Shown here in pieces: positions 1-64,000 of a DNA stretch of 64,000 nucleotides (the first letter of the stretch is position 1; each line of letters starts with the position of its first letter). The position numbers and the translations under genes were made by a program. The DNA is taken from positions 3,977,301 to 4,041,300 of the forward strand of contig NC_087390.1 in assembly GCF_963675165.1 (NCBI RefSeq), in the 5' to 3' direction. The notes beneath the pieces were generated by a model. It was not told the DNA's origin. It made no database searches and saw nothing but the letters and a program-made list of their open reading frames with translations. The DNA comes from Halichondria panicea. Its lineage: Eukaryota; Porifera; Demospongiae; Suberitida; Halichondriidae.

Positions 1-30
1 ACAAACACGGACCACATACACACACACACA

Positions 31-61
<31 letters not shown>

Positions 62-92
62 CCACACACACACACACACACACAAACACAAA
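1..92 (+). repeat. CA-rich minisatellite fragment
   Basis: Almost pure (CA)n with one ACACGG motif near the start, like the units of the large arrays at 750-2113 and 11355-20029. It is cut by the window edge. Confidence 0.8.
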
Positions 93-749
93 CATCTATT
101 GACTAATGGAAAATTCATATTGTCAGAACCAAGGTTAGATATTGTACATGTAGCTAAAAGCCACAAAACGCCTAAACTAAGATGATACACCCAGATATGG
201 GAATCACATGCACCTAAACATAATCGTCATGGTACTAAAAACTGGCTAAAAACTGCTAACAAAGAGACAGAACTAAAAAGAATCCTCACAATGGAAAAGA
301 AAGAAACTAATGTTGTCACGTGGGTTACATTTTGCTTATCTTAATTACATAACAATTTACATACAATAATTATAAGGTTGCACATAGACTACCTCCTAAA
401 CAGAAATAAGAAATTTAGCTTGCTTTTCAACTGCATGTTTTGTGGTGTTTAACCATAGTCTATGGTTTGACAGCCACACCCGGACTCCGCATGTATGGGA
501 GTGGTCCCTCCTTTCCTTGAGCTATCCACAAGTCAGGAAATTAAAGGGACCGAAACTTCTGGACTGGCAATGACAGGTCTGGTGCTCCTCTGAAGACCGG
601 AAAAACTATAATTGTTACTATAATTAATAAAACTGTCAATTGAATGTCCTTCATTAAAATCAAATGTGCATTCCGTTTGAGTCAATTTTATGCTTCAGCG
701 GACGAGGTTCCATCCAACCCAGTTAGCCTTGTGCTTACTACCCCTTTCC
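93..749. other. No gene recognised between two CA-array blocks
   Basis: AT-rich single-copy-looking sequence. No open reading frame of family-like composition, no RNA gene and no inverted-repeat ends were recognised. Confidence 0.5.
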
Positions 750-2113
750 AAACACACACGCGGCGTGCACACCCCACTCCACACAACACAGACACACACA
801 ACACAGACACATACACACACAACACACCACACACACACACGGCTTGCACACACACACACATACACACACAACACACCACACACACTCGGCTTGCACACAC
901 CACACACACGCACACACCACACGGCCTGCACACCCCCAACATACAAACACAACACACACACACTCTACACACATACACACCACACTGCACACACACACAC
1001 ACAAACACGGCCCACACACACACACGCACCCAACACACCAAACACACACGACTTGCACACACTCGGCTAGCACACACCACACACACACGCACACACCACA
1101 CGGCTTGCACACCCCTCCCCACACACACCACACACACACATGGCGTGCACACACCCCTTCCCCCCACACACACACACAAACACGGCGTGCACGACACACA
1201 AACACCACACACACGCCACACACACACAAACAAACACACACAAGACACCACACACACGCACACACCACACGGCCTCACTACACACAAACACGGCGTGCAC
1301 ACCCACACACACACATCCCCTCACCACACGGCCTGCACACCCCCTCCTCCACACACAAAGACGGCGTGCACACACACACACGACATGCACACCCCCTCCA
1401 CACACATACATACACACACATACATACACAAACACACCACACACACACGCACACACCACACGGCCTGCACATGGCCTCACACCACACGGCATGCACACCC
1501 CCTCCACACTCCACACACACACCACACCACAAACATACATACACACACATACATACACAAACACACCACACACACGCACACACCACACGGCCTGCACATG
1601 GCCTCACACCACACACAAACACGGCATGCACACCCCCTCCACACTCCACACATACACACCACACACACACGGCTTGCACACACCACACGCACACACCACA
1701 CGGCCTGCACACCCCCTCCCCCACAAACACCGCGTGCATACCCCCACCCCACACACACAACACACCCCTACACACACACACCCACACCATACGCATGCAC
1801 ACCCCCTCCACACACACACACAACACACACACGGCATGCACACCCCCCATAACACACACACACACGACCCCCACACACACCAAACACACACGGCATGCTC
1901 ACACCCCCGACAAAACACACAACACACACACACAACACACACGCCATACACGCCATACACCCATACACACAATACACACAATACACACACGCCTGCGTGT
2001 GGTGTGCACGCCGTGTTTGTGTATATGGTGCACGCCATGTGTGTGTGTGTGTGTGCGTATGTGTGTGGGGGTGTACACACCGTGTGTGTGTGTGGCGGGG
2101 GGTGTGCACGCAT
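750..2113 (+). repeat. CA-rich minisatellite array 1 with internal strand inversion
   Basis: Irregular tandem units built from (CA)n, CCCCCTCC-type pyrimidine blocks and a recurring core GGCGTGCACACC or GGCTTGCACACC. From 750 to about 1990 the CA strand is on top. From about 1993 to 2113 the array switches to the GT strand, with cores such as GGTGTGCACGCCGTG, so the array contains a head-to-head inversion centred near 1992. Long open frames on both strands (Thr-His and Val-Cys repeats) are by-products of the CA periodicity and are not genes. Confidence 0.9.
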
Positions 2114-2389
2114 GTGGTAATGTTCGGTATTTTCGTAACAAACGACTGCAAGACTCCGTATCTTCTGCTGCAGCAACTGAATTGCAGCAACTGAACGAGT
2201 ACAAATGCCAAGAGATCACCAATTGGGACCACTTCTTTTTCTGGTAACCAGATGTGGCAGACTCTTCGCAACCAGAAGCAGGCAAGACTCTTTAACAATA
2301 CAAATTTTTTTAAAAGTTCAATGCTTGAGCATTGTCTTGGAAACTTGGCAAATAAGTATCAGATGTATTCAGCTCGACAGGTTGGGAGG
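2114..2389 (+). repeat. R repeat, copy interrupted by the 5.4-kb element (left part)
   Basis: Matches the repeats at 7748-8509 and 9286-11290. Shared landmarks in order are a GTAATGTT start, the CAGCAACTGAATTGCAGC motif, the CTTCTTTTTCTGG motif, GCAGACTCTTCGCAAC and GCTTGAGCATTGTCTTGG. The copy stops at GTTGGGAGG (2381-2389), which is the left copy of the target duplication of the inserted element. The repeat resumes at 7748 with the same nine bases. Confidence 0.85.
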
Positions 2390-2413
2390 CAGAGGAGATT
2401 GGACGCGCGTCAT
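2390..2413 (+). repeat. Left terminal inverted repeat of the 5.4-kb element
   Basis: 24 bp, identical to the reverse complement of 7724-7747 except at position 9 (A against G). Confidence 0.9.
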
Positions 2414-2573
2414 ACTTGTTAATAATAAATCATGTGATAAATGATGAATATAATTATAAAGGGATCCTAGCAGATCCTTTTTTAGTCATGTCAGCACTTT
2501 CTTTCTGCCAAGTCAGCAGTAATTTTGTTTGCGTGTAGTGAATAATGAATATAGATTGCGGGCGTGTGGGAAG

Positions 2574-5500
2574 ATGGAGGGCAATGGAAAAAGACCAAGG
2601 CATGTTTCCAGTCCTACTTTGCTAACACCTACAAGGCCTCAGAAGAAAAGAATTCCTCTTCGAACATTAGCCTCTCAGGCTCAGCAGTGTTCAGAGCAAA
2701 AGCTTGCTATTGACCAAGGTGCAAATCAACCAGCAGCTGTGGCCACAAGTGTTGACAAGGGGAATCCAGATAGCTGCAGCCAAAAAATAAAAAACAAAGG
2801 TTCTTGTCGAGTATATTATTTTGAGTGGAAAATGTACATGGCCTACTCATAAGATAGCTGAATACTGGGAAACTGTGGCAGGGTACGTGAAAAACAAATA
2901 AAGCACTACATGGATTCGCTCAGGTATTCACTTATTTATAAAGCACACTTGACAATGCATATCTTAACGCTGTGTTGTATAGGCACGTCATGCCGTTCCA
3001 AAGTTCTGAAGCTAATTAAGAAGTTTCCACAACCGGCTGATGCAGCTTTCTCATTTGCAAAACCAAGCCGTGATCATGAACCAACAGTTGTCGTTACTAA
3101 AGATGTTGGCATTCAGTGTGACATCAGACAGAAAGATACTATTTGTATAGAGGTACAACAACCACTTCTTACGGCAGAGACTTGCCAAATGCCGATAAAG
3201 AGACGGAGACTGATGACCAAACCATTGATATGGATTCGATATCTAAGTTATTTTCAAAACATTTGCAAAGAAATAGGTTTGGATGTACCAAATAACTTTC
3301 TCAAACTCTCAGCTTCTGCCATGATCAATCTACGCGAAAATAATCGCGAAAATACTGTGTACAATCTTGTCCTTGGCATTGGAACAATGAGAGAAGATGG
3401 GAGTGACTCTTGCTTCCCTGTAAAGCGAATGCCAATGGGCTTAGTGGAGTATGCAGTAAGTTTTTTCTCCGTAAAAGATATGCATGTATAGCTATATAAT
3501 TGTATAGCTGCAATAATTATTTTATTTGCACACAGGTTATATCATGTCCAGTCGACTATAGGTCATGACTTCAAACCATGTATAGCCATTACGGTCAGCA
3601 ATGGGCTAAGTTGCACCATGGCCCTTATTGGAGCACATCCAATGTACACGACAATAGTACTGGACGGCAACTAGTACTGGACGGCAACGAATAATCGAGC
3701 AGGTTGCATGTTATTTTCATGCACATAATTAGCATTTGTGACCAACCCTGCATGACATGTAATTATTGTACATGCTATTTTCTTTTCAGACTTCTATATC
3801 AATTTAATTATATTCATGCATGCAGGCGCTGGTGAACATCCCAGCAGTTTCTGAGCGAAGCTTGCGTAAAGATATTTCTGAAACCAATATAACTTTGGAT
3901 GCATCAATTCAGGTATTATAATTACTATTAGTGTGTAATTCATAGCTATATACATGCACTATTGTAATTTTATAGCAATCAGTGCTTGATCAAGCTGCAA
4001 GTGTGCATCCGGACGCATGGTGGTGGATTAAAACTGACGGGGTTGATATAGTTTGTGGATTAGGAGAATCAATGAGAGGTGAATGGTCTGGGGGGGATAT
4101 TGACTTGAATGATGGCAGTTTAAAGATCATGTATGACGAACATCAGAAGTTGCTAAAATTTATCGATGACATGGGAATAGTTCAAAGTTGCTATATAACT
4201 GAACTGAAAGAAGTTGATGAGCTCCTTCTCAAAGATCTAATTCACATCACAAAATGTAAGAATAATATAGAAAATGCATGTGATGACACTTCTATATAAT
4301 TATACCATGTTCCGTAGGTCTTCAAAACGTGTCTAAGGATTACTCAGAAAAGCAAGCTAAACATCATGTAGAAAACGAACTTATGAAACTCGCTTGGGAC
4401 ACACAGGAACTTAGTTCTATCAACTGGACGACAGTTGCGAGTAGAGAGTACAGTTTTGCAGGAAAAGCTACAAGATAATGATTACGATATTGTCGTTGAT
4501 AATTTTCCTAGACAGCTTGAAGAGTTCAAGATGAAATTAAAAGCTTTTTTCAGAAGAAGTATTAAGTATAGACGACAAGTTGCCACTCATGCTCTGGTTG
4601 TAATGATTAGTCCTGAGCAGAGAGCTAAGAAGCCATGTGCTTTACCTGTTCAATGCTTATCATGTAACATGCTAAAGGATGAAAAAATACGTTCAATTAT
4701 TGATGATGTTATAGAACAGATGGCAAAGAAAGGCATGAAAGTTGCTGGTAAGTGGTGTTAGGGTGTGTCTCATAATTATATAGTTCCGAGAAATACACAC
4801 TAACATGCATAATGCAGGTGTTGTTACTGATGGGGAGTGGAACACTTTGAGATCCAAAGGTTGTACGAGGCCTCTAAGTATTTTCGAAATTCTATCAGAC
4901 GTGAGAAATAAGTATAGCAGGAATAGCATTGGAACTTTGACAAATATGTTGACTCCAAAAGGTATGCAGGGTCTTACATGCAATAATAATGTTGGTTGTA
5001 ATGTTGTGTGCATAATTATACACACGTCAGTATCCTCCAGTGGTGAAGTTACAGCATTGCACAGAAATTCTCCTGTCAGTGAGACCACATTGAGAGAAAT
5101 TGCAGTATGGATGGAAGAAGGGTGTACAATGAAAGATGTGGTTGCACGCCTTCGACCAAAATCTGTACCGCCGGGGTATTCCACTACAGAGTGGAAAGAA
5201 GGTTTGTTCTTATAGATCCAGGCATGTGTACTGTATGTATAGAGTAGGAGTAGAATTATAATGAGTCACCTAAACTAATTTGCTACTATACTCTTGGCTA
5301 TACTTTGTCTTTTAGCACATGCATGCATGGGCACTCTATATAGTCATGACATCACAAATGTGACGTAACTATTACTATTATTACAATTGTAGTAACTATT
5401 TTTGAGTATTATAATGTGCACTTCTTGCAACAGGCAAAGAGGAACTCCTAGACGATAAAATGCGATCAATTTTAGCCCAGTTTGAGTATTCTAAACGAAT

Positions 5501-6731
5501 CAAAGAATATGTAGGACAAGGAATCCCCTTCAATTGTCATTTGATTGTTCTTGAGGTTCACAAGCACACAGGTCATGTAATTTGCCATAGAGAAGATGGA
5601 GCTCACCTACTAAAGGTTTGTGTGTGATAATACCATGACTTGTATTAAAGTGTATATAATAAATTACATCTCGGAAAATTATATACAGAGGATGGCGACA
5701 TGCTTACGGCAGGGTAAAGTAAAGGGAGTGAGATTAGAACGGTTCTTAGAAGCTCTCTATGACCCTAGTACAAGGCTAACATATCCGGCAATTACAGGAG
5801 TTCGAAAGCAGTCTGTTATCGATGCAGAACGTTTATTTGGTAAAGATGTATTGGAATTCATGGAGAGAAAAAATTATAAGGCAGAGGCAAAATATATTCG
5901 GGTAATTCGAAACTGGAGAAGAGCAATAGATGAAAGGGGTCTAACAGAGGATTCTCGACAAACATATTTGCAAGATGTCAAAGATTTCATCAACGAAGAC
6001 CTAATTCCTTGGTTCTCCGCAACAGATCCCACTGCAGACTATAGTACAATTGAAATTAATAGGTAAGGCAAGGCATTAATTTATAAACTCTGTAATTAAG
6101 ATGTTGTTCACTTTTGCATTTCAGACGAATTGACCGAATTAAAGGTTTCACTAGAGAAACATTAATTGGCCTGACAGCAAATATTGAGACCAGACAATGG
6201 CGATATCTATTCAATCTGGCACAGAAGATTGCCCCTGAGCACCCGCGCTCTTCGTCATCTGATGATGTAGAGTGCTTTTTTAGTATTCTCAGAAACTGTG
6301 TTGGAGAAAATTTTACAATGAAGCAGGTACACCAAATCTATACCAACGCCAGCACGCATAATTATATTATGTACATAATAATTATAATAATTATATAGGT
6401 ACACTATGGATGGAGGAAAGTTTGTATAGAGTTTACAAAAAGAATGGACCCTGACCTTCTCTTCTATTATTTTACAAGTAATAGTCGATATTATGAAGAA
6501 GAATTGCCGAGCTTTAATGCACTCATCGTAAAAGCTAAGGAACCCCTCCGAGCTCCAAGACGGGAACAACTCGCACTAAGCAATGGTTGTCGAATAGCAA
6601 CTCTTCCTGTTAGAAATAGTCTAAGTGTTAGAGCCACCTTTCACAATATTGCCATCAATCTACCACCCTTACCTAATCAATGTACACCATCTCAAATATC
6701 AAATGAACATTCATATGGACAGCAACAATAA
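2574..6731 (+). pseudogene. Multi-exon transposase-like gene, degraded
   Basis: Spliced by eye with GT-AG introns. Exons: about 2574-2799, 2983-3455, 3826-3912, 3976-4255, 4318-4747, 4818-4961, 5031-5201, 5434-5615, 5689-6062, 6125-6326 and 6399-6731, roughly 965 residues. Junction phases agree, and most introns are 62-73 bp. Recognisable blocks are a WWWIKTDGVD segment near 4012, a VVTDGEWN segment near 4820 and a DDVECFF segment near 6265. The two Asp and the Glu could form a DDE-like triad (inference). The last block recalls the C-terminal acidic motif of P-element/THAP transposases. I recall uncharacterised multi-copy homologues in corals, hydroids and sponges. Lesions: a coding-like 2826-2923 stretch lies out of frame and carries a TAA at 2899-2901, and there is one net frame change between about 4390 and 4475. 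Start chosen at ATG 2574, 160 bp inside the left TIR. Confidence 0.65.
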
Positions 6732-6797
6732 TAAAACACAAAACTAAACATAAAATTAATAATATAGTGATTAATGTTTGCGTATCATGTTATACTT

Positions 6798-7633
6798 TTA
6801 CATCTTTTTGCTCTGAAATTTGTGTACAATGTCACCCCATCTTCCTCTTTTTATAATCTTTATTCCACAATACCAACCCGGAGATCGCCAGTGCAATAAA
6901 AATTTTGTCCAATCTAGTTTAACTGAAACAATTTTGTCTTCGTGCATCGCTCGGTGGACACTCTCCAATACTTCTCTAACGAGGTATCCTATACGATTCC
7001 ATTTGAGTCAAGAAAAACTTGAACTGCTATGGCACGTGAGATTCGATGCCTCGTGTATCACTCTTACTTCAATGGGTATGCCTTTGCTGTGTAATCTATT
7101 CACTTCAGCCAGATGCGTTTGGTACTGCTCCTCTTTTGCAGATCCAATACATTTAAACACAACGCCTTCTTGGTCATTGACATCATTAATACCTTGGTGA
7201 TCGACATCATCAGCAGCACCTGTACTATTTGTTGTAGACATTGATGGTGGTATATCTGGTGGTAGAAGATTCCAATTCCAAACAACAAGCACTTTGTTGT
7301 CGAAAGTGTTGAGCTCTAGCTCTACATTTGACTTCATAAATTCGTCCATAGGAATAAAAAAACTATTCTTACAGCCAGTGCACACTGATATCATAGTGTT
7401 CACCTTCACTAGCTCAGAAGTTTCTCGAATAAATCCATCATAGCTAGTCATGCTGTCGTCCTTTGCGTACTTAACGTGCGTAAATTTAACTTCTAGGACT
7501 GGAAAACTAGGCACAGTACAGTATAGCCAATTACCTCTCCTCGGGTATGTATAAACAGAAGAGTATGATTATCAAGGTCCTCTCCGCAACTCTGACAAAG
7601 ATCAGGCTCTCCAACATTAGCTGCAACTGCCAT
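6798..7633 (-). pseudogene. HIRAN-domain-like partner gene, degraded
   Basis: Read on the minus strand from ATG 7633. The first exon has a CxxC near its start (LCQSCGED). After a short intron (about 7534-7499), the block LEVKFTHVKY to ICTGCKNSFF-type residues follows, then VVFKCIGSAKEEQYQ (near 7150). The last block resembles the first strand and helix of HIRAN domains, which bind DNA 3' ends in proteins such as HLTF. Coding similarity continues past a frameshift near 7040 (AIAVQVFLDSNG) and an in-frame TAG soon after. It ends in HWRSPGWYCGIKI at a TAA at 6798-6800. It converges on the transposase-like gene, and both lie within one pair of TIRs, so it probably travelled as an accessory protein of the element. 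Pseudogene in this copy. Confidence 0.55.
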
Positions 7634-7723
7634 GATGCCCACTCGCGATCTCACGGGGGGCTTGCTGCGTACATACGCGAGCAATCAGCAATTGAAGTTG
7701 TGTCACATGATATGTGACACTGA

Positions 7724-7747
7724 ATGACGCGCGTCCAACCTCCTCTG
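7724..7747 (-). repeat. Right terminal inverted repeat of the 5.4-kb element
   Basis: Ends in CCTCTG, followed at once by the second copy of GTTGGGAGG at 7748-7756. Confidence 0.9.
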
Positions 7748-8509
7748 GTTGGGAGGGTTGGCAGTAGACGGGAAAGATTTTGTGGTTGGTAGAAGAGATG
7801 TCGTGATACCTTCGTTTTTGAGGGATCTCTATTTCCAAGAACCATTTACGAGAAGGGCCCGGGTTTTTCCTTGCTTGTCGAATCATCCAGAGCATGGAAA
7901 CCACCTCCTTCAGCCGGCCTTTTCCAGTGACACACTGTACTTGGTATCAAATTGGGCATGAATTAACTAACGGTAGTAGTGAACAAGGGAGGGTAATTGA
8001 TTGCCCAACTACCTCCAGAAACAGTAACAGGCCAGAAACAGTAACAGGAACAGACACACTAAACACAAGCAGGCATAGATGAAAAATACTAAACACAAGC
8101 AGGAGATTGTGCGCGTGACTCTCCGCTGGTACCATTTTTATTCCTTTTCTAGGAGGAACACAGCCTTACGGCCACGAGGTGCAGGCACCTGAGAAGTTAT
8201 TAAGCGAGGTATTTTCTTTGCTTGAGAGAACCACGTATCTTCTGCTGTAGCAACAGAATTGCAGCAACTGCACAACTGCATAATTATGCAAAAGATCACC
8301 AATTGTGGCAAGTGCTCTCAGAACAAAACTTACCACTTCTTTTTCTGGTGGCAGAAGAACTTATTCCAACCAGGAGCAGGCAACCAGGAGCAGGCAAGAC
8401 TCTTTAACAAGACAAATTGCTTTAAAACTTCCATCATCATCAATCCCATAGCTTGAGCATTGTCTTGGAAACTTGGCAAATAAGTATCAGATGTTGAGGT
8501 CGTATTCAA
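7748..8509 (+). repeat. R repeat, right part of the interrupted copy plus the next unit
   Basis: Continues from 2389 across the insertion. Landmarks: GGTTGGCAGTAGACGGG, a GTCGTGATACCTTCG block, the AAATTGGGCATGAATTAAC block, CCAGAAACAGTAACAGG (duplicated here), TTACGGCCACGAGGTGCAGG, then the CTGAATTGCAGC-type block and GAGCATTGTCTTGGAAAC. It ends at GTATTCAA (8502-8509), the left target duplication of the 776-bp element. No coding capacity recognised. Confidence 0.8.
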
Positions 8510-9285
8510 TAGCCTCTACACAGGCTCTCCTTTTTCTGTTCTTTATCACAATCGTTATCACAATCGTTCAATAAGATAAAATACTGTATTAATCGTTCAA
8601 TGAGATAAAATACGGTATTAATTGGAGGAATAAAGAAAGAAATAGACGTAGAGTTAGGAAAAAGGAGAGCCTGTATCGGGAAGTCGCGTGAGGGTGGTAG
8701 AAGGGTGAAAATGAGCGTGGGCATGCTGAGCTAGAGATGTTGGACTGCCCACGCAGAGATCTATGACTAATAAAACTTTGCCTGCAGCAAGCTGGACATG
8801 GACTTGGAACTGGAAGTTTGCAAGCACTATAGCTAGCTATACCTTAGGCTTAGCTAGATGATCTACTAGTTATGTGTTCAGATTATATCAGACTATCCAC
8901 CTTTTCTTGTGTCTTTCTACATACTATAGTCTACTGATAGTATAGATCTAGTCATCATTATCATATAGCAGGTAGCTACTTCCACCAGAGCTGGCCACGC
9001 TGGTTCTCTGATCTGACTTGCAGCACAGCTTGGTGGTTGTCTCAGTACGTACAGTCTTATTAATTAACTCTGAATGCGTGGGAGAATATCTTACGTCACG
9101 ATTGTGGGCTACATATCGCCCACGTTCATAAAAATCCTTGTGGATCACGCGATTTCCCGAACCAGGCCTTCCTTTTTCTTAACTGTACGCCCATTTCTTT
9201 CTTTGCTGCCTCACTATGCCTTTCTTATGATTTATGGATGAACAGTGACAACAGCAAGAAAAAGTAAGGCCTGGGATCGAGGCTA
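8510..9285. mobile_element. 776-bp non-autonomous TIR element with 8-bp target duplication
   Basis: The exact direct duplication GTATTCAA flanks it (8502-8509 and 9286-9293). Imperfect TIRs begin TAGCCTC at both ends; the right end reads TAGCCTCGATCCCAGGCC inward. The inserted sequence splits an R repeat whose other copies read straight through. No transposase is encoded; an unrelated AT-rich interior includes short frames only. The first nine bases of the right end (TAGCCTCGA) are shared with the RecQ-carrying element at 44912-49977, which also makes an 8-bp duplication. It could be a deletion derivative or cousin mobilised by that type of element. Confidence 0.75.
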
Positions 9286-11290
9286 GTATTCAACAGGTTG
9301 GGAGGGTTGGCAGTGGACGGGAAAGATTCTTGTGGTTGGTGGAAGAGATGTCGTGATACCTTCGTTTTTGAGAGATATTCATGACTCTATTTCCATGAAC
9401 CATTTACGAAAGGGCCCACGTTTTTATTTGCTTGTCGAATCATCCAGAGCGTGGAAACCACCTTCTTCAGCCGGTCTTTTCCAGTGACACACTGCTCTTT
9501 AATAGCAGAACTGTAGTGGTGAACAAGGGAGTGTATTTGATTGCCCTACTACCTCCAGAAACAGTAACAGGGGAGACACACTTATTTCTAGGATGCACAC
9601 CGCCTTTACGGCCACGAGTTGCAGGCACCTGAGAAGTTATTAAGCGAGAAATGTTAGGTATTTTCGTAACAAACGACTGCAAGACTCCGCATCAGCTGCA
9701 CAGCAACTGAATTGCAGCAACTGAATGAGTACAAATTCACTAATTCTGGCAAGTGCTATCAGAGCAAAACTGACCACTTCTTTTCTGGTAACCAGATGTA
9801 GCAGACTCTTCGCAGCAGGCAAGACTCTTTAACAAGACAAAAATACTTTAAACTTCCATCATCATCAATCCCATAGCTTGAGCATTGTCTTGGAAACTTG
9901 GCAAATAAGTATCAAATGTTGAGGTCGTATTCAGGTTGGGAGGGGCAGTAGACTGCTCTTTAATAGCAGACATTGTACTTGTTAGCTTTTCTCAAATTGG
10001 GCATGATGGTGTTGGTGAACAAGGGAGTGTAATTGATTGCCCCAGAAACAGTAACAGGGACAGACACACGCAGGACGTGGGAGCATAGACTTGCGTGACT
10101 CTCCGCTGGTACCATTTTTATTTCTAGGAGGCACACCGCCTTACGGCGAAGAGGTGCAGGCAGCGAGTAATGTTATGTATTTTCTGCTGCAGCAACTGAA
10201 TTGCAGCAACTGAATGAGTACAAATGCCAAGAGATCACCAATTGGGGCAAGTGCTATCAGAGCAAATCTGACCACTTTTTCTGGTAACCAGATGTGGCAG
10301 ACTCTTCGCAACTAGGAGCAGGCAAGTTAACAAGACAAATTGCTTTAAAACTTTCATCATTATCAATCCCATAGCTTGAGCATTGTTTTGGAAATCAGTA
10401 TCAGATGTTGAGGTCTTAATCAGCTCAGACAGGTTGGGAGGGTTGGCAGTAGACTGGAAAGACACTTGTTAGCTTTTCTCAAATTGGGCATGAATTAACT
10501 AACGGTGGTGGGGAGTGTAATTGATTGCCCTACTACCCTACTACCTCCAGAAACAGTATAACAGGGACAGACACACTAAACACAAGCAGGACGTGGGAGC
10601 ATAGATGAAAAAGACTTGCGTAACTAAACACAAGCAGGAGAGTGTGCACGTGGGAGCATAGAGCACGTGGGAGCATAGATGAAAAAGACTTGCGTGACTC
10701 TCCGCTGGTACTTCCTTTTCTAGGAGACACCGCCTTACGGCCACGAGGTGTAGGCACCTGAGATGTTATTAAGCGAGTAATGTTAGGTATTTTCTGCTGC
10801 AGCAACTGAATTGCAGCAACTGAACGGTACAAATGCCAAGAGATCACCAATTGGGGCAAGTGCTATCAGAGCAAAACTGACCACTTCTTTTTCTGGTAAC
10901 CAGATGTGGCAGACTCTTTGCAACCAGGAGCAGGCAAGACTCTTTTACAAGACAAATTGCTTTAAAACTTCCATCATCATCAATCCCATAGCTTGAGCAT
11001 TCACAAGCGTCCAGAGCATGGAAACCACCTCCGGCCTTTTCCAGTGACATACTGCTCTTTGATAGCAGACATTGTACTAGGTAGCTTTTCTCAAATTGGG
11101 CATGAATTAACTAAAGGTGGTGGTGAACAAGGGAGTGTAATTGATTGCCCTCCAGAAACAGTAACAGGCCAGAAACAGTAACAAGGAGAGACACACTAAA
11201 CACAAGCAGGACGTGGGAGCATAGACTTGCGTGACTTTCAGCTGGTACCATTTTTATTCCTTTTTAAAGATTAATTTAAGTTCCGTTTGA
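9286..11290 (+). repeat. Tandem R repeats, about four diverged copies
   Basis: Copies anchored on GGTTGGGAGG at 9296, 9934 and 10432, with a further anchor-less copy from about 10995. Spacings are about 638, 498 and 560 bp because internal segments are lost or duplicated. Each copy keeps the CTCCGCTGGTACCATTTTTA, ACGGC-rich, CAGCAACTGAATTGCAGC and GCAGACTCTTCGCA blocks. They are not open in any frame. The array abuts the CA minisatellite on both its outer sides (2113 and about 11340), so R and the CA array may be parts of one higher-order unit. Confidence 0.8.
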
Positions 11291-11354
11291 GTTGTAACGC
11301 GAACAGTTGAACAGTTGACACAATTTCTCCACACAAATGATACTTCACATCACA

Positions 11355-14300
11355 TCACACCACACACACACACACACAACCTCCCTCCACACACATACAC
11401 ACGCCGTGCACACCCTCCCCCCCACACACACACGGCCTGTACACACCACACACACCACACGGCGTGCACCCACTCCCCACACACACAGCGTGCCCTCCCC
11501 CCCACACACACACGGCTTGCATACACCACACACATATACACACAACACACATACGAACACACACACATCACACTATACCAACACACACATACACACACAC
11601 ACACAACCTCCCTCCACACACACACACGGCGTGCACACCCCCGCCACACACACACGGCCTGTACACACCACACACACCACACGGCGTGCACCCCCCTCCC
11701 CACACACACAGCGTGCACACCCCCCACACACACAACACACACACTGCACACCCCCTCCTCACACACACCACACACCCCCCCACATGCCCCCCTCACACAC
11801 CCCCACCACACACACACGGCTACGCACACACCACACGGCCCTCCCCACACACACACACTGGGTGCACACCCCCCCACACACACACACACAACACACACAC
11901 ACACACCACACCTCCCACCACAGACACAACACACACTGCACACCCACTCCTCACACACAGCACACACACCCCCACATTCCCCCCCACACACACCACAAAC
12001 ACGGCGTGCACACCACACACGCACACATACCACACACACACACGGCGTGCACACCCCACACACACACAGGGTGCACACCCCACACACACATGGCCTGCAC
12101 ACATCACATGTGCCACACACACACACACACACACAACACGACACACACACCCCACTCCACACACACACACAGCATGCACACATCCCCCACACACACACGG
12201 CCTGCTCATGGCTTGCACACACTAAACACCACACGGCCTGCACACCCCTCCCCACACACACACACACACACACACACCAAACACACTCACGGCCCCACAA
12301 ACACACACACACACACGGCATGCACAACACACGGCGTGCACACCCCCCACCCCCCACACACACAACACACGGCGTGCACACCCCCTCCCACACACACACA
12401 CACACCGACACGGCGTGAACACCCCCCTCCACATACACACACACCCACACACATGCACCCACAACACACGCACACTCCCTCCACACACACACATACAGCA
12501 CACACACACACACGGCCTACACACCCCTACATGGCACAAACACGGCGTGCACACACACACACACACACACGGCATGCACACCCCCCAAAGACGGCGTGCA
12601 CACCCCCCCCACATGGCACAAACACGGCGTGCACACACACACACACACACGGCATGCACACCCCCCAAAGACGGCGTGCACACCCCCCCCACACACACAC
12701 ACACGGCGTGCACACCCCCACACAACACACACACACGGCATGCACACCGCCCTCCACAAACACACACACACAAACACGGCGTGCACATCCCCCTCCACAA
12801 ACACACACACGCCCCCACACACGCCCCCACACACACGCACACACACAAACGCGGCGTGCACACCCCCCACACACACACACGGCGTGCACACCACAACCCA
12901 CACAGCGTGCACACCCCCCTACGTGCACACCCCCCTACACACACACACACAAACGCGGCGTGCACACCCCCCACACACCCACACACGGCGTGCACACCAC
13001 AACCCACACAGCGTGCACACCCCCCTACACACACACACAAACGCGGCGTGCACACCCCCCACACACACACACACGGCGTGCACACCACAACCCACACAGT
13101 GTGCACACCCCCCTACACAAACACGGCGTGCACACCCCACACACACAAACATGACGTGCACACCCCCCACACACACACGGCGTGCACACCACAACCCACA
13201 CAGCGTGCACACCGCCCCCAACACACACACAAACACGGCGTGCACACACCACACACACAAACACGGCATGCACACCCCCCCCACACACACACACGGCCCC
13301 ACACAATACACACACACGGCCCCCCACACACACACCTCACACACACCCCTCCACACACACACACACACACACGCGTGCACACACAAACTGTGCACACACA
13401 AACACGACGTGCACACACAAACACGGCGTGCACACCTCACACACAAACTGTGCACACACAAACAATGTGTGCACACCCCCCAACACACACACACGGCGTG
13501 CACACCCCCTCACACACACACAGGGCGTGCACACCCCCACACATACGGCCCCCCACACACACACCTCACACACACACACCCCTCCACACACACACATGCG
13601 TGCACACACAAACTCTGCACACACGTGCACACCCCCCCCCAACACACACCCACACATGCATGCACACACAAACTGTGCATACAGGCGTGCACACACAAAC
13701 ACGGCGTGCACACCTTCCCAACACACACACACGGCGTGCATACCCCCACACACACACACGGCATGCACACCCCCACACAATACACACACACGGCCCCCCA
13801 CACACACACACCCCTCCACACCACACACACACGAGTGCACACAACACGGCGTGCACACACAAACACGGCCCCCAAACACACACACGGCGTGCACACCCCC
13901 ACACAACACACACACACGGCATGCACACCGCCCCCACACACACGCACACACACAAACACGGCGTGCACACCCCCCCTACACACACACACACAAACGCGGC
14001 GTGCACACCCCCCACACACACACACGGCGTGCACAACACAAACCACACAGCGTGCACACCCCCCTACACACACACACACACAAACGCGGCGTGCACACCC
14101 CCCACACACACACACACGGCGTGCACACCACAACCCACACAGCGTGCACACCCCCCTACACACACACACACAAACACGGCGTGCACACCCCACACACACA
14201 AACATGACGTGCACACCCCCCACACACACGGCGTGCACACCACAACCCACACAGCGTGCACACCGCCCCCAACACACACACACAAACACGGCGTGCACAC

Positions 14301-17300
14301 ACACACACACAAACACGGCATGCACACCCCCCCCACACACACACAAGGCCCCACACAATACACACACACGGCCCCCCACACACACACACACACGCGTGCA
14401 CACACAAACTGTGCACACACAAACACGACGTGCACACAAACACGGCGTGCACACCTCGCACACCTCACACACAAACTGTGCACACACAAACACAGTGTGC
14501 ACACCCCCCAACACATACACACGGCGTGCACACCCCCTCACACACACACACGGCGTGCACACCACCACACATACGGCCCCCCACACACACACCTCACACA
14601 CACACACACATGCGTTCACACACAAACTCTGCACACACGTGCACACCCCCCCAACACACACACACACACATGCACACACAAACTGTGCACATTGGCGTGC
14701 ACACACAAACACGGCATGCACACCTTCCCAACACACACACACGGCGTGCATACCCCCACACACACACACGGCATGCACACCCCCACACAATACACACACA
14801 CGGCCCCCCACACACACACCCCTCCACACCACACACACACGAGTGCACACAACACGGCGTGCACACACAAACACGGCCCCCCAACACACACACGGCGTGC
14901 ACTCCTCCACACACACAACCACGGCGTGCACACCACAACCCACACAGCGTGCACACCGCCCCCAACACACACACACACACAAACACGGCGTGCACACCCC
15001 CTCACACACACACGGCGTGCACACCCCCACACAAAACACACACACACCTCACACACACACACACACATGCGTGCACACACAAACTGTGCACACACAAACA
15101 CTGCGTGCACATCCCCCAACACACACGGCGTGCACACCCCCACACAACACACACACATGGCCCCACCTCCACACACACACATGGCGTGCACACCCGCACA
15201 CACACAGCGTGCTCACACAAACACTACCCCCCCAACACACACACCGCCCCACACAACACACGGCTCACACACACACAAACACGGCGTGCACACCCCCCCA
15301 CGCACACAAACATGGCGTGCACACACACACGACACGGCCCCCCCCACACACACACAAGGCGTGCACACCCCCCAACACACACACACAAACACGGCGTGCA
15401 CACTTCCCCCCACACACACATGGCGTGCACACACCCACACTCACACACAAACACTGCGTGCACACACCCCCCTCCACACACACCCCCTCATACACACACA
15501 NNNNNNNNNNNNNNNNNNNNNNNNNNNNNNNNNNNNNNNNNNNNNNNNNNNNNNNNNNNNNNNNNNNNNNNNNNNNNNNNNNNNNNNNNNNNNNNNNNNN
15601 NNNNNNNNNNNNNNNNNNNNNNNNNNNNNNNNNNNNNNNNNNNNNNNNNNNNNNNNNNNNNNNNNNNNNNNNNNNNNNNNNNNNNNNNNNNNNNNNNNNN
15701 CCCCCTCCCACACACACGCACACGCACACGCAAATCACACACACGGGCGTGCACACCCCTACACAACACACACACAAATACAAACACGGCATGCACACCC
15801 CTACACAACACACACACAAATACAAACATGGCATGCACACCCCCCTCCCACACACACGGCGTGCACACCCCCCCACACACACACACACCACACACATAAA
15901 CACGTGCACACCCCCCACAAAAACACACGGCACAACACACACACACCACACACACACAAACACGGCCCCTTCCACACACACACACACCCCCACACAACAC
16001 ACACCCCACACACACACCCCCTCCCTCACACACGGCGTGCACACCCCCAAACACACACACACACCACACACGCATACCACACACAAACAGCGTGCACACC
16101 CCCCCACCCACACACATACCACACACAAACACCCCCCCACACACACACGGCACCCACATACCACACACACACACACACACACACCACACACACACACAAA
16201 CATGGCGTGCACACCCCCTCCCACACACACACAACACACTCACACCCCACACACACACACACACAACACACACCCCCAAACACACACCACAAACACAAAC
16301 ACGGCGTGCAAACCCCCTCCCACACACACACACCCAGCGTGCACACCCCAACCAACACGCGAATGCTCCCACACACACGGACCCCCATACACACACACGG
16401 CACACACACACACCACACACACACACACACACACAAACACGGCGTGCACATCCCCCACACACACATACACACAACACACACACACACGCACAACACACAC
16501 ACCCAGTGTGCACACAACACACGCATGCTCCCACACACACGGACACACACACGGCACACACACACACCACACACACACACACACGGCGTGCACATCCCCC
16601 CCCACACACACACACAACACACACACACACACACGCACAACACACACACCCAGCGTTCACACAACACACGCATGCTCCCACACACACGGACACACACACA
16701 CGGCACACACACACACCACACACACACACACACAAACACGGCGTGCACACCCCACACAACAACACACACACCCCCACACACACCCCCATACACTCACACA
16801 CACAAACACAAACACGGCGTGCACACCCCCTCCCACACAACACACACGCACAACACACACACGACGTGCACACCCCCTCCACACACACACACACACACAC
16901 ACATGGCGTGAACACCCCCACACAACACACACAGAAATACAAACACGGCATGCACACCCCCTCCCACACACACACAACACACACACAACACACACACACG
17001 ACACACACACACCCACATACACACACACACGACACACACACGACCACACACAACGCACACACCACACACACTCCACACACACACAAACAAAAACACGTTG
17101 TGCACACCCCCTCCCACACACACACACACAACACGGCGTGCACACCCCCACACAGTGCACACCCCCACACAACACACACACACACGGCATGCACACCCCC
17201 TCCCACACACACACGGCACACATACACAACACACACAAACACGGCGTGCACACCTCACACACACAACACACACACACAACAAACACACACCCCCACATAC

Positions 17301-20029
17301 ACACACACACGACACACACACACCACACACACATACCACACACACACAAACACGACACACACACACAAACACACAAACACACACAAACACGGCGTGCACA
17401 CCCCCCCACCCACACACACACACACACCACACACACCCCCTCCCACACACACACACACACACAATACACACACACGACATGCATACCCCACACAACACAC
17501 ACAACACATACACAAATATAAACACCGCCCCTCCCACACCCCACACACACACACCACACACATAAACACGGCGTGCACATACACACACAACACACACACA
17601 CGGCGTGCACACCCCACACACAAATATAAACACGGCATGCACACCCCCTCCCATGCACACCCCCTCCCACACACACAGCACACACACGCCTCTCCCACAC
17701 ACACACACAACACACACACACACACACACACACCACACACACAAACACGGCCTCTCCCACACACACACACACACACAACACACACCCCCACACGACACAC
17801 ACACACCCACACAATACACACAGCCTCACACACACACAAACATAAACACGGCTTGCACACCCCCTCTCACACACACACCTCCCACACACACACACACCAC
17901 ACACACAAACACGCTGTGCACACCCCCTCCCACACACACACACACACACAACACACACATACGGCGTACACACACACACAAACACGGCGTGCACACCTCC
18001 TCCCACACACACACAACACACACACCCCCACATACACACACACCCCCACACACACAAACATAAACACAGCGTCCACACCCCCTCCCACACACACACACAC
18101 ACACAACACACACACACGGCGTACACACACACAAACACGGCGTGCACACCTCCTCCCACACACACACAACACACACACCCCCACATACACACACACACGA
18201 CATACACACACCCCCACACACACAAACATAAACACAGCGTCCACACCCCCTCCCACACACACACATACACCACACACAAACACGGCGTGCACACCCCCTC
18301 CCTCACACACACACACACACACACAACCCCCACACAACACACAAATATAAACACGGCCCCTCCCACACACACACACACGTGCACACCCCCACACACAATA
18401 TAAACACGGCCTCTCCCACACACACACACACACACAACACACACACCCCCACACGACACACACACACCCACACAATACACACAGCCTCACACACACACAA
18501 ACATAAACACGGCTTGCGCACCCCCTCTCACACACACACCTCCCACACACACACACACCACACACACGAACACGCTGTGCACACCCCCTCCCACACACAC
18601 ACACACACAACACACACACACGGCGTACACACACACACAAACACGGCGTGCACACCTCCTCCCACACACACACAACACACACACCCCCATATACACACAC
18701 ACACGACATACACACACCCCCACACACACAAACATAAACACCGCGTGCACACCCCCTCCCACACACACACATACACCACACACAAACACGGCGTGCACAC
18801 CCCCTCCCTCACACACACACACACACACACAACCCCCACACAACCACAACCCCCACACAACACACAAATATAAACACGGCCCCTCCCACACACACACGTG
18901 CACACCCCCACACACACACAACACACGTGCACACCCCATCCCACACACACATACACCACACACACCACACACAAACACGGCGTGCATACCCCCTCACACA
19001 CACACACCCACACAACACACACACAAATACAAACACGGCATGCCCCACACACACAGTGCCACACACACACACGGCACACATACACACCACACACACAATT
19101 ACGGCGTGCACACCCCGTCCCACACACACACAACGCACACACACAAACATAAACACGGCACACACACATACACGGCACACACACATACACCACACACAAA
19201 CACGGCCCCTCCCACACACACACACACAACACACACAAATACAAACACGGCATGCACACCCCCTCCCACACACACGTGCACACCCCCCCACACACACACA
19301 CGGCACACACACACACACAATTACGGCGTGCACACCCCCTCCCACACACACACAACACACACACAAACATAAACACGGCATACACCACACACAAGCACGG
19401 CGTGCACACACACACAATACACACACAAATACAAACACGGCATGCACACCCCACACACGTGCACACCCCCCCACACACACACATACACACCACACACACA
19501 ATTACGGCGTGCACACCCCCTCCCACACACAAACACGACACACACACACACAAACACACACACACAAATACAAACACGGCATGCACACCCCACACACGTG
19601 CACACCCCCCCACACACACACACGGCACACATACACACCACACACAATTACGGCGTGCACACCCTCTCCCACACACACACAAACATAAACACGGCATACA
19701 CCACACACAAGCACGGCGTGCACACACACACACAACCCCCACACAATACACACACAAATACAAACACGGCATGCACACCCCACACACGTGCACACCCCCC
19801 CACACACACACATACACACCACACACACAATTATGGCGTGCACACCCCCTCCCACACACAAACACGACACACACACACAAACACACACACACACAAATAC
19901 AAACACGGCATGCACACCCCACACACGTGCACACCCCCCCACACACACACACGGCACACATACACACCACACACAATTACGGCGTGCACACCCCCTCCCA
20001 CACACAAACACGACACACACACACACAGA
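11355..20029 (+). repeat. CA-rich minisatellite array 2 (about 8.7 kb)
   Basis: Thousands of bases of irregular units made of (CA)n, C-rich links and cores such as CGGCGTGCACACCCCC. Sub-blocks have different higher-order patterns. 12840-15400 repeats units with GCGGCGTGCACACC and CACAACCCACACAGCG. 16500-16750 carries repeats with CGCATGCTCCCACAC. 17830-18960 carries long repeats with AAACATAAACACGG. 19020-20029 carries repeats with CAATTACGGCGTGCACACC. Open frames of over 1,000 codons on both strands are artefacts of CA periodicity and also run across the N gap. Alternating purine-pyrimidine tracts could adopt Z-DNA (inference). Confidence 0.92.
15501..15700. other. Assembly gap of 200 N
   Basis: Exactly 200 undetermined bases inside the CA array. 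The fixed size is typical of a scaffolding join, so the true array length is unknown. Confidence 0.98.
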
Positions 20030-20042
20030 TGTACAGCTAATA

Positions 20043-20762
20043 TAATTTTTATCATAGACGATAATTATGACTGAGTAGGTGGATTGACAGCTTTGAGGAT
20101 AAGATCGCCAAGTTTTTCTCCAGTGAAAGGTGCATGCGGCAGTGGCTGGAAAACGCTCCGTCTTCCAAATAGCATCTTCGTATAAAATGTGACAGGCTCT
20201 GGGAAAAAGGCCATATTGGAGCAGATATTAGTATTGAGCAATGGCCAGATTTATGGACTGCAGTGTATAATCTCATAATCATTTTTATTAGCTTATAGTT
20301 ATCTACCTTATAGTTATCTACAGTCTTTCTACTACCTCTCTGTAAAATCTGATGCTCTGAATCCAACGCGTTCCACTGAAGCGCTTTGTCTAAGCATCCA
20401 CCATTACCTTACTTTTCCCAATTTAGCAATCTTTAAGTGGGCGTTTCTCAATATCGCTATTTCAGAACTTTGAGTTTCCAACGCGCATAACTCAGGCATG
20501 AAAAGAGGTATGTGCAAACTAAGCATATCAATGTATAGGCAATTCTTTTGCTCTATCATCTGGTATTTAAATCTCAACAATTGTAGCCTGCTCCAATATG
20601 GCCACAAATAGCATACAAAATAGGACAGATACCTTCAACACAACAAATGTGGCAAGAGCATCGGTACCCGGAAGAGCTCCTGGCGGTTCTGCACAAAGAC
20701 TGACGATGAGCTATTAATAATAAATTCTTCAATAAATTAAAATTAATTATACTGACTCCATG
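20043..20762. other. No gene recognised
   Basis: A 14-bp inverted repeat (CCATATTGGAGCAG near 20211 and its complement near 20588) may mark a decayed miniature element. Nothing else recognised. Confidence 0.4.
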
Positions 20763-21160
20763 CACTTAAGGCCTGGGCCTTGTACTGATAGCATTAATTT
20801 TATTCATTACCTAGTGTCATAATCTTTATCAGTGCATGTGATGTCATGAGTCAATGTGTTTGCCTAGCGCTGGAACTATTATACAATATCTTTAGCAGCT
20901 GAGTTAAGAGTAGAGTAGAGTAGAGTAGCCCTCAAAAGATAGAGTATGTTGTCATGATTATGTTTCCCAAGTGGGGAGTCAATATGTGTCTTAGCTATAC
21001 TGGCTTCTTTAGCCAGGCTATGTTGTGTATCTCAAGAATACAGTAACTGCTACTCTCCCCATTTATGATACTAGTACCTAGCAATGAATTGTTCATCTAG
21101 CCTTGTTTTTGAAGCTTGCCATCTCGTTTTGCAGTTTTCTTACTAAAAGTGGCATGACGT
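20763..21160 (+). repeat. Dispersed repeat related to the TTAA element at 52470
   Basis: Begins TTAAGGCCTGGGCC and aligns by eye with 52466-52800: TTTTATTCATT, a GCATGTGATGTCAT-type block, CTGGAACTATTA-like, GTGTATCTCAAGAATACA, GATACTAGTACCTAGC and AAAGTGGCATGACGTC. Contains a short GAGTA run near 20915. Only the left end is recognisable here. Confidence 0.65.
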
Positions 21161-21300
21161 CTTTTTTTAACTCTCTTCCCTTTGCAGTTCGCTAAATATA
21201 GCCACCACGTGGGAATGTCATATACGCAAATTGTTGCAAAGGTATGAGATGAAATCCTATATGATTGATGAATATGTTATTTTTTGTGTCGACTCATTGA

Positions 21301-22254
21301 GTGTTGAGAAATATATCGTTGAAAAAATACCACTTTTGTTGCTTCTCAATGAATTCTATTCGACCGTGTACTTGCATTCTGTGTGGTAAGAAAAACAATA
21401 AATACTACTCTCATTATCAAACATGGGGTCCAAAAGAGAGAGATTTTGTAGAAGCTCATTATAATATTATTCCAAAATGGAGTAATGTTATTTATACACA
21501 TAAGTGTGTGTATCCTGAATGCCCCAGCGACAGTCACCATCATTTGCCACAGTCAGTGAGCTCAAAGGTTTTCTAAATGTTAGCAGTAATGTGTTAGACT
21601 ACTGTGCAATGACCACTATCATTATGTGTACAAAGGTACAACGTACCGCTGTGGGATTCAACCCCAGTCTTTCAAAAACTTAACAGACACTGTCCAGACG
21701 TCCTGTGTGGAGAGGAGAGTATTACTGATAACGTGTCATATGTTTAGCTTGCTACAGAACACAGTTAGCAATTTGCAAATCTTACTGTGATGGAAGCAAA
21801 GGCCAACTTGAATTTTTAATGGGAACATACTCAACATACACAATCTGATCCAAGCTGACCAAATGCATACTGCATGTAGCGTTGCATAAATCAAGCCATA
21901 TTAATTACCGACTTTGTCTAGAATGTTTGTGAGTATGTACATGGACAACTCACCAAAAGAATTAAATTTTCATATAAATGGCTAGATTTCAAGTGCGTGC
22001 ATAGGCGATATGGTACAGTTTTATATGCAAAAAACGGGGATTTGATAACAAGCCTATCCTGGGCATGGGCTCAAAGCACCACAGATGTCACGTATGAGAC
22101 AACGCCCAGTAACGATGCTATATCAAGAAGAGCCGGGGATATAGTGAACGATTTAGTTCACACAGAAAGTGACTGGTACAGTCAGCTCGATGCTAAGTTC
22201 AACAATAAAACACCTCAATATAAACTGGAATCTCTGATGAACGCTTGTGGTTAA
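21301..22254 (+). pseudogene. Fragments of a multi-exon transposon-type gene
   Basis: Two coding-like blocks. 21352-21576 encodes a Cys-bearing peptide (PCTCILCGKKNNKYYSHY then a TWGPKERDFVEAH stretch) that looks like a degenerate N-terminal zinc-binding module. 21997-22254 encodes RRYGTVLYAKNGDLITSLSW and ends at a TAA after LESLMNACG. The second block recalls the middle of uncharacterised multi-copy proteins in corals and sponges that resemble transposon products. That is memory-based and no search was run. The blocks are separated by about 420 bp with stop codons in all frames and no clear splice sites. Treat them as relics of one gene. Confidence 0.35.
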
Positions 22255-22370
22255 GTCTATCACAAGGACAATGAGAAACACTACCAAAGATGTGAGACGG
22301 TTTAACATACTTTGTGGTATAACATACTTTGTGGTATACTGTTTTGCACGAACATGAGAGTGCCTACACC

Positions 22371-22540
22371 CTCAGGTATATTAAGGACTGGGACCAGCAA
22401 TTATTGCTGAATCAGCTAATACTAAACCCTGCCTACACGCACGATCACCATGGTTTCCGCCCACGCATTAGTGCTAACTCTGCATATACAAAACCCCGCC
22501 GTCACGGTCACCATGGTTTCCGCCCACACACTATTACCTC
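22371..22540 (+). repeat. Partial copy of the foldback-element family
   Basis: Starts CTCAGGTATATTAAGGACTG like the arms of the palindrome at 39126-39633 and matches it through TGCTGAATCAGCTAA. It then diverges into a pair of about 60-bp direct repeats containing CACCATGGTTTCCGCCCAC (near 22447 and 22511). Confidence 0.6.
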
Positions 22541-22559
22541 CGGTGATACTTAGTGCCTA

Positions 22560-24234
22560 ACGCAACAGCCTGAAATCTTCATCTTATGTTTGTGGCTAAT
22601 TCCTAACTCAAGAGAGTGAAACAAAGGATCAAAGAACAAGAGCGTATCCTAGGGCATATTATTTTAATTGAGCTTTACCTAAGGCCTACTTCTACTTAAC
22701 TGTACACTGACATTAGCTAGCTGGCTGACATATAAATGATACATAGCTGCTGTAGCTAGCTAGCTAGCTTAGCTATCTGTCTGTCCGTGTCTTTTGTTGA
22801 GTTTTCAAATCTGGGATATTGGAGATAGTCTACTGATCGATAAACAGCCTAGGATAAGATATCCATGCAAGCCCTGTGCATATAGCTGTACATATAGCGG
22901 GCCTGTGTTTAAAAGAATAGCTACAATGTAATAATAAAAGCAAACTTGACTTATTATGTTTCTGTTTTTAGGTATCTGGCACACTGCACTGGAAGGCAAT
23001 GTACATGTATATGTCTACCCGACGACACCGATTATCAGACTTAAAGGTAAGCTGGTTTTTACGTTCAACTTTGTACTATTATCTTTTCAAGGAACTTAGT
23101 ATAATTTGAACTCCAAACTCCAAACTCCGTTGCGTACGAAATCAGCTTTTATAAAACAAAATAGTAAGGGTGTTAGACCATTAGAACGGAAACAGTTATA
23201 GAGTACAGTTAAAAGCAAGGCCAGGGTGAACCCCAATATGTAAAAGTTATGTAACATGTTTGACTATGTAACATGTTTGACCTTGGGTTTTGATTGAGTA
23301 GTTTCACAAATCATCTGTGTAGATAAGATCTTAATACTGTGAGTGGATACAGCAAATTAAAAACAAATGGCAATATAAATTACCTACTGTACTGCAAAAT
23401 CAGATTTCAAACTTGTGCCATAGAGTCAATAGTTTTCGTGTGTAGATTTTTCATGGTATGATGTTGGAATGGTCCCGTATTCAATGTAATGCGTCTTGAC
23501 GTCAGCTTAAATAATCTGAGTGTGCAGATTTTCTGAGTGTGCAGATTTGCTAAGAGTTTATTATATTGTTCTCGCTCATGTGAGGTTATTTTCTGCGTGA
23601 GGTTATTTTCTGCCTTTTATCTGCCTTGTGTTTTAGCTGCTGTCGCATACTATCAAAAGCCGCTAAATGATCATTTTCACTAAGTAATGTCCCAATTTGT
23701 TTAGCTGCCTTCGAAGTATAACACGGTATATAGTGCTTGACAGCATAACTGCAACCAAATGGTACTCAGCAATATTAATGTATAACTGCCTGCAGCATCA
23801 TCCAAAAGCTTTTATACTTCTCACATAGGTTGGGGACAGAGGGGACATTAAGGTGGCACTTCCAGTTTTTGCATTCCATTGACCGCAACTATGATAATCA
23901 ATTAGTACCATGAAGAAGGAAAAACTCAACAAAAGGAATTTACTGACTTCCTGTTCATTCCTCAGGCTTCCAAATTTGGGCATGTGTAGTACTACATGGT
24001 GCAAATGATGTGGCCAGACAGTTTCTTTTGATCTATTTCCTACTAATTTTCCCACGGTACAATGTGATTATGCACTACCAGATTTCAGTGGAAGTTTTTA
24101 CAGGTACACTTTAGAGAACATCAAAACAAAATACATGATCATAGACAGAAAAGTCTACTGTTTAAAATGTACAGAAAGAACAGCCATAAAAACTAAAAGT
24201 ATAGGTACACAAAAATATTGTTTTAGAGGGTATT
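22560..24234. other. No gene recognised; several 17-bp tandem duplications nearby
   Basis: AT-rich sequence with exact 17-bp tandem duplications at 23248-23281, 23515-23548 and 23580-23613 (and at 22304-22337 just upstream). No coding similarity recognised. Confidence 0.4.
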
Positions 24235-26044
24235 TTAGTCGATATTCTCAAACACTCTTCTATGAGATTTGTATTTCTTGAGTGCATTATCCATTTCTTT
24301 GCCAGGCTGAAAACCTTCCAGATAACCTTGTTCATATTCCCTCACTTTTCGAAAGAATTTCCGCATCAAATCGACGGGCACCGATTCTAAGGCAGGAGGG
24401 ATAATCTCTTTCAGTCTTTGAAGCGTGAAGTTAGTGTAGGCTCTACAGTACACCTTTGATTGGCCCCACACCCTCTCAATGGGGTTTAGCTCACAGTGTA
24501 ACTTGGGGAGAAAGAGACAATTGAAACTCCTTTCTTCTACATAATGTTCAACCTGAGTTTTTTCCAATCGAAAATCGTCGTGAAAGGACAAAATTATTCG
24601 CATATCGTCGGCCTTTAGTGTCGTTGGATTGATTCCTCTTTCTGTGAGGATGGTCTTTAAACCCTTTGCTGTTCCATCAGGATTAACCATGAGCTGAGCT
24701 GGGGAGCTCTAGCCCACGTGGTATCTCTCACTCTCCTGGGACCTCCATCTTTGACGAGAATATTTTTTGCGATCAGTGCATGCTCCGCAAACTTCTTGTG
24801 ACAGCTGCTTTGGTCGAGAATGAAGACAACTGTATGCGTTGAGGGTGGATATTTCACTTCAGCAATGTCACATGCATTCTTCATCTCCTCAAGAAACCTG
24901 TCGCCAGTAAAATACCCATCTCACGTTGTGCTCCATACTCCAGAAAAACACGAGCGTTCTTTGCAATACTTGGATCGACCTTTTTGTACGCCTCGTCTGA
25001 GAGATGCAAGTAACCGTCGTATTCGTCAATGAAGTCGGCTATCATAACTCCACTGCCCTTTGTTTTAGGCAATATTGCTGGCTTATCTTCTTCCCCTCAC
25101 ATCCAAGTTTGACCTTCATTGCAGTTGTATATGGACTCGTCGTGGTACAACAAAACGAGTCGCTTCTTGTCATCGTCTTGTTCGACACGAATTCTTGGTG
25201 GTTCGCCAAGACACAGTGGTGGGGGCTTGTGAGTCTTGCGGAGATCTTCCATTTGCTTCAAGTACTTTTCACGATGGTCCACAACATCTTTCCTCTCATG
25301 GCCATCTATATATACGCCTTTCTTATGGTTGCGTGGCTTGAATCCAAGGTAGTGTAACCAACGTATAGCTGTTCTGAGTGAGATTTGTCGGGGGAATTTG
25401 GGAGGAAGAAAACTAAATGGCAGGAGAAAGTCATTAACGTATGTACAGAAACTCTGAGCAGTCATGTTGGGCTTTCCTTTGTTGAAAGCATTCTCCCTCA
25501 CCCACTTCCTTGCTTGACTGTTGATGTTTTCATCGTGATACACCGTAGCTCTTTCGTACTTGCCCTGCTTTCGCTCCTTAAATGTCCCCTTGTTCTGGAA
25601 AAAATCATTCCTGTACTTTTGGATTGTCGTCTGGTGAAATCCAACAAAAGAGGCAGCTTCTTGAGCTGCCTCCTTGACATTCATCCCTTGTCTTTTTTTA
25701 TAGTTTTCCATTAACGCAATAGCCAGCATCTGTCTAGTATTGAACGAAAGGGCAACCATGAAGTCGTCGAAGCACTCCTGAGCCTTCTCATTGGTGAAAA
25801 CGTCCTCATCAGGATCACTGTCGTAGTCTGTTTCACTGTCAATGCTATCAATGTTCAATGTGCAGCAGGTCTTCAATATCCCATGTAGCCAGTAGGGGCA
25901 TATTCGTTGCAAGTGTGCCTGCACACGACCTTTAAGGAACGCTTCTGAGATGGTTGTTCCATTGTATGCGGGCACCTTGTTAGCTACCTCAGTAACCATA
26001 GTGGTTTGCTTCTTAAGGCTTGTGATGGTGCTATTTCTAAGCAA
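24235..26044 (-). pseudogene. DD(E) transposase (Tc1/mariner-like DDE fold) with three or more lesions
   Basis: Minus-strand reading order: helix-turn-helix-like block (VGFHQTTIQKYRNDF, near 25640), then RWLHYLGFKPRNHKKGVYID and DGHERKDVV (near 25320). Catalytic blocks follow: HDESIYNC (first Asp, near 25128), VFILDQSSCH (second Asp, near 24815) and HCELNPIERVW (Glu, near 24480). The C-terminus is basic and ends at TAG near 24235. This is the arrangement of DDE_3-type endonucleases. Lesions: an in-frame TGA at about 25097, where the family has Trp; a one-base frameshift near 24920; another near 24700, inside a short duplicated GCTC/AGCT tract. The upstream part (acidic DSETDYDSDPDED) may be its own N-terminus or the tail of the neighbouring gene. 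Not active. Confidence 0.8.
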
Positions 26045-29000
26045 TACAGTGGCTAGAACGTTGGCTGAATTCCCGCTCCGTGCTCTCAGCGTTCGTTGAA
26101 CGTAAGCACACTATCTGATATTGTGGCGGAGCATGAACAACTAGATCATGGAAGTATGCTCCATATAGTCTGTCTTTAGGCTTTGGTATCAACTCACGAC
26201 AAAGCTCATGGTGTAGCCAGCTTGTGTTATACAGTTGTAGAACTGTCTTAGGTGTTCGTAAAGAGTCTGTTAAGTACAGAATCTGTGATATTTTTACAAT
26301 TGTACAGAGCAGCTGCTTGATTTTTTCCGACACATCAAGAAGTTTCACCAACTTCAAGTAAACTTTGATGAGTGCTACACGCATACGCACTCCACTTGAT
26401 CCGTCTTTCAATGTTGATTGAGTGAGTTGGTAGTATGTGTGGTAGTTCATTTAGAAGGTTTTGCCCATGACCTTTGAGGTCATGGAGAGGCTCACAATCC
26501 AGTACTTCGTATTGTTGTAGGTTCAGCTCTTGTAGTGATTGCTTTGGGTTAAGGACTAGTAAAGATGGTACCCTTTGTGCACCCTTAAGCAAATTTACCA
26601 GTTTAGCTTGCATGCCAGTTTAGCTTGCATGTCTGGTTTTTTCATTGACGTTATGTCTACGTGTCTAGCTTGAAGCTCTTGTTGTAAATCAGCCACTAAC
26701 AATTTGTTCCAGTGGTTTGAGTAGCCCTGCTTGTCCACCAAACTTTCCCTCAAGGATAAGTTTTTGTAGTTGCTCAAGACTTCTTGGAGGGCAGAGTAAA
26801 GCGTAAGACAAGTAAGACAAGTCTTGCATGAGAGTGTCTATGCATCCACACCCCCCACATTTATAGGCCCCACCAACCTGAGTACCACGCTCAAACTGCT
26901 GAGCAGGCTTATCTCCTATAAAGAATCTGATTTTGTCTGTGACTGGGATACCTTTTTCGTCGTAAAGTAGTTCCTTTAAGCATTCAACTCTGTCGGGAAT
27001 TAATGCAAGCTGGTCTGCTAATGAGGAAGTGCTTGGGGCTATCATTGGCTGTTCAATTTCCTCTTGTAGGTTGACAGCAACTCTTTCTCTGTCAGAAAAA
27101 TGGCACTATTATAAATTACTTTAACAGAAATGTATCCCTGTCTCAGGACTGTTGAGTGATCATGCCATAATACTAGGCTGCGTGTTCTTTGTAAGGCAGC
27201 TACCTTTTTCTTTAACTCACACAGAGTGGTGTTGTATGTGAAAAAGGGCAGTGTGCTAGAGTTGTTTCGTCAAGCTGATCAATTTCTCTGTCGGTCGTAT
27301 GTTTTTTGAGCAGTTTCTTTCGAATTTCAAGCAGAGATAGTTTTCTCCCAAATATCTGAACTTGTTCAGTGTGGACATCACCTTCATTTGTAACCACTGT
27401 TTTGTGCGCTGTGTAGGGTATACATGGTTCTCCTAAGGTTTACATACCACAATTTCTTTATCTTGTGTAGCTACCTATAATCTGACGATGGCCTGAAGGC
27501 TTCCGATTACTGTCCTTCGGTACAGTCTCTTGACGAGCCCAAAGCACCAGTCCGGAGAAAATTTGGTGTGTCCAACTACCAGAAATGAGAGAGTGATGTG
27601 AGAGTGGTGGTTGGTCATCGAGCGCCATAGCAGGTACTGAACCATTGTGTTGTTTTTATCGGCATGCAAATACACTGTCTTCTCGCCTGTAAATAGGATA
27701 ATTTATTTTGGTTTGTGTCCCTTTCACATAAAAATTATTGGATAGTGTGTGTTGAATCTCACCTAGGCCATGATGCTCAAAGTAGTAGTGAAGCTGGCTA
27801 ACCACAACGTTTGCCCCCTTGCCACAGTTTCCCGCCTCATCACAGAGGAAATTGACTTGGCGGGGAATTGCCTCACAGCACACCCCAAACACCAAACAAA
27901 GAGCACTTCCGAGGTACTAAAAAGTAAATGGGGCCTGGTTGCAGGGGATTGCTGGGATAGTGTACCTGTGAAACCATAAAAAACAGTCATTTTTAGCAAC
28001 TAGTGATACACACTATACATTATTATGCACGTATTATTATGTTTATGTCTATTATTACAGATCCCTACCTGTTGAGCGTAATCGAAAGAGTAATGACTCT
28101 CGATATCCAAAGAGTTCGGAGGAGTGTTTGAAGACAGCGGCGGTGGGGTGAATTCTCCGTCTTGCTCAAAGTGTGAGCGGATAGTCACTCTGCACTGGTC
28201 GCATACAGTCTTGTAGTATGATCTCTCCTTCTGAACTTTGTCCAGATGCTCCATGTAGGCTGTCAGGTTCTCGGCAAGTGGCGTGTTGACTGCACGAGAG
28301 AGTGCTGTGCTGTTCTGCTGGCAGGTCCAGCACAGATCAGTCATAGGCTTCGTCACAACCAGGTAGGGAAGTAGCTGTCTCCACAGTTTGCAAAATGTAG
28401 CCTCACCGCCTCCATCTGCCCCTTGTACAGTTTCCATACTGACCTCTTTGAGGTGCTTGAGGGTAGCAACCTGATGTCAGTCTTTCGGAACCCAGGGACT
28501 CTACCGGGTAGGACAAGAGCATTCTGGAAAGGTGTTTTGGCACTCGTATGACAAAGTGTTAGCTGCAGTCCATTTTCCTCGTAACTCGCATTGAGAGTAC
28601 TGAGCCGGTATTTCCCTAAATTGTGTCATGCATCAGTTAGTAATGAGTGCGTACAGATTTCTTTATGTGTACTCATGTAAGCGTACCTGTATTATTTTTA
28701 GCGGGAGTACACATTCATACACAAAAATACGCTGTTCGTGTTTGCGTGTGGATTTGGATGTGTACTCGCAGCTAAAAATAAATGCACAATACCTATCAAG
28801 AAATACATACGCAAATACACACAAGTATTTTTAGTGCGTGTGTTATGTATGTGTATTTTAATTTACAGGTACTAAACGTACCTACAAAATGGGTAAATCT
28901 GAAAAACCGAGTACACACGGGTTTCCCCTGGTGGCTGTAGCTGTTCTTCCTCTCTGCCGCTACGTGTCGAGATTCAACCACCACACCATCGCTGAAATTT

Positions 29001-29217
29001 GTCCCAAAAGAGCCATGTCAAGTTCGTCGTGTGAAAGTTCATTGCAGGCCATTCTCATCTTTGTTATGTGAGTAACAGTGAATTGTTTCAAGCAGGGGCT
29101 ACCACGCCAATTTTTGTTTTTACCCGCCCCTTTTCTTGACGAGGGTGTGCTCAATGGGACGAGGGGTGCTGATTCGAAGTCCCACACAAGCGACATGATG
29201 TTGTTTTGGAAACTCAA
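26040..29217 (-). pseudogene. Multi-exon transposon-type gene, uncharacterised family, broken
   Basis: Minus strand. Exon blocks: about 29217-29060 and 28985-28870 (N-terminus), 28620-28069, 27965-27763, 27686-27475, about 27410-27212 and 27090-26040. Landmarks: TKPMTDLCWTCQQNSTA and HYSFDYAQQ (first large exon); FGVCCEAIPRQVNF; FLVVGHTKFSPDWCFGL with RTVIGS; a zinc-like KCGGCGCIDT after RFFIGDKP; YGAYFHDLVVHAPPQ. All match my recollection of abundant uncharacterised predicted proteins in cnidarians and sponges that behave like transposon genes. The acidic or histidine residues could be catalytic (inference). Lesions: frame changes near 28410, 26700 and 26440, and a 17-bp tandem duplication at 26598-26631 whose removal restores QAKLVNLLKGAQRVPS. 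The DD(E) transposase relic follows immediately downstream. Confidence 0.6.
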
Positions 29218-29460
29218 AGACTACGGCACACCTTCACCTTGTCTACAATTTCCATACAATCGTGTGGAGATACGACATTGAAAGAGGACATACAAAGGAC
29301 ATACTCTTCAAGGCAAGTTGCATGTATCATTGAAGTTAAGATGGAGATTGGCACACAGTATGTGGACGAATTGCCTTAGAGGATAACACGTCATGTAGTG
29401 GCTAGCTATAGTTGAAGTGACAATTACAATGTGAGTTAGAGCGATGTGTGTTGAGGGTAT

Positions 29461-29660
29461 CAGAGGCGGATCTAGACATTAGAAAAGGGTGGTTCCTAAA
29501 AAAAGCAATTGGTAAAAGGATAACGAGCCCGAAGGGCGAGTGTTAAGCCGTGCGCAGCGTGAAAAATTGGGACACGCCCACTTCTGGTATAACCTCTGCC
29601 TATTTCCGGTGTCGTTTCCTGTCACCTGAGTGCTAGGCCAAGGAGGCTGTATGGCTGGCA
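29461..29660 (+). repeat. Possible end of a hAT-type element
   Basis: CAGAGGCGGATCTAGAC at 29464 has the form of hAT terminal repeats (CAGNGGCGGATC). The matching opposite end was not found in the window. A short hairpin GTGCTTTACAGCATGA with its complement lies just beyond, near 29689-29731. Confidence 0.35.
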
Positions 29661-30686
29661 AGCAGTTTGTAACACAATATGACGTTGATGTGCTTTACAG
29701 CATGAGCCCTCACGTCATGCTGTAAAGCACGTCACGTAATGTAGGATGTGCAAGGAACCGCGTATGCGCAAAGTGGAAAAGGTATGTGGATGGAAAAGGT
29801 ATGTGGACCTCCTGGACCTCCTTGGGGCACGAGTGTTACTGCAGTTATACATGGTGGCTGGATGTCCCTCTATATCAGAGACTGTTAACTCTCTTTCCTG
29901 ATGTCATGGTGTTGTGAGTGTTGTGAATGATGCAAAAGGTGTAAGCGGCTCAACTTTAAATCATAACCGTTGATGTACAAACAGACAGTGGAAGCCTTAC
30001 TCTCAACTCTTCACAAGTGCAGTGCAGTTCATTTTTCCCCTCAATCATCACAACACTGATGTATATACTAGCATTGGTGAATGTGCTATTTGGCTGGTTA
30101 TTAATCTCAACTTCTAAGAAACCTTTTACAGTAGCTTTCTCAACTGAACAGAGCCTCTAAAATCGGCTCCCTCTCTGACTACTCCCTCTCTGACTACACA
30201 AGACTGTGGTGATCTGAATGATCCACGGAGGAGAACACTATCATGAGGTGGGTATAAATGTGTCATCGACTCGCTATTCTGGCTCTCTGAAGTACCGGCC
30301 ACCTCAATATATACCCGCCATTTGGTTTGGCACGGATTGCTAGCTATAGTTGTTTATACTACCACACTTGCCCTGAAATGCATACCTGCCAGTTCTGGCT
30401 GCCCCTAACTATAGATTATGTGATATATACGGCCGGATGTGACGTTTTGGGTGTACTTTGGCAGTACTTTGGCAGACAAGAGCATTATCTTTGCACCGCA
30501 AAATCATGCAGTCATTAGATTCGAGGTAGGGTCGTTATAGCCGCGGCTATTTTCTGAAATGTGGTTACCTCGCTATTCTTGCCAAGCTCCACTGTCTAAG
30601 TGTGGCTGGATTAACAATGTATGTGTGCAAATTAATAAAGTGTGTTTTCCATTCAGGTTTTTGAGTTGTTTTTGAGTTGATTGAAT
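29660..30686. other. No gene recognised
   Basis: Unannotated AT-rich sequence with a 17-bp tandem duplication at 29774-29807. Confidence 0.4.
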
Positions 30687-31035
30687 CATAGATTGAAGAG
30701 TTAGAGGGATACGGAGTGGTGCACGTGATGATTTTACATTGAATCTGCAGTGGAGCCTCGAAAATTACTCCCTATGAACGAGGCTATTAAGCAGATTTTT
30801 GCCGGGTAACTGTGTTTCCTCGACACGCCTACGCCTAGTCCATGAGCCACGTGTAGTAGTACTTGGACCACACCAGTAAAAAGAGACTTTCCAATTATTT
30901 ATATATCTTCCCAAGGCTGTTTTAGAGCTATTGGAACATGTAACGTGTAAGCGTGCTGGTTATGACTACTACAATAGGTATAGACCTTGAAATATAAGAT
31001 AAGTGAGTTGCACGGACTAAGTACAGTTACTTGTA
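30687..31035 (-). mobile_element. Truncated copy of the 494-bp miniature element
   Basis: Begins CATAGATTGAAGAGTTAGAG and follows the reverse complement of 61756 down to about 61383: GTGCACGTGATGATTTTAC, GAGGCTATTAAGCA, TTGCCGGGTAACTGTG, GCCACGTGTAGTA, TATGACTACTACAATAGG, CAGTTACTTGTA. The far terminus is missing. Confidence 0.75.
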
Positions 31036-31617
31036 GTTTATTTTGCACACCCATCATCCAATGAATGGGCAAAAGAGAACAGCATTTACATATCTGTAGA
31101 GAAATACAATGACAGAAAAAGGCAACCATTTCTCACCTAGCCAAGTTACTCTGTGAAGAGTAACATTCTTCACTATTTACAGTTGATCTCTGACCTCGCA
31201 ATAGTATAATTTACACGCTGAAAGATAGGGCAGTCCAAATTAAAATGACAAGGAATTTTGTTATAATGAGATTCATACACAGCGTCATCGCATTAGAATG
31301 TTTATCACGTGCTAGTGGGGGTGGAGCTTCGGTCACATGACACTGTCACTGAGTTGACTGTAGCTAGTTGATCGAATTTGTTGTAGGGTAGGCCTTAACT
31401 AAGACTAGTAGAGAACTTGTTTCCTGCTGCGCGCAAGACAGAGTGCAGCTAAACAAGAAAGTTAGGAGGAGATCTCATTACACATTTAAATTATTATGAC
31501 AAAACAATATGTGCAATTACTATGTTTAATATTGAATACTTTTCGATGTATGTGACGTGATTCTGGACGTGCCTTAATATGGAGCGCCGAATGGGACATA
31601 ATTCTAAGCATTGCATC

Positions 31618-31712
31618 TTCAAATCGATGTTCCATCATCCATGTGCTTTTTGAATTGATCATCGATCAGGAATGCAAAATTTGAAGCGATCATTGTCATT
31701 GAGCTTGACCTT
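31618..31712 (+). repeat. Dispersed repeat, inverted copy at 37146-37213
   Basis: AAATCGATGTTCCATCATCC, CATGTGCTT, GATCA and ATGCAAAATTTGAA match the reverse complement of 37146-37213. A related GATCAATGGTC motif repeats at 37046-37090. Confidence 0.6.
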
Positions 31713-32119
31713 CCGGTCTTCTAGCAGCAATTGTTGATTCGATTATAGAAGTGACCAACGTGATCTTCAAGCAAAAAAATTGCAAAAACAGACCACGCCC
31801 ATCTAGTGTACATGTACTTTGTACTTACCATCATAATACATCCAAGTTTGTGTACAGCCGTACGTCCATAGATATATAGTACAGCCCTAATACCCTGGAC
31901 CAAAATGGTGAGTGTAGATGTGTATAATTTTTATGTGTGTGTGTAGCCTGGCCTACATCGGGTACTGTAGGATAAAAACTAAATTAAAAGATGAGTGTAT
32001 AATTATGGTATATAGGCAGTGTGTTGTGTATTAAAGTATGTTGTGTATTAAACTGTATCATTGCACATGTGTAAAGATACAGATCTTGTATTGATTGGAT
32101 ATCCCTTGACTTTATAGAA

Positions 32120-33278
32120 ATGATGTCCACTAGCACTGTGGATGTGATCAGAATTTTGAACGAGGCTGAAGATGTCATTGAAGAAATTCGGGTTTGTGTC
32201 CAAAATGACTGTGAGAAAGCGTTGGAAGATGCCGAGACAATGTTAAGAGTGATTGTAAGTCTTGAAGATTTGTTACCTCCCACCTGTTACCTCCCACCTG
32301 TGGTGAGTTACTACTTAGAACTTTGCAAGAAGTAGTTGTTGAGTTAAGGGACCTTGTTGATAATGACATTCGTTCTCATGTCAGGGGAAGGCCCAAGCCC
32401 ATTTTTCGTCAACATCTATTGCAAGAATGCTTGGGGTAAGCACTCGTACAATAAGAAGAAGAGTAGTGCAGTATGGAATGAATGATGAAACTGCTTTTTC
32501 CACTATGTCCGATACTGAACTGGATGCCATTGCCAAAGCATTTCATAGATGATCATCCAAATTCTGGGGAACGAACATTTAGTGGCTATCTACGAAGTAT
32601 TGGCATAAATGCACAACGTGCTAGAGTTCGAGAAAGTATGTCCAGGGTTGAAGTATGTCCAGGGTTGACCCCAGAGGTGTTGCTTCCGACAGGTGCTGCA
32701 AGTATAATGTGTGCATGCCCAATAGCTTGTAGCATATTGATGGTTATCACCGACACCGACTCATCAAATGGCACATAGTTATACATGGGGGTATTGACGG
32801 GTACTCTCGGTTACTTGTATACCTTCGTGCTTCAAGTAACAATCAATCGGACACAGTGCTGGACTGCTTTATGAATGCTGTGCGAGAATATGGTCTACCG
32901 TCTAGAGTACGTAGCGACAAAGGGGGTGAAAATGTCCTGGTTTCTCAATTCATGGTTTCTCATGCTTTATCACCCAAGAAGAGGACCTGGTAGAAGGAGC
33001 TTCATCACAGGCAGGAGCGTGCACAATCAACGGATTGAACGTTTATGGAGAGATCTGTACATGGGATGCTAGAAGAGGATGGCATGTTGGATAGTGACAA
33101 CACTCTGGATTTGTATTCTCTGCACTTCTCTGCACTATGTGTACCTTCCTCGAATTAACCACCATTTGCAGGAATTCCAAATCATCACCGGTTGAGAACT
33201 GAGAGAAATCAAACACCATATCAATTGTGGACTCCATATCAATTGTTAACAGGTGATCCAGCTGCTTTACATGGTTAA

Positions 33279-33314
<36 letters not shown>

Positions 33315-34088
33315 AATATAGTACTGATGTGCTTATTGACTTGTGTTAGGTGAAAAAGTATGTGTGCGCTTTCTTAAGCGCGCTTAAGAATGTGTGCGCT
33401 TAAGAATGTGCATATGAGTACAGTGTATGTATGTAAGTGTATGTATGTAACTATGTGTGTAGAGGTGTAATGCGTATAGGCATAAGGTCATTTGTTATGA
33501 CATCATTATTATTATTTCATTATTATTATTAATAAATAAGAGATGCTGGAGAGAAATCTTGTGATTGATGATACTCGAGTTAACCCAGAGGAGGTCGGAC
33601 ATCACTCAGGGTTCATTAATTATTGCTTACGTTTTTGCTGACTCAGCAGTAGAACACGACTGGATGTGGTTATTATACGCTCATATAGGGGTTAGGTCCA
33701 TATAGGGGTTAGGTCCAGTAACCATCACAGACACCTACTACATCTATGTCCGCAAAAACGGTAAAGCAATTTGGTAATTAATTAAAAGGTCAATAATTAG
33801 TGAAACCTAAGTAATGTCCGACCTCTAAGGCCAGAGGTGGATTGTTTAATCATAAATCTGCTTCCGGAGAAATCTATAATTAATGTTAATGGCATGGCTA
33901 ATCTGCAGGATGCATTTGGAATTGATTGGGATGGTCCTGTGAGTTTGGAAGAGGACAACATAGAGCAAGTTCGTGTACCAGATGGTCTAAGCGAAGGCAG
34001 GAAACAGAGCTGTCCCACCCAGTGTGATGACCTAGGTGTCTCCTTGTATGTTTTGACCAGGACCTTTGTTTATGCATGTCAACAATAA
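32120..34088 (+). pseudogene. Integrase-core (DDE) transposon-type gene, broken
   Basis: First exon from ATG 32120 (acidic N-terminus), then about 32378-32570 with a helix-turn-helix-like segment (LLQECLGVSTRTIRRRVVQY). The integrase-core segment follows (about 32720-33060): [19 protein letters not shown], a [18 protein letters not shown] block with the second conserved Asp, and [14 protein letters not shown] with the Glu. More core-family sequence lies at about 33130-33270 (PRINHHLQEFQ-like, NQTPYQLWT-like, in shifted frames). The terminal exon is 33837-34088 (DAFGIDWDGPVSLEEDN). This is the 'integrase core domain' architecture common as repeated genes in fish and marine invertebrates. Frameshifts near 32530, 32640 and 32970 and several exact short duplications break it, including 17 bp at 32635-32668 and about 14 bp at 32270. 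Confidence 0.7.
33283..33313 (+). repeat. (GT)n microsatellite
   Basis: About fifteen GT units in the intron-like stretch before the terminal exon of the integrase-core relic. Confidence 0.9.
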
Positions 34089-34256
34089 GTTTTTCATTGT
34101 AAATAATTTTCATTGTAAGTCAATGGAACACATGATCATGATTTATGAGAATGAATGACGAATAAATGTACTGATTCGCTAGCAAGGAGCAGGAAAAAAA
34201 ACAAGTGATAAAATAATGATGATAAACATAGTTCATACAGTTCATGTTATAGAGAG

Positions 34257-36670
34257 TTAGCACATTCCAAACCCTCCATGGCATCTTATGCCATAAACCA
34301 TGTTGTTTCGAAATTCGTGTTTGTTGTTATAGAATTTGGTAGGGAGAGTCAATTGGAGAGCACAAGTAGATGCTGTTGGAAACTTCGAGTCGGCATTATT
34401 GAAATGAATAGATATCTTATTATCAAATCCGAGTAGTGGAGGGTACTCACTCCCAGTGAAGAAACCCAGTACCTGACCCAGGCCCACACTATCTTCAACT
34501 CCATCTGCAATAAGTGATACTATAATAATATTAATTCATAATTACACAATGATCTCCTTCACAAGCTGAGAAATGGATGGGCCCTATCAATGACTTCATT
34601 ATGTCTATAGAAATGTATTAGGAAAGTTAAACACGTATGCCCTAACCAACAGAAGTGGTCGCACTCCTGTGACAAATAAACGCTCCATGAGGTTCGGATA
34701 GTTGCACATGGCCTCCCCAAAAGCAAGGATGAGCAAGGATGCTCAGTCCCTCCTTCAGCTGGGGTAGCACAGCTTTCACTCTGCGTGCAAAAGGATATTT
34801 CGAATGAGATTAGCCTTGTCACTTATTCGTATAGATGCAAGTGACCTAGTGTACCCACTGTCAATTATGGTTTCACATCCTGTCTGACAAACGAGACAAA
34901 GAGCAGTATCATCTTCAGCTCCTTCAATACAATAATACATATCATACAGACGGCTAATAAAAAGTTAGGGGGGATGTATGGCCCCTCCTTGAGACCACAC
35001 ATTACATGTTATTATAACCCGAATGTTTCATCTTTTTATTATTGGACACGCCTACCCACGTGGCCAAAGCTAAAGGAGTTATAAAAGATCATTCAAAGAT
35101 AAAAGGTCATAATTAGCAATAATTAGCAGGATTGATAAAATAAAGCATGGATGCTTGCCACAAAACAAAAGTGCATAATTATAGCGGAAGGTACATGTAC
35201 AGTCATGTACAGTACACTTACCAATTGTACTAACGATTTGACCTCCAGTGTGGGGGGAGTCTTCAATACTAATCTCTGCACTCGTGCCACACAGATATTG
35301 AAACACTGGGGGGGCAAGAAATGGAATTCCATTTCCCTCTTGCAGTAATCCCATTGCTACTAAGCGTACAAACTTCTTCTCCTAACATGACCAGAAGGAA
35401 CAAGATGATATAAAAATTGTACCCAGCATACCTGGAGAGCTGTAATGTCATGTCTTGTCTTGGTGTTAACGAACAGTGAGTTCTTCAAGAACAGACCAAA
35501 ACTCAAAACTCCCTTCTTAACCCACCACCATCTTGCCCAGCTTCACCCAGAAAGTCCACCTTGAAAACGGGTGTACGTTAAAGCACGTAACAATTTTTAT
35601 ACAGACACTACACACTCAACATCAAGAGGTAGTTGCCACAATGTGAAACTTACAACAAGTGATTTTGAAATTCTCTTGGGCACTCCAAGGCATCTTGCAA
35701 CACGTTATTCCTTCTCACTGTCAAGATAACCTCTTCATCCTTGATAGACCTACTGAGGTGTAATTAATTCCTCGCTGCTTTCTGGTTTCTGTGGTCTACA
35801 CAGATAGTGACATAAAAAAGACTGCATGCCATCCAATTGCAAAGCTTACACTTGATTGGATATGTTCAGTGCATGCTTCAACATTTCTTTATCAGTCGCC
35901 GTTACATCCTCCAGGTCAGAATTTGAACTTACAGAAATTGGTACAGACATAATTATTCATAAGGGGGAGGGGAGTCCACAAAATCAGTCCACAAAATCAT
36001 TCTCGGAGTCGCTAGAAAAAAGTCCCTTCTCCAAACTGTAAAACAAAACAACAAATAATGCACATCACACTGTACACAAGTGTACCAACCTTGACTTCTT
36101 CCATCTGCATACTCTAACATGCTCACGTAAGTCGGATATATGGATTGAAGCATCACAGTGAATACATTTCTCCTTCAGCTTAGTGAAAAGATTGCGTTGT
36201 TAGCATACAAATCAAGTATTGTGTAACACCTACTTGGCTAGCTTTTTTGGAGGGTTTAACGTCAAGATTCTTCTGAATTGGTCGAATGAACATTGCCGAT
36301 AACACTCTTGAGTAGCTTTGGGGATTGTCCAATTGTGGAAGAAATTACTTCAAGTGATTTGGTGTTAGGCACGCAACGGAGAAGATCATAGCCCCCACAT
36401 CCATCGAGCTTGGGAAACAGAGATGTAAGGGGAGCAATCAAGATTTGGAAGAACTGCCTTCTTCTCACCCAACTAGTAAGTTTCTGTCATACGCGCTACA
36501 CGGTTGGCATTTCTCTCACTGAGACACACTAATTTGACAGACCAACTTTTCCCTTTAATTTAGTTGAAGGTGTCTTGCCCATGAGAAGTACTAGGCTCAT
36601 TGCCACCTCTCCCAAACAGAGCGAATTGCTTCCAAGGCTCGGCTACACGCACCACTTGCATTGGCTTCTG
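34257..36670 (-). pseudogene. G2E3-like HECT E3 ubiquitin ligase gene, broken
   Basis: Minus strand. N-terminal block PWKQFALFGRGG with a TAA in mid-block (about 36560); then APLTSLFPKLDGCGGYDLLR (36462-36270). A CxxC...H...C zinc module follows (CIHCDASIHISDLREHVRVC, about 36170). The HECT N-lobe has TVRRNNVLQDAL (about 35720), VDFLGEAGQDGGGLRREF (about 35550) and LLQEGNGIPFLAPP (about 35320). The HECT C-lobe ends FPTASTCALQLTLPT with the expected catalytic Cys, then NHGGFG-like HGGFGMC and TAA at 34259-34257. The fold transfers ubiquitin via that Cys. Lesions: the N-terminal stop, a frameshift near 36290, a 13-bp duplication at 35973-35998 that creates a stop, a frame change near 34800 and a 10-bp duplication at 34722-34741. 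Deleting either duplication restores its exon frame. Such ligases form large families in corals and sponges. Confidence 0.72.
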
Positions 36671-37145
36671 GTGATGATAGAAGCCATAATATAATTATAT
36701 GTAGATGCGCATGTACACAAGTCTTTAGTTAATTACGTACCTATGTATGTACATAATTATGTATTAATATTTAGCAAAAGAAAATTGCACCAAAGTTAAC
36801 CTGCTGGACGAGGGGCAGGGGCCGGGCCCGGTGGCTGCTCACTTTTATTCTCAATTGAGGTTAAAAGCTCGATAGCCTGCTTGACTTGATCTCTGCCAGC
36901 TAGCTAGCTCTAGGGCTAGGGAACCACGAGGTAGAGAGAACACAGAAGTAGAGAGAACACAGAACACGTGATATTACCACGTGATCAACCTCCCGGTATC
37001 TGTACTTGACTTTCAGCTGTACTTACATGTGTATCAATTTTGCCAGATCAATGGTCACTTCAAACTTTGCATGGCTGACTAAGATCAATGGTCACTTCAA
37101 ACTTGCATGACCAAAATTGCAGAAGTATGATGGAAAATCAAATAA

Positions 37146-37213
37146 AAGATCAATGGTCGTTTCAAATTTTGCATCCCTGATCAAATGAAGCACATGGATG
37201 ATGGAACATCGAT
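37146..37213 (-). repeat. Dispersed repeat, inverted copy of 31618-31712
   Basis: Reverse complement shares CATCATCCATGTGCTTC and ATGCAAAATTTGAAACGA with the copy at 31618. Confidence 0.6.
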
Positions 37214-37299
37214 TTGATACTCCATAAATCCCAAATACTAGCCCACCCACCCCACCTAAACAATAATCAATCTTGACAACTTCGGACCACAAACTGACA

Positions 37300-37620
37300 A
37301 ACATTAGCCCGCCTGCCTAAAGACGAAACATCTTGACAGGTAATTGCCGAAAGACGAAACGTCTTGACAACTTTGGACCAATATGACACACAGCTACACA
37401 CAAACGACGAAACATGGGCCGAAAGACGACCACCTGCCTAAAGACAAAACATATTGACAGGTAATTGCCGAAACATCTTGACAACTTAGGACCATATGAC
37501 ACACAGCTACACTAGCCCCCCTGCCTAAAGACGAAACATCTTGACAGGTAATTGCCGAAAGTCTTGACAACTTAGCTACACACAAACTGACAAACATTAG
37601 CCCCCCTGCCTAAAGACGAA
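37300..37620. repeat. Irregular minisatellite
   Basis: Four to five units containing CCTGCCTAAAGACGAAACAT, CTTGACAGGTAATTGCCGAA and TGACACACAGCTACAC in shuffled order. Open frames across it are repetitive and not gene-like. Confidence 0.8.
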
Positions 37621-38248
37621 AGACATGGTATAGGATACACAAACTTCTCCCTAAACTTTTAATTAACCGGTAATTCGTAATTCTATGAGCCAGAAAGACC
37701 TATACCAGGTATCTAGCTAGCTAGACCATGTACCACGTACAACGATCGAACTACCCTCTAGCTAGCGCGCCTAGATTAATAGTTATACGCATGCACAGAA
37801 TAGAGATTCTGTCAAGGAATTCTTTGTTTTTTCTTGAATTGACCACTGCCTTCTTGTCGTTGAGCTTTTCAATCGTTGAGCTTTTCAATAAATTTATTGA
37901 GCTCTGTATAATGCTCTGTATAATTATAACAAGGATTATGCAGGTCAAAGGCTGTAAATATAGCGCCATTGCTGTCTCACTACCATTGCTGTCTCACTAC
38001 ATTTGATGAGTCTGAGTCAGAGTCGGATTCCTCTGTCATGTACCAATTGAGGATTATTTCATACCTTCATTTTCTCCCTTTAGCAACTTTGCTCGGCTTG
38101 CATATATATACCTGTATAATAACAGTAGGCGGGGACACGGACACCACACCATACCATGGGCACTACTGACTGAATGATGGCCAAAGCCCTACTCACTCAC
38201 AGATAATGTGTATTCACATGGTGCAGCAGCACACAACTACAATGCTGT

Positions 38249-38339
38249 GTCAAGTACTCTTCACTTTCGGCTACTTCGAAGAAAATGTTCGCTGCTGGGT
38301 CAAGTACTCTTCACTTTCGGCTACTTCGAAGAAAATGTT
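38249..38339 (+). repeat. Tandem duplication of a 50-bp unit
   Basis: Two near-perfect copies of GTCAAGTACTCTTCACTTTC plus the following 30 bp, period 50. The longest local tandem duplication seen outside the satellites. Confidence 0.85.
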
Positions 38340-38639
38340 GTTTTCTTTAATCGAAAAATGTCGTTCAGTTCAGTTTCAGACACGACCCAATTCAGAAAAA
38401 TGTCTTAAACGAACATGCTGACTATAAAAGGGCGTGCCCAGGACAGCTCCGACCGGATGCAACGGGAAAATGGGGAAATGAAAAATGGCAAAAGATGAAT
38501 TTGTTTTTATATAAGTCTTTTTAAGTTTTGCCCTTGACAGTATAATGCATTCTTTACACTTCCTTTGATACGCCTTCTTCCTGAGTATAGCATGAGCTCT
38601 CGCACGAGGTAGCTAGGCACGGTTTTAGGTACGGTTTTA

Positions 38640-41200
38640 GGTACCAACTGGAGGAGGCCAAGAAGACGTTCGGGGACAAGATGGACAGCGTTCTTGCTGC
38701 CAGAGGCTTGGACAACAACAGAGAGCTTCTCTCTAGATTGTTGGACGAACTGGCAGCTGAAGGTATAGTTACAACTGACAGAGTTTGCCCTGGCTCTGAT
38801 CGATCTCATGTCATGCCCATGTTGGAGAATTCAGGTTTGTCATTTCTGATATTTATATGACGAAGAAGTTTGTAATAATTGTATGTATCGTTCAGGAATT
38901 TTCACTGGCAATGCCAACGCCAGTGACGACCAGTTGTTCATTTGTGAGCAAAAAACATTTTCCCGTCTGTGTGCTAGTCTATCCCAACGTGCCAGTCATA
39001 CTCTCGGAAGCCCACCACTACTCTTCAGGTAGCGCCTAATTTATACGAGCGACCTAGCTTTCAATTAGAGACGGATCGTCCTCCGCATTTCCGCATTGAA
39101 GAATTTCAATGTGACAATTGCGGAACTCAGGTATATTAAGGACTGGGACCTTCAATTATTGCTGAATCAGCTAAAACGCAGCCACGCCCACGATTTTTAA
39201 TATGTTTTGTGTGTAAAAATTTTGTGCAGCTACTTATCTTTTTTAGTTCTAAAAACGGTGTTCTAAACCTTCCTTTTAGCTCTTAATTCTTAGTGTAGTA
39301 GGTAGTTCAAAGGCTTAAGCAGACATATCCGCTGGGAGAGAGCATCATGTTCTATTTAGAGTAAGTTATTAGCCTATAAAAATAAAAATGTCACTTATTG
39401 TCAGCTGTAAGACTAAGTTTTGTGCAGCAGATATGTCTGCTTAAGCCTTTGAACTACCTACTACACTAAGAATTAAGAGCTAAAAGGAAGGTTTAGAACA
39501 CCGTTTTTAGAACTAAAAAAGATCAGTAGCTGCACAAAATTTTTACACACAAAACATATTAAAAATCGTGGGCGTGGCTGCGTTTTAGCTGATTCAGCAA
39601 TAATTGAAGGTCCCAGTCCTTAATATACCTGAGAAGGCGTCAGTGGTGGGCTAGCTCACGAACACTAGGTGGACGATACATTGTCAACCAGAAGTGAGTT
39701 TGTCATTATTTTGATTACTTGACTTTTGGGTCCAGGATCGTTCATGCTTTCACGTGTGCTGGAGTTCTACCGAGTCAGTACATCCACTTCAGTAGCAATG
39801 CCGGCTTAGGAAAAGTCGGTGCATCTTCAGGTTTGTTTATTTGGAGTTTCTCAAATGGCATAATAATAATGTATGGTTACAGTGTATAACAAAGGAGGGT
39901 ACTTGGACACTGTGGACGCGTGTGCCAAGGCATCCATGCTGAAGGCAGTCGAGGAAGTGAAAGCAACACCTAATTACTGCGAGGTAAATATTTTTTGAGT
40001 CTTTTATCGTATTTGAAACAAGCGGACTTTATCAACAGTGGGTAATAACAGATGCTCGCCACGACTCTACAGCCAACGCATATAATACCACCGTTCCTTA
40101 GGTATGTCAGTAATTCTCGTCGTAACACTTGTTATCTCTAAGTGTTATCTCTAACCCACAATAGTACAAAAAGCTGCTCAAATGTGTCCAAAACTGAACA
40201 TCATTGTGCACAGACTCGAGAAGTTGCAAGATAGTTCTTCCGCAGGTTCTGGAAAAAGGTATCAACATGCCCATGCCTTAATTATTGTGTAATTATTGTG
40301 CACATAATTATACTGTCGTAGGTCTCAACATAGTTGAAGTAGCTCATGACAATCAACCTGTAGTGAAGAAATACGTGCTGAACCTTGTGAATTCGTACGA
40401 CACCTGGCACGGTAAGCGATGTAACAACGTATATTCTGTAATAACAGAGTTGGTGTAATTGGTGTAATTGCAGGGACCAAGAATGTAGCGAAGAAAATGG
40501 CGAAAAGAGCAGTTGGGACTCAAGGAAAGACCTGGTTTCCAGAGCTTTGTTTGTTGAAATTGCTGAGTCACATAAATATAATCCCCATTAGGTAAAAGTA
40601 CAAAATCCACTTGTACTACTGTATGAAGAACTGTGCTCAGTCAGCAGAAAAGCTGCGGAAAAGTATTTTAAATATCGTTGAACATTTCAGGTGAGTATCC
40701 TTATGTTTACATGTATTATGTATATTGATATAACCTATTATTATTATTGTGTTTCCAGAACAAGCACGAGGGCTGTGACAAAACCTCAAACTTGAGGATT
40801 CTGCTGCCTATAAGGCGACACTAATGGAGATAAAAATGCGGAGTCATACTGTCGAGTGAGAATTTTCATTGGAATTATTGCAGTGTCGTGACACGTTCTG
40901 GGTCGATCACCAGCTACTCACATACATACCAAAACGTATTCACTTTGGATCAAGTACTTTTGAAATGAGAATGAACCTGGCTATTATGGACTGGGTATGT
41001 TGTACTACCTATATGTATTTACATTACAGAACGAGAATGTATGTAGAGAAAGTACAAGTGAACGACTAGTGCTGGTGAAGGACGCTGGTGAAGGACAATA
41101 TATGGGAGTGCTACATTCAGCAAAGATCCAGCAAAGATCCAACGAGCTCAGCAATGGTGTCGTTTCGTTTCATCCATTTACACATGATGCTGAGTAATGA
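38640..41200 (+). pseudogene. Multi-exon transposon-type gene, uncharacterised family, probably broken
   Basis: Plus strand, many short exons. Blocks: EAKKTFGDKMDSVLAARGLD (about 38660); VHAFTCAGVLPSQYIHFSSN (about 39740); VYNKGGYLDTVDACAKAS then VEEVKATPNYCE (about 39885-39980); WVITDARHDSTANAYNT (about 40042); VEVAHDNQPVVKKYV and SYDTWHG (about 40330-40410); TKNVAKKMAKRAVGTQGKTW (about 40477); KIHLYYCMKNCAQSAEKLRK (about 40595). The last blocks are CRDTFWVDHQLLTYIPKRIH and FGSSTFEMRMNLAIMDW (40889-40995), then NENVCRESTSERLV (41031). Order and motifs match my memory of repeated uncharacterised proteins in corals and sponges. The Asp in ITDARHD and AHDNQP are candidate catalytic acids (inference). 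Exact duplications at about 41073-41098 (13 bp) and 41119 lie in the last exon. A 508-bp foldback element sits between 39125 and 39634. Confidence 0.55.
39126..39633. mobile_element. Foldback (palindromic) element, 508 bp
   Basis: Two near-identical inverted arms of about 208 bp (39126-39333 and 39426-39633) around a 92-bp loop. Termini read CTCAGGTATATTAAGGACTG and its complement. An abutting target duplication is not evident (flanks GCGGAA and AAGGCG). A partial relative is at 22371. No coding capacity. Confidence 0.85.
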
Positions 41201-41295
41201 TGATCTGGCGTACGATGGTGCTCTTTTATACTCAGATGTGGACTTAAAGTAAGTGTTATTACATGGCCACAAGCATTTATTGGCCCTTGCAACAG

Positions 41296-41592
41296 TGCCC
41301 TAACCCCCCCCCCCAGTAGTTAATGATATTCATAGCACTACACGCGTGTGGTACGCCCACGTAATGACATTCATGGTTGTTGTGGTTTGTTGGGGTTTGT
41401 TGGGGTGACTTGCTGCTGAGGGCACTGTTGCAACGAGAGGCTCCCACGAGCCTTTTCCTCTGCTGTACTGTACCTATGTGCCCCTAACCCCCCCCCCCCC
41501 CCCCCAGTAGTTAATGATATTCATAGCACCACACGAGTGTGGTGCGCCCACGTAATGACATTCATGGTTGTTGTGGTTTGTTGGGCTCCTCC
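41296..41592 (+). repeat. Direct repeats of about 115 bp, each headed by a poly-C run
   Basis: Copies at about 41296-41405 and 41479-41592. Each begins CCCTAA followed by C11 (41304-41314) or C18 (41488-41505), then AGTAGTTAATGATATTCATA and ACGTAATGACATTCATGGTT. The C runs are likely to be length-unstable. Confidence 0.85.
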
Positions 41593-41724
41593 CACGAGCC
41601 TTTTAGGTGTATGTCGCTCAAAAGGTTCCAAAGATTAGGACAATACGCCCATCACTGATGCACGTAAGGTAACTAGCAAGCTAAAAACTGAGCCAACTAC
41701 TTCATGAGGTATAATCCCAGGTCA

Positions 41725-42724
41725 GTAGCTTTCCGTTGATGAGATGATGATGAAGTGTACAAGGGTCGTAAAAGCGGGAAAATTCATATGCCCAAGAAGC
41801 CTGTTAAACTGGGGTTCAAGGTATGGTGCTGCTCATGTTCATGCTGTGGGTATCTCTGTGTATTTGATGTATACAGTGGTAAGCTCACCGATTCCTCTGG
41901 GAAAAAGATAGCTGTGAAAGGGCTTGTGAAAAATGTAGTCCATCGTTTACTCACTCCTTTTTATGGTCATCAGCATGTTGTGTACATGGACAATTTTTAC
42001 ACGTCCGGTCCATTGATAGAAGAGTTAGCTAAGCAAAATGTCTTTACTGTCGGCACAATTTTGAAGAATGCTGCTGGTTTCCCAGCAAGTCGACTATACG
42101 TCCATGACTGTTGGTGATATTTCTTACTCTATGTTTAACGACCGTAGAGTTGTGTCCTTTGCAACAAATGTGTTCCCTGACCGTATGCCCTACACTGTAA
42201 TGCGAATGCACAAAGATGGTACCCTACGCTCTCAGAGTGTCCCCCCCTGTCTCCCTGCATATAACATGTATATGGGAGGAGTTGACAATACAGGGTGTAT
42301 GAGGAAAACCTATGGGTACGATAGAAAGTGTCGGCGGTATTGGTTCAGGATTTTCTTTCAATTCCTTGACGTTAGTGTGAATAATGCATACATTCTATAC
42401 AGGCACAGGCACAACTGTGTCAGGGTGGGTTCAAAGGCCATGCCTTTGAAAGGGTTTCGATTGGAACTAATTCATAGTCTATTGGGTGTGCCACGTACTC
42501 GTAGCAGTGCCTCAGGTCTGGCCAGTCTAAATATCGTTTTCCCCCCATCACAGGGCGCACGTGTGAGTGCAAATAGTGTCAGAGTGTCTCGTGGGCGCTG
42601 TCAAGTGTGTGTTCGAGAGAAGATCCCTAGCAGAGAGCAGCAACACACTGCAATGGCATGTCCCCACTGTCGCATAAGAATATGCAAAGGACACTCCGTT
42701 ATTGGACACACATGTGCTAGCTAA
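41725..42724 (+). pseudogene. piggyBac-type transposase, 5'-truncated and frameshifted
   Basis: Catalytic-domain blocks in order: SVDEMMMK then, in a shifted frame, YKGRKSGKIHMPKKPVKLGF (41749-41810). Next are VYMDNFYTSGPLIEEL (41980, conserved Asp) and FTVGTILKNAAGFP. After a second frameshift near 42080 come DDE-domain GDISYSMFNDRRVVSFATN, a PAYNMYMGGVDNTG block (42258, conserved Asp) and RRYWFRIFFQFLDVSVNNAY. The Cys-rich C-terminus CQVCVREK...CPHCRIRICKGH ends at TAG 42720. Piggybac elements target TTAA. Neither terminus of the element was identified, and the N-terminal half of the protein is missing. Two frameshifts make it inactive. Confidence 0.9.
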
Positions 42725-42915
42725 TGTGCTGTGTGACTGACTTTTCTTAGATGGTACTCTCCTGGTCTAAATTGGCCTTGGGAGGGGTATTGGGAGGAAA
42801 GGGGTATTATTTCAATGATTAATAAAATTGTGATAAAGAATTCAGTTGTATGTGAGAGGCCCTAACCCACTCTGTTGTAAATTCTGTTGTATTAATACAA
42901 AACTTGTGAATCCAA

Positions 42916-43023
42916 ATGGAGCTGATTGGACTCCTTGACACTGTCAGCGAGCTTGAGCACTGTCAGAGAGCCTCAGAGTCACCACAACCACTTGGACTGC
43001 CTCAACTTCTCACAGCAGCAGAC
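42916..43023 (+). CDS. Possible first exon of unknown gene
   Basis: ATG at 42916 opens 36 codons (MELIGLLDTVSELEHC...) ending exactly at a consensus donor GTAAGT at 43024. The leucine and glutamate-rich start resembles N-termini of the integrase-core genes, but no following exon was identified. May be fortuitous. Confidence 0.2.
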
Positions 43024-43024
43024 G

Positions 43025-44903
43025 TAAGTACGACAAGTTGTCAAGTCGATAGGTTGCCGCAATAGGTTAGAGCATATTGGGCACTGAAAGTATATCTGTT
43101 TCTAGGTAGCTATTGGTATTGGTGGTATTGGTGCTATGGCCTTAATGTGCTTAATAGCGGCTTGATATGATTAGATATGATGGCCTTCCCATTCTCACTA
43201 CATTTTTTGGCTTCCAAGTGGCGGTGAACATATCAAGCAGCTTGTTTCCTTGTCATCCTACCAATGTGCTCCAGACTTTTTTTGTTAAAATATATTGCAT
43301 TTTTGCAGGAATGGCAGAATTACCTTTGTGGCAATGGAGAAGATCTCGTCTAAATCTGCCTGGTATTTTGGGCAGCTGTATCTTTAAATTTCCGCGTGTT
43401 GCTCATTCATTTCTGCAAATAATAATGCATGCGTGAATTCATGCGTGATTTTATGTTTGATTTTATGTTAATAATACCATAACTTTGAATCTGAATATCT
43501 TTTTGTAAAAACATTAGCCATTTACCTGTCTTTGAAATGAAGTAGCTTTTCTTTATTGAGTACTTCACTTCGTGATATGTGATATGACAAAAATAAATGA
43601 CATATGACGAACAAGGATTTTACCAATGCTGATATGTGACGGTTGCTATCTGAAACTCATGAAAATTACTGCTGTTCAAAAGATGTGTGTGCAGTGCGAT
43701 GTGTGTGCAGTGCTAAAGATTCTTAGAGATTCTAATTGAAGAACACCATACACTGAACTGTGATACCGAAAATGCACTATATGTGACAACGACTAGGCCA
43801 ACGACTAGGCCAACGACTAGGCCAATTTAGTAGAAATGAAAAACATGGGCAAACATTTTTTTTCAACCACCACCACATATTGCGATGATATAACATGATA
43901 TAAGTGTTCAGAATGTTCTCACGGTGACATGGCTCACTCAGGAGGTTCTATCGGCAGACGCTGGGAAATACCTACACATAGGCGGCTCATGATTGTACTA
44001 ACTAAACCTATAGTGAAGCTATCAATAGTGAAGCTATCAAGACTACTACAAATATGCTACTCTATAGTGACTTACCAAGTTCAGGAAGATGGTCCACCTC
44101 AAGTGCGTCCCTCCCAGTCACTGTCCTCTCACTCTAGGCATCGATATTCTCACTCTCTAGCTTCCCCCTGAGGTTGTACTACGAAGATCTTGTAGCAATT
44201 ATAAAACGGTCACTTTTCTTTCGACAATATTAAAAATACCACGTGGAAGAGCAGCTTGTGCTGATACTCCAACACAATGATTTTTGAAATTTGCTAAAGC
44301 GGCTTGATTCGGTCGCTCTACATGAATTCGTACTGAGCGAGTGGTTTGAACTTCGGAGTTGCCATCTGATATTCAGAGCAACACCCAACGGGTCTTGTAT
44401 GGCAAACCCGAAATTTTGTTTTTGCTACTAGTGGGAATCTTCTCTATGAAACCGGATATTCGAGTAAGCTGGACATCAGATATTGCTCCTACTCAATGTA
44501 TCTAAGGCAGGCTAAATGTATTACTGTAAAAAATGTTTTTTAACATGACAATTTTGTATTGTATCTTTGCAGGAGAATACTGTGACAGTATCTAGCAACA
44601 GTATCTAGCATTGGAGAACACTAACAAGTCAACACTTTCAACACTTTAGCTAGATCAGATTACCATGTTATTGTTTGCATAGTGCTAAATTTTTGTGCAA
44701 ACAAATCAACTAATTGGAAGCTATCTTACGGTGTTGAACAATCGCAAAATTCAGGCAGAATGTGATAGGCCAATATAAAATCGATTTTTTACAGTTGTCG
44801 ATTTACACATGAACGACAATCAATCTGATAATCGATTTTTGAAATTCGATTTTTGATAATTGATTTTAGAACTGCTCTGAGAACTGCTCTGAGGTGGGCT
44901 TGG
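43025..44903. other. No gene recognised
   Basis: AT-rich, with exact short duplications (12-bp unit three times at about 43788; 15 bp at 44010-44039; 13 bp at 44585-44610; 12 bp near 44869). Nothing else supported. Confidence 0.4.
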
Positions 44904-44911
44904 GGGGGGCC

Positions 44912-44979
44912 TAGCCTCGAATCCACGCCGATTAAAATACGGCCTGGTGTTCATTGCATGGGTGTTAGTGCACATGCGC
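44912..44979 (+). repeat. Left terminal inverted repeat of the RecQ element
   Basis: 68 bp ending CACATGCGC; pairs with 49896-49977. Confidence 0.9.
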
Positions 44980-45095
44980 TGAACAATTACCCAGAATCTG
45001 GGTAATTGTGCACGCCAGTAAAACTTTTAGTAAATGTTACCGTAAACTAGCTTGTAATACTTTTGTTCCGTGTTACTTTTATTGTTTCAATAACA

Positions 45096-46681
45096 ATGGC
45101 ATTGACTGAGACTGCGTTTTGTGAAGCTGTGGCTTATGTTCTTCGTTGCGTTGGTCTCACACTGAAGCCACAAAAGGAGGCTCTCATCGACGGTCATGAT
45201 GTCTTTGCTTGGTTCCCCACGGGCTATGGCAAGTCTTTGTGCTTCCAACTGTTGCCCTTCATGTTTGACTTCAAACTGAAGCGGACAAGCTCGAGCTCTG
45301 AGAGAAGTGTTGTGCTGGTGCTGTCACCACTAGTGTCTCTGATGATAGACCAGGTCTCAGGCCTCCGGAAGAGGGGTGTCTCTACTGCTATAATAATTAT
45401 TGTCTGGCAACAAAGGTAAATAAAGATGTAGATACAGTACCTATAATTATAGAATCTATAAAGTTATTAATGCCTGAACGTAGTGCATTATTACAGTCAT
45501 CCTTCATTTCATAGATGTCGAGAAGGACCTCCTTGCTAGTGTGAGTGACGTGTCCGAGGGTCGGTTCTCCCTCCTCTATAGTGCTCCCGAGGCACTCCTT
45601 GGCAGAGAAACGTGGAAGCAGCTCCTGTCCCCTCTGTGACTCTGTAGTGGCAGTCGCTATTGACGAAGCACACTGTGTGTATAAGTGGTAAGCAAGAGTG
45701 TTTATTCAATTTGAGGCAATATTTTAGGCTATAATTATACATGTATTACAATAAGTGGCTACATCGACGCGACATATAAAACAACACAGCAGTTCTACTT
45801 CGATATTGTCCTAAGATGTAGTGTGTTGCATATAATTATATATGGAGGGTCTCTTTAAAAAACCAGGTCTCCTTAAAATATGTACACATGTAAACTACAA
45901 GATGCCTTTACATGTGCTCTACTGTCTACGCAGTTTTGTATAATGATTTTACAACGTACATGTACAGGAGTAAAGACTGCATTTGATACCTGCGACCTCC
46001 TCGTACGCCATTTCTGGCTGCGACTGCCACTGTGACCAAGAGGATGAGGGACTATGTTGTTCAGAACCTTGGCATGGCAGGCTACTATATGGTGTCTGAG
46101 TCTCCCAACAAGCCTTATGAGGCGGTCAGAAAGACAACAATTGAGGAAGACTTTACATTCGTTGTGGCAGACTTGTTGGACAACACTGTCAAGGCTCGAC
46201 GTATAGTTGTCTACTGCCAGTCACTGAACATGTGCGCGAGTTTGTATGAGAACTTCAAGTACACTTTGAAGGATGCTGGCTACTACCCTCCAGGAGCTGA
46301 ACAGATCAGTGACAACAGAATGTTCGGAAACTCGTGGGAAGCCTGACGGTGTTGTCAGGATTGTGTTTGCGACGATGGCTATTGGTATGGGGGTGGAGGT
46401 GGACTTCAAGAACTTCATCATCCACTATGGTGCCCCTAGGTCACTGGAAGACTAGAGCGGCCGAGATAATCAGCAGTCGTTGGCTAGAGTGTACTGGAGG
46501 CCAGTTGAAGCTCCTGTACGGGCTGATCTCACCATCCCAAGGAACTTGGCTGTGAGGGACTATCTTGAGAACACTGAGCTGTGCAGGAGATTCATGCTAC
46601 TTCGATCCCGTTGTTGCCAGGGACATGAAGTCTCGGGACAAGATGTTCTGCTGCGACAACTGTCGATCCATTGCTAAGTGA
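45096..46681 (+). pseudogene. RecQ-like superfamily 2 DNA helicase, element-borne, broken
   Basis: Exon 1 (ATG 45096 to 45415): LKPQKEALIDGHDVF then Walker A PTGYGKSLCFQLLPF and motif Ia VLVLSPLVSLMIDQV. Exon 2 (about 45497-45687): SLLYSAPEALLG and, after a one-base frame change near 45637, the motif II IDEAHCVYKW. Exon 3 (about 45975-46681): motif III region FLAATATVTKRM, VVYCQSLNMCA and motif V-VI area VVRIVFATMAIGMGVEVDF then HYGAPRSLED. A TAG follows where the family continues into YFQESGRAGR-type sequence; residual homology runs on through RVYWRPVEAPVRADL to CCDNCRSIAK and TGA at 46679. Role in the family: ATP-driven 3'-5' DNA unwinding. Within an element it may assist strand processing during transposition (inference). 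Convergent with the DUF6589-like gene. Confidence 0.82.
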
Positions 46682-46904
46682 GGTAATTATTGCAGTTTAC
46701 TGATTAGTAGTCAATCTCATTATAAATCAGGTGACTAGATCTCATCGTAATGAAAAATCTCTGTGTCTGGTATATTGTCAAGTCCATACGAGGCACTGGT
46801 ACATGTCTGCATCCTCAGTGTCGGAGCCAGTTCTCATAGCAGTTTCGCTCATTGTGTACTCCATGTGGTCATCTTTTGTCTGTTTAATTTATGCAGGGGG
46901 AACT

Positions 46905-49797
46905 TGGGGAAGTCTTCACGTCCTTCTCGTCTGATCTTTTGCTGTGGGCTGTTGCTAGAGGGTGGATGCCGGTCTGCTTATCAAAACTGACGGAGAGTGT
47001 CTCGAGGGCTCTTGCTGCCCAGGTACTGGCTGCTTTCGAAAAGTTCGCACCCATGTTTGAGATTATATCTTTGAACAGCTTGTTGATGTGCTCGTTGTGG
47101 AGATCACATGGGACCGTGAGTATTGACGAAGCGGCCCCAGGTCAGCTGATGAGAGAGGTATGGCTGTAGAGTAGCAACTTGAAACTGCAGCCTCAGTGCC
47201 TCAAGTGCGTACTTTGTCTTCCTTTCAGAATGGAAGTGGAGCATCATGATCTTCCACAGTCGAAGTACACGCTCACCGTCTCCTTCCTTGCAGTACCAAG
47301 GAGGCGAAATGACACAATACTCGAGCATACCTGTACACATAATCTCTATTGTCTACCACAGGCTCTCCAAGCAGCGCCTCAGGGATCACTGTGAACTCCT
47401 TGACCACTTTCTGTGCCACACTCTTCAACAGATCCTGGTTGACCTCCTTGTAGGACCTAGTGTGCATAATGTTGGTGGCATAATGTTCTCAGTCAGGTAT
47501 GTTGTGTACTATTCCACGTCTCCTTGCAGCCCGCTGTCACAATGTGCCCTTTGAACACAATGAGCAGAGATTCTTGACATGAGTGCATGTCATCCTTTGG
47601 CTTCTTAGCTTTCGAGCGTCCAATACGTGCGAAGATACTATTGAGACTGCCGTAGTCTTCTTGACTGGCCTTGTACAGCTTCTGCCAGATGAGCTGCAAA
47701 TAACAGGAAGGTACGTCAAATGTAATCACATGTACATACGTGGGTGTATTTAGATAGTATGTGGACGTGTACATACGTACATAATGATGCATTTAGGTAT
47801 GTGTATACATACATGTAAGTACAGTTGCTGTACGTATTACTATTCTTAGTGATATCCTCAATAACACGTGTGTGTAGAACAAAATTTTTTGTTAGTGGTA
47901 GGCTCTTATAGGAGTACTGGTGGGCACTTATAGGAATACTCATATGTACAGTACTCTACAATCATAAAGTTCATCACACAGTGCCAGTCCTCAATACACG
48001 GCTACTATTTGAGCACTGCACATGACGTGAGGTGATCACCCCCAGTCAGTGCTGTGTGCTTGTAGCTCTCATGATCTCCACCATTTCACTGCTCACAATT
48101 TCGTTGTTGTGCAGCACATCCAACACAACTACCTTCGACTTTGCTGCCATCTCTTGGTGTGTGTTTGGTGACCAGCCTCTTCAACTCCTCAACTCCTTGA
48201 AACCCTCGATATAATCACACAGGATTCTACTCACTAACACCTCAAGGTCTCCCTGGATGACAGTGATATATTCCTTGATTGGTAGGAAGCACTCAACTGT
48301 GTCTGTGCATCAACTGTGTCTGTGCAGAGCGAGAGAGGAAAAGGAGGTGAGACACGAGCCTTGACAGCGAATATGCTGAACATGTGCATGAGCCTCCCAT
48401 GGTGGTCACTCCTTATGTCCCGCACACTGACCTGCTTGTCCACATTGTCACCGACAAACTTTACAAATGCCCCCTCACTCAACCACCACTTGTCTAGCAC
48501 TTTGGTATGGCCCTCACTGATCTTTTTGACACGCTTCAGTATCGCTTCGTAGCTGAGGGTCACATTGATGTGGTTTAGCCTGGCCCAAGCCTAAATAATA
48601 CTGTTCTTACCATGTGATCAATGCTCTATTTTATACGCGCACACAATTTATACGCGCACACAAACACGCACAGACCTTCAAGAGGGCACACGAGAGATAG
48701 GATTGAATCCCACACATCCGCTCTTTCAAGAGGATGGCCACTGCTGTACACAGTCCTGGGAACTGCCGATCTCCCTTCTTCTTCTTGTTCCTCTTGGACG
48801 AGTTGCTGACAGCACAACGTAGAATCTCGTAGAGAGTAGGAGCGATTGCTTGTGTCCACGCGAACCTCTCAGCCTGCTCAAGGGTCATGGACCGAAACAT
48901 GGACCGAAACAGCGACACTGGCTGGGCACTCTTGCTGCACAACACACTACACTCATCATTTATGATCCTTGATACCCAAGCCACAACATCATTACTGAGA
49001 CAAGGAGTAGACAAAACAGCCCTGCAAATGGATTGAAGATTTCCCCCAGCAAGTGCCTTTGCGATCTTTTCCAGGTACACTTACTTGGTGAGTACTGTAA
49101 GTGTGCGTTTGACTCATGATTATTACCGTACAATGTACTTTATAATAATACCTTGACAGATTGTTTGTCAGTAGCAGTGCTGGCACTCGTAGTCTGTAGT
49201 GTGCACTCAATTCCAGCTATAATTATAGGATAATTATAATTATTTATTATAACACTCAGGTATAGATCTACCATTGGGTTGCTGAGTACTGGCAGTCTCA
49301 ATAGAAGTTGCTTGAGTAACGTTGCTCCGATCCCTCAGCGGCGCAATGACTAACAAATTACAGTAATTTTAGAAACTCGTAATTTTTATCTTGGGAAACA
49401 GAGTCGCCTTCCAGCGGTCTGGCGCTTAGCTGATGGTCTTGCTACGTGTGTGTGTGGAGAAACCCCTACCCCCTTTCTCGGAGCCACAACTCGAGTACTT
49501 GTTGGGCTGCCAGTGACACTTGTGAGAGGCCTGGGTAGAAGTGCCCTTCTCTTCTCATAGCTAGCCTTGGCTAGAACTCTAAATGACTCTGCTGACAGAA
49601 ACTTTCTGTTGCAAGGCCTGCAAATAATGGTGGGAGAGACCATCACCATCATCTGGAGTTATTGGAACCTCTGTGATTTTGCTGAGCCTCTCTGCAAGAT
49701 CTGAGGAAGGGTATCCTTTGGGGAAAACTGCAATGTAATGAGAAGAAGACAAGAAACTGCAGCAAGTCCTGCATGATAAGGATTCTGCGGTAGCCAT
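46905..49797 (-). pseudogene. DUF6589-like transposon protein, multi-exon
   Basis: Minus strand. N-terminal exon 49797-49386: CRTC near the start and a second Cys pair CRPC (in a shifted frame) give a ZAD-like zinc module, followed by a basic Arg/Pro/Ser linker. Then about 49080-48640 (ICRAVLSTPCLSNDV, FAWTQAIAPTLYEIL, FPGLCTAVAILLKER). Next is 48563-48340 with FVGDNVDKQVSVRDIRSDHH, the most diagnostic block for DUF6589. Then come 47700-47540 (LIWQKLYKASQEDYGSL), 47467-47340 and 47340-46905 (GDGERVLRLWKI, YALEALRLQFQ, LTWGRFVNTHG, NEHINKLFKDIISNMGANF). The tail Asp/His/Asn pattern recalls an RNase-H-like fold, but catalytic residues are not assigned. An in-frame 12-bp duplication lies at 48885-48910. 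Probably the element's transposase (inference). Confidence 0.62.
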
Positions 49798-49895
49798 TTC
49801 TCAGTTGTTTAACCACTGTATTTTTCCTGCGAACCATGCAGTATAACGTATTCTCATTCTGTTTATTTTCCGTTTTATTATCAACAATAAATTTC

Positions 49896-49977
49896 GCGCA
49901 TGTGCACTAACACCCGCGCACTAACACCCCTGCAATGAACACCAGGCCGTATTTTAATCGGCGTGGATTCGAGGCTA
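49896..49977 (-). repeat. Right terminal inverted repeat of the RecQ element
   Basis: 82 bp: the 68-bp arm plus an extra tandem 14-bp copy of the GGGTGTTAGTGCRC block, absent from the left arm. Confidence 0.88.
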
Positions 49978-49985
49978 GGGGGGCC

Positions 49986-51152
49986 CCACTTGGTCAGTGG
50001 ATCTTTGGATCAATTTAAATTTGTTTTGGGCAGAATTTCAAGGGCAGAATTTCAAATCGATAGAAATTTATATATTTATATTTTTTGATTATGCAAATGA
50101 GTTCATTCTATTTTCAATTCTTGGAGCAGAAAAAGCAGTTTCAGCACCCACAGGGGTTAGCTTATAAAATTAATTATTAATCATAAAATTTTAATGTTAT
50201 AAAATCAGTATTATGTGCACCTAGCTTGTATGCGTACAGATTAAGTACAGGTTAAGTTAACAGTTGTATCCCACGACAATGACGTATAGGTGTTCCAAGT
50301 ACTGACGGTACTATACATATAATCATACAGTTGTTCGATTGCACACCATAATTTAATTGATCCTTCAACATTGAAATATTAGGCAACGAATATTAGGCAC
50401 GTCCGAAGAAAATTGAACTGTTTGCCAATTGGAAAAAAGGCTGGATGTCCGTCCAACTACAGAATGGAACACACAGATAGGATGAGTCCAAACTCATGTA
50501 ATGAATCGGTGGAGGTGTTCAAAAGCAATAGTTTTTATATACATTATATATTATCTGATAACATTTTAAATTTTGCTACATGTGTGAATGTGTGAAGGAA
50601 GTCAAGGATGATTTCCTTAGCGCCGGAAAATATTAACTTTTGTAAACAAACTTAATTATACCGTTAGGAGGCTCTCATCTATCTCTACGATGGTTGTATG
50701 GTCACCTGTGTTTTTTGTGTATACGAGGCCCCGGACAGCCCCGCAAACTTGAGTGTAGCTCTGGGACGATATAGAGAGCAGAAAAACGTGGAGGTAAAAT
50801 GTACTTTTGAGTTTCGTTACCATTTAGTCTTTTCAATAGGGGTAAGGCATCAGAGTGTTTAGTTCTTATCAGGAGCTTCAGGTAAACACATTGTTATGTT
50901 GTATCATAGAAAGGAAAAACCGAAGACATTGCTGTCTGTCTCTGGTGACAAGACTGTCTTAAGAAGTCTTAAGAACAAGACTTTAAGAACCCTCCCACCC
51001 TCCCAATCCACTCTCTCAGAACGACACAGACAGTGACTACACCAAAAAAAGCCAAAATGTTCAACAATGCCATACGTGAGAATGCCATACGTGAGCCCTT
51101 TTTCAAGGAAATACATATTAATACTTACACTCTTTAATACACCTTTCTACAG
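49986..51152. other. No gene recognised
   Basis: AT-rich, with short frames only. An acceptor-like tract precedes 51153. Confidence 0.35.
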
Positions 51153-51767
51153 GTGTGTCTGCTTGGCATCTTCTTATTGAAAATGAGCTTGATCTTAGGG
51201 TCAGGGCAGAAGACAGTGCTCGAGCCAGCTATGCACATCATGTTCAAGCACTGGATAGAGTGAAACAACTCAAACTTGAACTCAAACTTGAACTAGATAC
51301 GTGAGTAATTACGGTAATACAATATCTACATGACTTAATTTATAAACGGTACATGACCAGGCTCAACGAGAACATAGTATAATCGGACCACCGTTTTACT
51401 AATGTTGTCAATGATAACTCTCCCTCAAACGATCCCTAATTGTTGGACCTAATAAGGGAGGCCAGTAAGCAGAAAGACGATGCTTCTAAACTTGTAAGCT
51501 ATAGGCCGAAGAGATTTTGTCAGGTTCTGTGCTACTTGTGTGTAAGAACCATTGATTCTGTTCCCATAATTGGATTAGCAGAAGGAATTACCAGAAGGAA
51601 TTACGAGGAAATTTTTGGTTGCTTTCCAGCTCGCGACCGAGGCAACATTCAGAAATTGATAACCGAGTGTACTCTACTTCTATACCCTACAGAGTTTCCC
51701 GAGAAACATACCAAGAAACATACCATTCCTTGGCTGCGTAGATGGGGTAAAGCGTAGATGGGATAAA
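51153..51767 (+). CDS. Unrecognised two-exon coding fragment
   Basis: Exon 51153-51300 follows a CTACAG acceptor and ends at GTGAGT. It reads VSAWHLLIENELDLRVRAED and ends in a Lys-Leu-Glu-rich helix with an in-frame 12-bp duplication (KLELKLEL). A second open block, 51440-51757, reads LLDLIREASKQKDDASKLVS and later IGLAEGITRRNYEEIFGCF, ending among three overlapping short duplications (51580, 51710, 51740). No family recognised. It may be a fragment of another repeated gene; the joining frame between the blocks is unverified. Confidence 0.35.
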
Positions 51768-51769
51768 GG

Positions 51770-52465
51770 CTTTGGTCCACCGGCGAAACAATGGCAGATG
51801 CAACTTGGCTGCATAACTTGGCTGCATAATGAAAGAGAATGCATGCATAATGAAAGAGAACTTCATTCACGTGGCTCCTACCAATGTGGCTCTGAACATC
51901 TGTGAAACGAAGAAAATTAAGAACTGACGATACGCACACATAGATCTATACACTTACGTACGTATACACATGTACAATACCAAGTGCAGTACACCGTGCT
52001 TGCAGTATGTATCCTGGTACCTGATACAAACACAAGGCAGCTAGCTAAGTAGCTACTACTTGACTATATCAGTCATATCTCCTCTCCTTTTAAAAAAGTT
52101 AGCCAACTATAAAAAATATATCGCTTTTAACTTACTGCAAGCGACTAAGAAATTGTTACACTGGAGATACACAAGCACTGGAGATACACAAGGTTAGCAG
52201 ATAAGAGGGTTGTGTAGCTACAACTTGGGGAACAATTTCTTGAATTGCACTTCCTTTCGTTTTTGAAAACACTTCCTGTTAAAACTAAGTGTTAAAACTA
52301 AGTGGTGCGATTTCACCAATAATTATCGACGAATTCTTTGAGGCTAGGTTCGGGTGGTTTTTCTACTAATGTGTATTCATACGCTAGCTGTTCCATAGCT
52401 AGTTGGGTTTCTCTACCTCCAATAACCTCCAATAACCTACTCATTTACTTCCATCATTTGCACAG
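51770..52465. other. No gene recognised
   Basis: Contains exact duplications near 51810 (13 bp), a 17-bp direct repeat with a 4-bp spacer at about 51825, and 17 bp at 52159-52192. Confidence 0.4.
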
Positions 52466-52469
52466 TTAA

Positions 52470-53600
52470 GGCCTGGGTCAGGCACTGATAAGATTAATTT
52501 TATTCATTGCCAACATTTTATGTAGATCATGTAGATCATGTAGTGTTAATGTTATTCATTGCATGTGACGCCATAAGGCAATGTATTTGCTTAGCTAGCT
52601 GCTAGAACTATTAACAAATACGGCGGACTTAAAACAAGGTAAGAGTGGTAAGTAGTGATTATGTTTTGCTAGCTTCTTTAGTGAGGTAGGCTATTTTGTG
52701 TATCTCAAGAATACAATAACCCCATCAAGGATACTAGTACCTAGCTATGACCGTATTTGCACTTCTCTTTCTGAAAGTGGCATGACGTCATCACCATTTA
52801 TGGGACTAATTAGCATAATTGAATTAACCCTTTAACCGTCGGATTCTTTATTAACCATATATCAATAGAATGCCCATAGAATGCCCATACAACAAGGGTG
52901 CAACATGACGGTTATTACGCTCACCTGTTTTTATCATTTAAGGCCAGCGGTGAGATAAAATCCAAAAATTTTTTTATGGATCAGCCTATCACAATTATGG
53001 TATTGATTTTCACATCATATGAATGTAGATATATCAATTTGAAGTACAATACGTACATATATTACTATATCGGTGAACAACTATGAAATTTACAAGCTTA
53101 CATAAAGACTGTATACTATACTATACTATACTTACACTACTAACTACTGATATTCTAGCTATACTATACTACTTGCCAGAGTCACACCTCTCCTGGTCTT
53201 TCACCGTCCTGGTCCATAGCGCTAGCGTCTAGGTCCATGTCATGCATGTCCTCAGTCCCAGACAGTTCATCAGCGTCTGGCATAAAGCTGGTAGCCTTTG
53301 GGAGGTATCCTACTATCCCCTCTCCTTCATAGGCACTGTCATCACCAGAGGATACATCGCCATTGCTGTCCTCAAGCTAAACAATCTCTAAGATGCTAAT
53401 GAAATTTTAACATAGCAACGTGGCATTCTAGACTAAATTGCACGAGCTCTTCCTCTATACAGTGTAGTTTCCTAAGTATGAATTTCGCAAAAAATGTCAG
53501 GGCCACGATTGTGGTAATTAGTTTTTTGGAAAAAGAAAACATTTGATGCAGCGTACACTGTCAGAGTGTAAATTTTGGTATTGAAATCTGGACCCGGGCC
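52470..53600. mobile_element. TTAA-bounded element, 1.13 kb
   Basis: TTAA at 52466-52469 and 53601-53604. Short imperfect terminal repeats: GGCCTGGGTC at the left, GGCCCGGGTCC inward at the right. The first 330 bp is repeated at 20763-21160. Similar right termini (GACCCGGGCCTTA) occur at 62563. TTAA duplication is the hallmark of piggyBac and Kolobok elements. An acidic coding exon lies inside on the minus strand. Confidence 0.6.
53182..53376 (-). pseudogene. Acidic exon inside the TTAA element
   Basis: Minus strand, preceded by a TTTAG acceptor and ending at TGA 53184-53182. Reads EDSNGDVSSGDDSAYEGEG at the start and DMHDMDLDASAMDQDGE near the end. Acidic Ser/Asp-rich stretches are common at piggyBac transposase N-termini, but here the stop follows directly and no catalytic domain is present. 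Role unknown. Confidence 0.4.
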
Positions 53601-53861
53601 TTAAGTGCGCAGAGTTCATTTCAATGATTCATACTGTGATAAACAAAACAGAGACAAGCCATCACTATATACTGATTGCTTTACCAAATGTACATCTAGA
53701 AACAGCGGTAGGTATAGTCATGAAAAAATTACAGCTGTTCGTTGTTATTCAATGACTTAACTTCCTAACTGGATTTTCACGGAAATTCACGGCGAGCAGT
53801 ACTACCAGAATGATTTTGTCATCCAGTCATATTTTAGTAATGGTTGAAACGCCAATAATAG

Positions 53862-54146
53862 TTGCTGAAAGGTTTACAACGTGTGGCATTAACCAATCAC
53901 CTTCAGTGCTATTTGATTGAGCATACCTATCAGTTTTGTGTATCTCATCTAATTGATCCTCATCCTCTCACTGCCCATACATACATAGGTGACAGAGGGC
54001 TTTATTTATATGTGACAGTGCCAATGAAAAGGGACCTTAACGCGGGATCAGTTTTTATTGTTGAATCGGATAGAGCCTCCTTAGATCGACCTCCTAGCTA
54101 CTTTCTTTCCAGAGATATGCAACGCCCTGCCCTCTTCAGTAAATGA
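53862..54146 (+). other. Open frame of unknown significance
   Basis: 94 codons with non-repetitive composition (NHLQCYLIEHTYQFCVSHLI, later GDRGLYLYVTVP). No family, splice context or start support recognised. It could be chance. Confidence 0.2.
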
Positions 54147-54149
54147 CGC

Positions 54150-56499
54150 TCAAACGTCATGAATAATTGAAGTTCGGGGTCCGGGTACTTCCGTATACTT
54201 AGTAAAAGATGTTCTGGAGAAGACAAGTTAGTTCTAGGACTCGCTGGATTGCTTGGGCTTCGAACTCGGGCTTCGAACCTGTTATAAGCTTGTACTTATT
54301 ATCTGTGTAATGTAAGAGATCCATCACTTGTATGGAGCCTACAGAAAGTGTTTAAAGGAAGCCTAAGTGACACTAGTCTTTCACTTAGTATTCGGCTTGA
54401 TCCAACTTATTAGTAGCCCTTTAATTTAGTACTGGTATCATTGCCATTGTGCTTAGTAGCGTGGAATTGTTGTATAACATTTATATTGATGGTTCCGTGG
54501 TAAGTGTCGGAGGCCTGAGAAACGCTAGTCTATTGGCTAGAATGTAAGTGACATTGATATTGTGTCTTACTAATTATCTGTAGCTTGTTATGGAGGCTCG
54601 GGATACGTACATCTAAAGAAACAAGAGTGGATCTACGCCAAGCTAGCTAGCTAGATAGCTGCTCTTTCTAATCTATTTCTGTTGCTATTTCTGTTGCTAA
54701 ATTATTCTGTTGCTAAATTATGTTTGTTAAGAAGTGGAGCTATAAGATTGTAAGTACTGGGCTGATGAAATAGTACAAGTTGTCATCTTTTATTTGTTAA
54801 AAATAATTAACAATAATAGGGAAATTCCTAGGGAATTTCCCCTCACGTAGATTTTCCCCTCACGTAGATAGTAAATTTCATTGTAAAAAACTATCCAGTA
54901 ATTTTCGTTGAGCACTTACATACGCACTTACATACGCACTTACATACACGCACTCCCGCACTTTTTACAGAGTAAATTGTATAATCATAATAATTATCAT
55001 AATTGACATCTTTTTCAAGTCTGAAATTTGCGAGCCTCAACTCGACCAAATTGTTCTTGATAGCAGATGGTGCCTTCCATTGAATAATGGCGGCTTATTC
55101 GACACCATAAGCGATCTGCTAGGCCTAGGCCTGTGAGGAAAACGCAACCCGTGCGCGAGTCACCGCACATAGTAACAAATTGACAAATTGACATAATTTA
55201 ACCACAAAAATGCAATGTTTAGATCTTCAATGCGTGCGCTAGTAAGTTTGTGAGAATGTCTTGACAAACTAATAAATCAATAACAAAATAACAGAGCCAG
55301 ATTTGTAGCAAAGGAGTGCCTTCAGTAGTGTGCCAATAGACCCCAGTCTCGGTCCGAGTCAGCATTAGTCACACAGCAGGTAATACACACTGTCTTCATT
55401 TGTGTACGTTGGCAGTGTTGTCCTTTTATGGACCTAATTATTCACTGTTACATGCACATGCACATGTATTGTCCAGATGAATCACCAGATGAATCACTTG
55501 GCCTATACTTACAAACACGCTAGGAACTCGTCTGGAAGGTTGGCAATCATTAATTATTTTATGTATCACACTCACAGAAGCTCATTTCCAGATGTCCTGG
55601 CGATGGAGGCAGTTACGACACACCTCCCTATTCTGTCTGCTAATAAACTAATAAGCTGTGTGGACCTCACAAAAGCAGAGGTTCCACCAATCTGATGCCC
55701 GGGGAAGCCAAGCATTACTGCAGCCCAGACTGGTCCAACTTGCCTGGAGCACAGCACTCTGGTGACTCCAAGAGTGGTAAGTTGTGTATCAAGCTAGCAA
55801 AGCTGCAGCCAACCCTGGCAGAAGTCTATGAGCCAGCCAATTGTCAGTGCTGTCTGTAGCCCCAGTATCTCTCTTCAGGCTACTAACAAAATCTTCAACG
55901 CACTCTACGTACGCAATTGGGGCGTGGTCTACAGGCGTTTATATCTTAATTTATACTCTAGCGTAAGCCAAAGATAAAAAGTGTTCGATCTGACTATCTA
56001 CGTACAGCACTATCTACGTGGATGTGCCATCTACTAATGTGCGTGTGAGAGCACGGGTTTGCCTTAGATCTTTGATGAAGAGTAAGCTTGCGCGTGGGCA
56101 GCTTTCAGTCAGACAGGAGATTGTAGAGCCCTTGGGTCGTGGGGGAGGTGAACACTGACGCAGGTTGGGGCATCCTGCAGGAGAGCATGTCCGCGCTGAG
56201 AGAGCAGGGTAACTTACTAAAAAGTGTGAAGGCCACGTGGAGAGTGGATAATCTGCCCTCGTTGGCTACTCTCCAAATCTGGAGGCGAAGTACTGATACA
56301 TCAGACTGTGACTGACAAGATTACTCGCACCAACGAGATTTATTGTGCTATATAATATAATGAGCACTTGCACTTTGACCCAATGACCACATAATCTAGA
56401 CTCCACCCTTTCTGCCTACAAAATTACAGTGTAATTAATGCATATTGTGTAATGTATAATGTACTATGTTGACTTGATAATTGTGTAAGTGTATATGCA
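54150..56499. other. No gene recognised
   Basis: Contains repeated CGGGCTTCGAACT (54260), a 17-bp duplication at 54836-54869, a triple 12-bp CACTTACATACG unit near 54915 and a 12-bp duplication at 55475. Short frames at 55477-55757 are on overlapping strands and unconvincing. Confidence 0.35.
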
Positions 56500-56690
56500 T
56501 GTTGTGATGTGTATATATTATGTTGACATGCATGTTGGCATGCATGCATGCATATTGTAAGGTGCATATGCATGTTGCATGCATGCATATTGTAAGGTGC
56601 ATATGCATTTTGACATGCATATTGTAACGTGCATATGCATGTTGACATGCATATTGTAACGTGCATATTTGTAATGTGCATTCATATGCA
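56500..56690 (+). repeat. TGCATATGCATG-rich minisatellite
   Basis: About five units of 35-40 bp containing GCATATTGTAAGGTGCATAT or GCATATTGTAACGTGCATAT with ATGCATGCATGC links. Open frames on the minus strand (His-Met-Cys rich) are repeat artefacts. Confidence 0.85.
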
Positions 56691-56699
56691 CGCGTGTGT

Positions 56700-57910
56700 A
56701 CATTGTCATAGTCATTTTGACACAGATAACACCCCATAGAATCGACTATTAAATGAAGTGTCACGTTTTGAGTCATCTACAATAGGATCAATAGGATCAG
56801 CACAACTTGGATCAGTCAGCTGGCCACCACTTCTTCTGTACTCATCTATAGCTGCTTGGGGGTTCAGTTTTTTAGCTCGGCAGTTTCTTCTAAAGACTTG
56901 CACTGGAATGTGTGTACCAATTGAGAGTTTCTTCGTCCTATATTCGTCCTATAACAATAGACTTAAGTATCATAATAATATATACTGTAGAACAACTAAC
57001 CAGGTATTGGATGGTTGTTCTACGCTTGGATAAATAACAAGACACCAACAGCTGCTACCTTTCTTGTTAGCCAAGAAACAGGTCATCCAAAGAAAACTGA
57101 CCACAATTCAACATATCTACGGGTAATTAACTCTGGCGTGCTCAACAGTATGATTCTGACAACAGTATGATTCTGAAAAAAGAATAATCGGTATTGTACG
57201 TAGTCATATTATCTTACAAGTTTAGACAAAGTTTGAAGGAAAGGTGGGAAGGAAAGGTGGTCTTGAACGATCCCCTCGCTGTGACTCCAACTGTTCTTGA
57301 ACTTCTTGAACAGAGAGCATTAGAAACCACTCACGGCCACACCCATTCACGGCCACACCCATACTCGAGTACCATTTTCGTACCATTTTCCTACAATCAT
57401 AATTATAATCTCATCAAAGCGAGCGCTACTGAAACTGACTTACCTAAATAAGCCTTCATATCATTCCACTGTGATTATCATTCCACTGTGACCATCAATC
57501 GCACAGGCATGAGTGCATCCAAACATTACTAGTTTTTCATTCTGATCCACATGAACCTTTTGACCAAAATAATCTGCATAATCTGCTGAGTATGGCACAG
57601 GGTTAGTCCTCAGAGTTGTAGCTGATACTCGTTTCAGAGCTGCCGCTTTTCTCCGACACGAATACCTTGAGCTGTTAATAGCCCTTTAGTGGTTTTACGA
57701 CCGTAGGAAGGTCCAACCTGCAAGGCATAAATTAAAAAGGTTATATCCAGAAGCTGCACTTATTTAATACAAATGGGAGACTGGAGACCACACCTTTGTG
57801 CCGTTCTGCCTGGAGGTAGAAAGGATGGTCTCCAGTGTATAGGGTGATACTTGGTCGTATTTTTTAACACATAAGTATACCAGACATAAGTATACCAGCG
57901 TCAGAGTGAA
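56700..57910. other. Unresolved, possible exon fragments
   Basis: A minus-strand frame at 56903-56712 ends with a Lys/Arg-rich start, RSGGQLTDPSCADPIDPIVDD. Other short frames near 57240-57450 lie among duplications (57143-57176, about 57240, 57335, 57370, 57460). No family recognised. Confidence 0.2.
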
Positions 57911-58057
57911 TACCGTAGAGTTGATGTAATTACAGCGCCAGCAAAAAAATAATTATTTTTGCGAGACTATGTACATAAACATAAAACAAATGAATTTATA
58001 TGGTGGTATATGACCAACTGGCGCTGTAATGGCGCTGTAATTACATCAACTACGGTA
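57911..58057. mobile_element. Foldback miniature element, 147 bp
   Basis: Termini TACCGTAGAGTTGATGTAAT and its complement (left TACCGTAG..., right ...CTACGGTA) with arms of about 31 bp. TA at both ends suggests a TA target, as in Tc1/mariner. The right arm alone has an extra exact 11-bp GGCGCTGTAAT tandem copy. Confidence 0.75.
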
Positions 58058-58287
58058 CTGGACATTTAATTTGGAGGGGGTAGGAGGGGGACACTCTACC
58101 CAGCATACTTAAAAGAGTACATCATTCACCTTAGCTACTGAGTTCCTCACAAGAAGTTTTGTGAATGTTTTCTTCTGCACAATAATACGTTTAACAACTT
58201 AGTCCTTTTTGACAAGGAAAGCGCCTCTTTAATTCCTCAATTCCTCACTCACTTTATAAAGCGGCGCCTGATAGTGGGCCTCGATCC

Positions 58288-58305
58288 GGCCTGGGATCGA
58301 GGCTA
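58288..58305 (-). repeat. Orphan terminal repeat of the TAGCCTC family
   Basis: Inward from 58305 it reads TAGCCTCGATCCCAGGCC, the same as the right end of the 776-bp element at 9285. The partner end and target duplication were not found. Confidence 0.55.
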
Positions 58306-58450
58306 GAGATGGAGTTGACGCATGCGCAATTGGGACCACGTGTATGTAGATGTGTGTGTGCCCAGAGTGTGTGCCTCTCTAGTGTGTGCCTTTCTCATCT
58401 TCTTTCTCATCTTCTCTGTCATCTTCTCTGATCCCAGATAATCGTTTAAA

Positions 58451-59135
58451 ATGAATGTTGGCGCTTCTACCTCATCTGCTGGCACTCGTCGCCATGTACC
58501 GGAGCCACCATCATTTGACACTATCTTTTTGGAGAGAGAAGGCCACACTGTTGGCCACACTGTTGAAGTGACGTTTGCCTCCGTTACGCCACGCATTGTG
58601 GCTCAAGCCTTCAATGTAATTCAATGTAAATGAACAAGTTGCATGTGTCATTGGCAGCCTCCACGACTCCATAAACACTTTTCAGCTCGATGTATCAACT
58701 GTCTGGTAAGGAGCGCGGAGGTCAAAGAACTTTTTTCACTGATGGTGGCAAGTTTGCTTTCACCTCAGAGGTTCCTGCTCTGATTTATGCTTTTGATGTT
58801 CAAGGCTCACTGAATTTAGCTGCCTCTGCATCTGGTGTGGCTACCCTACAGCGTCTCCAGTATTGAGTACATTCAGAAGACCGTTGAATACAGCCAAAAA
58901 CCAATCCGTGGATGTGAAGATAATTCAATGTGAAGATAATTCAAGCAAAAATGACCAAGATCAAGGGGCGACCGAACTTCATCAACATCAGTCTGGAATA
59001 CGTGGAAGCAACGGCTTCACTTTCCGGCTTCCCTTTCCAGCATTTGCTGATCACATACTCGTCGGCGCGGATGGGCTTCTACTGGAGGAGAGCTCTGCTA
59101 CTCAAGGTAGTGTCAGTGTCAGTGTCGATGTATAA
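58451..59135 (+). pseudogene. Unrecognised protein fragments with duplication-caused frameshift
   Basis: ATG 58451 opens MNVGASTSSAGTRRHVPEPP. A 12-bp in-frame duplication repeats GHTV (about 58542). A 10-bp duplication at 58610-58629 throws the frame; deleting it continues as VNEQVACVIGSLHDSINTF to STVW. A following block GGQRTFFTDGGKFAFTSEVP runs to a TGA near 58865. More coding-like sequence at 58945-59130 (KIKGRPNFINISLEYVEATA in one frame, another frame also open) is ambiguous. No known domain recognised. Confidence 0.35.
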
Positions 59136-59139
59136 TTAT

Positions 59140-59736
59140 TAAGCAAGGAAGCAAGGAAGCAAGGCATTAGTACGTGTTGTCAGCCATTGATCCTATATTC
59201 ATATCCCCTGTGGTCCAAGCAAATAGACCTTTTCACCTCACTGATTCAGCAACAATTTATGTTAGGCCACACAAACTTAATTACTGGCCCTCCCGCTTTG
59301 TTTTTTTTTACCCCTTTTGGATTCGAAACTAGTCAATGTTTATCAATGAGGTCGATGTTTACCTACCACGATGTTTACCTACCAGATCGATGTTTAGAGA
59401 CAACTTACCAGATCGATGTAGCTACCAGATCGCAAAGTATTTGGGCATGGTTGCAATAGGTTATAGCCATTGCTATAATATATTGCCATTGAAGATTAAA
59501 ATAGCACTGGCTAGTTAGCACAATTCTAATTAAGGCGTATCACAAGAAACTAATATCTGCACCATTGTGCGATCTGGTAGCTTTGCTAAACATCGACTAG
59601 TTTTGAGACAAAACGGTATTTACATATAATATGGTAATGATCACCAGATTTAAAATTAACACCTCGTGCTTTCCTGACTTGTTGCTTGACAGCTCGGTTA
59701 AAAGGTTACTATGTCAGCAATACATAATTGTCTTTA
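59140..59736. other. No gene recognised
   Basis: AT-rich, with an 8-bp triple repeat at about 59143 and a 16-bp duplication near 59356. Confidence 0.35.
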
Positions 59737-60511
59737 GGACACTGAATGGACCAAAGCAAATGCATTAACAACAAAGCTGTTCAAGTGAGAGGACGGTCCC
59801 TTTGTAAAAGCCCTAGATATCGCACTAGATGGCTTCAATGTGTGACGACAGGCCTATTATGGAGGAACGTTTGTGGGAAACCACGTCCACCTAACTCTCA
59901 AGGTATAATAATAATCACAACTGTACAATAATTATACTTACAGCTTATGCGCTCTCTCTACAGCCTCTCTACAGCCTGAGAACACGGTGACTCTCTGCAA
60001 TGCGGTGTTTACAGCAGGACATTATCGTCCTGCTATCATGCAGCGAGCTGAGAGGATACACAGAAAATATTCTGTGGTGTTTGCTCTATTATAACAAGCC
60101 ATACATAACTGACGAAGAAATTGCTCTTCTAGGTAATCTTTTGTAAATGTATATTGACTTACTTTGTCCACAGGCACACACATCTCTACCTTCATGAGCT
60201 TTTATCGGGAGCAATTTCCCGATGCAAGTGTTATTCCCAAAATGCACATGCTTGAAACGCATGTGGTTGACTGGCTTAACGAGTGGCGAGTGGGATTGGG
60301 ATTGATGGGAGAGCAGGGAGCTGAGTGCCTATTTCAACAATATAAAGGCATCATTCCGAAACATCCCGAATGGTGTAGACAGATTAAGATGCATGATGAG
60401 ACAGCACTTCGTACATGTTGCACCATCAAACATTGCATGCAGACGTCCCCCTCAAAAGAGGAGAAAGACCAAATTATGATGAAAACAACCCTTATGGAGC
60501 AAACTGCTTAA
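59737..60511 (+). pseudogene. C-terminal fragment of a transposase-like gene
   Basis: Exon-like blocks: about 59737-59900 (in shifted frames, RQAYYGGTFVGNHVHL); 59963-60132 (ENTVTLCNAVFTAGHYRPAI then HRKYSVVFALL, followed by a premature TAA); 60174-60511 (THISTFMSFYREQFPDASVI, PKMHMLETHVVDWLNEWRVG, GLMGEQGAECLFQQYKGI). The last ends at TAA 60509. Introns 59901-59962 and 60133-60173 are short GT-AG. The PKMHMLE...GEQGAE pattern recalls the C-terminal part of repeated uncharacterised transposon proteins in cnidarians. The catalytic N-terminal part is absent. Confidence 0.5.
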
Positions 60512-61262
60512 TTAAATAAAGCAGTGCTTAAGCTTCAAATTGATTACAATATCACTCACTTTGCACCTTCCTACCCTAAAATATTTTCGGGTGAAAGGGG
60601 GACAGTATTGACCTACCGTTTTGAGAAACTAATGTTCCAAGTTCTATCCGCATACTTCTATCCGCATACAAGAACAGCATGAAAAAATTCAATGGCTGCC
60701 TTGTAACGGGCTATACAAAAAAAATTTCGGATAAAAAATTTTTTTTTTAAGTTAGAGGAGATATTGAAGTTACTTCTTATGAAAAAAAACTCTAAATATT
60801 TTACTTTGTAGTGTACTGAACATTATTAGTTTGCTCCATAAGGGTACGTACGTATGTATGTACGTACTTATCAGACTAGTCATGTATTATAATTATACAT
60901 GCTATAAAGTGTCATTTGAAATAGTTATAACTTCCCGTTGCCTATTCCAGCATGCGTATCAAAACATACTTCAGGACTTTCTTTTCAAGTAACTGCTGCT
61001 CACTAGTTTTAGGAAACACAGATGGTGACAGAAGCGCTTCTTTGCTGGAGGCACTGTACCCCTTGTCCAAAATGATGTAATTGTACAAGCCTGTGCAGTG
61101 ATCTGTCAATTTTTATCAAACTGGTATCTATGGAAAGCACATGCTCTATACTTCCAGCACAGTCACATTTTTCACATACTTAGGAATCCCCTTCCACAAT
61201 GGGATGCTCCAAAACCAGCCCCCACTTCCACTGGTTTGTGGTTGTACTACATCCTGATAAAC
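60512..61262. other. No gene recognised
   Basis: A 14-bp duplication lies at about 60648 and a TACG/TATG-rich stretch at 60845. Confidence 0.4.
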
Positions 61263-61756
61263 CATAGATTGAAGAGTTAGAGGGATAGGAAACGGTTGGT
61301 ATCTCGAGTAACATCCGCGCTACGCTGCGGTTTAATCGAGGCCATCACAACAATATCTATTTCTACACTCAGTGATACAAGTAACTGTGCTTAGTCTGTG
61401 CAACTCACTTATATTTCAAGGTCTATACCTATTGTAGTAGTCATAACCAGCACACTTACGCTCTAAAACAGCCTTGGGAACATATAACTAAGTCTCTTTT
61501 TACTGGGTGTGGTCAGTCATTAGCAAGTACTACACGTGGCTCATGGACTAGGCTCATGGACTAGGCGTGTTATAAGTTGCTGAAAGAGATGATGTCTCGA
61601 GGAAACACAGCTTTGGGAGTTACCCGGCAAAAATGTGCTTAATAGCCTCGTAACGCGGATAATTTTGGAGGCTCTACTGCAGATTCAATGTAAAATCATC
61701 ACGTGCACCACACCGTTTCCTATCCCTCTCCTATCCCTCTAACTCTTCAATCTATG
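61263..61756. mobile_element. 494-bp miniature TIR element with 7-bp target duplication
   Basis: Ends CATAGATTGAAGAGTTAGAG and its complement (TIR at least 28 bp through GGGATAGGA). GATAAAC flanks both sides (61256-61262 and 61757-61763). No coding capacity. A truncated inverted copy is at 30687-31035. Confidence 0.85.
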
Positions 61757-61763
61757 GATAAAC

Positions 61764-62577
61764 TAAGTGGTGAATTTTCATTGTTGTGAAACAGCGGTGA
61801 TGCGTTTCCAATCCCTTTCCTTTACTATCTATGCCAAGACTATAATACAATGATAATTATGCTTAATTGCTAACTGTATGCTACCTTTTTACCTATAATT
61901 ATCTTGTATGTCTCAAAGTTCTTCTGTTGTAGGATGTTGGTTTTGCAAATGTAGCTAGCTCAACCTGTAACTTGTGCATGGATATGGCTGCATGCCCGCT
62001 TACTTTGCGTGAGAGGGTGGAGCTCAGTATATGCAAAGGGGTGGAGCTGAGGTCATGTGACGTTGGCTAGCTCTCTTAGAGTAGGATCAGGAGTAGGCAG
62101 TGTAGTATTGTTTCCACAAATGCGGAGTCCTAAAACCTACCTTTTCAGCTTTTTACTACTTTAGGCTAAAAGAATATACATTATTTTGTTAGTTTAAATC
62201 TAGCTGGGGAAAGCTAAAGAATCGGCCGATCACCTGTGATAAGTCCTCATGCACCTGGCTGGAGCCCGCAAGTTTTATTGTACTTGGTCATGATTTAACT
62301 TTCCCCAGCTAGTTTATGCTAGTGTTCATTACTAAGAAGGTATTGTAAACGTTTTAGCTCTTGAAAGGGAGTGCTTCCCATCCGCATTTTAGAGTGATAC
62401 CTGCATGACGTCATCTTATTATTACAGACTTATCAATTAACACAATCAGATAAAAATAAAAATAAACGTAAATTTAATCTTGATTACATTGTATTCACAA
62501 AAAATATATGTTCTCATAGAGTGCATCAAAGTCGTTGCTGTTTTTCTTCGTAGAAATTAGACCCGGGCCTTATAACG
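61764..62577. other. No gene recognised
   Basis: GACCCGGGCCTTA at 62563-62575, the right-end motif of the TTAA element family, abuts the CA-type array. Confidence 0.4.
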
Positions 62578-63250
62578 GTGTGCACGCCGTGTTTGTGTGT
62601 GTGTGTGTGTGTGGGGGGGTGTGCACGCTGTGTGTGTGGGAGGGGGTGTGCATGCCGTGTTTGTATTTGTGTTGTGCATGCCGTGTGTGTGTGTTTGTGG
62701 GTGTGTTTGTGGGAGGGGGTGTGCACGCCGTGTGTGTGGGAGGAGCCATGTTTGTATTTGTGTGCATGCCGTGTGTGTGTGTGTGTGTGGGAGGGTGTGT
62801 ACGCCGTGTTTGTGCACGCTGTGTGTATTGTGCATGCCGTGTTTGTATTTGTGTGTGCGCACGTCGTGTGTGTGTGTGTGGGATGGGCCGTTGTGGGATG
62901 GGCCGTGTTTATGTTTGTGTGTGTGGGAGGGGGTGTGCACTCCGTAATTGTGTGTGTGTGCCATGTGTGTGTGTGTGGGGGGGGTGTGCACGTGTGTGTG
63001 TGTGGGAGGGGGTGTGCATGCCGTGTTTGTATTTGTGTGTGTGTTGTGTGGGGGTTGTGTGTGTGTGTGTGGGGGGTGGGCCCGCCGTGTTTGTGTGTTG
63101 TGTGTGGTGCATGTGTGTGTGCCGTGTATGTGTGTTTATGTTTGTGTTTATGTTTGTGTGTGTGTGTTGGAGGGGGTGTGCACGCCGTAATTGTGTGTGT
63201 GGTGTGTATGGGTGTGCACGTGTGTGGGGTGTGCATGCCGTGTTTGTATT
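62578..63250 (-). repeat. CA-rich minisatellite array 3, opposite orientation
   Basis: Same family as arrays 1 and 2 but with the GT strand on top. Core GGTGTGCACGCCGTG, links GGGAGGGGG. The sequence TATTAGCTGTACATC at 63253-63267 just outside is the reverse complement of GATGTACAGCTAATA at 20028-20042 beside array 2. Confidence 0.92.
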
Positions 63251-63267
63251 TGTATTAGCTGTACATC

Positions 63268-64000
63268 CAAAGGAGCCAGGGAGTGCCAATCATCTGCCAA
63301 TCATCTTCTCCCAGTCTCTGACACACTAAACAAAACGAGCTAGAACTGCCAACCAACTATATTATATAAAGTTATATATAATATAACAGCCATAAGGTTG
63401 CATTTTTGCTTGCAGGTTTTTGCGAGTTGAGCCATGCATCAGCTTTATTGTACGGGAGCTCTGTACAAACAGATCTCAATCACGACTTTCAGAAGAGAAT
63501 TGCACTGTCAACAGTTTGCTAAACGAAACAACTGACAGGACCACGATGCTTAGCATCCATGCTAAATGCTAAGTGCTCGCATGCAGATCTACCAGTCCAG
63601 CTTTGACGAGTCTTGTATACCTAACGTTCACCTTCACCTAACATTCACCTTTTGTTTCTTGGGGGCATGATCCACAAAACTGCTATAGCAAATACTCTAT
63701 CAGAGAAGCTAAAACTACACTTCTGGTATAAAATGCACATGCATAGCAATGCCATGGCAACGCATAAAAGCGCATCATGATGATGTCATTACCCACACAA
63801 TTTTGCAAATTTTTGTGGGCAAATCCAAAAAACAAGGAACCCATATCACTCAAAATTTGGTATGGTGATTATGTATACTTAAATAAATATCTTGATGTAC
63901 TTTTTTCACTGAAATGTTGCATACTTTTTAGTGTACAATTTTGGACATTTTTGCACTATACAAAGACCTATACGAAGACAAACTTTGATGGTTCCAGCAC
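63268..64000. other. No gene recognised
   Basis: AT-rich sequence to the window end; no coding or repeat structure recognised. Confidence 0.4.

Follow-up and report, generated by a model that had tools for sequence, protein, structure and literature searches.

A decayed RecQ-carrying DNA transposon in the sponge Halichondria panicea, with DUF6589 as candidate DDE transposase

A 64,000-nucleotide stretch of contig C14 of Halichondria panicea (hereafter the window) contains the remains of a RecQ-type helicase gene and of a DUF6589 gene, which face each other between inverted repeats. DUF6589 (PF20231) is a family still filed under unknown function. The locus raises the question of whether the two genes move as one unit and, if so, which of them supplies the transposase and to what kind of transposon they belong. 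If RecQ-carrying elements of the Academ type used DUF6589 as their DDE transposase, many genes annotated as 'uncharacterized' would be transposon genes.

The element in the window

Positions 44912-49977 of the window are a decayed (dead) copy of a DNA transposon in which a RecQ-type helicase gene is convergent with a DUF6589 gene. Its features are as follows.

44903..44911, no strand: left target-site duplication, GGGGGGGCC as 9 bp, of which the last 8 bp, GGGGGGCC, are an exact match
44912..44979, plus strand: left terminal inverted repeat, starting TAGCCTCGAATCC
45051..46700, plus strand: RecQ-family helicase gene, decayed, in several exons or frames (Walker A, DEAH, ATAT); ends approximate
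46884..49658, minus strand: decayed DUF6589 gene, facing the RecQ gene; both ends are approximate
46914..47114, minus strand: DLHNEHIN block (element 2003-2203), with the proposed catalytic E
47963..48082, minus strand: GGDQ...EDWH block (element 3052-3171), degenerate, with two stops and a weak match (E 0.029); region of the proposed second catalytic D
48351..48461, minus strand: GDN.DK block (element 3440-3550), holding the D proposed as first of the catalytic DDE triad; conserved in the alignment
49896..49977, minus strand: right terminal inverted repeat
49978..49986, no strand: right target-site duplication, GGGGGGCCC as 9 bp, of which the first 8 bp are an exact match

The terminal arms (44901-44971 and 49918-49988) are 71 nt long and 93% complementary, and a further inverted pair of 25 nt (44955-44979 and 49896-49920) is 92% complementary. 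The element starts with TAGCCTCGAATCC at 44912, the complement of which ends at 49977, and GGGGGGCC directly adjoins it, without mismatch, on both sides. Thus, the earlier note on this DNA was right that the inverted repeats and the duplications abut exactly. In the 9-bp register of the element's family (described below), GGGGGGGCC and GGGGGGCCC agree at 8 of 9 positions, with one mismatch; read as 8 bp, the two duplications agree at all 8.

The same note had described a RecQ-family gene with Walker A, DEAH and ATAT motifs and, convergent with it, a DUF6589 gene, and both are found. On the plus strand, the Walker A motif FPTGYGKS lies in ORF 45051-45419, which matches Pfam DEAD at 4.1e-9, AIDEAHCV is present near 45660, and LAATATVT lies in ORF 45987-46346; these motifs are scattered across different frames. 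On the minus strand, the FVGDNVDKQVSVRDIRSDHH block lies in ORF 48234-48590, and PF20231 matches two other ORFs with E values of 3.5e-6 (26.4 bits, just below the 27-bit cut-off) and 0.0012.

Relatives of the element and pairing of its genes

The 13-mer at the end of the element is present in 881 exact copies in the genome (131 Mb, 39 contigs), while its reversed control is present in 0. A locus on contig C6, L069, matches the window element across both genes with 76-79% DNA identity and has nearly identical ends, its left end reading GCG where the window element has TAG. Given the 881 end copies versus 0 for the reversed control, and the match of L069 over both genes, the window element is not a chance arrangement. 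Five further copies of 1.9-2.5 kb (L070-L074) have window-type ends and retain pieces of both genes. Three of these ~2-kb derivatives also contain a related element end, TAGCCTCTATTCC (L071, 1028; L073, up to 1723; L074, 1580), apparently a nested insertion that they have in common.

Although the earlier note gave the target duplication as 8 bp, the window family makes duplications of 9 bp: 10 of 24 distinct end pairs at the loci inspected have one (≤1 mismatch), none has one of 8 or 10 bp, and cross-paired flanks give 9/552. The 8-bp reading was therefore rejected for this family. The 24 end pairs include some that are wrongly paired, and 3 of the 10 that are duplicated are palindromes of 44-58 bp, two of which share flanks. 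With up to 2 mismatches allowed in the 13-mer, there are also elements of 541-578 bp with 9-bp duplications (L067, L068). An exact duplication likewise surrounds a 93-bp unit in L041, but a 106-bp palindrome in L031 has none.

Three sister families, A, B, and C, have ends that start with TAG and finish with CTA. Family A elements are 5413 bp long with ends TAGTTGGGCGGAG, and 9-bp duplications flank 2 of 3 copies. Family B (ends TAGCCTCGAGACC) consists of six copies of 5.35 kb that are 99.79-99.97% identical where compared; exact 9-bp duplications flank three of them, and of the other three, one has a right end that was not found and two lack a matching duplication. The two that lack one are inverted copies on contig C10 (C10:1593011-1598359 and C10:1620706-1626054; L085, L086, L015, L075, L076). 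Their right flanks, TGGTTCTAT and ATAGAACCA, are reverse complements, as an inversion between the copies would leave them, though one simple inversion would not account for the left flanks. Family C (ends TAGTCTSG, short inverted ends) differs from its sister families in having duplications of 8 bp rather than 9, TAAAATCT and TATCTTCT, in both copies inspected of the three (C3:6274705-6279969 and a copy on C16).

Families A, B, and C also contain longer open helicase frames than the window element. A family C RecQ exon of 361 residues matches TIGR00614 (recQ_fam) at 4.8e-58, its 197.1 bits falling below the 219.8 cut-off with a single exon as query, and it matches RecQ, WRN, and BLM in the PDB; it has the RecQ-type SF2 core.

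Genome-wide, at least 92 matches to PF20231 and 130 matches to the family C RecQ exon cluster into 63 DUF6589 loci and 91 RecQ loci. A RecQ match lies within 4 kb of DUF6589 in 31 of the 63 clusters, with a chance expectation of ~0.6% per cluster; the two are convergent in 30 of the 31, and the gap between them is 217-781 bp in 28 of these 30. The genes also diverge in step. Of 30 DUF6589 loci inspected, 23 yielded both proteins at ≥120 residues, and these were reduced to 11 representatives more than 5% apart, for which the DUF6589 and RecQ protein distances are correlated with a Mantel r of 0.90 (0 of 5000 permutations as high). This correlation indicates that RecQ and DUF6589 have descended together through families that are themselves divergent. 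Together with L069 and families A-C, the pairing and the co-divergence uphold the earlier proposal that the two genes form one mobile unit.

RecQ-only copies were considered as a separate element, and this was rejected. The one such locus inspected, L097, looks like a deletion derivative, since its opposite strand keeps a frame that by eye resembles the DUF6589 gene's N-terminal zinc-finger piece; tblastn with the P-numbered proteins gave no match at 1e-3. Separately, the DUF6589 matches at C3:3629098, C9:1650827, and C14:4797543 lie in open frames of 1617-1732 residues without a RecQ match at the convergent position, and may represent either a longer fusion or another type of element.

Tip-to-tip palindromes

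At 65 places in the genome, two exact 13-mer tips lie 6-34 bp apart (32-60 bp in total); the reversed control gives 0. Among the 50 matches listed of these 65, the palindromes are 36-58 bp long with a peak at 58, and 16 have exactly this length. Only two tip pairs span 61-91 bp: the first measures 62 bp, and the other includes a 52-bp unit already counted. The 24 consecutive plus/minus pairs among 100 exact ends listed include none with a spacing of 59-1000 bp; 7 are at ≤58 bp, 5 at 1-10 kb, and 12 farther apart.

Two 29-bp tips make up the 58-bp form, a perfect palindrome (for example, at C1:5517306-5517363); it has 6 exact copies, and 25 copies when up to 3 mismatches are allowed. Flanks were inspected at 20 of the 65 places (L098-L117), which were hand-picked, with the first five exact 58-mers taken first, rather than random. 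Duplications of 9 bp surround 12 of the 20 exactly and 14 with at most 1 mismatch, against 0 of 380 cross-pairs, and none of the 20 has a duplication of 7, 8, 10, or 11 bp. The flanks of L107 are the reverse complement of those of L108, and these two members of the 14 probably represent a single, copied insertion. Of the 6 exact 58-mers, 5 are in this set, and 4 of them have exact duplications.

A tentative explanation is that the strands are cut ~29 nt apart inside each end, so that the tips left in the donor would be joined into palindromic scars of at most 58 bp within the 9-bp duplication, and that the element's own RecQ would melt the ~29-bp duplex between the nicks to release the transposon. 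The P element offers the analogy: on one strand, its cuts fall 17 nt in from the ends, rather than the ~29 nt proposed here, and the repair factors include a homologue of the Bloom helicase (PMC7776569). By this analogy, a 29-nt stagger would leave a duplex in need of melting, which might be why a RecQ is carried. Two other readings are equally open. The 58-bp palindrome may itself be a minimal mobile element, a reading in keeping with its exact and near-exact copies, and a mobile 58-mer losing its centre would likewise give a ceiling of 58 bp; or the palindromes may be products of aborted gap repair. If they are scars, they would reveal the cleavage geometry of the candidate transposase and offer a reason for a helicase in a transposon.

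DUF6589 as a candidate transposase and its place among known systems

The earlier note had named DUF6589 as a candidate transposase and suggested that its predicted structure be searched for a DDE/RNase H core. The structure predicted for a DUF6589 protein of Amphimedon shows an RNase H-like core and topology, in which the conserved D, D, and E sit where such residues usually lie. Its best structural alignments are with the P element, Hermes, ISCth4, RAG1, and Transib, while a Foldseek search with it returned no significant match and listed mostly unrelated proteins. Together, the conserved residues and the predicted fold make DUF6589 a good candidate for a DDE transposase. No sequence relative was found in the PDB at E 10, and searches for viral and prokaryotic relatives gave 68 and 66 pattern matches with alignment A3, none of which encodes a relative.

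Of 42 aligned DUF6589 proteins (from sponges, bivalves, and metagenome or other sources), 40 match PF20231. The name 'L1 cell adhesion molecule like protein' given to three DUF6589 proteins from JGI (P0003, P0005, and P0012) is probably wrong. Proteins of the P superfamily have an N-terminal THAP domain, and hAT elements make 8-bp duplications and encode a C-terminal dimerisation domain. The 42 proteins match 17 Pfam families at E 0.1, and neither THAP nor any hAT domain, including that for dimerisation, is one of them; zf-AD is matched by 2 of the 42.

The window element is probably a copy of a cut-and-paste DNA transposon of the helicase-bearing Academ (AcademH) type, as judged from descriptions of Academ, with DUF6589 as DDE transposase and RecQ as the element's own accessory protein. 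AcademH is a lineage of Academ DNA transposons that is reportedly due to Kojima in 2020. In the proposed mechanism, the DUF6589 protein would comprise an N-terminal zinc-finger-like part followed by an RNase H core with a helical insertion ahead of the E, and its triad would be the D in GDN.DK, the D in GGDQ, and the E in DLHMEHLNR. Such a transposase would excise the element at its TAG...CTA ends and join the excised ends to target strands 9 bp apart, while the convergently encoded helicase would unwind DNA in end release or in gap repair. If DUF6589 is the transposase, its catalytic triad is directly testable.

An unlikely, though not negligible, alternative is that the elements form a superfamily distinct from Academ that recruited RecQ independently, with DUF6589 a DDE transposase nearer to those of P and hAT. 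The P element and Hermes are the closest folds, and the 8-bp duplications of family C lie outside the 9-10 bp given for AcademH. The P element itself is not known to carry a RecQ gene. Its duplication is 8 bp (PMC7776569) versus 9 bp in the window family, and its transposase is 9% identical to DUF6589 over the aligned residues; Hermes, a hAT element, differs likewise in its 8-bp duplication, and no hAT domain is among the Pfam matches of the 42 proteins. Membership of both the P superfamily and hAT was rejected on the 9-bp duplication. Moreover, the RecQ gene, the 9-bp duplications, and the length of 5-6 kb all fit Academ and AcademH as printed, and DUF6589 is found in bivalves, in which Academ has expanded according to PMC10294476.

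It is very improbable that the DUF6589 and RecQ genes are passengers or bystanders at ends moved in trans by another protein. The 881 exact ends far outnumber the 63 DUF6589 clusters and many observed end pairs are short, but the convergent pair recurs and co-diverges in several families with different ends, the long frames listed inside family A and B ends are DUF6589, RecQ, or their opposite strand (short frames partly checked), and the predicted fold of DUF6589 is DDE-like. A KolobokH-type element is scarcely credible: KolobokH likewise combines a DDE transposase with RecQ, and one rhodophyte Kolobok carries RecQ on the complementary strand, but KolobokH is described only in fungi and with a TTAA duplication (PMC9587614), whereas no duplication in the window family or families A-C is TTAA, and their length is 9 bp, or 8 bp in family C, so membership was rejected.

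The earlier note had treated the RecQ association as unexplained, which is not supported, since RecQ is already in print for Academ (mentioned in 2013, PMC3627910), AcademH is mentioned in PMC10045372, and a RecQ-carrying Academ-type (AcademH) element is a known kind. DUF6589 has no mention in the literature searched, and its link to a transposase was not found in print there. The likeness to AcademH lies in a helicase gene that accompanies the candidate transposase gene (in the window element, in L069, and in families A-C), in duplications of 9 bp in the window family and families A and B (8 bp in family C), where AcademH is given 9 or 10 bp (PMC10045372), and in a length similar to the Academ mean of 5565 bp in a curated bivalve library (PMC10294476). 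On the helicase, the 9-bp duplications, and the Academ-like length, the element is therefore filed provisionally as AcademH-type; the RNase H core predicted for DUF6589, with its conserved D-D-E and non-significant Foldseek result, would fit the DDE transposase expected of AcademH.
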